Part shown: positions 1-64,000 of the stretch, piece after piece
How the letters are laid out: the number at the start of each line of letters is the position of its first letter
How positions within the stretch are numbered: the stretch's first letter is position 1
Notes under the pieces: generated by a model
Told to the model about the DNA's origin: nothing
The model's database searches: none
What the model saw: the letters and a program-made list of their open reading frames with translations, nothing else
Position numbers and translations under genes: made by a program
NCBI GenBank assembly: GCA_937125455.1
Contig: CAKZLK010000047.1
Location: 140,526 to 204,525 of the forward strand
From: an uncultured Aequorivita sp.
GTDB lineage: Bacteria > Bacteroidota > Bacteroidia > Flavobacteriales > Flavobacteriaceae
Direction of reading: 5' to 3'
DNA length: 64,000 nt

Positions 1-456
1 CGTATAGTTTACATTTTTGTTTTGCAGGGGAATATAGAAAAAACCTTCCACGTTTGAGATTAAGTTGAACGAGTTGTTTTCTGAAACAATAGTCGCACCT
101 TCTAACGGTAGCTGCGTTTCAAAATCAATAATTCGCCCACAAAGACTGCCTTTATTTTCTTTGGAAGTTATGGTAATATAGCGTTCGTTGATGCGATTGT
201 ATAGCAAAGGAGTGTTTTCCTGAAGGTAGGAAAGAATGTTTTCTATGGAGTTTTCACTTCTTGAAAGTGGCTTTAATATAATAAGTTCCACTTCTTCTTT
301 TACGAATGAAAACCGAACATTGTATTCCTTTTCCAATGATTTCAAATAGGTCAATAGGGGAGTGTTATCAATTTCCTGTGCTACGGATTTGGTTCCGAAA
401 GCACAGAAAAATAATAAGAAAACAAGGATTTTGTAGCTACTTGCTATTTTTGGCAT
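1..456 (-). CDS. TonB-dependent receptor, N-terminal part (signal peptide, STN-like and carboxypeptidase-regulatory-like region); truncated by window edge
   Basis: Reverse-strand reading from ATG at 454-456: MPKIASSYKILVFLLFFCAFGTKSVAQEIDNTPLLTYLKSLEKEYNVRFSFVKEE...GSLCGRIIDFETQLPLEGATIVSENNSFNLISNVEGFFYI; open to base 1; lies downstream of fecR and ECF sigma as in FecR/TonB systems. Confidence 0.8.
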   Translation of the reverse strand, partial: MPKIASSYKILVFLLFFCAFGTKSVAQEIDNTPLLTYLKSLEKEYNVRFSFVKEEVELIILKPLSRSENSIENILSYLQENTPLLYNRINERYITITSKENKGSLCGRIIDFETQLPLEGATIVSENNSFNLISNVEGFFYIPLQNKNVNYT

Positions 457-1363
457 GAATGCTTACGACTCCGTTTTTATTTATATTATAGTTTAACTGA
501 AGGGGCTCACAAATGGCTTTTAATGCAAGGTCAAGATTTTCGTGGGTGAAGCTGCCTGTGAATCTTTTTTCAGAATCAATATCTTCTAAATTAACCTTAA
601 CAGGATATTGTCTTTCAACTTCTTTCAGAACAATTGGCAGTGGTGCGTTTTCAAAATTGCTTTCGCTGGCAAGCCATATAGGTGAAGCGTTTTCAGCAGT
701 TTCATTAATTGCTAACTTTCCGTTTTCAATTTGTATTTTGCTTCCTGCGGGCACCTTTACAAGTGTATCATTGAAAGCTACACTAACCAAACCTTCGTAA
801 CAGGAAACCTCAAAAAATCCATCTCTCGCAAAAACATTGAACTGCGTTCCTAAAACACTTACAATACCTTCAACGGTTTTTACGCTGAATTTATTTCCTT
901 TTTTCACTTTGAAGTATGCTTCGCCATCCAAAGAGAGCTCGCGAGAATCAGACCAATTTTTTTTGTTGTATCTGATTTTTGAACCTGCGTTTAGCACAAC
1001 TTCAGAATTATCTGGCAATGAAAAAGTTTCGGTCTGAGCTATTTCAGTTTTCACTGAGGTGTCTAACGTAGAAATGTAATAATAGCCGCTCAGAAGAACT
1101 GCAAAGATCGCGGCAACTTTCCAAACAACTGAAAATATGTTCGGCTTATGAAGTTGGCGAACAGGTTTTAGCTGGTTTGAAATGGCTTCAAAGTTTGCTT
1201 CACTGTCCATTTTAGGTACTCCAAAATTAGAACTGGCAGTTGCAATTTGAACATACGAAGCATATTCTGGATCAGCTTTTAACTGTTCCAGTTCCTCGGG
1301 AGTGGCTTCGTTGTTCAGCCATTTGTGTAATAAGTAATCTTTCTCCATATTCTTTGTATTCAT
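437..1363 (-). CDS. FecR family anti-sigma factor / transmembrane sensor
   Basis: FecR-type sequence (FSLPDNSEVVLNAGSKIRYNKKNWSDSRELSLDGEAYFKVKKG) plus C-terminal STN-like part; between ECF sigma and TonB receptor. Confidence 0.93.
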   Translation of the reverse strand: MNTKNMEKDYLLHKWLNNEATPEELEQLKADPEYASYVQIATASSNFGVPKMDSEANFEAISNQLKPVRQLHKPNIFSVVWKVAAIFAVLLSGYYYISTLDTSVKTEIAQTETFSLPDNSEVVLNAGSKIRYNKKNWSDSRELSLDGEAYFKVKKGNKFSVKTVEGIVSVLGTQFNVFARDGFFEVSCYEGLVSVAFNDTLVKVPAGSKIQIENGKLAINETAENASPIWLASESNFENAPLPIVLKEVERQYPVKVNLEDIDSEKRFTGSFTHENLDLALKAICEPLQLNYNINKNGVVSIHAKNSK

Positions 1364-1404
1364 AAGTGAAACAGCCGAAGTGCGTGTTACCCTACCTTAA
1401 AATT

Positions 1405-1914
1405 TTAAATATTTCCTATTTCTTTCCGAAGTGTTGCCAAAGCTTGGCTCATACGCTTTTCCACTGCTTTCACAGAAATATTCAACATTTCCGCGATTTC
1501 AGCATATTTTTTTCCTTCTATTCTATTTAGAAGAAAAGCAGTGCGCTGAGCTTCGGTAAGATTTTCAAGTGAATTTTTTAGTTTGTTGTGAAATTCTGTT
1601 TCTTCCATTAAAAATTCTGGAGACTGGAAATTTGTATGATCGGTTTGAGTTTTGGCATGTTTTAAAACCACTTTTTTGTGTGCCACTTCATTTAAAAAAG
1701 CATTGTTGCAAACGGTGTATAAAAATGATTTTGCTTTTTCTTTCGTTATCTTAGCACAGTTTTGCCACAACTTTATAAAAGCCTCCTGCACCAAATCATC
1801 TGCTTGCGCACCATCACCACATTTAAAATAGATAAAACGCCAAACCGGCTTTCCATGAGTTTCATAAAGACGATTGAATGTGTTTTCATTACAAACATTT
1901 TCAGGCTCTTTCAT
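1405..1914 (-). CDS. RNA polymerase ECF-type sigma-70 factor
   Basis: sigma region 2 (DDLVQEAFIKLWQN) and region 4 (RIEGKKYAEIAEMLNISVKAVEKRMSQAL). Confidence 0.95.
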   Translation of the reverse strand: MKEPENVCNENTFNRLYETHGKPVWRFIYFKCGDGAQADDLVQEAFIKLWQNCAKITKEKAKSFLYTVCNNAFLNEVAHKKVVLKHAKTQTDHTNFQSPEFLMEETEFHNKLKNSLENLTEAQRTAFLLNRIEGKKYAEIAEMLNISVKAVEKRMSQALATLRKEIGNI

Positions 1915-2010
1915 AAATAAGTTTGATTGAATTCAAATATATTTAAAACTTTTTCAAGTTGGTGGGTAGGGTATCTTTTAATTTATTTGTTATTAATATA
2001 ACGACTCAAC

Positions 2011-3783
2011 ATGTATTGTGTGAAAAAAATATACTTCCTCCGTTTTTTACTTCTGCTTTTTGTAAGCATTGTTTTTTTTTCTTGCCAAAAAGAGGGAAAG
2101 GAATATATTGATGAAACTCCTGCGGATACCATAACTACAGGCTCTCCATTAACTGGTCTGTTATTGCGCACCTCGCAAAATCCAGGCAGTTACGATGATA
2201 TAATTGACAAAAATGGTTGTGCTTCTGTAGTGCTCCCTATTACGGTTGTTGCAAACGGACAACAGCTAACAATCAATATTCCCGATGATGTTTTATTGAT
2301 TCAACAAGTCTTCAATCAGTTTCCAAATGATACTGATACCTTAGAGATAGCCTTTCCAATCAGCTTACAGTTGTTTGATTTTACACAAGTAATAGTTAAT
2401 AACCAAGGTGAACTAGATGCCTTTGCCGCCACTTGCGGTGTAAATGATATTGAAATTGGCTGTTTGGATTTTGTATTTCCTATTTCTTTTTTTACTTACA
2501 ATTCAGATCAACAGCAGACAGGCTCCGTAGTAGTGAATAGTGATTTAGAACTTTTCATTTTTCTGCAGAGTTTGGGACCGAATGATTTTATTAGTTTGGA
2601 TTTCCCAATTTCGGTAATTCTCGCCGATGGTTCAATTGCAGAAGTGAACAGCAACCAACAGTTGCAAACTTTGATTGCAGACTGTGTTGCAAATACAAAT
2701 AATGACCCTATGGATATTTCACAGTTTGAAGAAGATTTGACAACTGGGAATTGGTACGTTGAATACTATTTTAATGATTATGACGAAACTGATAATTATG
2801 CCGGATATGAATTTAACTTCGGTCTTGACGGAACTGCACAAGCGATAAAATCTGGAACTACCATACCTGGAACTTGGGCACTCGTGAACGATTTTAAATT
2901 TGATCTTTTCTTCGGAACAAATGCTCCGTTGGATAAATTGGACGAAGATTGGGAAATACTTGAAGCAACTTCTGAGCTTATTAAGCTGAAGCACATTAGC
3001 GGAAGTGATGGTAGCACAGATTATTTAACGTTCGGCCGCAATCCTAATACTGGTGGAAATAATACAGAGTTAAATCTTTTCATAGAAAATTTGAGTACGG
3101 GAAGCTGGTTTGTGAACTTTTTGGAAGAAAATGGGACAGACCACACTGCAAATTTCAATGAATATGAATTTACATTTTTACGAAATGGTTCTGCAGTTGC
3201 TGTAAGTAACAACAATACAATCAATGGTTTTTGGACTGCTGAAATAGATAGTGGCAATTTAGATTTCATTCTAAATTTTGAAACGACCACCAACAACAAT
3301 TTTGCAGAACTGAACGACGATTGGGATGTTTTAGAAGCTACACAAAGTATTATTCGCCTTTCTGACGTGAGTGGGGGTGGAGGTGGAACAGATCGCCTCA
3401 CTTTCGGTCGGGAACCAAATGGCGGTGGCGGAGGTGGTCCAGACCCGCAGGAACTTCGTAATATTCTTCAATCGGGCACTTGGTATATTGAAAAGTATTT
3501 AGACGATGGCGATGATGAAACTTCAGATTATTCCGGTTTTGATTTTACATTCTTTAGCAATCAAAATATTTTTGCCACAAATGGATCACAAAATGTGGAT
3601 GGAATTTGGATTGTAACAGTGACGGGCCAAGAGTTAAATTTTGAATTGGATATGGACAGTCCCATAAATGGTGCGGATGATGATGAATATAAGGCATTGC
3701 AATATTCGCCATACTCAGTAACCTTTATCACCCGAAATAGCCAAGGTGAAATTGAAGATACTTTGATTTTCAAAAAAAATTAA
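2011..3783 (+). CDS. Lipoprotein with DQQQT-type module(s) and three C-terminal copies of a repeated ~110 aa module
   Basis: Lipobox FVSIVFFSC; internal repeats GxWxV..DETxxYxGYxFxF..GTW..DxDWxxxxAT..I.L..xSGGxGGTDxLTFGRxPN joined by Gly-rich linkers. Confidence 0.8.
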   Translation: MYCVKKIYFLRFLLLLFVSIVFFSCQKEGKEYIDETPADTITTGSPLTGLLLRTSQNPGSYDDIIDKNGCASVVLPITVVANGQQLTINIPDDVLLIQQVFNQFPNDTDTLEIAFPISLQLFDFTQVIVNNQGELDAFAATCGVNDIEIGCLDFVFPISFFTYNSDQQQTGSVVVNSDLELFIFLQSLGPNDFISLDFPISVILADGSIAEVNSNQQLQTLIADCVANTNNDPMDISQFEEDLTTGNWYVEYYFNDYDETDNYAGYEFNFGLDGTAQAIKSGTTIPGTWALVNDFKFDLFFGTNAPLDKLDEDWEILEATSELIKLKHISGSDGSTDYLTFGRNPNTGGNNTELNLFIENLSTGSWFVNFLEENGTDHTANFNEYEFTFLRNGSAVAVSNNNTINGFWTAEIDSGNLDFILNFETTTNNNFAELNDDWDVLEATQSIIRLSDVSGGGGGTDRLTFGREPNGGGGGGPDPQELRNILQSGTWYIEKYLDDGDDETSDYSGFDFTFFSNQNIFATNGSQNVDGIWIVTVTGQELNFELDMDSPINGADDDEYKALQYSPYSVTFITRNSQGEIEDTLIFKKN

Positions 3784-3828
3784 ACAACAATATTTTAATC
3801 AAATACTAATCGCAAAATATAATAAACT

Positions 3829-4296
3829 ATGAAAACCCTCTTAAATGCAATTCTTGTAATTTTTATTTACACTGGTCTTGCAATGTCTTGTAATAAAGAT
3901 GATGACAACAATCAACAGCAAAATACAACTGTTGAACAAACCATAAATACTGCACAAAGCGGCACTTGGAAAGTCACTTACTTTTTTGACTCTGATCAGG
4001 ATGAAACTGATCATTTTACAGGTTATGCTTTTACTTTCAATGAAAATGGTTCCTTGGCAGCTATAAAAGGAAGTACGACAATTACAGGAACTTGGTCTGT
4101 AACGGATAGTAATTCTAGTGACGATGGTGGAGGTTCAAGTGGTGCCGATTTTAATATTTTCTTTGCTTCGCCTCCAGATTTTGAAGACCTTTCTGATGAT
4201 TGGGATATTATTTCAGTGAGCAATTCAAAAATTGAACTAACCGATGTAAGTGGCGGCAATGGCGGTACAGATTTTTTAACATTTGAAAAAATCTAA
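3829..4296 (+). CDS. Small lipoprotein carrying a single copy of the repeated module
   Basis: Lipobox GLAMSC; SGTWKVTYFFDSDQDETDHFTGYAFTF...DLSDDWDIISVSNSKIELTDVSGGNGGTDFLTFEKI. Confidence 0.8.
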   Translation: MKTLLNAILVIFIYTGLAMSCNKDDDNNQQQNTTVEQTINTAQSGTWKVTYFFDSDQDETDHFTGYAFTFNENGSLAAIKGSTTITGTWSVTDSNSSDDGGGSSGADFNIFFASPPDFEDLSDDWDIISVSNSKIELTDVSGGNGGTDFLTFEKI

Positions 4297-4315
4297 AAAT
4301 CACTTTCATCATCTA

Positions 4316-4348
4316 AAAAAACCATCCAATTCTAGGGATGGTTTTTTT
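4316..4348 (+). terminator. Rho-independent terminator after 3829-4296
   Basis: ACCATCC-aattcta-GGATGGT stem followed by T-run. Confidence 0.75.
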
Positions 4349-4458
4349 ATTCCCTTTTTTCAGTGAATTTCTCTGTTTCAAATAAAAATTATAAATGTAT
4401 GGTAGGGTTTTCTTTAGGTTGTCTGTCTTAATTATATAAAACATAAAAATAAACAACC

Positions 4459-5964
4459 ATGAATAAATTAATCAAACTCACATTTTCAGCTTTCTTATTA
4501 ATTTTTTTAGTAAGCTCTTGTACAAAGGAAGATTCACAACCTTTTGATGATTCAAACACTGATATAGTAGCTATAAATTCCGAACTAGGGGATTTATTGC
4601 TTCGTACTTCAGACAATAACAATACTTCTTCAATCGATTGTATAGATTTCGTTTATCCGCTTACTTTCTTTATCTACAATTCAGATCAACAGCAAACTGG
4701 AACACAAACGGTTAACAACGATGGTGAGCTTCTTGCTTTATTACTTTCCTTAGAAAATGGAACTTATATGGCTCTGCAGTTTCCCATTAATGTAATACTG
4801 CAAGACGGTACTATCGTACAAGTTAATAGTAATACAGAATTAGTGACATTAATTTCCGGCTGTTCATCCAATGGAGGAGGATTTCCTTCAGACTTTGAAA
4901 GTATTTTGACCTCTGGTGCTTGGTTTGTCACTTATTATTTCGATGATGTAGATGAAACAAGTGATTTTGAGGGCTATGAGTTTACATTCGCAACAGACAA
5001 TACCGCCCAAGCGGTAAGTTCTTCCAATTCGGTGGATGGAACTTGGAGCTTGACAAATAGCAATACCCCTGATCTAAATCTTTTCTTCGGAACCAATAAT
5101 CCTTTTGATGAGCTTGACGAAGATTGGGATATTATTGAGGCAACCCAAGATATAATTAAATTGAAACACATTAGCGGTGGCGACGGCAGTGTTGACTTTT
5201 TAACGTACGAACGCAATCCGAACGGCGGTGGAGGCGGTGGAAACACTACTGAATTTACTGATAATTTGACAAATAGTGTATGGTATGTAAACCTATTGGA
5301 AGACGATGGGAATAATGAAACCTGTGATTATGTTGCTTATGAATTCAAATTCAACGCCAATGAAACAGTTACTGCTACAAGCACAAATAACACGGTTAAT
5401 GGTACCTGGACAGTTACCAATAGCAGTAGCGGAATAGACCTTGTTTTGAATTTCGAAATTACGGGCAGTAATGATCCTTTTGATGATTTAAATGATGATT
5501 GGGATGTCACCAGTTTTGACGCCCAAAACGTAAAATTAATTGATGTTAGCGGCGGTAACGGCGGTACAGATTATCTTAATTTTGGAAGAAATCCATACGC
5601 AGATTGTAATGGTGGAGGAAACACTTCAGAGCTGATCAATATCCTAAACGATGGTCAATGGTATGTGCAAAGCTATATAGACGATGGTAATGACGAAACC
5701 AACGATTACATTGGGTATTTACTTACTTTTAACACAGGTGGAAGCGTGATTGCAGAAAACAGCAACAATACAATAACTGGGACTTGGAGTGTTGTCAATA
5801 GTAGTAATGGTCTTGATGTAATATTAGATTTTGGAACTGCAATACCTTTTAACGAGTTTAATGATGATTGGGATGTTGACACCTACACAAACACCCGAGT
5901 TGAGCTCTTTGATATTAGCGGAGGCAATGGCGGAACCGATTATCTAACTTTTGAAAAACTATAA
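4459..5964 (+). CDS. Lipoprotein with one DQQQT-type module and three copies of the repeated ~110 aa module
   Basis: Lipobox IFLVSSC; repeats as in 2011-3783, e.g. SGAWFVTYYFDDVDETSDFEGYEFTF...LDEDWDIIEATQDIIKLKHISGGDGSVDFLTYERNPN. Confidence 0.8.
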   Translation: MNKLIKLTFSAFLLIFLVSSCTKEDSQPFDDSNTDIVAINSELGDLLLRTSDNNNTSSIDCIDFVYPLTFFIYNSDQQQTGTQTVNNDGELLALLLSLENGTYMALQFPINVILQDGTIVQVNSNTELVTLISGCSSNGGGFPSDFESILTSGAWFVTYYFDDVDETSDFEGYEFTFATDNTAQAVSSSNSVDGTWSLTNSNTPDLNLFFGTNNPFDELDEDWDIIEATQDIIKLKHISGGDGSVDFLTYERNPNGGGGGGNTTEFTDNLTNSVWYVNLLEDDGNNETCDYVAYEFKFNANETVTATSTNNTVNGTWTVTNSSSGIDLVLNFEITGSNDPFDDLNDDWDVTSFDAQNVKLIDVSGGNGGTDYLNFGRNPYADCNGGGNTSELINILNDGQWYVQSYIDDGNDETNDYIGYLLTFNTGGSVIAENSNNTITGTWSVVNSSNGLDVILDFGTAIPFNEFNDDWDVDTYTNTRVELFDISGGNGGTDYLTFEKL

Positions 5965-5985
5965 TTGCCTTTTTTTGATCCCCTC

Positions 5986-6018
5986 AAAAAGCCATGAGAA
6001 ATCATGGCTTTTTTTTGT
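5986..6018. terminator. Bidirectional terminator between convergent genes
   Basis: AAAAAGCCATGA-gaaa-TCATGGCTTTTT. Confidence 0.8.
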
Positions 6019-7516
6019 TGTCATAAAGTGCTTTCCCAGCTTTTTCATATTTATCGCCGCTTGTCCAAGTTGGAGTTTCGGGATCGTTGGCAATTAACCT
6101 TCCAGCCAGAACATAGCTTTCAAAAAATTTCAACAGATAGTCATAATCTAATGTGTTTGCTTCATCTCCAGCTTGATGGTAATATTTAGTTACATCGCCG
6201 TCAAAAGATGTGAAACCCAATGAAAAAGTAGGAGCGGGGATGCCTTTTTTGGCAAACATTACGTTATCGCTTCTGTCAAAAAGATTTTGCTCAGGAGCCG
6301 CATCATCAATTGCGTTTAAACCAAAACTTGTAGCGGCTTCTTTTATGTTTGCAGACGCTGTGGTTCTCTGTAACCCAACTATTGAAATTACAGAAGTATC
6401 ATTATAACCAGCATTGTCACTATTGAAACAATACACCATTTTGTTTAATGGGAATAAAGGATTTTCTACGTAGTATTTACTTCCCAGCAATCCTTTTTCT
6501 TCGCCAGTAAAAAGAATGAAAAGTGCCGAGCGTTTGGTGGGGTATTTCGCCATGTTTTCTGCCATGCTCAAAACTGTGGTCGTTCCAACAGCATTGTCGC
6601 GTGCACCGTTATAAATTTCATCGCCAGTTGCATCTGGTTTGCCAATACCTATGTGATCGTAATGTGCGGAATAGATTATGAATTCGTTTTTTAATTGTGG
6701 ATCTGTTCCTTCAACCATCCCAATTACATTTTGAGAAATGACAGTTTCCTTGTCTTCTCCTCCCATCATAAGTTTTGCGCTCAAATTATCTTTAGATTCA
6801 AATGCTTTGGCCTGGATGTTATTTTCATCGTGAACCCAAAGATAGGCAAGGCCTTTTTTTACGTCTTTCTTCTCATTATCATCAGCAATTTCAATTCGGG
6901 CACTATTAAAATTATGATCAATAAAATCCCAAGTCTTTTCATTGGTATCCACAAGTTCAATTACTGCAACGGCTCCATATTGTTTTGCTAATTGTTCCTT
7001 TTGTTCAATCAAACCAAATGCCGCTCGGGCATCAGTAACTTTTGGCGCACCAGACCTTACAATTACAATTTTTTCAGAGACATCTTTCCCTTTATAATCA
7101 TTTTCAAGGCCATAGCCAAGATAAATAGCTTCACCTCTAAACTCCATTTTGCTTGGTTTTAAGACCACTTTTTTCTTGAGTTCCTTACCATCTATTGCTA
7201 ATAGCAAACGAGTTACGGGGCTAATTTTGTTCAATTTTATTTCTTGATAATAACTTTCGGTATTTGATCCGTTAAGTATGTTTTGCGAAGCTGGTTTTAC
7301 ACCGTATCCTCTAAGGGTGTTAGCAAGATATGAGGCAACAATTTTATTTTCGGGAGTTCCTGTTTGTCTACCTTTTAATAAATCATCAGCGAGAAAATAT
7401 ATATGACTTTCAATTTTGTTTTTGGTCACGGTTGCTTCAACCATTTCTTTGTCTGATTGAGAATAAAGGGTACTTGCGCTAAGTACTATTAAAAAAACTA
7501 TAAAGAAATATTTCAT
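6002..7516 (-). CDS. M28 family metallopeptidase (secreted)
   Basis: YSAHYDHIGIG..., NGARDNAVGTTTVL, FTGEEKGLLGSKYYVENP; signal peptide. Confidence 0.92.
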   Translation of the reverse strand: MKYFFIVFLIVLSASTLYSQSDKEMVEATVTKNKIESHIYFLADDLLKGRQTGTPENKIVASYLANTLRGYGVKPASQNILNGSNTESYYQEIKLNKISPVTRLLLAIDGKELKKKVVLKPSKMEFRGEAIYLGYGLENDYKGKDVSEKIVIVRSGAPKVTDARAAFGLIEQKEQLAKQYGAVAVIELVDTNEKTWDFIDHNFNSARIEIADDNEKKDVKKGLAYLWVHDENNIQAKAFESKDNLSAKLMMGGEDKETVISQNVIGMVEGTDPQLKNEFIIYSAHYDHIGIGKPDATGDEIYNGARDNAVGTTTVLSMAENMAKYPTKRSALFILFTGEEKGLLGSKYYVENPLFPLNKMVYCFNSDNAGYNDTSVISIVGLQRTTASANIKEAATSFGLNAIDDAAPEQNLFDRSDNVMFAKKGIPAPTFSLGFTSFDGDVTKYYHQAGDEANTLDYDYLLKFFESYVLAGRLIANDPETPTWTSGDKYEKAGKALYDNKKKP

Positions 7517-7700
7517 AATAAATTTTGAAGGTTATAATTGGATCATAAAGATAGCTTTTGTAGCGAGATTGCAAAATCCATAAATTTAAAAATATTGTTT
7601 AAGTTTTAACATAAAAATATAAACAAAAGTTAAAGTTCTTTTTGAAGGAGAGTCCATGTGATAGATTTGCCACACAGATAAAAACTTAACAATAGAAAAA

Positions 7701-8654
7701 ATGAAAAACTTAATTAAAATTTCTTTATTCGTTTTCATCGCATTAGGCATCATGTCTTGTAGCGATGACGATAATCCAAATCCGGATCCACAAACAAATA
7801 CAATTGCAGATTTTGTGGCATCAAATGATGATTATTCTTCCTTAAAAGCAGCTTTGGACAAAGCAGGACTTACAGCTACACTTGCCGGACAAGGTGAGTT
7901 TACTGTTTTTGCTCCAAATAATGATGCATTTGCAGCATTTTTGACAGCAAATGGATTTGCCACTTTGGATGATGTTCCTGTAGATTTGCTTACTAATGTA
8001 TTACTAAACCATGTTGTTATTGGAAAGCTTATGGCTGCTGATTTAACTACAGGTTACGTTAATACGTTAGCTACTGAAGCTTCTACTGGTTCTAATTTGA
8101 GCTTGTATGTAAACACATCTTCTGGAGTAAAATTAAATGGAGTTTCTACCGTAACAACTGCAGACGTAGCAGCTGATAATGGTGTAATACATGCTGTGAA
8201 TACAGTTATTGGTTTACCAACAGTTGTAACTTTTGCAACGGCAGATCCAACTTTTTCTACTTTAGTAACTGCTTTAACCCGAGCCGATCAGCCAGATTTT
8301 GTGAGTGTTCTTTCAACACCTGAAGGAACGAGTCCAACGCCATTCACAGTTTTTGCACCTACTAATGATGCATTTGCCGATTTGATTACTGAATTGGAAA
8401 TTAATGGTTTGGCTGATATCGATGGCCCGACGCTTACGGCTGCACTAAATACACATGTTATTGCCGGAGCAAACGTTCGCGCTGAGGATTTAGTGAACGG
8501 AACGGTAAGTACTTTGGGTGATGATTTAATTATAAATGCACCCAATGCAACCATAACCGATCCAAATGGACGCGTTAGCAATATAATAGTAGTCAATGTT
8601 CAAGCCGCAAATGGCGTTGTACATGCTATTGATAAAGTATTGCTTCCTCAATAA
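7701..8654 (+). CDS. Fasciclin (FAS1) domain lipoprotein, two FAS1 domains
   Basis: FTVFAPNNDAFAAF and FTVFAPTNDAFADL, HVVIGKLMAADL / HVIAGANVRAEDL, NGVIHAVNTVI / NGVVHAIDKVLLPQ; lipobox GIMSC. Confidence 0.93.
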   Translation: MKNLIKISLFVFIALGIMSCSDDDNPNPDPQTNTIADFVASNDDYSSLKAALDKAGLTATLAGQGEFTVFAPNNDAFAAFLTANGFATLDDVPVDLLTNVLLNHVVIGKLMAADLTTGYVNTLATEASTGSNLSLYVNTSSGVKLNGVSTVTTADVAADNGVIHAVNTVIGLPTVVTFATADPTFSTLVTALTRADQPDFVSVLSTPEGTSPTPFTVFAPTNDAFADLITELEINGLADIDGPTLTAALNTHVIAGANVRAEDLVNGTVSTLGDDLIINAPNATITDPNGRVSNIIVVNVQAANGVVHAIDKVLLPQ

Positions 8655-8675
8655 AAATAAAGGTATTTAATAATA

Positions 8676-8713
8676 AAAATGCTGCCTTCTTAAAAAGAAA
8701 GCAGCATTTTTTA
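8676..8713. terminator. Bidirectional terminator between FAS1 protein and carbonic anhydrase
   Basis: AAAATGCTGCCTTCTT-aaaa-AGAAAGCAGCATTTT. Confidence 0.8.
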
Positions 8714-8727
8714 TTTTAAGGAAACTT

Positions 8728-9354
8728 CTAATCTAGATGATAAATTTCCATTATGCCTTTCAGCACTTTATCAAAATTAATTTTTAAATCAATCAATTTT
8801 CCCGTTTCCATGTCCATTACCCAGCCATGGACTGTTAAATTTCTATTTCTATAGGCAATTTGTACGTCTGCGGTTTTAATAACATTTACACACTGTTCCT
8901 GTACATTCAGTTCTACAAGTCGACGGTATTTTTCTTCTTCTGTTTTTAATTGGTTGAGCTCTTGATTATGCAACCTATATACATCCCGAATATTTCGCAG
9001 CCAAGGGTTCAATATTCCTAAATCCTGACTTTGCATAGCGGCTTTTACACCACCACATCCATAGTGGCCACAAACAATTATGTGGTTAACCTTTAAATAG
9101 CTAACGGCATAATTGATTACGCTCATAGCGCTGAGATCCAAGTTGGAAACCATATTGGCGATATTCCGCAGGATAAAGGCTTCCCCCGGTTTGGCGCCCA
9201 TAATTTCCTCAGCAGTAACACGACTATCACTGCAGCCTATATACAGTACTTCTGGATTTTGGCCTTCGGAAAGATTTTTAAAATAATTAGGATCCAACCC
9301 TAATTTTTCATTTACCCAAGCTTGATTGTTTTTAAAAATTTGATCGATATTCAT
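8728..9354 (-). CDS. Beta-class carbonic anhydrase
   Basis: CSDSRVTAEEIMGAKPGEAFILRNIANMV, HIIVCGHYGCGGVKAA. Confidence 0.95.
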   Translation of the reverse strand: MNIDQIFKNNQAWVNEKLGLDPNYFKNLSEGQNPEVLYIGCSDSRVTAEEIMGAKPGEAFILRNIANMVSNLDLSAMSVINYAVSYLKVNHIIVCGHYGCGGVKAAMQSQDLGILNPWLRNIRDVYRLHNQELNQLKTEEEKYRRLVELNVQEQCVNVIKTADVQIAYRNRNLTVHGWVMDMETGKLIDLKINFDKVLKGIMEIYHLD

Positions 9355-9460
9355 GATTTTTCTGAAGTTTTTTTTCAGTATTTAAAGATATAGAAAAGCC
9401 TTTGTGCCCACAAAGTGGAAATTGAAAATTTAACTACTAAACTTTTTGAAGTTTGTAAAC

Positions 9461-10981
9461 TCAAATTACCTGTTTTGTGTTTTCTATTCCTTTCAAAACA
9501 CGTAACCTACCGGGTCCAATTTTTAGGGCAAGCTCGTATTGTTCTGCAGCTTCCTCATTTCTGTTTTGGGTGAGCAACCAGTCTGCATACAACTCGTGGG
9601 TAGGTTTTTGAATAGAAGGTGGCCCGTAACTATAACTGATGCTGTTTTCAATATCTATTGATTTTATAAAATGTTCTTCCGCCAATTTTGTGTTATTTTC
9701 AAGCTTGGCGCGAAGTGCCAATAATTGGTTTTGCCTGATTTCCGCTTCTTTTAAATCCATATTTGAAGCTTCGTCACGACTTACCCCTGAACAGAGTTTG
9801 GAACTGCCTTCCGAAATAACAAATGACTCCCTTTTATGGTCTTGTTTCATAGTATTAAGTATGCTGTCTAATCTTTGGATATTACCTGCTTTATAAGCTT
9901 TCATCCCTTCCAGAAACTGATATTTGGAGCGGACGGAAATATTCAAATCGGTTATTTCCACAGGTATATCTGCAATTTCGCCTTCCCACTTATCAGTTTC
10001 GGTTAAATAAGTTCCTTTTAAAAACACCAAATATGCCCGCGCACTTTTTGATGGGGTTTGTGTGGCATACTTTTTCATATCTAGCAACATTTTTTTTGCT
10101 TCCTCATAATTTCCTTTTTGAAGATATCCGTACTGCAACCAATGATAAGCGTGATAGCCACGGGCATCATTGTCTAGTTCTTTTTTCTCCATTCGGTTAA
10201 TACTTGCTTGGTAGGAATCAATATTCGAGGAAATTACATTATCCCACATTCCCATTGCAACATAAATGTGTGAAGGCATGTGCAGTGCGTGGCTGGCATC
10301 TGGCGCTACTTTTGAGTATGTATTGGCGGCATCTAAGGCAAGGGTAGCACGATCGGGATCGTCATAAGAATGTATTAAATAATGTAATGCACCCGGATGG
10401 TTTGGGTTTTCCTTTAAAATACCTTTTGCAATTTTTGCGCCTTTTCCGTAAACAATATCATCTCTTCCTTCTTCAACTGAGCCTAGTAGTGACAATGCAT
10501 AAAATGCGGCCACTTCTTGATTGGCTGGATATTTTTTGTACAAACCTTCCATAAAATTTGCACAAGCAAAATCTCGTTGGTTTTTTTCTGTTTTTGGCTG
10601 ATAAAGTATGTGTACAGATTCAATTAAATCTTGTTCAATTTCGCTTGTATTATTTTCTAAATTTAGCCTACCGAGTTTTGCTAAAACAGTTGATGCGGCT
10701 TCATAATCTTGTTCGTGCCACAAGCTGTGGTTATAGGTCATTGCCTCGCCCCAATAGGCCATCGCCATTTTTGGATCTTCCTTTTGTGCTTCTTGAAAAG
10801 CCTCGCGAGCGTCTTCATATTCAAAGGAATGCAAAAGCAATAATCCTTTTTCAAAGTGGGGTTGGGCACTTTTTTTTCCACTTACAGAAATATTTATAAC
10901 ACCCAAGTAACTTTTTTCTGGTTCTTTTTGTTTGCAGGAAACCACCAATACTAACGCTAAAACAAATGTTATGTATTTCAT
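9461..10981 (-). CDS. TPR-repeat lipoprotein
   Basis: Lipobox-like VVSC; TPR-like FEYEDAREAFQEAQKEDPKMAMAYWGEAMTYNHSLW; HMPSHIYVAMGMWD. Confidence 0.8.
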   Translation of the reverse strand: MKYITFVLALVLVVSCKQKEPEKSYLGVINISVSGKKSAQPHFEKGLLLLHSFEYEDAREAFQEAQKEDPKMAMAYWGEAMTYNHSLWHEQDYEAASTVLAKLGRLNLENNTSEIEQDLIESVHILYQPKTEKNQRDFACANFMEGLYKKYPANQEVAAFYALSLLGSVEEGRDDIVYGKGAKIAKGILKENPNHPGALHYLIHSYDDPDRATLALDAANTYSKVAPDASHALHMPSHIYVAMGMWDNVISSNIDSYQASINRMEKKELDNDARGYHAYHWLQYGYLQKGNYEEAKKMLLDMKKYATQTPSKSARAYLVFLKGTYLTETDKWEGEIADIPVEITDLNISVRSKYQFLEGMKAYKAGNIQRLDSILNTMKQDHKRESFVISEGSSKLCSGVSRDEASNMDLKEAEIRQNQLLALRAKLENNTKLAEEHFIKSIDIENSISYSYGPPSIQKPTHELYADWLLTQNRNEEAAEQYELALKIGPGRLRVLKGIENTKQVI

Positions 10982-11065
10982 AAATAATAATTTAGTAAGT
11001 TGTTTAAAGATAGCGATTTCTACTCAATTTTAATTTTAACGATTTATTATTTGGCTATTAGCCAC

Positions 11066-11893
11066 TTAAGTTATTTGATTGTGGTTTATTGTTTTACTGC
11101 TTTTTTCCAATTCCGCATCCAACGAATATAAAAGTTGCGTCGCCATTTCTTTTAAAAGAGCAACACGTTTTTTGCTGTAATTGGCAAGAATACTTCGGTA
11201 TTTTATTCGATTTATGAGCTTTAATTGGTTTTCTGGATTTGCCAATAGGTTTTCAGCTGTAGTTTTTACCATATCATTTTCGAAAGGTTGAAGACCAAGT
11301 TCTGAAACTAAAATTAATAACTCATCTGAATAGGTAGCAGACGAGAAAGCCGTTAGGTCCATAATATCTGGAATCATCAAATTGTCAATAAGGTTGGTGT
11401 TGTTGTTTTGAATATTATCGGAAGCACGTTCGGTGGTTTGATAAAAACCTACGATTTCTTTTTTGAGGTTTGGGTTGCGTATAATGTTGATTTGCCCTGT
11501 ATTATTGAGTTCTTGAAAGGTTGTGTTATTTATTCGAAGTGTGTATCTAATGGTTAAATCGTTGATTTTAGAATTGATGCTGTCCAAGTTTTTGAAACCC
11601 CCGTTAGATTTAATGTGTTGTAAAATATCATCTACGTCTCTAATAATAATGGATTCAATTTTTAGGTTGAGGTTAAATGTTATTATTTGGGAAGCAACAT
11701 CTTCACGCAGGTTTTTTAAATAGGCAATTTCTTTGGTGTTTTGTTTTCGTTGGTCGTTCCAATTATTGATGCTTAAGGCAATCAAAATCCCAATGACCAC
11801 AAGTATTATTTCACCAATAGCATACTTTAGATAATTTGAAGTCTTTCCTTCAGTGATAAGGTTTTTGCGGATGTTTCTAAAAAGTTTAATCAT
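11066..11893 (-). CDS. DUF6090 family protein
   Basis: N-terminus MIKLFRNIRKNLITEGKTSNYLKYAIGEIILVVIGILIALSINNWNDQRKQ shared with 17688-18443. Confidence 0.85.
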   Translation of the reverse strand: MIKLFRNIRKNLITEGKTSNYLKYAIGEIILVVIGILIALSINNWNDQRKQNTKEIAYLKNLREDVASQIITFNLNLKIESIIIRDVDDILQHIKSNGGFKNLDSINSKINDLTIRYTLRINNTTFQELNNTGQINIIRNPNLKKEIVGFYQTTERASDNIQNNNTNLIDNLMIPDIMDLTAFSSATYSDELLILVSELGLQPFENDMVKTTAENLLANPENQLKLINRIKYRSILANYSKKRVALLKEMATQLLYSLDAELEKSSKTINHNQIT

Positions 11894-11909
11894 TTTTTTT
11901 GTTTTGTCT

Positions 11910-11961
11910 CCTCGAGCGCAGTCGAGAGGTTAAACAATAGGTCTCGACTGCGCTCGACCTG
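11910..11961. repeat. REP/BIME-like inverted repeat, Flavobacteriia-type CTCGAGCGCAGTCGAG motif
   Basis: cctcgagcgcagtcgagaggt ... aggtctcgactgcgctcgacc: ~21-nt arms, ~8-nt spacer. Confidence 0.75.
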
Positions 11962-11988
11962 ACAATACCGTTTTTCTAAAGAGCATTA

Positions 11989-13290
11989 TCAAACCGTTTT
12001 CTTTTTAAAAATTTTAATAGCGAAAAAAATAAGCGATAATACAACTATGACTATTGCTGTGCCAATCATCTCATTTGCCGAAAGGCTTGATAAAAAGTAT
12101 AGAATTATGGCAATAGCTATAATGGGGACAGTCCATCCTCCTGGAATTTTAAACCCTCCAGAATATTGTTCTTTAGAATTGCGCAACTTAATTACAGAAA
12201 GTGCTACTCCTAAATAAAGAATCAACATAGCGCTACTAGCAATAATCACTAATTGTTCAAAACTGCCTGTAACAGCTAAGATAAAACCGATAGTTGCATA
12301 TAAAATAATGGCAATGTGTGGTGTAGCAAAAGATTTGTGAATTCTAGATAATGCATTTATCGAGATTACCTTATCCCTGGCAAGAGCGTAAACTATTCTC
12401 GGGCTATTCAGAATGGTTCCACTCATATAACCAAACATCGAAATAACTGCGCCAACAATTAAAAGCATATATCCAAAAGGACCAAAAACTACCCTAGCGG
12501 TTTCAGCAAGTGGAGCTGCTTTAAAATTTGGCAAAGCATCGCCCAAAACACCTTGAGAAACTGTCTGGATTAATACATAAACAACTACAACTGTTACAAT
12601 ACTTATTAAAATAGCCCTTGGAATATTGCGTTTTGGATTAATAACCTCTCCGCCAACAATAATACCTGTTTCACAACCTTGAAAGGCAAAAAATAAAATA
12701 AGGGATGTTTCACCTAAAGTTTTAACACTCGGAAAATGTTGAAAATACAAATTGCTTAAGGAAACATCCTTAAAGCCGATGAAAATCAGTAAAAGCAAAG
12801 GTATTAGCTTAATTATAGTATTAAATTTCACTAAACCCATCCCTTGTTTTAAGCCAATTACATTTACGTAAACTAGACCGTAAAAAAGAATAAATAAAAA
12901 CAAAAATCGAGGCCATCCATTTTCAAATATGGGATATGCCGAGGCAACAACATTTACTAAAGCATTAGAAACAGCGGCATCTGCAAACAAATTACTTCCA
13001 ACAGCAAAAACACCAGCAACAAAGCCAGGATAATCACCAAAAGCTGTTTCAATATAGGTGTAGGGTCCTCCGGTGTTTGTTACTTTACTGCCAGCTTCTG
13101 CAAAACAAAGCATTATCATTGCCATTAACAGTCCGCAAAACAAATAAGCAATGATGCTGGATGCTCCCATATAACTAGCTACAATTGCAGGTAGTACAAA
13201 AATACCAGAGCCAATAATAATGTTAATGATGTTAGCCGATAAACCTAGTGCGCCAACTCTTCTTTTTAATCCTTCGTCTTTTTGAATCAT
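11989..13290 (-). CDS. APC family amino acid permease
   Basis: GLSANIINIIIGSGIFVLPAIVASYMG, multi-TM, LFFAFQGCETGIIVGGEVINPKRNIPRAI. Confidence 0.9.
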   Translation of the reverse strand: MIQKDEGLKRRVGALGLSANIINIIIGSGIFVLPAIVASYMGASSIIAYLFCGLLMAMIMLCFAEAGSKVTNTGGPYTYIETAFGDYPGFVAGVFAVGSNLFADAAVSNALVNVVASAYPIFENGWPRFLFLFILFYGLVYVNVIGLKQGMGLVKFNTIIKLIPLLLLIFIGFKDVSLSNLYFQHFPSVKTLGETSLILFFAFQGCETGIIVGGEVINPKRNIPRAILISIVTVVVVYVLIQTVSQGVLGDALPNFKAAPLAETARVVFGPFGYMLLIVGAVISMFGYMSGTILNSPRIVYALARDKVISINALSRIHKSFATPHIAIILYATIGFILAVTGSFEQLVIIASSAMLILYLGVALSVIKLRNSKEQYSGGFKIPGGWTVPIIAIAIILYFLSSLSANEMIGTAIVIVVLSLIFFAIKIFKKKTV

Positions 13291-13305
13291 AATATTATTT
13301 TCTAA

Positions 13306-14487
13306 TTATAAATAACTCAACCACCATTTATCCTTATTGTTAGCTTTATAGATCATGTATTTTTTGCAGAAAGGGTAGAGTAGAAGCACTACGCCAATCC
13401 AAACCAGATAAACAACAAGCAGGGAATAACCATAGTTAATAAGGCTTGCATTACTGAAATTTTCCGCGGTCAAAATCATAGAATGCCAATCTCCACCAAA
13501 AATTATCATCCCTACAATTGCAAAAACGTGGATTACAAAAACGTGGAGGAAATAATAAAACAGTGGAACCCTTCCAAAAACCAAAAAGAAATCCGTTAGC
13601 TTATTTTTTGTGTTTTCAAATATGTAAAGGAATATAAATGCCGGTCCCATTGTGATGCACAGGTATAATAGCGAAGGCGGATATTTGGTTACGTTAAATA
13701 TCGAAAGAATCGTTTTGGTTGCGGTATCTTGAATTGTCCAAGGAACTAGATTGCCATAAACGTTCACTCCCCTTAAAACAAAAAATAGAATAAGCGCACC
13801 AAAGCCTAATAACAGCAACCATTTTCCACGAACCATTGCATTAAAATCCTTTTGATAAAATGTGCCGAACAAATAGCCCAAAGCCATCAGTCCTATCCAT
13901 GGAATTAACGGATAATGTAATATAACCAAAGAATTTGGCCCGAAAACCAAACCGTTTTCTTGGTGTAATAGATACCAAATGATGGCCTCAAAGCTTTTGC
14001 CTTGCATCACAAAGCCGTCCAATAAATTATGTCCGGCAATCAGAACAATTCCTATTATAAGAATAATTTTTTTCGGTAAATAAATAAGAAAGGAAAGGCA
14101 GACCATACTGAATCCGATGGTCCAGATAACTTGAAAAATATTAAGGCTATACGTTAAATCAAATGTCCAAATAAGATTATTGACAGCGATTTCCAAAAAA
14201 ATGAGCCAAATACCACGGGTAAACAGAAATTTAAAAAGCTCTGGTTTTGTTTTTTTGCTTCCATATAGAAAGGCTGAGGTTCCAGCTAAAAATACAAATA
14301 CCGGGGCACAATAGTGTGTAATGAAGCGGGTGAAAAAGAGCATTGGCGTTGTAGTTTCCAGATTGGTTGGATCTGAAAAAAAAGCCCCATAATGAAAATA
14401 ATCGCGCACATGGTCTAAGGCCATGATTACCATCACAACGCCACGTAGGACGTCAATGGATTCAATTCGGTTGGTTTTTGGTATCAT
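13306..14487 (-). CDS. DUF1624 / heparan-alpha-glucosaminide N-acetyltransferase-like membrane protein
   Basis: RIESIDVLRGVVMVIMALDHVRDYFHYG, multi-TM. Confidence 0.85.
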   Translation of the reverse strand: MIPKTNRIESIDVLRGVVMVIMALDHVRDYFHYGAFFSDPTNLETTTPMLFFTRFITHYCAPVFVFLAGTSAFLYGSKKTKPELFKFLFTRGIWLIFLEIAVNNLIWTFDLTYSLNIFQVIWTIGFSMVCLSFLIYLPKKIILIIGIVLIAGHNLLDGFVMQGKSFEAIIWYLLHQENGLVFGPNSLVILHYPLIPWIGLMALGYLFGTFYQKDFNAMVRGKWLLLLGFGALILFFVLRGVNVYGNLVPWTIQDTATKTILSIFNVTKYPPSLLYLCITMGPAFIFLYIFENTKNKLTDFFLVFGRVPLFYYFLHVFVIHVFAIVGMIIFGGDWHSMILTAENFSNASLINYGYSLLVVYLVWIGVVLLLYPFCKKYMIYKANNKDKWWLSYL

Positions 14488-14518
14488 TGGTTGTTAGTTA
14501 GCTGATTTTACAACATCC

Positions 14519-15568
14519 TTATTTGAATTCTCCTGTATTCACATCTTTAATAAACTTTATCAATCCTGGAAAATAAGTTTGCGGGTCATCATATTGTGAA
14601 ACGTGTCCTGCATTACAGGTGAGGCTTCTACCGCGTTGCACTTGGGTGCTCATCCATTCCATATATTTTGGATCCATGGTGTCGTATTTTCCCCCAATCA
14701 TTAAAGTTGGAACAGTCAATTCCTTTAATCTATCGGAAACATCCCAGCCTTTTAGTGTTGCATTTCCAGTTACACCAAATTCACTATGGCCCTGCATATA
14801 GATATAAATATTTGGGTTGAGGTGCGAAAAGCCGCGATTGATGAACTCTGGCCATTCATCCAAAGGTTTGCGGAGGATGTGCTCTGTGTAATAATTGTTC
14901 ATCACCAACTCGGCATATCGGGGATTTGAAAAATCTTCCTTCGCCTCCAATTCCTTAATTTCTTTATAAATTTCTGGAGGAAGTTGGGCTCCCAATACTT
15001 CAGCATATTTTTCGTATTCCGGAATGCTCGCCATCATATTTGAAATAATCAAGCCTTTTAGATTGTCTTGATATTTTAGTGCATATTCCATCGCCAAAAT
15101 TCCGCCCCACGATTGCCCTAGTAGGTAAAAATTGTCTTTGTCCAGATTTAAAGCTTTACGAACTTGCTCTACTTCTTCCACAAAATGTTCTGTTGTCCAA
15201 AGCGTGGAATCATTAGGTTTATCGCTGTAATAACTATCCAGTTGATCGTAATAAATATATTCAATTTCTTCATTTGGAAGATAGCCGTCAAAACTCTCAA
15301 AGAATTCATGCGTACCACCGGGACCTCCGTGAAGAAGTAAAACCTTCATTTTTGGGTTGTTGCCCACGCGTTTTGTCCACACATTGAAAGTTCCTTTTGG
15401 AGTGGTGATGGGAATCATTTTGATGCCGCCAGTAATTTGGTCATCACTGTTTGAATAATCCATGTAACTGGATTTGCTATCGGTTTCGTTTTTTGTGGTT
15501 TCCTTTTTTTCAGCACAACTTAAAAGAAAGCTTGCTGAAATGATTAAAAAGTAAATTGCTTTTTTCAT
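14519..15568 (-). CDS. Proline iminopeptidase-family alpha/beta hydrolase lipoprotein
   Basis: LLLHGGPGGTHEFF, LLGQSWGGILAMEYAL; lipobox FLLSC. Confidence 0.9.
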   Translation of the reverse strand: MKKAIYFLIISASFLLSCAEKKETTKNETDSKSSYMDYSNSDDQITGGIKMIPITTPKGTFNVWTKRVGNNPKMKVLLLHGGPGGTHEFFESFDGYLPNEEIEYIYYDQLDSYYSDKPNDSTLWTTEHFVEEVEQVRKALNLDKDNFYLLGQSWGGILAMEYALKYQDNLKGLIISNMMASIPEYEKYAEVLGAQLPPEIYKEIKELEAKEDFSNPRYAELVMNNYYTEHILRKPLDEWPEFINRGFSHLNPNIYIYMQGHSEFGVTGNATLKGWDVSDRLKELTVPTLMIGGKYDTMDPKYMEWMSTQVQRGRSLTCNAGHVSQYDDPQTYFPGLIKFIKDVNTGEFK

Positions 15569-15610
15569 AATGGTTGGTTTTGTTTGTGAATATTTCTTTT
15601 AGTTTGATCA

Positions 15611-16420
15611 TTAATTATTACCTGCTTCTACTTGATAGATATTTTGCCCAATTTGACCAGTTTTTGTAAGTGATGCACATTCATCATTTCTTTCAAAAAT
15701 AGCTTTTGTTGGTTTTACGGCTCCGTTAGCCATTGTAGGATAATCGTAAATAGTGTTTGTATAGCCAATGCTACTGCACGGGTGCCTTTTGCCATCTTGT
15801 GCGCCCCAATATTCAGTGAAATTATAGGATGTGTTTTCTAGCCATTGCCAAGATTCTGGAACCAATATTTTACCAATAAATTCTTCTTTTTCAGTTGTCA
15901 TATCCATAACCCAAGCTCCCCACCAAGTTCCGCTATCTGGTGCTTCTGCGATACCAAGTTCCCAAACCCTTACACGATATTTTCGCCCTTCCTGCCAATT
16001 GTATTTTATCCTGCAAGAATAGCCACTGCCTTCGTGCCCAAATACTTCCGAATAACCATTAGCAGCACTCTGCGCACTTTTTGCATCCCAAATAGAAAAT
16101 ATGGCAATTTTTGTTTGCTCTCCTTTAAATGAAGCTGATGTTTGAAGCCCCATATAACCTGTTTTGCCATTTACAAACGAATATTGATGTGCCCAATAAA
16201 AATTAGGAGCCTCTTTTTCTACAGTAAGAAAAAAATCTAAATTATTATATCCTTTACTGTTAGTAGGCAATTGAGGCCAGTTAAATATTGCTGAAGCAAT
16301 ATATGTTGGTGATTCAAAACTTAATCCGCTGTCGCCTAGATTATTTTGGCATATTAGAAAACTGTTGCCTGTAAAAAATAATAGGATGGCTGAAATGTAA
16401 ATTTGTTTGCAATTTTTCAT
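15611..16420 (-). CDS. DUF3472-like secreted protein
   Basis: Signal peptide from MKNCKQIYISAILLFF; FTVxKEAPNFYWAHQYSF..KTGYMGLQ..IFSIWDA pattern; ORF track start 16450 overlaps the upstream gene, 16420 is the likelier start. Confidence 0.65.
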   Translation of the reverse strand: MKNCKQIYISAILLFFTGNSFLICQNNLGDSGLSFESPTYIASAIFNWPQLPTNSKGYNNLDFFLTVEKEAPNFYWAHQYSFVNGKTGYMGLQTSASFKGEQTKIAIFSIWDAKSAQSAANGYSEVFGHEGSGYSCRIKYNWQEGRKYRVRVWELGIAEAPDSGTWWGAWVMDMTTEKEEFIGKILVPESWQWLENTSYNFTEYWGAQDGKRHPCSSIGYTNTIYDYPTMANGAVKPTKAIFERNDECASLTKTGQIGQNIYQVEAGNN

Positions 16421-16436
16421 AACGAATGATTTTATG

Positions 16437-17618
16437 TTAGTGGGTCTCATTAGCTTTTAAAACCCGAAGCAGGTTTCCGCCAAGAATTTTATCGATATCT
16501 TTTTCGCTATAGCCTTTTTCCAATAATGCTTTTGTAATCTTAGGATAATCGGTAACATCATCCAACTGGCTTGGTGGTAAAAAGATTCCGTCAAAATCGG
16601 AACCGATACCTACGTAATCTACGCCGACTAAATTGATGACGTATTCAATATGTTGAATAACAAAATCGAAAGGTGCGCGAAGTTGTTGGGATTCATCTGC
16701 ATATTTTATGTAGATACTTTCTTGTGCGATAAATGAATTCATCCCAGCTTGCGTTAATGAATCTATTTCGGTTTTGTGTTTTTCCAGAAATGCACTTTCC
16801 CTTGCATCCACAGATGGATCTATAAATCCCGAGTTAAAATTTATCTGAATTACACCCCCATTTTTGGCAATTGCTTTAATTTGGTCGTCTTTTAAATTTC
16901 GCTTGTGCGGGCAGAGGGAATATACGGAACTATGCGAAGCGATGATGGGTTTAGTAGTCGTGGCAATCACATCCCAAAAGGTTTGCTCCCCAACATGCGA
17001 AACATCTACCAGCATCCCCAAACTGTTCATTTTTTGGACTATTTGTTTCCCCTTAGCCGTAAGCCCTTTTTTGCCTTCTGAATTTTTTGCGCCTTCTGGA
17101 TTGGTTTCATCGGAAGCGCTTGTTGCCCAAGGAGTAGAATTGTTCCACGTAAGTGTGATATAACGAACACCGCGATTGTAAAGCGCTTCAAGTTTACCTA
17201 AATCATCCTCAAATTGATGGCCGCCTTCCAAACCTACCAAAGTAGCAATTTTCTTCTGATTAACAGCTTTTAGAAGTTCTTTTAAATTGGCGACTTTCAC
17301 AATTTTATCAGGATTTCGTTTTATTACGGCATCCAAACTATCTATTTGGCGGTTGGCAAAGGCATACGGATTTACCCTTTCACCATCGCTCCAAACAGAA
17401 AAGAACTGAACATCTACGCCACCTTCCTTCATCCTGTTAAGGTCGCTGTGGGTTTTGCCTTTCAAATCGGTATCGAAAACAAAATTTTTCTCCATTGTTT
17501 GGGTGAGAAAATCGTTGTGCGTGTCCACTAATATCGCTTTGTTATGAATTTTTTGATAGCCCTGGGCGCTTAGTTGAAGCGTTGTGATTAAGCTGAAGAA
17601 TAGTAGTTTCCTTTTCAT
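16437..17618 (-). CDS. Membrane dipeptidase (renal dipeptidase family, M19)
   Basis: LVDTHNDFLTQ, GLEGGHQFEDDLGKLEALYNRGVRYITLTWNNSTPWATSA, VDVSHVGEQTFWDV, IGSDFDGI. Confidence 0.95.
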   Translation of the reverse strand: MKRKLLFFSLITTLQLSAQGYQKIHNKAILVDTHNDFLTQTMEKNFVFDTDLKGKTHSDLNRMKEGGVDVQFFSVWSDGERVNPYAFANRQIDSLDAVIKRNPDKIVKVANLKELLKAVNQKKIATLVGLEGGHQFEDDLGKLEALYNRGVRYITLTWNNSTPWATSASDETNPEGAKNSEGKKGLTAKGKQIVQKMNSLGMLVDVSHVGEQTFWDVIATTTKPIIASHSSVYSLCPHKRNLKDDQIKAIAKNGGVIQINFNSGFIDPSVDARESAFLEKHKTEIDSLTQAGMNSFIAQESIYIKYADESQQLRAPFDFVIQHIEYVINLVGVDYVGIGSDFDGIFLPPSQLDDVTDYPKITKALLEKGYSEKDIDKILGGNLLRVLKANETH

Positions 17619-17646
17619 AATATAGTTATTGATTGTTAGCTTTTTC

Positions 17647-17691
17647 TCATTTAGAAAGTTTTTGTCGGATGTTTTTAAATAGTTTAATCAT
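17647..17691 (-). pseudogene. 14-aa DUF6090 N-terminal remnant (MIKLFKNIRQKLSK*)
   Basis: ATGA overlap with the stop of 17688-18443; peptide matches the first residues of both DUF6090 proteins in this window. Confidence 0.6.
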
Positions 17692-18443
17692 TTGTTCAAT
17701 TCGGTTTTAATTAAAACAATTAAATGCTTAATTTCTGTATCCAGATTTTCTCGATAATTAATCACATCTTGGGTAAAGGTCAATTTCATTCCCAAGAGAT
17801 TTCTAACTCTTTTAATTTTTAATAAATCTTCATAGTTGTTTTTTGGCTCGCCTTCAATATTAATAGTAGGTATGTTGGATTTTATTAACGGAATGAAATT
17901 TATATCGTTTTCCAAAATATCATCTACTCGAATTTGATGGACACTTAATCGGTCTGCAAGTATATCGTTGAGCCTCTTTAGACGAAATTCCAATTCTGTA
18001 AACTTTTCATTTATTTTTTTGCTTTTAATTAAACTCAGCTTATTGGTGTTTTTTAAATTGTTATAAGCATTAAAAGTTGGCTGGTCGCTGTTTAAGTCCC
18101 ATACTGCACTTACAAAAATTGAATCGGGAATTAATGAAGCGTTCGTTGAAGGATGGTTTGAATCAATTCTAAGAATTCGTATAAGTCTTACTTTTAAAGC
18201 GTCTTCTTCAGAAATCAATTCTTCTGACTGCTTTTTTGCTACACTTAGATTTTCTAATAAACTTTCTAAAACTGCTTTTCCCTCATTGGCATCTTTTCTG
18301 TTTTGATTCCAATTATTGATACTCAACGCTATCAAAATCCCAATGACCACAAGTATAATTTCGCCGATTGCGTATTTAAGGTATCTTGTGGTTTTGCCTT
18401 CTGCGAGAAGGTTTTTGCGGATGTTGCGGAAGAGTTTTATCAT
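17688..18443 (-). CDS. DUF6090 family protein
   Basis: MIKLFRNIRKNLLAEGKTTRYLKYAIGEIILVVIGILIALSINNWNQNRK; ORF-track start 18491 is 16 codons upstream of the conserved start. Confidence 0.85.
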   Translation of the reverse strand: MIKLFRNIRKNLLAEGKTTRYLKYAIGEIILVVIGILIALSINNWNQNRKDANEGKAVLESLLENLSVAKKQSEELISEEDALKVRLIRILRIDSNHPSTNASLIPDSIFVSAVWDLNSDQPTFNAYNNLKNTNKLSLIKSKKINEKFTELEFRLKRLNDILADRLSVHQIRVDDILENDINFIPLIKSNIPTINIEGEPKNNYEDLLKIKRVRNLLGMKLTFTQDVINYRENLDTEIKHLIVLIKTELNK

Positions 18444-18623
18444 TTTGTATAGTCGTGATATGTTAAAGCCTAACTTACTTCCTATATTCAATTCTTATTG
18501 AAAGTTAAAGAGCAAGGCTTTTCTACTATTTTTGAATACCGTTTAATTCCCGATGACGGCTTTTATTGTTTTTTTTAAAGAGGTCACAAGAAAAAAAACC
18601 AATCGTTAAACATTTACTTGCGT

Positions 18624-18707
18624 TTATACGTTAATCGGTCTCAATGCGGTATGCCTTTTCTGCGCTTCTATGCATGCTGGATTTTCTAATAATTCTTTAA
18701 ACTTCAT
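18624..18707 (-). CDS. Candidate 27-aa micro-ORF overlapping the sulfotransferase stop (ATGA)
   Basis: MKFKELLENPACIEAQKRHTALRPINV*, ATG overlaps TGA of 18704-19444. Confidence 0.3.
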   Translation of the reverse strand: MKFKELLENPACIEAQKRHTALRPINV

Positions 18708-19444
18708 CCAAAGAATTTAATCAATCCATAGATGATCGCAACTAATATGATTGCTCCAATAGCCAATATTGTATATGCTCCTTTGGTTATATCTGCAATT
18801 GTCTTTTTAATTTCTGCGCGATCATTTACATTTGGAAACTCAGAATTTGGCACTTCAACATCTAAAAATTTGCAAAGTGGTTCCCATCCCTGATCTACTG
18901 TAAAGATTAAAAGCTTTTCTTTAGGAATTGCAGCTTTCACTTCTTCTATATGTTCATTATAGCATGCAATAGCCAATGTTTTATCATTCATTGTCCCCTT
19001 GTGATTTCGTTGCCAAATTAATTTCGCGCTCATATTTCCCATTTTTCTACCGAATGAGGTGAAGAGTTCAAGGACTTTAAACTGCCATCGGTTTTCGGTA
19101 AAATAAATGGTTGCTATGGTGCTTTCGTACCAGGCCTCGGGTCCGCGCGGATGCAAAGTGAGTAATACTTTTGCATCGGGGTTTGCTTCATACAATTCAC
19201 GCCATACACAACACGCCGGATTATCTACAGTAGCGTTATACTTTTCAAATACTTTATCCCAATCATGTTGCTGGCCAGCCTTTGCATTAGCCACATCATT
19301 CCAAAAATCGAGATGCCCTTTATTTTCTTTATTAAGAATTACTTCCGACATGTGGTAGCATGGAAATCCCAATTGCTTTAATGCGGTAAATGTTGACATG
19401 GTACCTGTTCGTCCATATCCTGCTCCTATTATTTTTAGATTCAT
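18704..19444 (-). CDS. Sulfotransferase family protein with C-terminal transmembrane tail
   Basis: KIIGAGYGRTGTMSTFTALKQLGFPCYHMSEV (PAPS-binding-like loop); C-term YTILAIGAIILVAIIYGLIKFFG. Confidence 0.85.
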   Translation of the reverse strand: MNLKIIGAGYGRTGTMSTFTALKQLGFPCYHMSEVILNKENKGHLDFWNDVANAKAGQQHDWDKVFEKYNATVDNPACCVWRELYEANPDAKVLLTLHPRGPEAWYESTIATIYFTENRWQFKVLELFTSFGRKMGNMSAKLIWQRNHKGTMNDKTLAIACYNEHIEEVKAAIPKEKLLIFTVDQGWEPLCKFLDVEVPNSEFPNVNDRAEIKKTIADITKGAYTILAIGAIILVAIIYGLIKFFG

Positions 19445-19524
19445 TTATTATGGTTTTAGAATTTCTGTCTTATAGGTTTGCATATAGAATTCTTTGTTAT
19501 TTTGATTGTTAACTTTTAAAATGT

Positions 19525-19830
19525 TTATCCTTCAACACTTCCAACAATCAGCGTTGCACCACCAGTTGCAAAATTGGCCAAGTCTGCTGCTGTGGCCTGT
19601 CCCTCAGGCGAACCCATGGTAGTCTGCATAGCTTCTGGACTGGAAAACCAAAATTCCGCCATTCTGTAATAGGCAGCTTTTGAACCATCTGGAGCACTTA
19701 AAAATTTGGTGAGTTCAAGCTTTGTATGCCCTTTCATTTTTGCAGCTTTTGGCAAGTGGGTATTGGTGTAATGATCTTCAAATGCGTTAATGTCTGTTGG
19801 GTGTCCATAAAGGACAGTTAGTTTAATCAT
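19525..19830 (-). CDS. EthD family protein (dimeric alpha-beta barrel)
   Basis: IKLTVLYGHPTDINAFEDHYTNTHLPKAAKMKG...YRMAEFWFSSPEAMQTTMGSPEGQATAADLANFATGG. Confidence 0.9.
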   Translation of the reverse strand: MIKLTVLYGHPTDINAFEDHYTNTHLPKAAKMKGHTKLELTKFLSAPDGSKAAYYRMAEFWFSSPEAMQTTMGSPEGQATAADLANFATGGATLIVGSVEG

Positions 19831-19866
19831 GTCATTTGTTTTAGAGTTAATAGTTTTATCTTGATA

Positions 19867-20388
19867 TTATTCCGCCTTATGCACTTCCAACTCTATTTCA
19901 ATCAAAAATTCGGGAAGCGCCAATTCTTTTACACCAAGCCAAGATCCAGTTGGGAATTGTTTTTTGTAGATTTCATTTCTATATGCGGCAACTTCCAAGA
20001 ACTTAGGCATATTGGTAGTGAACACATTTTCAACAACCACATCGTCAAAAGTGCAGCCGTAATGTTTTAGGATCTTATCTAAATCGGCATAACAGTTTTT
20101 CATTTGCTGTTCAAAATCGCCTACTGCAGTTGGATTACCTTCATCGTCCATACTCACAGCGCCAGAGATTTTTATGTCGTTGCCTATTTTTACGGCATGC
20201 GAATAGCCATAGGCTTTTTCCACTTCTGGACGCAGCAGAAAATAGTCTGGGGTTTCATCTGCAACAACAGTTTCAGTTGGTTTTGGTTTTTCTAGAGTTG
20301 TTTCCGTTTTGGTTTTCTCGTTGCAGCTGGAGAATGATATTGCTGCCACTAAAGCGATTGCTAATGTTGTTAATTTTGTTGTCTTCAT
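19867..20388 (-). CDS. RidA family protein, secreted/lipoprotein form
   Basis: Lipobox-like AISFSSC; GYSHAVKIGNDIKISGAVSMDDEG...QMKNCYADLDKILKHYGCTFDDVVVENVFTTNM. Confidence 0.88.
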   Translation of the reverse strand: MKTTKLTTLAIALVAAISFSSCNEKTKTETTLEKPKPTETVVADETPDYFLLRPEVEKAYGYSHAVKIGNDIKISGAVSMDDEGNPTAVGDFEQQMKNCYADLDKILKHYGCTFDDVVVENVFTTNMPKFLEVAAYRNEIYKKQFPTGSWLGVKELALPEFLIEIELEVHKAE

Positions 20389-20424
20389 TTTTGATTGTTT
20401 TATAGTTGATTTATAATTTAGGGT

Positions 20425-21360
20425 TTAATCATTAACACCATATTTAATCTGCCTGCTATATTCTTCATCATCAAAAGTCCCTTTCGATTCTTTTATTAAA
20501 CCGTTGTCATCCAATTCCCAAAGTTCAAAACCGCTTATGTTTACTTTTTTTCCTGTTCCGTTTGCACCTGTGTTGGTTCCAGTTAATGTCCAATGAAATT
20601 CGGTGTCTTTTGGAGTTTTTACCAAACTGTCAAAAGCCACAATCATATCATCGGGAAAGGCATCTATAAAGGCTTTGGCAGATTGGGTAATGGCTGCCCT
20701 GCCAGTAGCGGGAGTGCCATTATTTATATTAAGGGAGCCATCTTCGGCATAAAATAAAGCCACATACTCGGGTTTCTTGCTGCACCATGCCTGTGCATAA
20801 CTCTTAGCGAAGACGATTGGGTCGTAAATTCTTTCAGTTTCTGGAATACGGGTGGAGGTGAACGAAATATTGATAAACTTCTAAGCTTCATTTTCTTTTA
20901 TCAATGTGAAATAATCAATGTTGTGCAAAAGCGGAACTCCAAAAGCATGTAAAACAGCATCGGCTTTTACGAATGCCAAATGTCCATCGCTTAGGTGGAT
21001 TGTGTATTCTTTTACGGGTTCAAAATAAGGGCGATTTGTTCTGTTTTTTGCCGCTTCAAAATATTCGCTCATTAACATGGTTTCGGTAGTCCATTTGCCA
21101 TCCCTTAATCTTATGGTTGCTAGATTTGCATTATCTGACATCATTTTTACCATGGCATCCAAGTTGTAATTGCCTGCCACAATTAGAAATTGTTCAACAG
21201 TTGCTTTTACATCAGCTTCGTCTTGGGTGTAAATTTTTAATATTGCGTTTGTTGTTTGTGAATTTTTCATTGCATCGGAATTTTGACCAATAGCTTGATT
21301 CATATGCATCAAGCCGAAGGCAAGACACATCAGCGAATAGTATTTTAAAGTGGTTGCCAT
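20425..21360 (-). pseudogene. Two-domain NTF2-like/SnoaL-like secreted protein interrupted by in-frame TAG (20881-20883)
   Basis: ORFs 20881-21414 and 20425-20763 are in the same frame; reading through TAG gives ...NIDYFTLIKENEA[TAG]KFINISFTSTRIPETERIYDPIVFAKSYAQAWCSKKPEYVALFYAEDGSLN..., restoring both domains. Confidence 0.75.
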
Positions 21361-21418
21361 TTTTGTAATTATTTGAATAGTCGAAATTTTTAATTTGGGC
21401 CTTTGTTTTTTCATCTTT

Positions 21419-21856
21419 TTAATGATATTTCTTTACAATAATTGATTTTGTTGAAGCCGAATTCTCCCGTAATTTCGCAACGGTTTTGTATTCTTCGGAA
21501 GTTGTAAAACTCTGAAGTTGTTCTATGGATTCCCATTCCAGGATAATGAATCGGTTTGGGTTCCAGTTTCCTTCCACGGGTGTCACTTTTCGGTCGGGTT
21601 CCGGGTCAAACGCCATCCCACCTGAACGTACCAAATAGATTCCGCCATATTTTTCAATAAGTGGTTCCACTTTTGCCCGATATTGCTGGTATTGAAGTGA
21701 ATCGTTCACCGTAATATCCAAAACCATCAATATTTTTTCTGAAGGCATTCCAGTTATATGCGAATCAACACTCCCATGGGGGTCACTGTTTTGGGCGTTT
21801 ACTGTATATATGCCCATAAATAGAAATATTAGAAGTTTAAGTATTTTTGTTTTCAT
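21419..21856 (-). CDS. DUF1330-like / alpha-beta barrel secreted protein
   Basis: LDITVNDSLQYQQYRAKVEPLIEKYGGIYLVRSGGM...NPNRFIILEWESIEQLQSFTTSEEYKTVAKLRENSASTKSIIV; signal peptide. Confidence 0.85.
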   Translation of the reverse strand: MKTKILKLLIFLFMGIYTVNAQNSDPHGSVDSHITGMPSEKILMVLDITVNDSLQYQQYRAKVEPLIEKYGGIYLVRSGGMAFDPEPDRKVTPVEGNWNPNRFIILEWESIEQLQSFTTSEEYKTVAKLRENSASTKSIIVKKYH

Positions 21857-21911
21857 TTGACTTTATGGTTTTTTGAACTAGGTGTCTCTTCTTTTCTTGC
21901 TGTTCTTTTTT

Positions 21912-22247
21912 TCAATAAATTATATTTTCCAAAATTCTCCCAAGATTACTTTCAGGCCTGGCTATCTTTCGGTCTGCAGCGAACACTTGCTGAATTTCAT
22001 TTTTCAGTTGACATAGTTCCAGTTCAGAATATTTATGCCATTCTAAGGCTTCTTGAATTTTTTCTAGGCTTTCATCTTCACCATCATTTTGTAATTCTCG
22101 ATACATTTTGTCGAAAATTTCAGCGGAAGTTTTGAGTTTTATGAGCTTTAATTCCTCATCGTTCTCTATTTTATCTGCTTTAGCGCATAACAGAAGTATG
22201 TATATTTTCAGTTCTTCTTTGCTCCAAGATGCTGCGTTAGTTTTCAT
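21912..22247 (-). CDS. Hypothetical protein (TerB-like helical, tentative)
   Basis: MKTNAASWSKEELKIYILLLCAKADKIENDEELKLIKLKT; helical, cytosolic. Confidence 0.6.
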   Translation of the reverse strand: MKTNAASWSKEELKIYILLLCAKADKIENDEELKLIKLKTSAEIFDKMYRELQNDGEDESLEKIQEALEWHKYSELELCQLKNEIQQVFAADRKIARPESNLGRILENIIY

Positions 22248-22332
22248 AATCTTGTTTTTAGATGAATTCTTTTAAAGTGAAATGCACGGCTCAGCATAGC
22301 CATACCGCGCATTCAACTTCTTTGTGCTATTT

Positions 22333-23097
22333 TTAATTGGCAACTTTTACATCGCCATTAATACCACTTAAATCTGGACGGAAAATCCAAATTTCGGTTT
22401 CGCCGCCATTGGTTACATCCATCCAATCTTTTATAAATTGAGCCCAACTTCCTGCACCTTTCATTTCGTCATATTTTTTTGCTATGCTATTGTCTTGGCC
22501 CAACCAAGCAGATTTATCAAAAAATGAAATGACTGCTAAGTCTCTTCCTTCCTTGGTACTTCCAAATTCGTTGGTATAAATACCATAAATGTCGGTAGGA
22601 GATTTTTCGGCATACACATCGTGGACTTTTTTCACGAGTTTCATGGCATCTTCATATTTACCTCTTTTTATGTCCCAATAATCCACTGACATATTTTTTA
22701 TGGTAAAATCTTTTGGAAAACGCGAAAGTTCAGGATGACTGCGCCAGTAAGTTTGCGCACCACTATCGTTCAGCATATATGGAGCTACATTAGTGTTCCA
22801 GTCGGCATCGTGGCCTTCTTTTTGGGCTGGTCTGCTATCTAAAGAGCTCCAAGGAAATGGTCCCATAACCCATACATAGTTACCCGTATTTGGACCGTTA
22901 GAAATCCAGTAAACACGCACGCCATAAGGGCCGTCGCTATGGTACTTTTTATTGTGTGCCGTAATTCCTTTTTCAAATTGGGTTATTTGGGCTGGGTTGG
23001 GCTTTAAGAGTGCGTTTTCGAATACGCCGTATTCGGTATTGTTTTGCGATATTGCTAAAAAAGGCAATAAAAGCATTGTAAGAATTATTTTTCTCAT
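22333..23097 (-). CDS. Secreted protein, possibly tandem dimeric alpha-beta barrel fold
   Basis: Signal peptide; FEKGITAHNKKYHSDGPYGVRVYWISNGPNTGNYVWVMGPF and VDYWDIKRGKYEDAMKLVKKVHDVYAEKSPTDIYGIYTNEFG half-repeats. Confidence 0.7.
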   Translation of the reverse strand: MRKIILTMLLLPFLAISQNNTEYGVFENALLKPNPAQITQFEKGITAHNKKYHSDGPYGVRVYWISNGPNTGNYVWVMGPFPWSSLDSRPAQKEGHDADWNTNVAPYMLNDSGAQTYWRSHPELSRFPKDFTIKNMSVDYWDIKRGKYEDAMKLVKKVHDVYAEKSPTDIYGIYTNEFGSTKEGRDLAVISFFDKSAWLGQDNSIAKKYDEMKGAGSWAQFIKDWMDVTNGGETEIWIFRPDLSGINGDVKVAN

Positions 23098-23193
23098 AAT
23101 ATTTAATTTGTGTTTCCGCCCAAGGCGAAAACGGGTTAGTATTTAATTTTTTGGCATAATAAACTGGGGATTTTATAGTGAAATTTTTGTGGC

Positions 23194-24126
23194 TTAATCC
23201 AATAATTTCGGGTTATAATAAGCCGTTTCCGAAGTGATTTTTCCTTCTTCATTAAAATTCATTTGATAATGAATTGGCATGGTAATCGCTTTTTTGTCAG
23301 CTTTGCGGATAAAATTTATATTCCACCAAGAAAGAACTACCCCCATATCACCCATTTCATAATGTAAATAGTCTGGATAGCCTACCATGTCTATACTGGA
23401 AACATCATATTTCTCTAAAATCTGTTTGTCTATTTCTTTTTGTTCTGTTAAGGAAATGCTTTCCATAGTAGGTGAACTGGAATCTACAAACTCTACATCT
23501 TTATCATAAAAACTGTAAGCTTTGTCCCAATCATTGAACTCTATGGCATACATCATTTTACGAACAGTATTTATGTTTTCGTGATGGTTATAGATGGTTC
23601 CGTTTTTCCTGTCACTAAAACTTTGGCGAATTTCTGAACCAATATTGGCGTTGCTATAGGTTATAATAGTTTGTATTTTATTGTTTTTATTCACTATAAA
23701 CAATCGGTGCATAGGTTGGTTTATCTTAACTCCTGTCTTTTTATGCACACCTTTCATATCTTCCCAAGTTTGTACCCACATTACATCTTTTTGGTTATCG
23801 TCTTTGTATTCCAATGCATCAGGATAAGCCCCTGGGGAACGGCTTATTGAAAAATAATCAAGGGCGTCGTGCCAACCTTTTGCTGAATTTGAAAAACTTT
23901 CTTTATCCTGTCCTTTGTCATTTGAGTCGATACTCGTACCGTTATAGGCTCTAAAGTCATCGGCCAGATAGCTCGCTACTTGTTGGGTGTCGCCTTTCAC
24001 AAAAGCTTGTGTCATGGCCTCCACTGTGGTAATAGCCGGATGTTCTACGTAAATAGTTCCGTTCTTTTTTTGCGAATAGGTAATGCAAGCAATAAGCATC
24101 ATTACCGAAAGAATTGTTGTTTTCAT
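23194..24126 (-). CDS. Secreted protein with two NTF2-like domains
   Basis: VEAMTQAFVKGDTQQVASYLADDFRAYNG... and VRKMMYAIEFNDWDKAYSFYDKDVEFVDSS... Confidence 0.78.
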   Translation of the reverse strand: MKTTILSVMMLIACITYSQKKNGTIYVEHPAITTVEAMTQAFVKGDTQQVASYLADDFRAYNGTSIDSNDKGQDKESFSNSAKGWHDALDYFSISRSPGAYPDALEYKDDNQKDVMWVQTWEDMKGVHKKTGVKINQPMHRLFIVNKNNKIQTIITYSNANIGSEIRQSFSDRKNGTIYNHHENINTVRKMMYAIEFNDWDKAYSFYDKDVEFVDSSSPTMESISLTEQKEIDKQILEKYDVSSIDMVGYPDYLHYEMGDMGVVLSWWNINFIRKADKKAITMPIHYQMNFNEEGKITSETAYYNPKLLD

Positions 24127-24163
24127 TAGTTGTATATTTATTTGGTTAATATTCTGTTTTATT

Positions 24164-25102
24164 TTACTTTGAATAACTGTTTAAAGTGTCTTGAACAGGT
24201 CTGAATTTCATTCCCAAATCGTTCATGGCCAGTGTATTTTCATAAATTACCTTTGCTTTGTTTTTTGGGGCTTGGTGGTTCAGCATCAAGCTCATATCGC
24301 TAACCGGATAGCTTTCACTGCTCAATAAATAGTTTTTGCCGTGCAATCCTGAAATTGTAGCAGCTTTAAAAACTGCTTTTGCAACATCCGCGACATCTAC
24401 CGAAGCCATTTCCGCATTAGTGTCATAGAGCATTTGCACAAATGGATTGGGGGCGATTTTGTTCTTAAACAGAAATTGCAACCCAGTTGAGGTGGAATCC
24501 TCCCTATTTGATAAAGATTTCCCCATAACTCCCACAGGCGAAACCGAAATGATTTCAAAAGAAAGCTTCGGATTTTCTTTTATGAATTTTTCTACAGTTT
24601 GGTTGGCTATAAATTTTGCTTGTGCATACGGATGGCTTTCTTCACTCATAAACGGCGTGTCTTTTTCGCTTAAAGTGTCATGTGGTTTTTTACCTCCAGC
24701 AGGCAAAGGGAAGTTGGTGTTATATGATGCAACAGAGGCTATAAAAATAACTTTTTCAATCAACGGTGCTTGTTGGATGGCTTCCAGAAAATTTTCTGTT
24801 CCTTTTATGGTTGGGTCAAAAAGCTCTGTTTGTGGATCTTTAACGTCTAGCTGAAATGGCGTTCCACCATGGATTACGATTTCGCAATCACTTATAAAGT
24901 CTTTCAAAGTTTCCAAATCCTCAACTTTTAATGCGCTGATATTAAGATTGTCTGAATTTTCCAAATTAAAAAGATGTTGGTACTTTTCACTCTTTTTAAT
25001 GTCGGTTACAGATACTTTTACATTGTATCCTTCTTCTAAAAATTTCTTGGTTGTATGACTTCCAATAAAGCCAGAACCACCTATGATGCCTACTGTTTTC
25101 AT
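24164..25102 (-). CDS. NAD-dependent epimerase/dehydratase (extended SDR)
   Basis: VGIIGGSGFIGSHTTKKFLEEGYNVKVSV; YAQAKFIANQTVEKF (YxxxK). Confidence 0.92.
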   Translation of the reverse strand: MKTVGIIGGSGFIGSHTTKKFLEEGYNVKVSVTDIKKSEKYQHLFNLENSDNLNISALKVEDLETLKDFISDCEIVIHGGTPFQLDVKDPQTELFDPTIKGTENFLEAIQQAPLIEKVIFIASVASYNTNFPLPAGGKKPHDTLSEKDTPFMSEESHPYAQAKFIANQTVEKFIKENPKLSFEIISVSPVGVMGKSLSNREDSTSTGLQFLFKNKIAPNPFVQMLYDTNAEMASVDVADVAKAVFKAATISGLHGKNYLLSSESYPVSDMSLMLNHQAPKNKAKVIYENTLAMNDLGMKFRPVQDTLNSYSK

Positions 25103-25117
25103 TTCTTTTTAATTTAT

Positions 25118-25141
25118 GTCTGTTCGAGCGGAGTCGAGAAC
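25118..25141. repeat. Single-copy dispersed repeat, TTCGAGCGGAGTCGAGAAC type
   Basis: gtctgttcgagcggagtcgagaactc, related to the 11910-11961 repeat. Confidence 0.55.
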
Positions 25142-25179
25142 TCTTTTAAACAGATTGATTGCTGCGGTATTAATTTTTG

Positions 25180-25728
25180 TTATTCTTCAGAAGAGGTTTC
25201 TTCTATCATTGCATTTTCTTCCGAAGTACTTTTTTCGGCTTCCTGCATGGCTTGCATATCCAACATAAGTTTTGAAAGATCCCAATAGCCATCTTCTCGT
25301 ACAATTTTGCCGTCAATAAACTGTGCGGTTATGTGTGCTGGAATTACATAGGTTTTGTTATTTGCTAGCAAAGTCGCTACCCAATTCCCCCAAAAGTTTA
25401 CCCATGTCTGGCCTTTATCTGTAACCACCATTTCATATTCTACGCTCTCAGGATCGTATTTCCATGAACCGAAGTGAGTGGCGTCATCTTTGTTCATTGC
25501 AATCAATTCATTAATTGAATGTGCATTTTCCATGGTAGCATTGTTCAAAATCTTTACAGTATCAGCATAATGGCTGGCTAATGCGTCCCAGTCTCGGTTT
25601 TCATATGCGGCAATTATTTTTTTGTAGGTGTCAATTTCGGGTGATTGTTGGGTGTAGCGCTTTTCTGCTTTTTGGCAAGCTGCCATTGAAAGGACTATTG
25701 CAAGTCCTAAAAAGAATACTCTTTTCAT
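25180..25728 (-). CDS. NTF2-like lipoprotein
   Basis: Lipobox VLSMAAC; KKIIAAYENRDWDALASHYADTVKILNN...FIDGKIVREDGYWD. Confidence 0.85.
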   Translation of the reverse strand: MKRVFFLGLAIVLSMAACQKAEKRYTQQSPEIDTYKKIIAAYENRDWDALASHYADTVKILNNATMENAHSINELIAMNKDDATHFGSWKYDPESVEYEMVVTDKGQTWVNFWGNWVATLLANNKTYVIPAHITAQFIDGKIVREDGYWDLSKLMLDMQAMQEAEKSTSEENAMIEETSSEE

Positions 25729-25968
25729 AATTTTAAATGATTTAAATTGGTTAGTTAGTTGAAAAAAATTCTGGGGAGTGCATCTAAGTAACTGACAATC
25801 AATAAAAATTAAAAGAGATTTAGGACGAGCAGGCTTGATTTCTGTCCGAAAGGATGTTTTTTGTTGCCGAAGCTTTTCTGGAAGAGAGTCAATAACCTAA
25901 CTTAGGAAGTTAAGAAATCCATTTCCTGTTTTGGAGGGTTTTAAAAGTGTTCCGTACTTAAAGGTCTT

Positions 25969-26736
25969 CTAGATTGTTTGTAGACGTTTAAGCAGTTCTG
26001 TGCGCATTGCTTTGCTCATTGGGATGGCTTTTTTTGAAATAACCACGTGCGTACCGGCAACTTCATCTATTTGGGAAATATTGATAATATAGGAACGGTG
26101 TATTCTGAGAAAATGGTTCTGTGGAAGCTTTTCATCAATATCCTTTAATGTCATTACCAAAAGATATTCTCTATCTTGTGAAAAAATACGGCAATAGTTG
26201 CGATCGGCTTCAATATAGTAGATGTCTTTAATATCTATTTTTAGCATCTTTTCGTTATTGCGAACAAAAATGCGGTCGTTTAATATGAAATCGGTAGTAT
26301 TTCCGTTGGTTGCTGCTGTCTCGCTGCCATTTCCATTGTCATTTTCTGAAGATTTTTCCAATGAAATTCTATCAACCGTTAATTCAATAGCGCGCTGCAA
26401 ATCCAATTTTTTGAAGGGTTTTGATATAAAAGCATAGGGATGTGTTTCCTTGGCGCGATTAAAATGAGCTTCGTCTGCGTTTGCGGTGAGATAAATGATT
26501 GGGATGTTATATTGCTTTTGTATTTCGTGCGCGGTTTCTATTCCGTCCAGTTCGCCTTTTAGCTGAATGTCCAATAAGACTATATCTGGTTTGTCTATTT
26601 TTATATGCGAAAGGGTTTCCTCCCCACGGGGCAAAATTCCTGTTACTTCATAGCCCAATTCGGTTAACTGCAAAGAAATATTGGCTGCAATGATCATTTC
26701 GTCTTCAACAATCAATATTTTTATTGCTTTCCCCAT
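25969..26736 (-). CDS. LytTR family response regulator
   Basis: REC domain KILIVEDEMIIAANISLQL...IVLLDIQLKGELDGIE; LytTR KDIYYIEADRNYCRIF...HRSYIINISQID. Confidence 0.95.
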   Translation of the reverse strand: MGKAIKILIVEDEMIIAANISLQLTELGYEVTGILPRGEETLSHIKIDKPDIVLLDIQLKGELDGIETAHEIQKQYNIPIIYLTANADEAHFNRAKETHPYAFISKPFKKLDLQRAIELTVDRISLEKSSENDNGNGSETAATNGNTTDFILNDRIFVRNNEKMLKIDIKDIYYIEADRNYCRIFSQDREYLLVMTLKDIDEKLPQNHFLRIHRSYIINISQIDEVAGTHVVISKKAIPMSKAMRTELLKRLQTI

Positions 26737-28622
26737 TAAGCTATTTTAAAATTTTTAAAGTTGAAAAATACTGCAGTGCCGTTTTTATAGTCTTCGGAAA
26801 TAGTTCCGTTCAATTGTTGGGTCAATAACTGAATTAATTGTGTGCCGAAGCCCGTGCCTTTGGGTTTTGAACCTTCCGTTTTGCCGATGCCGTTGTCTGT
26901 AACCTTTAGCAGGAGATCATTGTTCTCTTTAACAAGGCTTATATTAATCTGCCCTTTAGTGCCTTCGGGAAAAGCATATTTTAGTGCATTTGTTAAAAGT
27001 TCGTTTACGATAAGCCCAATAGGAACGGCGGTGTCCACATCTAAATTTAGATCTTCCATTGCACATTCAATTTTCACTTTTTCTTCTGCATTAAAAGTAT
27101 CCAGCACGCCTTCGCTTAAATTCATAAAGTAATCTTTCATTTCAATACTGCCCAAATTTTCGCCTTGATACAATTTTTGGTGAATAATACCCATACTCTG
27201 AACGCGGTTTTGGCTAGCGAGCATAGCTTCTTTGCTGGCGCCGTCTTCCAATTTTGCCGATTGAAGTGCGATAAGGCTTTTCACCATTTCTAGGTTATTT
27301 TTTACGCGGTGGTGAATTTCTTTTAGCAACAATTCGTTCTGTTTATTTTTAGCGTCGAGTTCTGTATTTAATATTGCTAATGACTTTCTCTTTTTACTGA
27401 TGTTTTTCAAAGTAAAATACATTCCAAAGAGAATAATGGCAAGCAATCCAGCAATGCCAATATAAAGAATTTGTGTTTTGCGTTGTTGCGAAATTTTCGC
27501 CTGTTGATCTATAATTTCCAAATCTTTTTTGGCAGTTTCATATTTTACCTGTAGCTCACTATCTTTACGGGCAATAATTGTGTTTAGGTATTCTGTATGG
27601 CCTTGTTCATAAAGTTCGTGATATTCCAGCGCGTTTTTATAATCGCCTAACTGACTGTAAATATTTGAAACATGCATATAGTTTTCCCAAAGGTTTTTGG
27701 TGTTGCCAATGCGTTTCATAATCTCTATTGCCTTTAAATTATAAAGCAGTGCTTCGGCATATTTTCCCTGTAAAATATACACATGGCCAATATTTGCAGT
27801 AGGTGGCATCATGTATCGGGTAAACCCAATTTTCTCGGCACCTTCATAACAGCGGTTGTAATCTGCAATTGCTTCAGGATATTTTTCCATATATTTATAG
27901 ATATTTCCCCGACCATTATAACAGGCCAAAAGCGGTGGTCCGTTTTCGCCAATTTTTTTATAGAGACTTATGGCTTGGTTCATATTTGCCAAACTTTCAT
28001 CCAGGTTGCCCAAAAACAATTGGTTTTCTGCGAGCCGCCGATAGGAAAGGGCCAAATCTTCGTCATACCCATATTTTTCTTGAATGGCGATAGCTTTTTT
28101 GCAATATTCAGCACCTTCTGCATAACTGTCTGAATAGTAAAGTAGATCGCTTATTTTTGTATAGCATTGTGCAATTCCACGTTGGTCGCCCGTTTTTTCA
28201 TAAAGAGCCAATGCTTTGTAAACAGCTTCAGAGCCTTTGTCATATTCAGCGGTGCCACTATAGTTGGTTGTTAACAAAAGATAGGCGTCTGCCAAGGGTT
28301 TTGACATTTCCTGTTTCTTATATACAGCAATCGCCTTTTGAAGATAAATTATAGAAGAATCCAGTAGTGTGTGGTCTTCATGCCATTTTGCCAAACCGAT
28401 ATAAGCATTTCCAAGAGATTCAAAATCTTTATTTTTTGTGGAAAGTTGAATATTTTTTTTAAAGTTGATATATTCCTGAAGCGTGTCCTTAGCTTTTGAA
28501 ATATTTCTTTCCTTTTCTAAATAGGAATTTTTTAGTGTGTCTTCTTGTGTTTGGGAAGAAGTTTGGGGAAGACTACTCCACGAAACGCAAGCTAATACTG
28601 CAGTGAGTAAAAGTCGTTTCAT
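26736..28622 (-). CDS. TPR-containing sensor histidine kinase (HisKA_2 / HATPase)
   Basis: TPRs, one TM, LLLKEIHHRVKNNLEMVKSLIALQSAKLED, IGLIVNELLTNALKYAFPEGTKGQI, VTDNGIGKTEG; stop overlaps RR start (TAATG). Confidence 0.95.
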   Translation of the reverse strand: MKRLLLTAVLACVSWSSLPQTSSQTQEDTLKNSYLEKERNISKAKDTLQEYINFKKNIQLSTKNKDFESLGNAYIGLAKWHEDHTLLDSSIIYLQKAIAVYKKQEMSKPLADAYLLLTTNYSGTAEYDKGSEAVYKALALYEKTGDQRGIAQCYTKISDLLYYSDSYAEGAEYCKKAIAIQEKYGYDEDLALSYRRLAENQLFLGNLDESLANMNQAISLYKKIGENGPPLLACYNGRGNIYKYMEKYPEAIADYNRCYEGAEKIGFTRYMMPPTANIGHVYILQGKYAEALLYNLKAIEIMKRIGNTKNLWENYMHVSNIYSQLGDYKNALEYHELYEQGHTEYLNTIIARKDSELQVKYETAKKDLEIIDQQAKISQQRKTQILYIGIAGLLAIILFGMYFTLKNISKKRKSLAILNTELDAKNKQNELLLKEIHHRVKNNLEMVKSLIALQSAKLEDGASKEAMLASQNRVQSMGIIHQKLYQGENLGSIEMKDYFMNLSEGVLDTFNAEEKVKIECAMEDLNLDVDTAVPIGLIVNELLTNALKYAFPEGTKGQINISLVKENNDLLLKVTDNGIGKTEGSKPKGTGFGTQLIQLLTQQLNGTISEDYKNGTAVFFNFKNFKIA

Positions 28623-28686
28623 TATTGTAAGGATTGGCTGTTAGTTGTTTATAAATATAGGGAGATTAATGTAATAATCAAATCTA

Positions 28687-29286
28687 TTACTCTCCCCAAT
28701 GCACAAAAATGGTTTTTACGCTTTGAATATCTTTATTGTCCGGAAATTCTTTTTCAAGTTTTGTAATAAGTTGCATTCCCTTTGCGCAATTCTCAAAATC
28801 ATACTGGCACTGGTAACTATACCCCAAAGCTAATCTGTAATTGGCTTCAAAATCTGAAGGATAAAGGGCTACCGCTTTTTTATACTGAAATACTGCGTTG
28901 TAGTAATTTCTTTTTTTTAGCCACTTATCGCCGTCTTCCAAATAGAAATAATACTTTTCCTCATCATTATTTTCAAGAGATCTTTCTTGGGTAGTTTTTA
29001 CATTGGGGAAGCCAAACCGGAAATTCTGGAAGGTAAAATAAATGCCCAAAACAATCAGCGGAAGACCAATGCCTAAAAGAAGAAGAAATCTGCGGGCTTC
29101 CTTTTTGTGCTTTTTGATAATCTCCTTTCTTATCGCGAGTAACTGTTCTGGATTTGCTTTTTTTATATTGAAGGCATCACCCACGGCATTATAATACTCG
29201 TTTTTTATAGCACCGTAATCTCTATTTTTAAAAAAGGACCGTTTTGCAGGAAGCAAATTTTTGTTGTTACGGAGCGTAACAATCAT
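28687..29286 (-). CDS. TPR-like membrane protein, hypothetical
   Basis: TM RRFLLLLGIGLPLIVLGIYFTFQ; GDKWLKKRNYYNAVFQYKKAVALYPSDFEANYRLALGYSYQ; possible start at 29286. Confidence 0.75.
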   Translation of the reverse strand: MIVTLRNNKNLLPAKRSFFKNRDYGAIKNEYYNAVGDAFNIKKANPEQLLAIRKEIIKKHKKEARRFLLLLGIGLPLIVLGIYFTFQNFRFGFPNVKTTQERSLENNDEEKYYFYLEDGDKWLKKRNYYNAVFQYKKAVALYPSDFEANYRLALGYSYQCQYDFENCAKGMQLITKLEKEFPDNKDIQSVKTIFVHWGE

Positions 29287-29403
29287 ATGGTTAATACTTC
29301 CAAAGCCGCCGAGCATGATGTAGAATTTAATACAGTAATCAAGATACCCTTTTTTATATTTATTGCCAAATTCACAATAAAAACCTCAAGGTAGAAAATT
29401 AGC

Positions 29404-29604
29404 CGTATCTTCGCACCTTATTAAAACCGTCTTCTTAGTTTTAATGGTTTTTAAAAAGACCGAATTCTAAAAGCGCCGCGATATACTATCTCCAAGCGCA
29501 GCGGTCTAAAAAAAAATAAATACAGCTTCCAATAAACAATGAAATGTCATCCTGAGCTTTTCGAAGGAATGCAACTTGGAACCTGAAACCTGAAACATTT
29601 TTAT
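29404..29604 (+). promoter_or_regulatory. Probable promoter (-7-like TATCTTCG) and structured ~190-nt 5' leader of DEAD-box helicase
   Basis: gccgTATCTTCGcac resembles Bacteroidota TAnnTTTG; leader contains AGACCG(29457-29462)/CGGTCT(29502-29507) pairing with nested GCGC/GCGC. Confidence 0.45.
29550..29574. repeat. Dispersed repeat of GTCATCCTGAGCTT(T/G)TCGAAGGA type
   Basis: gtcatcctgagcttttcgaaggaatg. Confidence 0.6.
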
Positions 29605-30876
29605 ATGTCATTTAAATCACTTGGGCTGTCCGATGCCCTGCTGAAAGCTATCAGCAAAAAAGGATATGAAACGCCTTCGGCAATTCAACAAAAAGCAATC
29701 CCTTTAATTTTAGAAAGAAAAGATGTGCTGGCCTCCGCACAGACCGGTAGTGGTAAAACAGCTGGTTTTGCATTGCCAATGCTTCAAATATTAAACAATC
29801 AACCTCCATTGCGCCAACGGCCCGTTCGCGCATTAATACTTACCCCAACCCGTGAACTCGCCGCACAAGTGCAGGACGAGTTTCGAGAATACAGCGAATT
29901 TACGGATCTACGATCTACCGTTATTTTTGGTGGTGTAGGTGCCAATCCGCAAATTCGTGCCTTGCGTAACGGAGTAGATATTTTGGTGGCAACACCAGGT
30001 AGATTGCTCGATTTGGAAAACCAAAATGCACTTTCACTTTCAAAAGTGGAAATACTCGTTTTGGACGAAGCGGACAGAATGCTCGATATGGGTTTTCTGC
30101 GTGATATTAAAAAAATACTTGCTTTGCTTCCCAATAAAAGACAGAATCTTTTATTTTCCGCAACCTTTTCAAAGGATATAAAGAAATTGGCCAATGAGTT
30201 TTTGCACCATCCCGTTATGGTGGAAGCAACTCCGGAAAATACCACGGTGGAAAAGATTGACCAAACCGTTTATAGAGTAGATAAAGCCCAAAAGACAGAT
30301 TTAATTATTAAACTTATTTCTGAGGGCAACTGGCAACAGGTTTTGGTTTTTACAAGGACCAAGCACGGTGCCAACCGGTTAAGTGAAAAACTTGAAAAAG
30401 CGAAAATCACTTCCGCCGCAATTCACGGAAATAAAAGCCAGGGAGCGCGAACAAGAGCGCTTTCAGGATTTAAGGAAGGAAAAGTACGCGTTTTGGTTGC
30501 GACTGATATTGCAGCACGTGGGTTAGATATTCCATTATTGCCACACGTTATCAATTTTGAATTACCAAACATTTCCGAAGATTATGTACACCGAATAGGC
30601 CGTACCGGAAGGGCAGGAGCCAGTGGTGAAGCACTTTCGTTAGTAAGCCTTGATGAGGTTGGTTATTTAAAGGATATTGAAAAATTGATTGGGGAGCGTT
30701 TGCAACCCAAAACTATAGAGGACTTTCAACCTACAGAAACCATGGCCGACGTAAAAGCAGCCGAGGAAGAAAAGAAACAGCAAAAAGCGCAACGCCACAG
30801 CCGTGGGCGGAATGCTGGGAATAGGGGAAATTCTTCTTCTAAAGGAAACAATAATAGAAATAGGGGAAGGAGATAA
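29605..30876 (+). CDS. DEAD/DEAH box RNA helicase
   Basis: [55 protein letters not shown]; basic C-terminal tail. Confidence 0.97.
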
Positions 30877-30886
30877 GTGTAATGGT

Positions 30887-31222
30887 TTAGTCTAACTTAA
30901 TTTTATTAGAATCTGCACCCTGCTTTCTAATTTGCACAATGAGTGCGACAGGATACATAATAGCAGCGAAAAACCATAAATACTTAATTTTTTCCTTTCC
31001 CATAAAATAATAATCAAAAGTAACAACACTCATGGCCAAAAGAATATTTAGGATAATTATAATGTAATTTAGTGCTATGCGTTTTTTTGACGAAAGTTTT
31101 TTCAGCAACATAAACAGGTTGAAAAGCGCAGTAACAAATTGGAGGATGGCAAGCGCATACCATCTTCTAAAAGGCTTAATCAACCTAACAAAAAATAAAA
31201 TATTTTTTTCATCCAAAGTCAA
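30887..31222 (-). CDS. Hypothetical small membrane protein
   Basis: Three hydrophobic segments; immediately downstream of acr3. Confidence 0.6.
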   Translation of the reverse strand: MTLDEKNILFFVRLIKPFRRWYALAILQFVTALFNLFMLLKKLSSKKRIALNYIIIILNILLAMSVVTFDYYFMGKEKIKYLWFFAAIMYPVALIVQIRKQGADSNKIKLD

Positions 31223-31241
31223 AACGCAGATTGGAGTACTA

Positions 31242-32291
31242 CTAAAATATTTCTTTTCTGAAATACTTCTTCCGCAACCAAAATGAGACCCTTACCAATA
31301 AAATCAAAGCAGGAACTTCAACCAAAGGACCAATAACCCCAGTAAAAGCTTGCCCAGAATTTAGTCCAAAAACAGCTATGGCAACAGCAATGGCCAATTC
31401 AAAATTGTTTCCAGCCGCGGTAAAGGCTATGGAAGCGGTTTTGTCATAAGTTGTACCCATTGCTTTTGAAAAGAAGAACCCAATAAGGAACATTAGACTA
31501 AAATAAATAAGCAACGGCACAGCAATGAGCAATACATCCATTGGGATTTCCACTATCAATTCCCCTTTCAAAGAAAACATCACTACAATAGTAAATAGTA
31601 ATGCAATTAGCGTCATTGGTGAAATGGTTGCAATGAACTTGGTTGTGTACCACTCTTCACCTTTCCACGGCACCAAAATCACTCTGCTCAATATGCCAAG
31701 CACAAAAGGAATGCCTAAATAAATAGCCACACTTTCGGCGATTGTGGCTATGGAAATATCAACAATGGCACCTTCAAATCCAAAATATGGAGGCAATACG
31801 GTAATAAAAATCCAAGCGTAAAAACTATAGGCAAACACTTGAAAAATACTGTTGAGCGCTACCAAGCCCGCACCGTATTCACTGCTTCCTTCGGCAAGGT
31901 CGTTCCATACCAAAACCATTGCAATGCAACGGGCGAGACCAATTAAAATAAGCCCTACCATATATTCTGGATAATCTCGAAGAAAAGTTACTGCCAATAC
32001 AAACATAAGTACGGGACCAATAATCCAGTTTAAAATTAAGGAGATGGAAAGTACTTTTACATCCTTAAACACTTTTGGCAAAAGAGCATAATTTACCTTG
32101 GCGAGTGGCGGATACATCATTAGAATTAACCCGATTGCGATGGGGATATTTGTTGTGCCACTACTAAATGAATTTAGTATGTCCGGAAATGAAGGAACAA
32201 AGTAACCTATTCCTACACCTATAGTCATCGCTATAAAAATCCAAAGGGTTAGGTAACTATCTAAAAAACTTAATTTCTTGGGAGTTGCCAT
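31242..32291 (-). CDS. ACR3-family arsenite efflux transporter
   Basis: [81 protein letters not shown]. Confidence 0.95.
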
Positions 32292-32292
32292 T

Positions 32293-32910
32293 TTATAAAT
32301 TTATTTTTGAGAATACATATTTCATTTCGGTCGCAATCTGCTCGCTGCGCTCTTTATAAACTTTCTTTTGTTCTGAGGTTCCATCTGAAATTTTTGGGTC
32401 TTCATACATAATGGAAATACGTTTTTCAGACCCTGCTACAAATGGACAGCCCGCATCAGCCTGAGAGCAGGTCATTACTGCGGCAAAGCCACTTTTGGGG
32501 TTGGAATCGTCGTCATATTTTTTTGAAAAGGCAAGTAAGGGATCTTTGTTAGTGGCGTATGTAATTTGATAGACAGGATTTTCAGCTGAGGTTTCTTTGG
32601 AAATCTGAAATCCAGTATTTTCCAAAGTTTTCACTACCATTGGATAAACCGCGGTTGCTTCCGTGCCACCGGAATAGCATTCAATATCTGATATAGCGAA
32701 ATATTCCGACATTGCCTGGGCCCAAATCTGTGCCAAATGGCTACGTCGGGAATTGTGGGTGCAAATAAAGTTTAACTGAATTATTTGATCTTCCTGTGTT
32801 TTGGAGTTTATATATGATATAAGAGGTTGTAGAACTGTTTTCCTTTCTTCAGAAAGAGTTTTAGTCTCCAATGTTTCAATGTAATTCTGGATTGGTTTTA
32901 AGAGTTTCAT
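32293..32910 (-). CDS. Arsenate reductase-like low-molecular-weight phosphatase family protein
   Basis: [23 protein letters not shown] (CX5R-like loop), [28 protein letters not shown]. Confidence 0.9.
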
Positions 32911-32929
32911 TTGATGTATGGTTGATTTT

Positions 32930-33418
32930 TTACGTTCCGACTATTTTACTTCGTCGCTCCAAAAGCACGTTGTCTTTCCACACGCCGTGAAGTTGTCCCA
33001 CTTTTTCTTTATATCCAATTTCTCGAAAACCACACTTCATGTGTAATTTATGGCTAGCGGTATTGTCTCGAAAGATTCCTGATTGTAGGGTCCATATGTC
33101 ATTAGCTTCGCTTATTTCAATTAAATTCTTTAAAAGAAATTCGCCTACACCTTTTCCTCTTGCAGATTCTGAAACGTAAACGCTTACCTCAGCTACACCG
33201 CCATAAACACAACGGCTAGAAACAGGGGAGAGGGCAGCCCAGCCTAAATACTGGTTTTCTTTTACAACCAGGATTCTTCCAAACGAAAGATGCCCATTGT
33301 TCCACTTTTCCCAATATGGAATGGTTGTTTCAAAAGTAGCTGTTCCCGTTGCTAAACCTTCGCCGTAAATTCTGGCGACTTCAGGAAAATTTTCTTCAGA
33401 AATATCAATCAACTTCAT
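32930..33418 (-). CDS. GNAT N-acetyltransferase, ArsN/phosphinothricin-acetyltransferase-like
   Basis: EGLATGTATFETTIPYWEKW, VSVYVSESARGKGVGEFLL, LHMKCGFREIGYKEKVGQLHGVWKD. Confidence 0.88.
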   Translation of the reverse strand: MKLIDISEENFPEVARIYGEGLATGTATFETTIPYWEKWNNGHLSFGRILVVKENQYLGWAALSPVSSRCVYGGVAEVSVYVSESARGKGVGEFLLKNLIEISEANDIWTLQSGIFRDNTASHKLHMKCGFREIGYKEKVGQLHGVWKDNVLLERRSKIVGT

Positions 33419-33429
33419 ACTAGTTCATA

Positions 33430-33897
33430 CTAGCAACAATTGCCGTCTGGCGAGCAACAAGGTTCATCGTTTATCTCAGCAAGTTTCACCTTCGTTTTTT
33501 CAACAGGAATACCACAATTTTCTTTTGCAAGACAATCAGTTTGTTTAGTGGTGAGTAAAAAGTTGGTGCCATCAAAGTCCAGCCCGAATTTACCAATCGT
33601 TTCGGCTTGGTATTCCACTTCAATTTCCAAATCTTTAAGGCCAAGTACTTTTTCCGAAAGCTCTATAATGTGAAGCAGTTTTTCGGGGTGCAAGCGGTGG
33701 TTGTAGTCGTCGGCATTCCAAAGTTGGAAATTGGCAACTTCCTCGTTACGGACCGTCCCACCGCAGTCAATAAAGTGTTTAGTGATTTTTCCCACTTCAG
33801 TAACGTGAAAATGACTGGGAACCAAATCGCCATTGGGCTGCATAAAAGTTATATGCTCAAGTTGTGTCAATTGTTTTTTAATTTCAGAGAGTTTCAT
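33430..33897 (-). CDS. DUF6428 family protein with Cys-rich C-terminus
   Basis: HFHVTEVGKITKHFIDCGGTVRNEEVANFQLWNADDYNHRLHPEKLL; C-term EPCCSPDGNCC; in ars operon. Confidence 0.8.
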   Translation of the reverse strand: MKLSEIKKQLTQLEHITFMQPNGDLVPSHFHVTEVGKITKHFIDCGGTVRNEEVANFQLWNADDYNHRLHPEKLLHIIELSEKVLGLKDLEIEVEYQAETIGKFGLDFDGTNFLLTTKQTDCLAKENCGIPVEKTKVKLAEINDEPCCSPDGNCC

Positions 33898-33909
33898 AAT
33901 TATATGGTT

Positions 33910-34242
33910 TTAACAACAGTTCGATTTATTTTCTAAGTCTTGATTTAAAAACTGGTTCATAACCGTTTTCATAGCTGTCCAGTTTTCTTGGTGAATGCAA
34001 TAACAAATACTGGTGCCTTCAATATTTCCTTTTATCAAACCAAGGTTCTTAAGTTCCTTTAAATGCTGACTTATGGTAGGTTGTGCCAAACCAATTTCTT
34101 CCACCAAGTCACCACAAATACAAGCGTTAATTTTGAATAAATGCTGAAGAATGGCCACTCGTGCAGGATGACCAAAGGCCTTGGCAAAAGTTGCTACTTG
34201 ATTTTGTTGATCCGTAAATATTTCTGTTTTGGTAATTCCCAT
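33910..34242 (-). CDS. arsR: ArsR/SmtB family transcriptional regulator
   Basis: GHPARVAILQHLFKINACICGDLVEEIGLAQPTISQHLKELKNLGLIKG; C-term NKSNCC. Confidence 0.95.
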   Translation of the reverse strand: MGITKTEIFTDQQNQVATFAKAFGHPARVAILQHLFKINACICGDLVEEIGLAQPTISQHLKELKNLGLIKGNIEGTSICYCIHQENWTAMKTVMNQFLNQDLENKSNCC

Positions 34243-34322
34243 TATTGTTATATATATTTATTGCAATATTACGATAAAGAATTAATTGCACATAATTAAT
34301 TGAAAAAAAAGTGTGAAAAATT

Positions 34323-35618
34323 TTATTGATTGTTTTTTGATTCTTCTTTCTTATAAAACCATTCAATTATAAAGCAGATGCAGATTATTCCCACCGAAAT
34401 CGCTGCGCCCAAAAAGTTTGAGGAGGTTTGTTGTACAATTAAAACAACAAAGGCAATGGCCGATAGTAAAGCGCCGATCAGGCTGATAGTTTTGACGGCG
34501 TTTATCTCTTTCGCCTTTCTAAAACTAACGTAATTTACTACTGCAAAAACTAAGAGAAACCCCGAGCTGCCCGATGTGGAAATACTCTCTAGATTTAGAA
34601 AATTTGCAATTACTAGGGTTAGTATTACCGTAATTATCAACCCTACCGGTTTATTCCAAAATTGATCTGTGAAGGAATGAGGGAGCTCATCGTCTTCTGC
34701 AAGTTCAAAACTTACCCTACTGCCACCGTAAAGTGTAGCATTTATAGCCGAAAAGGTGGATATAAGCGCGGCAACCGTCATTATTGTAAATCCAATTTGT
34801 CCGATCATGGGCTTAGAGGCTGCGGCCAAGACATAATCTTTGGCAGTGGCAATTTTATCAAAACTTAAAGAGCCAATAGTAACCATCGCTATAATTATAT
34901 AGAGCAAAACCACGAATCCTACGGAAATAAAATAGGCGCGGGGAACATTTTTCTTTTGGTTTTCCATGTCCGGAACAGCGTTGGCGATCAGTTCAAAGCC
35001 TTCATAGGCTACAAAAATCACCATTCCACCTGTAAGAAGCTGTAGCGGACTCTCCCATTTTGCGGGATTCAGCTGGCTAATGTTTGCATTTCCAAATAAG
35101 CCATAAATTCCAATTCCTGCAAAAGCCAATAGAATAAAAAGTTTTATGAAAACGGCAATACTTTCAATTTTACCAACAACCTTTAAGCTGTAATAATTAA
35201 TAAGGGTTGCCAATAAAACAACACCACTCACAAAAATATGAGTGTCTATAGCTTTGGTTCCAGTAATGGAAATTAAATTGGGAGCATAAGAGCCAAACGC
35301 ACTGGCATAAAGGGAGAGCATGATGATATAACTAATCCACAAAACGTTATTGATGCCGCCGCTAAAAATACCTTTGCCAAATCCTTCATTTACAAACCGT
35401 ACGGTTCCGCCTCTGTCTGGATAGGATAATGATAGTTTGGAATAGCTATAAGCTGTAAACAAGGCTATAATTCCCGCAAATAGAAAGGCTATTGGAGTCC
35501 CTCCTTTAGCTAGCGAAACAGCTAGTCCCAAAACCGCAAAAATTCCACCACCTACCATTCCGCCAATGCCTATAGCTATAGCGTCTTTTAGTTTTATAGT
35601 GTCGTTGGATTTTTTCAT
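34323..35618 (-). CDS. APC family amino acid permease
   Basis: AIAIGIGGMVGGGIFAVLGLAVSLAKGGTPIAFL, multi-TM. Confidence 0.9.
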   Translation of the reverse strand: MKKSNDTIKLKDAIAIGIGGMVGGGIFAVLGLAVSLAKGGTPIAFLFAGIIALFTAYSYSKLSLSYPDRGGTVRFVNEGFGKGIFSGGINNVLWISYIIMLSLYASAFGSYAPNLISITGTKAIDTHIFVSGVVLLATLINYYSLKVVGKIESIAVFIKLFILLAFAGIGIYGLFGNANISQLNPAKWESPLQLLTGGMVIFVAYEGFELIANAVPDMENQKKNVPRAYFISVGFVVLLYIIIAMVTIGSLSFDKIATAKDYVLAAASKPMIGQIGFTIMTVAALISTFSAINATLYGGSRVSFELAEDDELPHSFTDQFWNKPVGLIITVILTLVIANFLNLESISTSGSSGFLLVFAVVNYVSFRKAKEINAVKTISLIGALLSAIAFVVLIVQQTSSNFLGAAISVGIICICFIIEWFYKKEESKNNQ

Positions 35619-35644
35619 CGTGATGTGCTTTCTCTATAATTAAT

Positions 35645-36208
35645 TTATAAATCCAGTAATTTTTCAAAAGTATCAAAATGATGTTTTTCTGTTCTAAGTG
35701 AAATAGTCAACATATCATTTCTAAGTACAATGGAATAGATTTCTTTAGAAATGAAAAGAGACTTTAGCCTTTGATTCAAACTCTCTATTAGTGAAACCTT
35801 ATTTGTTGCATCATTAATTAAATAATCTTTTGATAATTTATAAATTTTTAGTTCTTTTTTGAAAAGCCTTTTCATCATACCAATACTATCTTTTCTTCTT
35901 ATTGCGAACTCGGAGTTTTGCGACCCCACCCACGGAATTGACCATTCTGCTATGGTAAGAAGGCATTGTTTTTTAGAAGAAAGTATCAAGTTTCCTGTGG
36001 AAGTGTAAGTGGCTTTTTTATATTTTAAATGCCAAGGTTTTGGAGCCATTATCTCACCTTGTATAAAATATGACCAAGCGTTGTAATTCCCTTTAACTTT
36101 ACCATTCTTGCTGGCAACATAATTTTCAAATTGTCTGCAGAATTCCTCATTCATTTTATAGAAAGGAGATGTGAGTTCCGATGAGGCAGCATTTGATTTT
36201 ATCTTCAT
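35645..36208 (-). CDS. Hypothetical protein
   Basis: ORF with coding-like composition, adjacent (0 bp) to GNAT gene. Confidence 0.65.
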   Translation of the reverse strand: MKIKSNAASSELTSPFYKMNEEFCRQFENYVASKNGKVKGNYNAWSYFIQGEIMAPKPWHLKYKKATYTSTGNLILSSKKQCLLTIAEWSIPWVGSQNSEFAIRRKDSIGMMKRLFKKELKIYKLSKDYLINDATNKVSLIESLNQRLKSLFISKEIYSIVLRNDMLTISLRTEKHHFDTFEKLLDL

Positions 36209-36670
36209 TTATTCTTTTCTTAAAAGCTTCCCAAAGCAAACGCTGTTTTCTACCCCAGCATATTGACCATAATTGTCTATAAATTTATAGCCACATTTTT
36301 TATAAAGTGAAATGGCCTCGGGTTGTTTGATTCCTGTTTCTAAAATACATTTTTTGTTGCCCAGTTCCATAGCCCAAGATTCAAGTTCTTTTAAAACTTC
36401 ACGGGCTATTCCTTTTCCGCGTAAATTTAAAGGAACAAACATGCGTTTTACTTCCATGACGTTTGGTTCATATTGTTTTATGGCGCCACAACCTATGGCT
36501 TGATTTTCTTCATTATAAGCAACCACGCTAAATTTTATAGAATCAATTTTATTGAACTGGTCATAAAAAGAATGGTCATCACCATCACGAATAGCTAAGT
36601 CTGCATCAAGCTCTCTTACTAGCTTTATGAAGTCTTCGTTTTTTGAATTGGTACGTTTTAAAAAAATCAT
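36209..36670 (-). CDS. GNAT family N-acetyltransferase
   Basis: VKRMFVPLNLRGKGIAREVLKELESWAMELGNKKCILETGIKQPEAISLYKKCGYKFID. Confidence 0.92.
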   Translation of the reverse strand: MIFLKRTNSKNEDFIKLVRELDADLAIRDGDDHSFYDQFNKIDSIKFSVVAYNEENQAIGCGAIKQYEPNVMEVKRMFVPLNLRGKGIAREVLKELESWAMELGNKKCILETGIKQPEAISLYKKCGYKFIDNYGQYAGVENSVCFGKLLRKE

Positions 36671-36810
36671 TTATAAAATTGGGAGTTGGTAGGGTTTTGC
36701 TTCAATAAAATCTTATACTTAGAATCTAAAGATAATAAAGGTTTTTTATCTTAGCCAATTCCTAAAATATTTAAAATTTAATTTTTACTCTTTCCATTCA
36801 ATATTTTTTT

Positions 36811-38943
36811 ATGAAATACTACATAGCCTTTCTATTTTCCTTTTTATTTTTTCTAAATATCAACGCACAACAGAAGGAACTGACCCTCAAAGATGCCGTA
36901 TTGGAACAATATGGTAAATTTTACCCAGAGCATATCCAAGGTTTTCAGTGGATTCCCGGGACAACTTCTTATGCCTATCTTGAAAACGGAACCACGCTAA
37001 AAAAAGCGTCTGCAGAAAATAAAAACGAAAGCGAGAATCTTTCAATTACCGAAATAAACAAAACCTTGAATAGTGATCTAAAATGGTTTTCAGGGATGAC
37101 ATGGAAAAATGGAGATTCATTTTATTTAACGAATGGCAATTCCTATTATTTGTATGACTATAAGCAGAAAAAAGGCCTGCTAGTATCCAAAGTTGATGAA
37201 GCATCGGAAAATAGTACCCTCCAAAATGAAACTGGAAATGTGGCTTATACCGTTAAGAACAATTTATATATTCAAAAACCGGATGGTACAACGTTGGCAG
37301 TTACAAATAATTCGGATACAAATATTGTTTCCGGCCAAGCTATTGCCCGAAGCGAATTTGGAATTACTAATGGTATTTTTTGGTCACCAAAAGGAAATCA
37401 CCTTGCCTTTTACCAAAAAGATGAAACCGATGTTGCAGATTATCCATTGTTAAATATCAACCCAACTCCAGGAGAGTTAAATTCAATTAAATACCCGATG
37501 GCTGGACAGAAAAGTGAACGCCCCAAAGTAGGAGTCTATAATTTGTCAACCAAGCAAACTGTTTTTATTTCCCCTACTGGAAATGTTGACGATTACCTTA
37601 CAAACCTATCATGGACACCTGATGAAAAATATGTGGTAATCGCAGAACTGAACCGTGACCAAAACCATATGAAACTCCAGCTTTTTGATGCCACAACAGG
37701 AAAGTTGGAACGCACAATTCTTGAGGAGCGAAATGATAAATGGACAGAGCCTGAACACCCGGCCTATTTTTACTCTGATTCTTCCGAAGATTTTATTTGG
37801 ATGAGCGAAAAAGATGGTTTTATGAACCTATATCTGTGCAATACCAAAAAGGGTTTCGTAAAACAGCTTACCAAAAATAAATGGGTAGCTGAAGAAATAG
37901 TGGGGAACAACACAAAGGAAACTGAAGTTTATTTTACTGGAACAGGCGAATCACCTTTGGATACCAAACTATATTCGGTTTCAATTTCCAATGGAAAACA
38001 AACTTGCTTAACAGAAACAAACGGAACCCATAATGCCAGTGTTTCCGCAGATGGAAAATATATTTTTGATCAATATTCAAATCACGAAACACCCAATGTT
38101 GCGCAGTTATTGGACAAAAAAGGAAAAACAGTTCAAACTTTCGTAAAAGCCGAAAATCCAATGGCCGATTATAAAATTGGAGGTGCTGAAATTGGAAAAC
38201 TAAAATCGCATGATGGCTTTGATCTTTACACGCGCCTAATTAAACCATCAAATTTCGACGCTACCAAAAAGTATCCTGTTTTGGTATACGTTTACGGTGG
38301 TCCACATGCGCAATTGATTACAAATTCATGGAATGATGGTGCTTCCCTATGGATGAAATGGATGGCAGAAAAAGGATATCTTGTTTTTACTTTAGACGGA
38401 AGAGGTTCGGCAAACAGAGGTTTTGCTTTTGAAAGTGTTATACACAGACAAGTGGGTACTGAAGAATTGAAAGACCAATTGGTTGGTGTGGAATATCTAA
38501 AATCGCTTCCATATGTTGATGCAGACCGTTTGGCAATCCATGGTTGGAGTTTTGGTGGTTTTATGACGGTTTCAATGATGCTTCGAAATCCCGATGTTTT
38601 TACTACAGGAGTTGCTGGAGGACCGGTTACTGATTGGAAATATTACGAAGTAATGTACGGTGAACGCTATATGGATACACCGCAGCAAAACCCAGAAGGT
38701 TACGAAAGTGCAAGCTTGTTGAACAAAACACAAAACCTGACCGGAAAGTTGATGACAATCCATGGTTCGATTGATCCTGTAGTGGTAATGCAACACGATT
38801 TATCTTTAATCAAATCTTTTGTCGACAATGAAAAACAAATGGACTTCTTTGTTTACCCTATGCATGAACACAATGTTCGCGGAAAGGATCGGGTGCATTT
38901 AATGACCAAAGTTTTAAACTATGTAATTGATAATAATAAATAA
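36811..38943 (+). CDS. S9 family peptidase, DPP IV N-terminal domain
   Basis: IHGWSFGGFMTVSMMLR (GxSxGG), VYGGPHAQLITNSW, MTIHGSIDPVVVMQHD, MHEHNVRG. Confidence 0.95.
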   Translation: MKYYIAFLFSFLFFLNINAQQKELTLKDAVLEQYGKFYPEHIQGFQWIPGTTSYAYLENGTTLKKASAENKNESENLSITEINKTLNSDLKWFSGMTWKNGDSFYLTNGNSYYLYDYKQKKGLLVSKVDEASENSTLQNETGNVAYTVKNNLYIQKPDGTTLAVTNNSDTNIVSGQAIARSEFGITNGIFWSPKGNHLAFYQKDETDVADYPLLNINPTPGELNSIKYPMAGQKSERPKVGVYNLSTKQTVFISPTGNVDDYLTNLSWTPDEKYVVIAELNRDQNHMKLQLFDATTGKLERTILEERNDKWTEPEHPAYFYSDSSEDFIWMSEKDGFMNLYLCNTKKGFVKQLTKNKWVAEEIVGNNTKETEVYFTGTGESPLDTKLYSVSISNGKQTCLTETNGTHNASVSADGKYIFDQYSNHETPNVAQLLDKKGKTVQTFVKAENPMADYKIGGAEIGKLKSHDGFDLYTRLIKPSNFDATKKYPVLVYVYGGPHAQLITNSWNDGASLWMKWMAEKGYLVFTLDGRGSANRGFAFESVIHRQVGTEELKDQLVGVEYLKSLPYVDADRLAIHGWSFGGFMTVSMMLRNPDVFTTGVAGGPVTDWKYYEVMYGERYMDTPQQNPEGYESASLLNKTQNLTGKLMTIHGSIDPVVVMQHDLSLIKSFVDNEKQMDFFVYPMHEHNVRGKDRVHLMTKVLNYVIDNNK

Positions 38944-39050
38944 CGTCAATAGCGAGAAACACTGAAAACGGCGAGTTTAATACTGAATACTTTTTTTGAT
39001 ACTCCCTTTCAGAATGTTATCTTTGCAATTCTTAAAAAGATAGTAAGAAT

Positions 39051-40379
39051 ATGTTCGATAATTTAAGCGATAAGCTGGATAAAGCGCTGCACGTACTGAA
39101 AGGTCACGGTAGCATCACAGAAGTAAACGTAGCCGAAACTTTAAAAGAAGTGCGCCGCGCCCTTTTGGATGCCGATGTTAACTTTAAAACTGCAAAAGAG
39201 TTTACCAACACTGTAAAGGAAAAAGCCTTAGGCCAAAATGTACTTACTACACTTCAGCCGGGTCAGTTGATGGTGAAATTGGTAAAGGATGAGCTTACCG
39301 AATTGATGGGTGGAGAGACCGCAGGAATCAATTTGAGTGGAACTCCTACGGTTATTTTAATGTCTGGTCTACAGGGTAGTGGTAAAACCACCTTCTCTGG
39401 AAAACTTGCCAATTATCTTAAAACAAAAAAAACTAAAAAACCACTTTTAGTTGCTTGTGACATTTATCGTCCTGCGGCAATAAACCAGTTGCATGTAGTT
39501 GGTGACCAAATTGGAGTTGAAGTTTACAGCGAACCAGAAAATAAAAATCCAGTTCAAATTGCGCAAAATGCAATTGCACACGCAAAGCAAAACGGTTTTA
39601 ATGTTGTTATTGTGGATACTGCAGGTCGACTTGCAATAGATGAAGCAATGATGACTGAAATTGCAAACGTTCATAAAGCTATCAACCCGCAGGAAACGCT
39701 ATTTGTGGTTGATGCAATGACGGGACAGGATGCTGTAAACACTGCCAAAGCTTTTAATGAAAGGCTGAATTTTGATGGCGTTGTTCTAACAAAATTAGAC
39801 GGTGATACTCGTGGTGGAGCTGCAATTTCCATTAAAAGTGTTGTAGATAAACCTATCAAGTTCATCGGTACCGGTGAAAAGATGGATGCCATTGATGTGT
39901 TCCACCCAGCCCGTATGGCCGACCGTATTTTGGGTATGGGAGATGTTGTTTCACTTGTTGAAAGAGCACAGGAACAATTTGATGAAGAAGAAGCGAGAAA
40001 GCTACAGAAAAAAATAGCGAAGAATCAATTCGGGTTTGATGATTTCCTTAACCAAATTCAGCAGGTTAAGAAAATGGGAAGCATGAAAGATTTAGTAGGA
40101 ATGATTCCTGGAGCCGGAAAAGCTTTAAAGGATGTAGATATCGATGACGATGCTTTTAAAGGAATTGAGGCAATAATTCATTCAATGACGCCAACCGAAA
40201 GAACCCAGCCTTCCGTAATAAACGGAAGTCGCAAAAAGCGAATTGCAGCTGGAAGTGGAACAAGTGTTCAACAAGTGAATCAGCTTTTAAAGCAATTCGA
40301 CCAAATGAGCAAAATGATGAAAATGATGCAGGGTGGTGGCGGAAGAAAAATGATGCAGGCAATGGGAAAGATGCGTTGA
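39051..40379 (+). CDS. ffh: Signal recognition particle protein Ffh
   Basis: MSGLQGSGKTTFSGKLANYL, VDTAGRL, VLTKLDGDTRGGAAISIK, M-domain with Met-rich C-terminus. Confidence 0.98.
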   Translation: MFDNLSDKLDKALHVLKGHGSITEVNVAETLKEVRRALLDADVNFKTAKEFTNTVKEKALGQNVLTTLQPGQLMVKLVKDELTELMGGETAGINLSGTPTVILMSGLQGSGKTTFSGKLANYLKTKKTKKPLLVACDIYRPAAINQLHVVGDQIGVEVYSEPENKNPVQIAQNAIAHAKQNGFNVVIVDTAGRLAIDEAMMTEIANVHKAINPQETLFVVDAMTGQDAVNTAKAFNERLNFDGVVLTKLDGDTRGGAAISIKSVVDKPIKFIGTGEKMDAIDVFHPARMADRILGMGDVVSLVERAQEQFDEEEARKLQKKIAKNQFGFDDFLNQIQQVKKMGSMKDLVGMIPGAGKALKDVDIDDDAFKGIEAIIHSMTPTERTQPSVINGSRKKRIAAGSGTSVQQVNQLLKQFDQMSKMMKMMQGGGGRKMMQAMGKMR

Positions 40380-40380
40380 T

Positions 40381-40868
40381 TTAGTTTTCAGTCTCAGTCT
40401 CAGTTTGGATCTCAATTGCAGATATAAGATATGACGTTTAGATAATTATGGATTTTAAAAAACTAATGGCCTACCAAAAATCATTTGATTTAGGAATGGC
40501 AATCTATTAAGTTTCAAAATCATTTCCAAATGAAGAAAAATATTCACTGACAGACCAGATACGGAGAAGTTCACGTTCAGTTTCTGCTAATATTGCAGAA
40601 GCTTATAGAAAAAGAATGTATCCTCGAAATTTCATTAGCAAATTATCAGGTACTGATGGTGAAAATTCTGAAACAAGTGTATGGTTGGATTATGCTTTTG
40701 CATGTGAATATTTAGATAAAAAAGTTTACAAAGAATTATGTCAGGAGAATATTGAAATAGGAAAATTGATCAATTATATGATAAATAATCCAGCTACATT
40801 TGGAGTAAATGAGGAAGGTGTTTAACTAAATTTTGACACTGTAAACTGCGAATGCAACTGAAAACTAA
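40381..40868. repeat. Perfect 12-bp inverted repeat enclosing the four-helix-bundle gene
   Basis: TTAGTTTTCAGT at 40381-40392 and ACTGAAAACTAA at 40857-40868. Confidence 0.6.
40448..40825 (+). pseudogene. Four helix bundle protein (23S rRNA intervening-sequence family) with in-frame TAA at 40508-40510
   Basis: MDFKKLMAYQKSFDLGMAIY[TAA]VSKSFPNEEKYSLTDQIRRSSRSVSANIAEAYRKRMYPRNFISKLSGTDGENSETSVWLDYAFACEYLDKK...; ORF track only sees 40616-40825. Confidence 0.88.
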
Positions 40869-40872
40869 GAAT

Positions 40873-41751
40873 ATGACAATACTAGACGGAAAAAAAGTAA
40901 GCAATGACATTAAAAACGAAATTGCGGCTGAAGTTGATAAGATGAAAGCCAATGGCGAAAAAGTTCCGCATCTTGCAGCTATTATTGTAGGCAATGATGG
41001 TGCTAGTCTTACATATGTTGGAAGTAAAGTAAGAGCTTGCGAACGCGTTGGTTTTGAATCAACATTGGTGAAGATGCCAGATACTACCACCGAATTAGAA
41101 TTACTAAAAAAAATTAAAGAACTTAATGAAGATGATAATATTGACGGTTTTATAGTTCAACTTCCATTACCTCCGCAAATTGACTCACAAAAAATACTTC
41201 TTACTGTAGATCCTTCAAAAGATGTTGATGGTTTTCATCCCGAAAACTTCGGAAAAATGGCGCTGGATATGAGCACATTTATACCAGCTACTCCTTTCGG
41301 AATTCTTGAATTATTTCAGCGTTATAATATTGAAACCAAAGGAAAACATACAGTGATTATTGGAAGAAGCCATATAGTAGGCCGCCCCATGAGTATTTTG
41401 ATGAGTCGCAAGGGTTCGCCCGGAAACAGTACGGTTACGCTTACTCACAGCAACACAAAAAACATTTCAGAAATAACCAAACAAGCTGATATTATTATTT
41501 CGGCATTGGGAGTTCCCAATTTCTTAAAAGCCGAAATGGTAAAAGATGACGTTGTAATTATAGATGTTGGAATTACAAGGGTGGAAGATGCAAACCACCC
41601 AAAAGGCTATGTGATTACTGGCGATGTCGATTTTGAAAACGTGAGCAAAAAAGCGTCCTTCATAACTCCAGTTCCTGGTGGGGTGGGTCCGATGACCATT
41701 GCTATGCTTTTAAAAAATACACTTTTGGCGAGAGCGCAGCGAAAGGATTAA
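40873..41751 (+). CDS. folD: Bifunctional methylenetetrahydrofolate dehydrogenase/cyclohydrolase
   Basis: MTILDGKKVSNDIK, VGNDGASLTYVGSK, KDVDGFHPEN, IIGRSHIVGRPMSILM, VITGDVDFE, PVPGGVGPMTIAMLL; start chosen at MTILDGKK. Confidence 0.97.
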   Translation: MTILDGKKVSNDIKNEIAAEVDKMKANGEKVPHLAAIIVGNDGASLTYVGSKVRACERVGFESTLVKMPDTTTELELLKKIKELNEDDNIDGFIVQLPLPPQIDSQKILLTVDPSKDVDGFHPENFGKMALDMSTFIPATPFGILELFQRYNIETKGKHTVIIGRSHIVGRPMSILMSRKGSPGNSTVTLTHSNTKNISEITKQADIIISALGVPNFLKAEMVKDDVVIIDVGITRVEDANHPKGYVITGDVDFENVSKKASFITPVPGGVGPMTIAMLLKNTLLARAQRKD

Positions 41752-42185
41752 GCTTTTTCTCCTTCTGCTAAACGCCAATCTAAATATTTATGTAAATCTG
41801 TTTCTATCCAGCCCATGCTGATAGAGATTACTGCTAAATCATCAATGTAGCCAATACCTGGAATAAAATCGGGAACCAAATCAAAGGGGTTGAAAACATA
41901 TAATAAAGCAACCACAATAGACGCAATGGTAAACCATGGAACATTTGGATAATTCCCTTTTTTTACATCTTTGAGCATTGCGAACATAATTTTTCCAAGT
42001 TCGGCATACTTTCTTAAAGGGCTGGCGTTACTCAATTTTTCTGAAATAGCTTCTTCATTGTCCATGACTATTTGGACATCTTCGTCTTTAATTTTAGTCA
42101 CTTTTTCCTCTACATAATCCTCGTTAATTTTTGAGTCCATCATGGCTATAGTAGAAGGTTTTTTTTTCTTTTTTCTGAACAGCAT
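41748..42185 (-). CDS. YkvA family (DUF1232) protein
   Basis: VALLYVFNPFDLVPDFIPGIGYIDDLAVI. Confidence 0.9.
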   Translation of the reverse strand: MLFRKKKKKPSTIAMMDSKINEDYVEEKVTKIKDEDVQIVMDNEEAISEKLSNASPLRKYAELGKIMFAMLKDVKKGNYPNVPWFTIASIVVALLYVFNPFDLVPDFIPGIGYIDDLAVISISMGWIETDLHKYLDWRLAEGEKA

Positions 42186-42296
42186 AGCTTCTTAGTTATT
42201 TCTTTTAAAATTAGTGAATTGAAAAAGAAATACTTTTAAAATTATGTTATAAATGCTTTTGTAGTGGCTAAATAAATCTTTTAAAAATAAAACAAT

Positions 42297-43337
42297 CTAT
42301 AGCTTTTTTTCTTCCAGGATAGTTTCTGTTTTTCCATACTCATTCCTGTAAATACGAACTATAACCAAAAATAGACTGATAAGCAATGGACCAAAAATTA
42401 GCCCGATAAAACCAAACAAGGGTACGCCTACTATTACACCAATAAGTGTAATAAGCGGATGCACGTTATCCAATTTCTTCAAAACGTAGAGACGGATTAT
42501 ATTATCTGTAGAGCCCACTACCACAAAACCATAAATGAGTATTCCCCATGCTTGAAAGTTATCCCCCGAGGAAAGCGTGAGCACAAACACTGGCAGAATA
42601 CCCACTAATGTGCCCACAAAAGGAATCATACTTCCTATGGTAACAATAACAAACCAAAAGAAAGGATCTTCAATTCCAAAAATAAGAAAACCAATAAGCG
42701 CTACAATTCCCTGTGCAACAGCTACCAAAGGAATTCCCAAAGCATTTGAGCGTACCATTGCCTGTACTTCTGAGCCAATTTCCTTTAGGTTTTCGCGGTC
42801 CATTGGTATGTATTCTTTTAAAGATTCTCTTAAATCAGTTCGGTTGATAAACATGTAATAGAGCATAAAATACATCAAACCAATTGCAATAAAAGCATTA
42901 AAAGTACCGCCCGCTAAATTTTGGAGATTTTCAGAAAGCCAACCCGTTATTGCAGAAGGATCAATCTGGGAATTAAGATCATAGCCTAATTTATCTTCCA
43001 TTTTGCCCAATTGATCTTTAAGCGCATTTACAACTTCTTCAGAGTTTTGAACAGCTTTTCCAATTTTGTTGGTAAGCATTATAATTATTCCGGCAATAGG
43101 TATAAGAATCAAAAAAAATGATACAACCATTAAGGCAGTAGCTGCTAATGACGGATTCCAATTTTTCTTTTTTACCAATATTGACATCCAATTACGCATA
43201 AGCACATAAATGGTCACTGCACCCAAAACGCCTGTGAGATAGGGAAGAAGTTCTCTAAAAATAAGACTGCCCATTAATAAAATGAGCAAGATGACGAATA
43301 TTTGTCGAATTATTTGAGGTGGTATTTGTTTGATCAT
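42297..43337 (-). CDS. AI-2E family transporter
   Basis: Multi-TM; FWFVIVTIGSMIPFVGTLVGILPV, NVHPLITLIGVIVGVPLFGFIGLIFGPLLI. Confidence 0.92.
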   Translation of the reverse strand: MIKQIPPQIIRQIFVILLILLMGSLIFRELLPYLTGVLGAVTIYVLMRNWMSILVKKKNWNPSLAATALMVVSFFLILIPIAGIIIMLTNKIGKAVQNSEEVVNALKDQLGKMEDKLGYDLNSQIDPSAITGWLSENLQNLAGGTFNAFIAIGLMYFMLYYMFINRTDLRESLKEYIPMDRENLKEIGSEVQAMVRSNALGIPLVAVAQGIVALIGFLIFGIEDPFFWFVIVTIGSMIPFVGTLVGILPVFVLTLSSGDNFQAWGILIYGFVVVGSTDNIIRLYVLKKLDNVHPLITLIGVIVGVPLFGFIGLIFGPLLISLFLVIVRIYRNEYGKTETILEEKKL

Positions 43338-43759
43338 TTGGCGAATAATTGCGTTAAATCCTTAAATGCTTTAAATTCTAACGAATTTCCAGCTGGGTCT
43401 TTAAAAAACATCGTGGCCTGTTCGCCTACTTGTCCCTCAAAGCGAATGTATGGTTCTATGATAAATGAAACGTTTTTTTGAATCAATTTTTCAGAAAAAT
43501 TCTTAAAGGTTTTCATGTCCAATACAATCCCGAAATGTGGAATGGGAACATCTTTTCCATCCACAAGATTTGAGGGTTCTTTTTCTTCGTAAATTTTCTC
43601 TTTTAGATGAATTACAAGTTGGTGACCAAAAAAATCGAAATCTACCCAATGATCGCTACTACGCCCTTCCGAAAGTTCGAGAATATCTCTGTAAAAAACA
43701 CGGTTTTTTTCAAGATTGTCTACTGGAATTGCCAAGTGAAAGGGTCTTAAGTTGCTCAT
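43334..43759 (-). CDS. VOC family (glyoxalase-like) protein
   Basis: PFHLAIPVDNLEKNRVFYRDILELSEGRSSDHWVDFDFFGHQLVIH...FFKDPAGNSLEFKAF. Confidence 0.93.
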   Translation of the reverse strand: MSNLRPFHLAIPVDNLEKNRVFYRDILELSEGRSSDHWVDFDFFGHQLVIHLKEKIYEEKEPSNLVDGKDVPIPHFGIVLDMKTFKNFSEKLIQKNVSFIIEPYIRFEGQVGEQATMFFKDPAGNSLEFKAFKDLTQLFAK

Positions 43760-43998
43760 TAATTATTTCTTAAAGCGTGAATAAGTTCTTTTTTCTTCAT
43801 TTTTGAACGCCTCTCGATGCCAACGTTTTTTGCTTGTTCATATAGTTCGGTTTTTGTCCATTCCTCATAAGGTTTGGCTTTACCCCCTTTTTTTCCAGAA
43901 TTTTCGGTGTTTGCGATACGGGCAGATTTTTGTTTACTATATCCTTTTTCCCGCAATGCCTCGTACTGTTCTTCGTTTTTTATTTTTGGATTTGGCAT
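43759..43998 (-). CDS. Small basic protein, Rho-N/SAP-like (DUF7218-like, tentative)
   Basis: MPNPKIKNEEQYEALREKGYSKQKSARIANTENSGKKGGKAKPYEEWTKTELYEQAKNVGIERRSKMKKKELIHALRNN. Confidence 0.75.
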   Translation of the reverse strand: MPNPKIKNEEQYEALREKGYSKQKSARIANTENSGKKGGKAKPYEEWTKTELYEQAKNVGIERRSKMKKKELIHALRNN

Positions 43999-44016
43999 AA
44001 TGATAATATTTAAATA

Positions 44017-44045
44017 TAAAACCCTTTGATCAACAAAGGGTTTTA
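44017..44045. terminator. Hairpin terminator
   Basis: AAACCCTTTG-atca-ACAAAGGGTTTT. Confidence 0.65.
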
Positions 44046-44056
44046 AAATTCATAAT

Positions 44057-44242
44057 TTATGTTTGATCTGTATCTTTTCTGTTTTTAAGAAGGCCTATAC
44101 CTGCAAAGAAGAACACGATACCTAAAATTATAAGAGCCCAAGGACTCATGCCAACATTCATACTACCAAAAGCGCCAAGCACGCCCATTACAAGACCAAT
44201 TCCTCCAGCAATAGTTAAAATAAAACCTAAAATCTTAATCAT
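44057..44242 (-). CDS. Hypothetical two-TM small membrane protein
   Basis: MIKILGFILTIAGGIGLVMGVLGAF...WALIILGIVFFFAGIGLLKNRK. Confidence 0.7.
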   Translation of the reverse strand: MIKILGFILTIAGGIGLVMGVLGAFGSMNVGMSPWALIILGIVFFFAGIGLLKNRKDTDQT

Positions 44243-44334
44243 AATACAATTATTTTGGATGGTTAATTGGATTAAAATTAAACGAAAGCATTCATTATTT
44301 AATGAATGTTAACAAAATCTTTGCAGGCTAAGTT

Positions 44335-44901
44335 TTATTTTTCAGAAGGTTCCCAGCCTATCATAAAATATTTAAAAGGGGCATCATCTGGTATCTGGCT
44401 AGCTTCAACTTCAAGATCCATGTTATATCGAAGTTCTTCAGGAAGACTCTTTTTATCAATGGTCAAATACACATCTGTATCTTTTAAGAATATTACAACA
44501 GCGTTGATGGTTGTTTCAATATTGTCAATTGTATAATTTGCCTTTACGTCTTTAAAAGTGCTTCCAGAATTTAACCCTTTTTCTGTTTTGTAGCGAGCAT
44601 CAAAAACCTGAATGTTTGTTATTGTTGAATTCGGATCGCCCTCATCATTTGGTGAAAGTAGGAGAAGGCGTTTGCCTCCTTTTTCAAAAACTTCAACCTC
44701 ACCTTGGGTTTCTAAAGCATTGGGAGATGAGTTTATTTTTACTATTGAATCTGCCGCAAAAATAGAATCGATTTGCTTAATTTTTATTTCCTTGTTCAAA
44801 TTGCCAATAGCTCCGTTTTTAATTAAGAATGGATCGCTATCCTTTCCGCATTGAACAAATAATAATGCCGAAACGGCACCGATAAATAATATCTTCTTCA
44901 T
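44335..44901 (-). CDS. Hypothetical lipoprotein
   Basis: Lipobox LLFVQC; conserved-looking secreted ORF. Confidence 0.75.
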   Translation of the reverse strand: MKKILFIGAVSALLFVQCGKDSDPFLIKNGAIGNLNKEIKIKQIDSIFAADSIVKINSSPNALETQGEVEVFEKGGKRLLLLSPNDEGDPNSTITNIQVFDARYKTEKGLNSGSTFKDVKANYTIDNIETTINAVVIFLKDTDVYLTIDKKSLPEELRYNMDLEVEASQIPDDAPFKYFMIGWEPSEK

Positions 44902-44951
44902 TATACTTTTTTTTTGAAATTTTAATTGATTATTTTAAATAGGTAGCGGTT

Positions 44952-46481
44952 TTATTTCATCAGTTTCCCTAAAATTCCCAAAACACTACGAATTACAGTT
45001 GGGCTGGAAAGTGTTTTTATCCAAGGATTTGCAGCACTTCTTCGGTTGGAGGAGCTTCTGCTGGAGGTGGTTTTTCTTGCCGCTTCTTTTTCCTTTTGTG
45101 CTTTTTCTTTTGCTTCTTCTTTGTTGGCCGTTTCAATTTTTTCTGTCAATATTTCGTAGGCACTTTCACGATCTATTATTTGGTTGTATTTTGGGATGAG
45201 TTTTGAATTTTTCAATAAATCTTTCAATTCGCCATCGGTTAGAACATCCATGCGGCTCATCGGTGCGCGTAACATTGTTCGCGCTAACGGAGTAGGGATT
45301 CCTTTTTCGTTCAAAGCGCTTACCAAAGCTTCGCCAATTCCTAAGGCTGTTAAAACTTCGTCTGTTTTATAATAGTCGGAAAGAGGATAGTTTTCGGCAG
45401 TAAGTTTAATTGCTTTTCTATCTTTTGCAGTAAACGCACGAAGGGCATGTTGAATTTTCAAACCTAATTGGCTCAAAACTGAATCGGGGACATCCGTGGG
45501 ATCTTGCGTAACAAAATAAAGTCCAACACCTTTAGAGCGAATCAGTTTCACAATACTTTCTATTTGGTTAAGCAGTGCACTGCTAGCTTCGTTGAAAATT
45601 AAATGAGCTTCATCAATAAAGATCACTAATTCAGGCCTTCCGCTGTCACCTTGTTCAGGAAATGTGGCATAAATCTCGGCCAAAAGACTGAGCATAAAAG
45701 TTGAAAAAAGCTTCGGTCTATCCTGAATATCAGTTAAACGAAGGATATTGATATAGCCCCTGCCGTTTTCATCTATGCGAAGTAAATCATCAGTGTCAAA
45801 TGATTTTTCGCCAAAAAACAAATCGGCGCCCTGCTGTTCCAATTCTACAACTTTCCGAAGAATTGCACCTGTTGACGATGAAGAAATTCGACCATAAGCA
45901 TCAGCAAATTCCTCTTTTCCTTCATCGGTGGTGTATTGCAATATTTTTTTGAAATCCTTTAAATCCAGCAACGGCATTTTATTATCGTCGCAATATTTAA
46001 AGATTACCGAAACTATGCCCGATTGTACATCGCTCAGATCCAAAATTCTGGAAAGTAAGACTGGTCCAAATTCGCTTACGGTAGCGCGAAGACGAACCCC
46101 TTCTTGGTCTGAAAGCGAAAGTATTTCTGCAGGAAATTTTTTCGCTTCATAAGGAAAGCCAATGGCTGCGTGGCGTTCTTCAATTTTAGTATTGTTGGCT
46201 CCCGGTTCGGCAATACCGCTGAGGTCGCCTTTTATATCCATCAAAAGCACAGGAATTCCTTTTTCGGAAAGGTTTTCGGCAATTATCTGTAGCGTTTTTG
46301 TTTTTCCAGTTCCAGTTGCGCCAGCAATCAACCCGTGTCGGTTTAGAGTTTTTAGTGGGATTTTAACGTAAGCGTCTTTTACTGTTTCGCCATCAAGCAT
46401 TGCAGCACCAAGGGTTATAAAATCCCCCTTTGTTGTATAGCCGCTATTTATGTAATCGAAAAAAGCCTGTTTGTCTGCCAT
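44952..46481 (-). CDS. HerA-like / DUF853 family ATPase
   Basis: HGLIAGATGTGKTKTLQIIAENLSEKGIPVLLMDIKGDLSG, VIFIDEAHLIF; start chosen at MADKQAFFDYI. Confidence 0.93.
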   Translation of the reverse strand: MADKQAFFDYINSGYTTKGDFITLGAAMLDGETVKDAYVKIPLKTLNRHGLIAGATGTGKTKTLQIIAENLSEKGIPVLLMDIKGDLSGIAEPGANNTKIEERHAAIGFPYEAKKFPAEILSLSDQEGVRLRATVSEFGPVLLSRILDLSDVQSGIVSVIFKYCDDNKMPLLDLKDFKKILQYTTDEGKEEFADAYGRISSSSTGAILRKVVELEQQGADLFFGEKSFDTDDLLRIDENGRGYINILRLTDIQDRPKLFSTFMLSLLAEIYATFPEQGDSGRPELVIFIDEAHLIFNEASSALLNQIESIVKLIRSKGVGLYFVTQDPTDVPDSVLSQLGLKIQHALRAFTAKDRKAIKLTAENYPLSDYYKTDEVLTALGIGEALVSALNEKGIPTPLARTMLRAPMSRMDVLTDGELKDLLKNSKLIPKYNQIIDRESAYEILTEKIETANKEEAKEKAQKEKEAARKTTSSRSSSNRRSAANPWIKTLSSPTVIRSVLGILGKLMK

Positions 46482-46617
46482 CTCTCTAAATTTTGTCCAA
46501 AAGTAATAAATTATAAAGCACCAAGTTCCAAACACAGTAGTTATTGAAAGCTAATTATTAAGAATTTGGTTTCCATATTTTGAAATTTTCATATTTAATT
46601 GGGTTATTTTTGCGTCA

Positions 46618-47247
46618 ATGAAAAAGGAAGTACAAGTTTTAGTTGATAAAGGAGTAATGCTCCCTTTGATGGAAGAGTTTTATACTATTCAAGGAGAAGG
46701 GTTTCATAAAGGAACAGCAGCATATTTCATAAGAGTGGGTGGTTGTGATGTGGGCTGCCACTGGTGTGATGTAAAGGAAAGTTGGAACGCAGAACTGCAT
46801 CCGCCAACTGCTATTAAAAATATTGTTGAAAATGCTTCAAAGCATTCAAAAACAATTGTAATTACTGGAGGGGAGCCGCTTACTTGGGATATGGGGCCTT
46901 TAACAGAAATGCTTAAAGAACGGGGAATGCAGACGCATATTGAAACTTCAGGTGCTTATAAATTAACCGGGATTTGGGACTGGATTTGCCTTTCGCCTAA
47001 AAAGATGAAACTTCCAACAGCAGAAGTTTATAAAGCGGCGAATGAATTGAAAGTGATTGTTTTCAATAAAGATGATTTCCGATTTGCGGAAGAACAGGCT
47101 GCCCAAGTAAATGAAGATTGTATCTTATATTTACAGCCCGAATGGAGCAAGCGCGAAAAGATGAGTCCGCTAATTGTAGAGTATGTAATGCAAAACCCGC
47201 GATGGAAAGTTTCGCTACAAACACATAAATATCTTAATATTCCTTAG
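46618..47247 (+). CDS. queE: 7-carboxy-7-deazaguanine synthase
   Basis: FYTIQGEGFHKGTAAYFIRVGGCDVGCHWCDVKESWN (radical SAM CxxxCxxC variant), ITGGEPLTWD. Confidence 0.95.
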   Translation: MKKEVQVLVDKGVMLPLMEEFYTIQGEGFHKGTAAYFIRVGGCDVGCHWCDVKESWNAELHPPTAIKNIVENASKHSKTIVITGGEPLTWDMGPLTEMLKERGMQTHIETSGAYKLTGIWDWICLSPKKMKLPTAEVYKAANELKVIVFNKDDFRFAEEQAAQVNEDCILYLQPEWSKREKMSPLIVEYVMQNPRWKVSLQTHKYLNIP

Positions 47248-47253
47248 AAATAT

Positions 47254-47796
47254 TCAGGGTTTTTTAAACGGAATTTCCACGTAATGGTCGTCCCAGCCAA
47301 TCATTAAAGTTGTTCCTTTAGTATCCGTTTTAAAGATCATTGATAATGATTCAATAGGCGCCACAGCTTGCTCACAAGGAACGGTAATTCTTGCTACATC
47401 TTTTTCTTTTTTATAGCTAAAAGCGCCCCATACATTAGTGTCGCTATTTATGATAATGGTCCAATTTTCTTGATCAGGAATTGTGTAAAGCGTGTAAGTC
47501 CCCGGTTTTAATAGAGTTTTTCCAAATTTCAAAGGGGTGTAAATGGTTAGTTCTGTGGCTTCATTGGCACCAGTGCGCCAAACTTCCCCGTAAGGTACCA
47601 AGCCTCCAAAAATATCGCGTCCTTTTTTTTGTGGGCGACTATAGATAACTCTTGCAAGCGGTGGACTGTTTTTATCTGGCCTTGCCATTGATAAATCCAT
47701 CGGCGAAGCATCCATTTTCGGGAAACTTTGTGCTTGTAAATTTTGAAAAGAAATGCCGGTAGTAATAATAAAAAATAGGAGAAATACTTTTTTCAT
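47254..47796 (-). CDS. DUF2911 family secreted protein
   Basis: ARVIYSRPQKKGRDIFGGLVPYGEVWRTGANEATELTIYTPLKFGKTLLKPGTYTLYTIP. Confidence 0.93.
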   Translation of the reverse strand: MKKVFLLFFIITTGISFQNLQAQSFPKMDASPMDLSMARPDKNSPPLARVIYSRPQKKGRDIFGGLVPYGEVWRTGANEATELTIYTPLKFGKTLLKPGTYTLYTIPDQENWTIIINSDTNVWGAFSYKKEKDVARITVPCEQAVAPIESLSMIFKTDTKGTTLMIGWDDHYVEIPFKKP

Positions 47797-48090
47797 AAAA
47801 TTATTTTTGTGATTTATAAACGACTAAAATAGGGCAGATATTTTAATAAAAAGTTTAAACAAAGCTTAATATTTGATTAAAAATCATATCATAGAACGTT
47901 GAATTTGTCGAAAATAGTGCGCAACTATTACGCCAAATTCCCAATCATTCTTTTATGGGGTGAAATGTTGCTTTTTTCCACAGTAACTTGTTAATAACTT
48001 ACGTCTTATAAATTACGGAAACCCTTAATTTTATTGGGGATTTGGTTATATTTGTTCGTTACGAAAAAAATCGAAAATCATTCAAAATAA

Positions 48091-50034
<1,944 letters not shown>

Positions 50035-50052
50035 ATAAATATTATTAAATCC

Positions 50053-50091
50053 AAAAAGCCCATTTCTGAAATAATCAGAGATGGGCTTTTT
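50053..50091 (+). terminator. Rho-independent terminator after gyrB
   Basis: AAAAAGCCCATTTCTGA...TCAGAGATGGGCTTTTT. Confidence 0.85.
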
Positions 50092-50224
50092 AGTTTTTAA
50101 CCCTTTATTACCATTATTTTAAGTAGATATTGGTACTTTTGTAAAGCTTTTCAAGGATGCTTGAAAACTTAATAAAAACAATTCCGATTTTCGTCGGAAA
50201 AACTATAAACCATAAACATTTAAT

Positions 50225-51151
50225 ATGAAAGTAACAGTTGTAGGAGCAGGTGCTGTAGGCGCAAGTTGTGCAGAGTACATTGCCATCAAGAATTTTGCAA
50301 GTGAAGTAGTTTTGTTGGACATCAAAGAAGGTTACGCCGAAGGAAAGGCAATGGACTTGATGCAAACTGCTTCTCTAAATGGTTTTGACACCAAAATCAA
50401 TGGGGTAACAAATGATTATTCTAAAACTGCTGATAGCGATATTTGTGTGATTACTAGTGGAATTCCGCGTAAGCCTGGGATGACTCGTGAGGAGCTGATC
50501 GGTATCAATGCAGGAATAGTGAAGGACGTTTCTTCAAACCTTGTAAAACATTCTCCAAAAACTATTATAATCGTAGTGAGTAATCCTATGGATACAATGG
50601 CGTATTTGGTTCATAAAACAGCTGGTCTTCCTAAAAACCGAGTTATCGGTATGGGTGGAGCATTGGATAGCGCACGTTTTAAGTACCGTTTGGCAGAAGC
50701 TTTGGGAGCGCCAATCAGTGATGTTGACGGAATGGTAATTGGTGGCCATAGCGACACCGGAATGGTTCCTTTAACACGTTTAGCAACAAGAAACAGTGTT
50801 CCTGTAACTAAATTTATTTCAGAAGAAAGATTAAATCAAGTAATGGAAGATACCAAAGTGGGAGGGGCAACTCTTACAAAATTATTGGGAACTTCAGCTT
50901 GGTATGCCCCAGGAGCGGCAGTTTCTGCTTTGGTTCAAGCCATTGCTTGTGATCAGAAGAAAATGTTCCCTTGTTCCGTAATGCTTGATGGCGAATACGG
51001 ATTGAAAGATATCTGTATTGGTGCCCCAGTTATATTAGGCCGAAATGGAATCGAAAAAATCATAGAACTTGAATTGAACGATGCTGAAAAAGCACATATG
51101 AAACAAAGTGCGGAAGGCGTTCGTAAAACCAATGATTTGCTTGAAATATAA
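50225..51151 (+). CDS. mdh: Malate dehydrogenase
   Basis: MKVTVVGAGAVGASCAEYIAIK, VITSGIPRKPGMTREELIGINAGIV, VVSNPMDTMAYL, GGHSDTGMVPL. Confidence 0.97.
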   Translation: MKVTVVGAGAVGASCAEYIAIKNFASEVVLLDIKEGYAEGKAMDLMQTASLNGFDTKINGVTNDYSKTADSDICVITSGIPRKPGMTREELIGINAGIVKDVSSNLVKHSPKTIIIVVSNPMDTMAYLVHKTAGLPKNRVIGMGGALDSARFKYRLAEALGAPISDVDGMVIGGHSDTGMVPLTRLATRNSVPVTKFISEERLNQVMEDTKVGGATLTKLLGTSAWYAPGAAVSALVQAIACDQKKMFPCSVMLDGEYGLKDICIGAPVILGRNGIEKIIELELNDAEKAHMKQSAEGVRKTNDLLEI

Positions 51152-51171
51152 TTTAAGTGAATTTATATAAT

Positions 51172-51198
51172 AAAAAGCCGGCTCTTGCCGGCTTTTTA
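51172..51198. terminator. Bidirectional terminator between mdh and nrdJ
   Basis: AAAAAGCCGGC-tctt-GCCGGCTTTTT. Confidence 0.9.
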
Positions 51199-51224
51199 TT
51201 ATTGTATGTTTGAGCGCTATAGAA

Positions 51225-53777
51225 CTATCCGCATTTTGAAGAGCCGCAATCTTTGCAAGTCAAGCAACCTTCTTGGTAGATAAGCGAAGTGCTGTTGCAG
51301 TTTTCACATTTCTGCTTTCTTGCTTCGGTGCCGTCTGCAACGTAGCGTTTTAGTGCACGTGCAACACCGTTTTTCCAAGTATTAATACTTTCGCTATCAA
51401 GTTGTAGACTGTTGATTAATTCCACAGCTTTTTCAATGGGCATTCCGTGACGAAGGGTACTGGAAATCAATTTTGCATAGTTCCAAAACTCTGGATTAAA
51501 TTTATGAGAAAGTCCCTCAATAGTGGTTTTGTAGCCTCTTTTGTTTTTGTATTGGAAGTCGTAGCGTGAAGTTCCGTCCTCATTTCTGTTTTTAATAATT
51601 ACCCCATTGTTCACCCACCGTGGAATTAAAATTCCATCTTCATCATCGGCAAAACCAGTAAATATTTCATAAGGTTTTCCGTCAATCAAACCGATAAACG
51701 CGATCCATTTGTCTTTGCTGTTTTGAAAACGAACTACGTCTGCTTCTAGAATTTCCGGACGTTTGGTTGGGAAAGCTGTAAGAGTTTCATTTTCTTCTTC
51801 CTTCTTTTCTTCGTTTGAAATTAAAACTCCTGAACGAGAACCGTCACGGTAAACGGTAACACCTTTACATCCTGCTTGCCAAGCTTCCAAATATAATTTG
51901 CCTACTAGTTCTTCGGTAGCATCGTTTGGCAAATTGATGGTCACGGAAATAGAATGGTCAACCCATTTTTGAACTGCTCCTTGCATTCGCACTTTGCTCA
52001 ACCAATCTACATCATTGGAAGTTGCTTTGTAGTAAGGTGATTTCTTTACAATTTTATTAAGCTCTTCTTGACTGTAATTTTTATTGGTGTCTATACCACT
52101 GGCTTCCATCCATTGCTTAAAGCGGTGGTGAAATACCACATATTCTTCCCAGCTGTCACCCAGTTCGTCCACAAAATCAACACGTACGTTTTTGTCATTA
52201 GGGTTCACTTTTCTTCTTCGTTTGTAAACTGGAAGGAAAACAGGTTCAATGCCAGAACTAGTCTGGGTCATTAAACTTGTGGTTCCTGTTGGGGCGATTG
52301 TGAGCAGGGCAATATTTCTTCGTCCGTATTCCAGCATATCAAAATAAAGCTTTTCATCAGCTTCTTTTAGGCGAAGGATAAATGGATTGTTTTTTTCTCT
52401 TTCGCTGTCAAAAATTGCAAATGCGCCTCTTTCTTTTGCGGCATAAACCGAAGCACGATATGCTTCCAGAGCGATCATTTTATGGATTTCAACTGAAAAA
52501 TCAATTCCTTCAGGACTTCCATATTTTATTCCTAATGCGGCAAGCATGTCGCCTTCGGCAGTAATTCCGATTCCTGTTCTTCTACCTTCCTCAGCTTTTC
52601 TTTGGATATTTTTCCACAGGTTTTTTTCTACGGCTTTTATTTCATCAGCTTGCGGATCGGCATCAATTTTTGCGATGATGGCATCTACTTTTTCCAGTTC
52701 CAAATCGATGATGTCATCCATAATTCGTTGTGCGATACCGATGTGTTTTTTGAAAAGCTCAAAATTGAAAGAAGCTTTATTAGTGAAAGGTTCTTCAACG
52801 TACGAAAACAGATTTATGGCCAACAGACGGCAGGAGTCGTAGGGACAGAGCGGAATTTCGCCACATGGGTTTGTAGAAACGGTTTTGTAGCCCAAATCCG
52901 CATAACAATCCGGCACACTCTCCTTAATAATAGTATCCCAAAAAAGAATACCCGGCTCGGCAGACTTCCATGCGTTGTGAACTATTTTTTTCCAAAGTTT
53001 TCCAGCTTCTATTTTCTTTGTGTTTTTAGGATTTTCACTAAAGATTGGATATTTCTGAATGTATTTTTTGCCATCTTTCACGGCTTGCATAAATGCATCG
53101 TCCATTCTAACTGAAACATTTGCTCCGGTAACTTTTCCCTGTTCCATTTTGGCATCAATAAAATCTTCGGAATCAGGGTGGTTTATGGAAACTGAAAGCA
53201 TTAAAGCACCACGGCGTCCATCTTGTGCTACTTCACGGGTTGAGTTTGAATAACGCTCCATAAATGGAACAATCCCTGTTGAGGTCAATGCTGAATTTTT
53301 CACAGGTGAGCCTTTAGGGCGAATGTGCGAAAGATCGTGGCCAACACCACCACGGCGCTTCATTAACTGAACCTGTTCTTGGTCTATTTTCATAATTCCG
53401 CCGTACGAGTCAGAATCGCCATCATTGCCAATTACGAAACAGTTTGAAAGCGAAGCTATTTGGTACGGATTGCCAATTCCCGCCATTGGGCTGCCTTGGG
53501 GTACTATATATTTAAAGTCTTTGATGGTCTCAAAAACTTCATCCTCGGTCATTGGATTTGCGTAGCGTTGCTCAATTCGCGCAATTTCTTTTGCGATGCG
53601 GCGGTGCATATCATTCGGCGTTTTTTCATAAATATTCCCTTCGGAATCTTTCAGAGCATATTTGTTCACCCAGACGCGGGCGGCAAGATCATCACCTTTA
53701 AAATATTCAACAGAAGCATTAAAAGCTTCATCTTGTGTATAGGTTTGTGGGTCGGGGATGGTTGTTTTTATTTGCAT
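51225..53777 (-). CDS. nrdJ: Adenosylcobalamin-dependent (class II) ribonucleoside-diphosphate reductase
   Basis: GNPYQIASLSNCFVIG, MKRRGGVGHDLSHIRPKGSPV, CGEIPLCPYDSCRLLAINLFSYV, LLTIAPTGTTSLMTQTSSGIEPVF; C-terminal CENCNSTSLIYQEGCLTCKDCGSSKCG. Confidence 0.95.
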   Translation of the reverse strand: MQIKTTIPDPQTYTQDEAFNASVEYFKGDDLAARVWVNKYALKDSEGNIYEKTPNDMHRRIAKEIARIEQRYANPMTEDEVFETIKDFKYIVPQGSPMAGIGNPYQIASLSNCFVIGNDGDSDSYGGIMKIDQEQVQLMKRRGGVGHDLSHIRPKGSPVKNSALTSTGIVPFMERYSNSTREVAQDGRRGALMLSVSINHPDSEDFIDAKMEQGKVTGANVSVRMDDAFMQAVKDGKKYIQKYPIFSENPKNTKKIEAGKLWKKIVHNAWKSAEPGILFWDTIIKESVPDCYADLGYKTVSTNPCGEIPLCPYDSCRLLAINLFSYVEEPFTNKASFNFELFKKHIGIAQRIMDDIIDLELEKVDAIIAKIDADPQADEIKAVEKNLWKNIQRKAEEGRRTGIGITAEGDMLAALGIKYGSPEGIDFSVEIHKMIALEAYRASVYAAKERGAFAIFDSEREKNNPFILRLKEADEKLYFDMLEYGRRNIALLTIAPTGTTSLMTQTSSGIEPVFLPVYKRRRKVNPNDKNVRVDFVDELGDSWEEYVVFHHRFKQWMEASGIDTNKNYSQEELNKIVKKSPYYKATSNDVDWLSKVRMQGAVQKWVDHSISVTINLPNDATEELVGKLYLEAWQAGCKGVTVYRDGSRSGVLISNEEKKEEENETLTAFPTKRPEILEADVVRFQNSKDKWIAFIGLIDGKPYEIFTGFADDEDGILIPRWVNNGVIIKNRNEDGTSRYDFQYKNKRGYKTTIEGLSHKFNPEFWNYAKLISSTLRHGMPIEKAVELINSLQLDSESINTWKNGVARALKRYVADGTEARKQKCENCNSTSLIYQEGCLTCKDCGSSKCG

Positions 53778-54061
53778 ATTCTGAAATGATTTTTGGTTGT
53801 TTTGAATTCTAATTTTAAAGTAGGTAAATATAACGAATTAGTAATGTCGATTTAATATTTAAAAATTAAAGTTGTCAATAGTTTGTTGTTAATTTACTTT
53901 AAACCAACTATTTAAAAATTTATCAACAGCAAAAAGTTGACAAATTTCGAAAATAGTTTTTTTTAGTGATGGATTTTATATTTCATAAATAATTTCAATG
54001 AATAATTACATAATATTCAAAGACTTTAGATATACAGTCTTTATTTTTTTATATTTGGCGC

Positions 54062-54676
54062 GTGAACTGGAGATGCTACATTGCTGGATTAATTATTGCG
54101 CTTGCTTTTTTTGGTATAAGCTTGGAGCAATCCGTGGTGCCCAATCAGGAAATAGTTGTTCAGTTTAACGCCAATTCCATAAGCGCTGACGAAGCACAAC
54201 TTGCAATTTCCAGTATAAAAAACCAATTGAAGACTATTGGAATTGAGAATGTTCAGGTGTCTGAAATTCAAAATGGTAAATTAAAAGTAACGTATTACAG
54301 TACAATTGATGTTGCTTTAATAAAAGGTCTGTTTGATAAACAAGACAAAATAGAACTTGGTTATGTGGCTTTTGATAAAAAGGAAGATTCTTCTAAAATT
54401 CCTTTCGGCAAGGATTCTAATCCCTATAAGCTAGATGTTGTAAAAATTCAAAAAGATTATGATTCAGACTTGGGTCTTCACGGGTTACCAGTGGAGGTAA
54501 AGTCAGCAAAGGATCAATATTTAAATCCAATTGTATCATTAGGAGCTACTGAAAATGATTTCAGTTTTAAAAATGGCTTTGAAAGAGTAGGGTATAAAAA
54601 CTACCGAGATGCGTCACTTTTAATTGACAATACGTCCCATAAAATTCCAGAGGTAAGGGCAGGGCCTTTATCTTAA
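54062..54676 (+). CDS. Hypothetical protein (GTG start) upstream of secDF
   Basis: N-terminal hydrophobic segment CYIAGLIIALAFFGISLEQS; coding-like ORF. Confidence 0.75.
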   Translation: MNWRCYIAGLIIALAFFGISLEQSVVPNQEIVVQFNANSISADEAQLAISSIKNQLKTIGIENVQVSEIQNGKLKVTYYSTIDVALIKGLFDKQDKIELGYVAFDKKEDSSKIPFGKDSNPYKLDVVKIQKDYDSDLGLHGLPVEVKSAKDQYLNPIVSLGATENDFSFKNGFERVGYKNYRDASLLIDNTSHKIPEVRAGPLS

Positions 54677-54818
54677 TGGAGATCTTCACAAAAAAGGTTT
54701 CGCTTTTCAAATTCCGAAGCCGCAAAATTTAATTTTTAAATAACCACTATAATTGTCAGATATAACAGCAAATCATATATTTGCCCGTTTTTAAAAAATC
54801 TGACCAAAAAAATATATC

Positions 54819-57800
54819 ATGCAAAACAAAGGACTAATTACCATATTTGCCATCCTCTTTGGATTGGTGAGTATTTACCAGCTCTCTTTTACGTTTGTCG
54901 CAAACAAGGTAGAAGACAGCGCAAAAGAATTTGCCAACAGCAAATTTTCTGCAGAAGAACCTCATGAAAGAGATAATGCAGAAGCTCGCTACTTGGATTC
55001 TGTAGCTAACAATACCGTGTTTTTAGGGATTGATTATAAAACCGCCAAGGAAAAAGAATTGAACAAAGGTCTTGACCTTAAAGGTGGTATTAACGTAATC
55101 CTTGAGGTTTCCGTGAAGGACATTTTGAAAGGTCTTGCGAATAACACAAAAGACCCTGCTTTCAACCAAGCGTTGGAAAAAGCTACCGAGCTTCAGAAAA
55201 ACAGTCAAGATACTTACTTAGAGTCTTTCTTTAAAGCATTTGAAGCGCTTCCTGGTGAAAACAATCTTGCTTCACCAGATATTTTCTTCAATAAAAACCT
55301 TGAAGATGTTATTAATGTTGGAATGACAAATGCACAGGTAAAACCTGTTATTGAGCGTAAAATAGACGAGTCAATAACCTCTGCTTTTGAGGTTTTGAGA
55401 AAGCGTATCGATAAATTTGGAGTTACCCAACCAAACATTCAGCGTTTAGGAAAATCTGCAAGAATCCTTGTGGAACTTCCAGGTGCAAAAGATGTGAGCA
55501 GGGTTAAGAAATTGTTACAGAGTACTGCCCAACTTGAGTTTTGGGACGTATATAAATTTGATGAAATGGCTGGCTTTCTTCAAGCTGCCGATACCAAAGC
55601 AGGTGAAATTGCAATGGCTAAAACATCAACAGAAACAAAGACAACTGCTGATACCACAAAGAGTGTTACAGATTCAACAAAAACAGAAGATAGCGACGTA
55701 AGTAAACTTTTAGGCGGTCAAGATGTAAAAGATTCGCTTGCTGATGATAACAAAACAAACCCAATACTTTCAAAAATGGTTTCTTTGGGTAGCCAAGGAG
55801 GTCCTGTTATTGCTACATTTAGATTAAAAGATACTTCTGTAATTGATGGCTATTTGCGCAATCCACAAATAAAATCTTTATTGCCAAACGAACTGCGTTA
55901 TGCAAAATTTGTTTGGGGTTTACCTGAGGCTAATCCACAATTGGATGGTGAAGAAACCACTTCTTTATATGCTTTGCGAGGTAACAGAGAAAATGTTCCG
56001 CCTCTTGGAGGAAGCGTTGTTGTAGATGCTAGACAGGAATTTGACAATTTGAGCCGTGTAGTTGTATCTATGCAAATGAACGGGCAAGGCGCTAAAGTAT
56101 GGGAACAGATGACAGGCGATGCCTATCAAAACCAAAGCCAAATTGCTATCGTTCTTGACAATATAGTTTACTCTGCTCCAGGTGTTACATCTGGTCCAAT
56201 TGCAGGAGGACGTAGCCAGATTTCAGGAAACTTTACTGTACCGCAAGGGCAGGATTTAGCCAACGTATTGCGTGCGGGTAAATTACCAGCCTCTGCTGAG
56301 ATTATTCAAGGTGAAGTAGTAGGGCCAACATTGGGTCATGAAGCTATAGATAGTGGTGTTATGTCATTTGTTGTTGCACTTCTTATCGTGCTTTTATGGA
56401 TGATTGGCTATTATGGAAAAGCAGGTGCTTTTGCCGATGTTGCTTTGATGGTAAACATCCTTTTTATCTTCGGAATTTTAGCAGGTCTTGGAGCTGTACT
56501 TACACTTCCTGGTATTGCTGGTATTGTATTGACGGTGGGTATGTCTGTGGATGCAAACGTGCTTATTTTTGAAAGGATTAAGGAAGAGCTCGCAAAAGGC
56601 AAGGCTCAGAAAGATGCCATAAAGGATGGTTTCAACAATGCTTTATCTTCCATTCTTGATGCAAACATTACCACAGGTTTAACGGGATTGATTCTTTTAG
56701 TATTCGGAACAGGACCAATTCAAGGTTTCGCAACTACCTTATTGATAGGTATTGCCACTTCTTTGTTTACTGCAATCTTCATTACAAGATTGTTTATCGA
56801 TAGTTATACCAAAAATGGAAAACCATTGCCTTGTTCAACTTCTTTTACCAAGGATCTGTTCAAGAATGTAAATATCGAATTCTTGAAAAAACGTAAGGTT
56901 GCTTATGTAATATCTGGAGTTATGATATTGATAAGTCTTGGATCATTGTTTACAATTGGTCTTAACCAAGGTGTTGACTTTGTAGGTGGGCGTACATATA
57001 CAGTTCGTTTTGCAAAAGATGTAAACTCAAACGAAATCCAAAAAGATCTAATAAAAACATTTGGTAGTGCTGAAGCAAAAACATATGGTGGTGATAACCA
57101 GTTGAAGATTACCACGAAATATAAAGTAGATCAAACAGGTACCGATGTGGATGAAGAAATAGAGCACATGCTTTTCGAAACCGTTAAAAAGGATATGCCT
57201 GCAGATATGACCTATGAGAAGTTTGTAGGCGACCAAGACGGAAAAACCATTGGTAGAATGGAATACTACAAAGTAAGTCCTACCATTGCAGATGATATTA
57301 AAAAAGATTCTTTCTGGGCTGTATTTGGCTCTTTGGTTGTCGTTTTCCTTTACATATTATTGCGCTTTAGAAGATGGCAGTTCAGTTTGGGTGCGGTTGC
57401 GGCTGTATTCCACGATGTGCTTATTGTACTTGGGGTTTTCTCTTTAACCTATAAGTTTATGCCTTTCAGTATGGAGATTGACCAAGCATTTATTGCAGCG
57501 ATTCTTACCGTAATCGGATACTCGCTGAACGATACGGTAATTGTATTTGACCGTATTCGTGAATATTTTGGTGAACACCCAACCTGGAAAATGAACCGTA
57601 TTATCGATGTAGCTTTAAGCAGTACCTTAGGAAGAACCTTGAACACCTCCTTCACTACGCTTATCGTGTTGTTGTGTATGTTCTTCTTTGGTGCGGAATC
57701 TATTAGAGGTTTATTATTTGCGATTATCGTTGGTATTGTAGTAGGTACATATTCATCGTTGTTCATTGCAACCCCAATTATGTATGACACTGTAAAACGT

Positions 57801-57863
57801 AAAAAAATCGAAGATTTAATTGACAAAAAAGAAGAAGAGGCTGCTCCTGCATTGGATGCATAA
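54819..57863 (+). CDS. secDF: Protein translocase subunit SecDF (fused)
   Basis: [53 protein letters not shown]-type SecD motif, [38 protein letters not shown]. Confidence 0.98.
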   Translation: [1014 protein letters not shown]

Positions 57864-57882
57864 GTCGTTTCTTTTAATAAAT

Positions 57883-57917
57883 AAAAAAGCCCTTTCCGTT
57901 TGGAAAGGGCTTTTTGT
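57883..57917. terminator. Rho-independent terminator after secDF
   Basis: AAAAAAGCCCTTTCC-gttt-GGAAAGGGCTTTTT. Confidence 0.9.
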
Positions 57918-57969
57918 TTTTGGAATGGAATACTTTGATTCTGAAATTTTAAAAAAAATAAAGCTTTAT

Positions 57970-58464
57970 TTAATTTTTCGTAAACTGAATTTTATCTCCT
58001 TTCTCAAGCTTCCATTTGTCTGAAAGCCCTGCGTTTACTTCCAAAACATATTGCGAGGCAGCATCTGACGGCAAGGAGGTTTCATCAAATGGTTTTGCGT
58101 TTTTTTGAATACTTACAATTTTCTTTTCAGAGTTGCAATATATTATATCCAAAGGAATTTCTGTGTTTTTCATATAAAATGAGCGCTGTCTTGAATCGTT
58201 AAAAACAAAAAGCATTCCCTGGTTTTCGGCCATAGAATGGCGGTACATTAGTCCCGTTTGTGTTGAGTATTCGTCATCTGCAATTTCAATATCCAGCTTT
58301 GCGATGGTGGAATCAGAAACGGCTTTTTGTAAGGTAAGTTCTCCTTCCTTAGTAAAGGTAATTTCTTTGGTAAGGCTTTTGTTTTCTGAACTTGTGTTGT
58401 CTTTACAATTGTAAAAGGTAAGAATAGAGCCGACGATTGCGGCAGAAATAAGTATTTTTTTCAT
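57970..58464 (-). CDS. DUF192 family lipoprotein
   Basis: TGLMYRHSMAENQGMLFVFNDSRQRSFYMKNTEIPLDIIYCNSEKKIV. Confidence 0.93.
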   Translation of the reverse strand: MKKILISAAIVGSILTFYNCKDNTSSENKSLTKEITFTKEGELTLQKAVSDSTIAKLDIEIADDEYSTQTGLMYRHSMAENQGMLFVFNDSRQRSFYMKNTEIPLDIIYCNSEKKIVSIQKNAKPFDETSLPSDAASQYVLEVNAGLSDKWKLEKGDKIQFTKN

Positions 58465-58539
58465 TTAAAGAAATATTAATGACCGTAAATACATGACTTA
58501 TTATATAAAAAAATTATTCGTGTATTCGCGGTTGTTTTT

Positions 58540-59469
58540 TTATTCAGTAATTGGTTTTTTTGAAGCTTTCCACATAATATAGATTCCTGCTATTATGAAA
58601 GGAATACTGAGCCATTGTCCTGTTGAAAATACGCCAAGTGCAGACTCAAATCCCCCTTGACTTGCTTTTACGTATTCCACCAAGAAGCGGACCATAAAAA
58701 GAAGAATCAAAAACACTCCGAAAATATAGCCAATCTGTTTTCTGCGCTCTGTTTTCCAGTATAAATACCAGCACACCAAAAACACAATTACATAACCGGC
58801 TGCTTCATAAAGCTGTGCCGGATGACGAAAAGGAACAGCGTTCAGTAATTCTGAAAACTGTGGATTATGCACAATGGCATCGTAAGCTTTACTCGGTTCT
58901 TTAATTCCAGTTGCATTTACGGCATCCTGTTTCCGAATGCCTTCGTGTACAAAGCGAACCCCAAGCGGAAAGTCTCCCGAAGGTTTTCCGATGATTTCAG
59001 AATTCATAAAATTCCCAATTCTCACAAAAATACCACCAGCAGCCACGGCAATAACAATGCGGTCCATAATCCAAAGGAAAGGTTTTTTAATAACGTTTTT
59101 CGTGTAAAAATACATCGCAATTAAAATAGCAATTGCTGCCCCGTGGCTAGCCAAACCTTGAAAACCTGTAAATTCAAATTCTGGAACTGTTTGTATTGGT
59201 AAAAACACAGAAAGTGGATCTTGCACAAAAAGCTCAGGTTGATAAAAGATAACGTGACCCAAACGTGCACCCGCAAGTGTAGCAACAACCATGTAGATAA
59301 ACAGACTGTCCAATTTTTCTTGTGAAAGACCTTCCCTTTCATAAATCTTTTTGGTGAGAATCCAGCCAAGCGTGAACGCGACAACGAACATTAAACTGTA
59401 AAAACGGATCATAAAAAAACCAAGGTCAATCCCTTCTGAAGGGTTCCAGGTAAAACTTAAATAGTGCAT
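58540..59469 (-). CDS. lgt: Prolipoprotein diacylglyceryl transferase
   Basis: ATLAGARLGHVIFYQPE, GGIFVRIGNFMNSEIIGKPSGDFPLGVRF, FRHPAQLYEAAGYVIVFLVC. Confidence 0.97.
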   Translation of the reverse strand: MHYLSFTWNPSEGIDLGFFMIRFYSLMFVVAFTLGWILTKKIYEREGLSQEKLDSLFIYMVVATLAGARLGHVIFYQPELFVQDPLSVFLPIQTVPEFEFTGFQGLASHGAAIAILIAMYFYTKNVIKKPFLWIMDRIVIAVAAGGIFVRIGNFMNSEIIGKPSGDFPLGVRFVHEGIRKQDAVNATGIKEPSKAYDAIVHNPQFSELLNAVPFRHPAQLYEAAGYVIVFLVCWYLYWKTERRKQIGYIFGVFLILLFMVRFLVEYVKASQGGFESALGVFSTGQWLSIPFIIAGIYIMWKASKKPITE

Positions 59470-59533
59470 AATAGGGGTTTTATTGAGTAGGGTAAAGATA
59501 ACAAAAGCGAAAAAGTATTATGACCCAAATATT

Positions 59534-59779
59534 TCATTTATCTATAATTTCTTTTTTAGGTGGAACAGGGTCATAGCCCGAGCCACCCCAAGGATTGCAG
59601 CTTGCTATTCGTTTTATGGCAAGCCACCCGCCTTTTAATAACCCGTGTGTTTGTAATGCTTCAACGGCATAATGTGAACAAGTTGGCGTATAGCGGCAAC
59701 TAGAAGGCAATAGTGGAGAAATAAAATTTTGATATCCTTTTATCAATAAAACAAAAGGATATGTGATTATTTTTTTCAC
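59534..59779 (-). CDS. yidD: Membrane protein insertion efficiency factor YidD
   Basis: [62 protein letters not shown]. Confidence 0.97.
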
Positions 59780-59787
59780 GAAAAAAA

Positions 59788-61272
59788 TTAATTTAATGAA
59801 AAGGTAGTTCCGTCTTTCCCGTCTTTTAGTTGAATTCCTTTCGCTGAAAGTTCGTCGCGAATTTTATCGCTCATCGCAAAATCTTTATTGGCGCGAGCTT
59901 GGTTTCTCAATTGAATAAGAAGTTCAACCGCCGCAGAAAGTTTTTCGCCGTCCTGTGAATTTTCGGAAACACTATCTTCCAATCCCATAACATCAAAAAG
60001 GAAGTTGTCCATCGTTTGCTTAAGCAATTCTAAATCCTTTGCGGAAATGGTTTCTTTTTCTTCCTTTATTGAATTCACAAATTTCACTGCTTCAAAAAGA
60101 TGCGCTATTAAAATTGGACTGTTGAAATCATCATTCATCGCGTCATAACAAGCTTTTCGCCAATTTTCAATGTCAACGCTACTTTTTTCTGAAGTAGTAA
60201 TTGAGCCTAAAATTCTATGGGCATCCATTAACCTGTTGAAACCTTTCTCTGAAGCTTCCAAAGCCTCACTGCTGAAATCTAAAATGCTTCGGTAATGCGC
60301 CTGATACATAAAAAATTTAGTAACCGTAGGTGAGAAGGGCTTGCTTAAAACATCGTTTTCGCCAGTAAACATTTCATTCGGAAGAATAAAGTTTCCAGTG
60401 GATTTAGACATTTTTTTTCCGTTAAGCGTAAGCATATTGGCGTGCATCCAATAATTAACGGGTGAAGTATGATTGCAGGCCTCTGCTTGTGCGATCTCAC
60501 ATTCGTGATGTGGGAATTTCAAGTCCATTCCACCCCCGTGGATATCGAAGTTGTTTCCTAAATATTTTGTGCTCATTGCAGTGCATTCCAAATGCCATCC
60601 TGGAAAACCTTCGCTCCAAGGCGATGGCCAACGCATAATATGCTGAGGTTCGGCTTTCTTCCAAAGCGCAAAATCCTGCGGGTTTTTCTTGTCGGTCTGG
60701 GCAGAAAGCTCGCGCGTGTTCGCAATCATATCTTCTAGGTGTCTTCCACTCAGTTTTCCGTAATTATTGGTTTCGTTGAATTTTAGAACATCAAAATAAA
60801 CAGAGCCGTTCCTTTCATAGGCAAAGCCTTCTTTGATTATTTTCTCGACTATATGAATTTGTTCATATATATGTCCGGTAGCTGTAGGTTCAATGCTTGG
60901 AGGCAATGCGTTGAATTTCGCCATGGTAGTGTGAAAGTCCACAGTGTATTTTTGAACAACTTCCATTGGCTCCAATTGCTCGATTCGGGCTTTTTTTAAA
61001 ATTGGATCATCACCACTTTCTCCGTCATTCTCCAAATGGCCGGCATCAGTAATATTTCGCACATAACGAACTTTATAGCCCAAATGTTTTAAATAGCGAA
61101 AAACCAAATCAAAAGAAAGAAAGGTTCTGCAATTGCCTAAATGCACATTGCTATAAACCGTTGGGCCGCAGACATACATTCCCACAGCACCTTCATGGAT
61201 TGGAGTAAATTTTTCTTTCTTTTTTGAAAGTGAGTTGTAAATATAAAGATCTTGCTGTTGATAAAGGCCCAT
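59788..61272 (-). CDS. cysS: Cysteine--tRNA ligase
   Basis: [68 protein letters not shown]. Confidence 0.98.
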
Positions 61273-61290
61273 TAATTTTCTTTTAGAATG

Positions 61291-61971
61291 CTATTGAAAT
61301 TGGGTGTCTAATTTTATATAATCTAAAAATTCTCTTCTGGTTTCGACATTTTTGAAAGCGCCACCAAATTCGCTAGTCACGGTACTGCTGTCAATATCAC
61401 GAATTCCGCGAGAATTTACACAAAGGTGTTTTGCGTCAATTACACAAGCTACATCTTCAGTGTTCAGGACCTGTTGCAACTCTTTTACGATTTGCATGGT
61501 CAAGCGCTCCTGAACCTGTGGCCGTTTTGCATAATAGTCAACAATTCTGTTCATTTTAGAAAGTCCAACCACGGAGCCATTAGAAATATAAGCAATGTGG
61601 GCTTTCCCAACAATGGGAAGCAAATGGTGCTCACAAGTAGAGTATAGAGTAATATTCTTCTCTACTAACATTTCCTGATATTTGTATTTATTTTCAAAAG
61701 TAGAAGCTTTTGGTCTTCTATCTGGGTGAAGTCCACCAAAAACCTCTTGCACAAACATTTTTGCAACACGTGTTGGAGTGCCTTTTAGGCTATCATCACT
61801 AAGGTCAAGACCCAAAGTGTGCATAATATTCTGAACGTCCTTTTTGATGCTTGCAATCTTTTCAATATCGCTCATCTCAAAGGCATCTTGGCGCATGGGT
61901 GTTTCTGTTGAACTTCCTATGTGGTCATTCCCCATTGCTTCAATCTCTTTAAGTTGTTTTTCTAAATCCAT
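61291..61971 (-). CDS. folE: GTP cyclohydrolase I
   Basis: STCEHHLLPIVGKAHIAYISNGSVVGLSKMNRIVDYYAKRPQVQERLTMQI, VIDAKHLCVNSRGIRD. Confidence 0.97.
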   Translation of the reverse strand: MDLEKQLKEIEAMGNDHIGSSTETPMRQDAFEMSDIEKIASIKKDVQNIMHTLGLDLSDDSLKGTPTRVAKMFVQEVFGGLHPDRRPKASTFENKYKYQEMLVEKNITLYSTCEHHLLPIVGKAHIAYISNGSVVGLSKMNRIVDYYAKRPQVQERLTMQIVKELQQVLNTEDVACVIDAKHLCVNSRGIRDIDSSTVTSEFGGAFKNVETRREFLDYIKLDTQFQ

Positions 61972-62108
61972 TTATTGTCTACTTATATAGGCTTGCAAAG
62001 ATACGCAATAGCATTTAGGTATTGAAACTGTAAATTTTTATTTTAAGACTTATAATCCTTACGTTTTCATAAAATTTTCTTAATTTTCAGCCAATTTATT
62101 TTACAAAC

Positions 62109-64000
62109 ATGATTAAAGATTATTCCCCACGTATTTTTCTTATACTAGTTTTTCTATTTACATTTCCATTAATTGCTTTTTCGCAGGGTCCTGGATCTCT
62201 ATTTGTTAATGCAGGTTCTGATGTTGTAGTTGATTGTAGTGTTGGTTGTACTGATTTAACAGCAGATTTTTTAGAGACTTTTGATACAGCAAGTAGTAGC
62301 TACACTGTCACTTCAATACCTTATTTGCCTCCATTTCCTTTTAGTGGACTTGCTAACTCACTGAACCCAAATATTGATGATGCGTGGTCTCCTGTAGATA
62401 ATTTACCATTTGATTTTTGTTTTTTCGGAAACACTGAAACTCAATTTCAGGTAGGTTCAAATGGAGTGGTTCGTTTTGATGTTGACCCAGGTGATACAGG
62501 TCCAGCTTCAAACGCTTGGGATTTTGATGCTGACCTCCCGAATAATGTTCAAGAAGCATTGGCTGAAGCAAATATTTTTTTGCCGGCACACGATATGGAC
62601 CCTACTGTTTCTAATTCAGAAGAGATAGGGTACGAGGTAATTGGCACATACCCTAATAGGGTTTTGGTGGTTGCTTATTATCAAGTGCCAATGTTTTCTG
62701 TCGGCGGGACCTGTGATAATCTTTTGGCAACACAAATGGTTGTTTTTTATGAGTTTTCCAATGTAATTGAAATGTATATTCTAAACAAGCCTACTTGCAC
62801 AGGTTGGAATGATGGAAATGCAACATTGGGAATTCAAAATGACGCCGGTACCGTAGCCTTCGTTCCTCCTGGAAGAAACACATCTAACTCACCTTGGACA
62901 ACTGCTAATGAGGCTTGGCAGTTTTCACCCGATGGAGCTCCATCTTATGTCTTTGAATGGTTGGATGCTGCTGGAAATGTTATTGGAACAACTCCAACAA
63001 TAAATGTTTGCCCCTCGGGAACAGAAATATATACAGCAAGGGTCACCTATACTAATTCATGTAATGGTGATGTTGTGGTTTTAACTGATGATGTTGAAGT
63101 TTCTCTTCAAGCTACATTTTCTGTAGATTTGGGACCTGATATAGAAACTTGTGCTGGAGGACCTATTACATTGGACGCTGAAACGGGTGTTCCAACTGTA
63201 ACATATCAATGGTTTTTTAACGGGGGTGCTATCCCTGGAGCTACAAATCCAACATATACCGTTAACCCGCCAAACTCTGGAATTTACTCGGTTGAAGCTA
63301 CTGATATTGGTTGTACAATTTCTGATAGTGTTGATGTAAATTTTCTTTCACAGCCTTTTATTGCAAGCCCTCCTCAAAATATTGCTATTTGCGATGACGG
63401 CACAAATCCTGGTATTTTTGACTTGACAGTAAATGATGCCAATGTTCGTGGTGGACAGGATCCGTTATTTGTTATAACATATCATCATAATCAACTCGAT
63501 GCAATTAATAATGTTAATCCTATAATTCCTGCAAATGCATATCCAATTGTTGGCTCTTCTGAAACAATTTGGGTGCGTATAGAAGAACCAAGTGGAACGT
63601 GTTATGCCATAGATTCTTTTGAAATTACTTTTGCAGCCGCTACTGCCACAGCCCCTGCAAGCCCTTATTACTTATGTGATGCGGGTGTTTCTGGACAAGA
63701 GCCTATTAACTTAAATAATACTTTTGATACCGTTATTCTTAATGGACAGGATCCTACGCAATATACTGTAACCTATCACGCTAGCCCAGCAGATGCTATT
63801 GCTGGTATCAACCCATTGTCCCAACCACATATTGTTACTGGTTCTCAATTTATTTTTGTCCGTGTTGAAAATAATACAGTTTCTAGTTGTTATGCAACTA
63901 CTCAATTTAATCTTATTCTTGCTCCCCAGCCCATAGCGAATGCTGCCCCTGACCTTTACCAGTGTGACTATGGCACGACTGCCGGTGTCTTCAACCTCAC
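62109..64000 (+). CDS. Large secreted repeat protein, 5' part (probable T9SS-type adhesin-like protein); runs off the window
   Basis: Open from ATG 62109 (MIKDYSPRIFLILVFLFTFPLIAFSQGPGSLFVNAGSDVVVDCSVGCTDLTADFLETFDT...) to end; Ig-like region then tandem CDxGxxxGxFxLxx...GQDPxxxxVTYHxxxxDAxxxINPxxxPxxIVxxSxxIxVRxExxxxxxCYAxxxFxL modules; missed by ORF track because no stop in window. Confidence 0.85.
   Translation, partial: MIKDYSPRIFLILVFLFTFPLIAFSQGPGSLFVNAGSDVVVDCSVGCTDLTADFLETFDTASSSYTVTSIPYLPPFPFSGLANSLNPNIDDAWSPVDNLPFDFCFFGNTETQFQVGSNGVVRFDVDPGDTGPASNAWDFDADLPNNVQEALAEANIFLPAHDMDPTVSNSEEIGYEVIGTYPNRVLVVAYYQVPMFSVGGTCDNLLATQMVVFYEFSNVIEMYILNKPTCTGWNDGNATLGIQNDAGTVAFVPPGRNTSNSPWTTANEAWQFSPDGAPSYVFEWLDAAGNVIGTTPTINVCPSGTEIYTARVTYTNSCNGDVVVLTDDVEVSLQATFSVDLGPDIETCAGGPITLDAETGVPTVTYQWFFNGGAIPGATNPTYTVNPPNSGIYSVEATDIGCTISDSVDVNFLSQPFIASPPQNIAICDDGTNPGIFDLTVNDANVRGGQDPLFVITYHHNQLDAINNVNPIIPANAYPIVGSSETIWVRIEEPSGTCYAIDSFEITFAAATATAPASPYYLCDAGVSGQEPINLNNTFDTVILNGQDPTQYTVTYHASPADAIAGINPLSQPHIVTGSQFIFVRVENNTVSSCYATTQFNLILAPQPIANAAPDLYQCDYGTTAGVFNL

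What the first reader, a model, noticed from the sequence alone, without database searches (positions are those of the whole stretch)
20425..21414. In-frame TAG replaces an expected Trp in a two-domain NTF2-like secreted protein
Seen: ORFs 20881-21414 and 20425-20763 are in the same frame, separated by one TAG (20881-20883 on +). Reading across gives ...YFTLIKENEA[TAG]KFINISFTSTRIPETE-RIYDPIVFAKSYAQAWCSKKPEYVALFYAEDGSLN.... Known: NTF2-like/DUF4440 domains commonly end with a strand of the type '..L.k..g.WkF.n.s.t', so a Trp codon TGG to TAG is the simplest explanation. The second ORF has only a GTG inside its own SnoaL-like domain, so it would lack its N-terminal helix if translated alone. 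This is a recent pseudogene, a sequencing error, or a suppressed/read-through stop.
Basis: partly seen in the sequence, partly recalled or inferred. Interest (0 to 1): 0.68.

Follow-up and report, generated by a model that had tools for sequence, protein, structure and literature searches.

The report
Recent nonsense mutation in secreted protein
A single tryptophan codon has become a stop codon in this one Aequorivita genome and cuts an otherwise normal secreted two-domain protein in half; this is most likely an ordinary recent gene loss, or less likely a sequencing error, and not a new way of reading the code.

Summary
One reading frame (21414 to 20425) is broken by a single TAG at 20881-20883. 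The nearest relative, A. antarctica (about 87% identical), is intact in the same gene neighbourhood.

TAG is an ordinary stop here: RF1 is intact, no tRNA has a CUA or UUA anticodon, and other window genes end in TAG where their orthologues end. No start codon after the stop would restore the second domain. Both halves show pairwise dN/dS well below 1 and little decay, so the lesion is recent. Of 42 A. antarctica ORFs matched in the window, this is the only one with a stop inside the mature coding region.

The best explanation is a recent nonsense (amber) pseudogene. A consensus sequencing error is the main rival and cannot be excluded without reads. Programmed read-through is unlikely. Two corrections: the start is probably ATG 21360, not 21414, and three congeners encode the second domain alone behind its own leader.

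The parts
20425..21360 (-). Interrupted gene: secreted two-domain NTF2-like/SnoaL-like protein, probable true extent (start ATG 21360-21358)
   Evidence: Aligned starts 'MATTLKYY..' in relatives L104, L105, L113, 'MTDFKYY..' in L106; the stretch upstream has in-frame stops in relatives
21283..21360 (-). Predicted signal peptide (MATTLKYYSLMCLAFGLMHMNQAIGQ)
   Evidence: Sequence character (hydrophobic N terminus); aligned hydrophobic N termini in relatives; no dedicated signal-peptide predictor was run
20881..21234 (-). N-terminal NTF2-like (Lumazine_bd_2-like) domain, truncated before its last strand
   Evidence: Pfam on intact homologues; AlphaFold model of relative L104 puts the Trp at the start of strand 158-169
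20881..20883 (-). In-frame TAG in place of an invariant Trp (TGG) codon
   Evidence: 19 of 19 two-domain homologues have Trp here
20428..20829 (-). C-terminal SnoaL-like domain, now without a start codon or leader of its own
   Evidence: Pfam SnoaL E=1.9e-13; first candidate start is GTG 20763, inside the domain's second helix

Best explanation
This is a recent nonsense (amber) mutation in one Aequorivita species or strain. The ancestral gene, still intact in relatives, makes an exported protein of two NTF2-like domains: a Lumazine_bd_2-like domain and then a SnoaL-like domain. Shown: a TGG codon conserved in every two-domain homologue reads TAG here. Inferred: translation ends there through RF1; the N-terminal domain is made without its last beta strand and is probably unstable; the SnoaL domain is not made, since no start codon after the stop retains its first helix or gives it an export signal. 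The gene is therefore a young pseudogene that has not had time to decay.
For: Single TAG in one frame. Trp in 10 of 10 two-domain Aequorivita genes and in 9 outside the genus, including A. antarctica with the same neighbours. Only one copy in the genome. RF1 (prfA) intact at 500.8 bits against a cut-off of 423. 57 tRNA matches, none with anticodon CUA or UUA. Window genes ending in TAG match orthologues over their full length (e.g. 437-1363, 8728-9354, 25969-26736, 31242-32291). Pairwise dN/dS against A. antarctica is 0.26 (N domain) and 0.11 (C domain). On the window branch the C domain has 6 nonsynonymous to 2 synonymous changes, against 5 to 8 in A. antarctica, and 3 window-only residues at otherwise invariant C-domain columns (none in the N domain), compatible with a short period of relaxed selection, though the numbers are too small to prove it. 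No downstream restart site.
Against: No reads and no second strain could be examined, so the base is known from one assembly only. Conservation of the C domain is also what a sequencing error would give.
Confidence: 0.75

Rival explanations
1. Assembly or sequencing error: the strain has TGG, the protein is intact, and the consensus base is wrong.
For: The stop is private to this genome and the rest of the gene looks conserved.
Against: A base substitution in consensus is rare with short-read or polished data (general knowledge); the other 41 A. antarctica ORFs matched in the window show no stop inside their mature coding region (the one other flagged match appears to lie in an N-terminal extension before the window gene's ATG), so the assembly is not generally error-rich. 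Not excluded.
Confidence: 0.18
2. Functional read-through or suppression of TAG, giving a mixture of short and full-length protein.
For: The frame stays open after the stop and the C domain has low pairwise dN/dS; conserved in-frame stops with dN/dS below 1 have been reported as possible read-through in bacteria (PMC7918605).
Against: That paper's criterion is a stop shared by orthologues; here none of 19 shares it. RF1 is intact and no amber-reading tRNA is present. The RNA around the stop is not unusually structured (z = +1.4).
Confidence: 0.05
3. Gene fission: the two halves act as separate proteins.
For: Three congeners (G316, G309, G319) encode the SnoaL domain alone, so it can function without the first domain.
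Against: In those genomes the domain has its own start and leader. Here the first usable start is a GTG inside the domain, and the N domain ends before its last strand.
Confidence: 0.02

Closest known systems
Intact orthologue in Aequorivita antarctica SW49 (L031/L106)
   Same: Same two-domain protein, about 87% identical, same gene neighbourhood (DUF1330 gene upstream, RidA gene downstream)
   Different: Trp at the codon that reads TAG here
Young bacterial pseudogenes formed by a single inactivating mutation (Kuo and Ochman 2010, PMC2916853)
   Same: Single inactivating change, private to one genome, little further decay
   Different: Nothing notable; loss of expression has not been tested
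In-frame stop codons proposed to be read through (PMC7918605)
   Same: Open frame continues after the stop with low pairwise dN/dS
   Different: Those stops are shared by orthologues; this one is not

Membership tests
Nonsense pseudogene | Stop codon where homologues have a sense codon | tested here: met
   19 of 19 two-domain homologues have Trp
Nonsense pseudogene | Stop is present in the organism and not only in the assembly | not testable with these tools
   No reads and no second strain available
Nonsense pseudogene | Relaxed selection after inactivation | tested here: inconclusive
   C domain 6 nonsynonymous to 2 synonymous changes on the window branch, 5 to 8 in A. antarctica; too few changes
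TAG read-through or recoding | Stop conserved at the same codon in orthologues | tested here: not met
   No orthologue has it
TAG read-through or recoding | Amber-decoding tRNA present, or RF1 missing | tested here: not met
   RF1 intact; no CUA or UUA anticodon among the tRNAs of the genome
SnoaL-like domain (PF07366/PF12680), C-terminal half | Profile match over the curated cut-off | tested here: met
   PF07366 50.8 bits against a cut-off of 28.4; PF12680 35.4 against 27
NTF2-like domain, N-terminal half | Profile match over the cut-off, or NTF2-like fold | tested here: inconclusive
   Lumazine_bd_2 at 19.8 bits (cut-off 22.1) in L104, matched by 11 of 11 homologues at E<=0.1; model with moderate confidence (pLDDT 62.5) matches many NTF2-like PDB entries

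The most novel reading that the evidence does not exclude
The TAG is genuinely present and is read through at a useful level in this strain, so that a short N-domain product and a full two-domain exported protein are both made.
Probability: 0.04. Interest if true: 0.45.

Novelty: already known. Interest (0 to 1): 0.12.

Why it matters
It matters little beyond annotation. It is a cleanly documented private nonsense mutation at a codon invariant in all two-domain homologues found, and a caution against annotating two separate proteins here. The side finding, that the locus swaps cargo domains behind one conserved leader across Aequorivita, is the more interesting part.

Tried and rejected
Recurrent stops in relatives: the TAA codons counted in L031-L034 looked at first like recurrent interruption, but they lie upstream of the conserved start. 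Genetic-code change: rejected on RF1, the tRNA set and normal TAG terminators. RNA read-through element after the stop: no unusual structure. A G-to-A hypermutation patch (GGG to GAA next to TGG to TAG), suspected from distant homologues only, was rejected because close relatives also have Glu there. First alignment was made on the wrong strand for several loci and was redone. PDB sequence search: no relatives.

Full report
Observation. On the minus strand, 21414 to 20425 is one reading frame broken by a single TAG at 20881-20883; the plus strand there is closed by many stops. The window is from a genome of the genus Aequorivita (Flavobacteriaceae): congeners recovered by name include A. antarctica, A. 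aquimaris, A. todarodis and A. vladivostokensis.

Homologues. A search of 301 genomes of the family and then of 28 genomes of the genus found two-domain relatives that read straight through the codon. In every one (10 in the genus: L002, L031-L039; 7 elsewhere in the family: L003-L009; and L110 Gelidibacter and L112 from an Ignavibacterium MAG) the residue is Trp, i.e. TGG (codons printed; translations). The stop is thus private to this genome. The protein tree places the window gene as sister to A. antarctica (support 0.98), whose gene is intact and lies in the same neighbourhood. The genome has no second copy.

Start site. ATG 21414 is probably not the start: the extra 18 codons contain stops in A. 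antarctica and are cut off by a stop in other relatives, while 'M(A)T..KYY' at 21360 is conserved among the close relatives. With that start the protein has a hydrophobic N terminus typical of a signal peptide (sequence inspection only).

Domains. The C-terminal half is a SnoaL-like domain (Pfam). The N-terminal half has no match on its own in the window copy, but the intact homologues match Lumazine_bd_2, an NTF2-like family, just below the cut-off. An AlphaFold model of the MAG relative L104 (pLDDT 62.5, so to be read with care) has the Trp at residue 159, at the start of strand 158-169, the last strand of the first domain, and its PDB matches are mainly NTF2/cystatin-fold proteins. Stopping at this codon therefore removes the final strand of domain 1 and all of domain 2.

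Is TAG read as an amino acid? Nothing suggests so. RF1 is intact, the tRNA set has no amber-reading anticodon, several window genes end in TAG where A. antarctica orthologues end, and the RNA around the stop is not specially folded. The published case for functional in-frame stops rests on stops shared by orthologues (PMC7918605); this one is shared by none.

Could the second half be translated by itself? The first standard start after the stop is GTG 20763, inside the second helix of the domain, and the next ATG is at 20646. Three congeners do encode the SnoaL domain alone, but with a leader and start of their own, so the domain can be independent; here it lacks what it needs.

Age. Pairwise dN/dS to A. 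antarctica is 0.26 for the N domain and 0.11 for the C domain, and in the C domain the window branch has 6 nonsynonymous to 2 synonymous changes against 5 to 8 in the sister; only three window-only residues fall at otherwise invariant columns of the 11-sequence alignment, all in the C domain. This is what a recent lesion would give; it does not by itself separate a real mutation from a sequencing error. Among 42 A. antarctica ORFs with a match in the window, this is the only one with a stop inside the mature gene (one other flagged match, near 32936-33451, appears to be an N-terminal extension beyond the window gene's ATG, judged from coordinates only), so the assembly is not generally poor.

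Verdict. A recent nonsense pseudogene is most likely (0.75), sequencing error is the main rival (0.18), functional read-through or fission is unlikely (0.07 together). Ordinary, and of low interest.

Noticed in passing
window 21419-21856; L104, L106-L109, L111, L040-L042: A signal peptide plus leader of the type 'Q..DPHGS..S.ITG..S.E' is shared by different cargo at the same locus across Aequorivita: a DUF1330 protein (window, A. antarctica, L104), the NTF2+SnoaL protein (A. aquimaris and others) or the SnoaL domain alone (three species). This looks like domain swapping behind one exported leader between a conserved 111-aa gene and a RidA gene.
   Followed up: partly
G000 contig C10 (44,026 bases): 4593-5626 and 18662-20473; L087, L088: Two dense tRNA arrays with about 18 tRNA genes on one 44 kb contig, one with an odd four-base anticodon call (gtaa); possibly a phage- or plasmid-borne tRNA array.
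   Followed up: no
window 35645-36208 and its counterpart in A. antarctica (L046): The window gene is one frame, but its A. antarctica counterpart matches in two frames, suggesting a frameshift in A. antarctica.
   Followed up: no
L007: A homologue in another genus has an in-frame TAA shortly before its C-terminal end.
   Followed up: no
L009 (G134): A homologue has lost the middle of its N-terminal domain by an in-frame deletion but keeps the Trp and the SnoaL domain.
   Followed up: no
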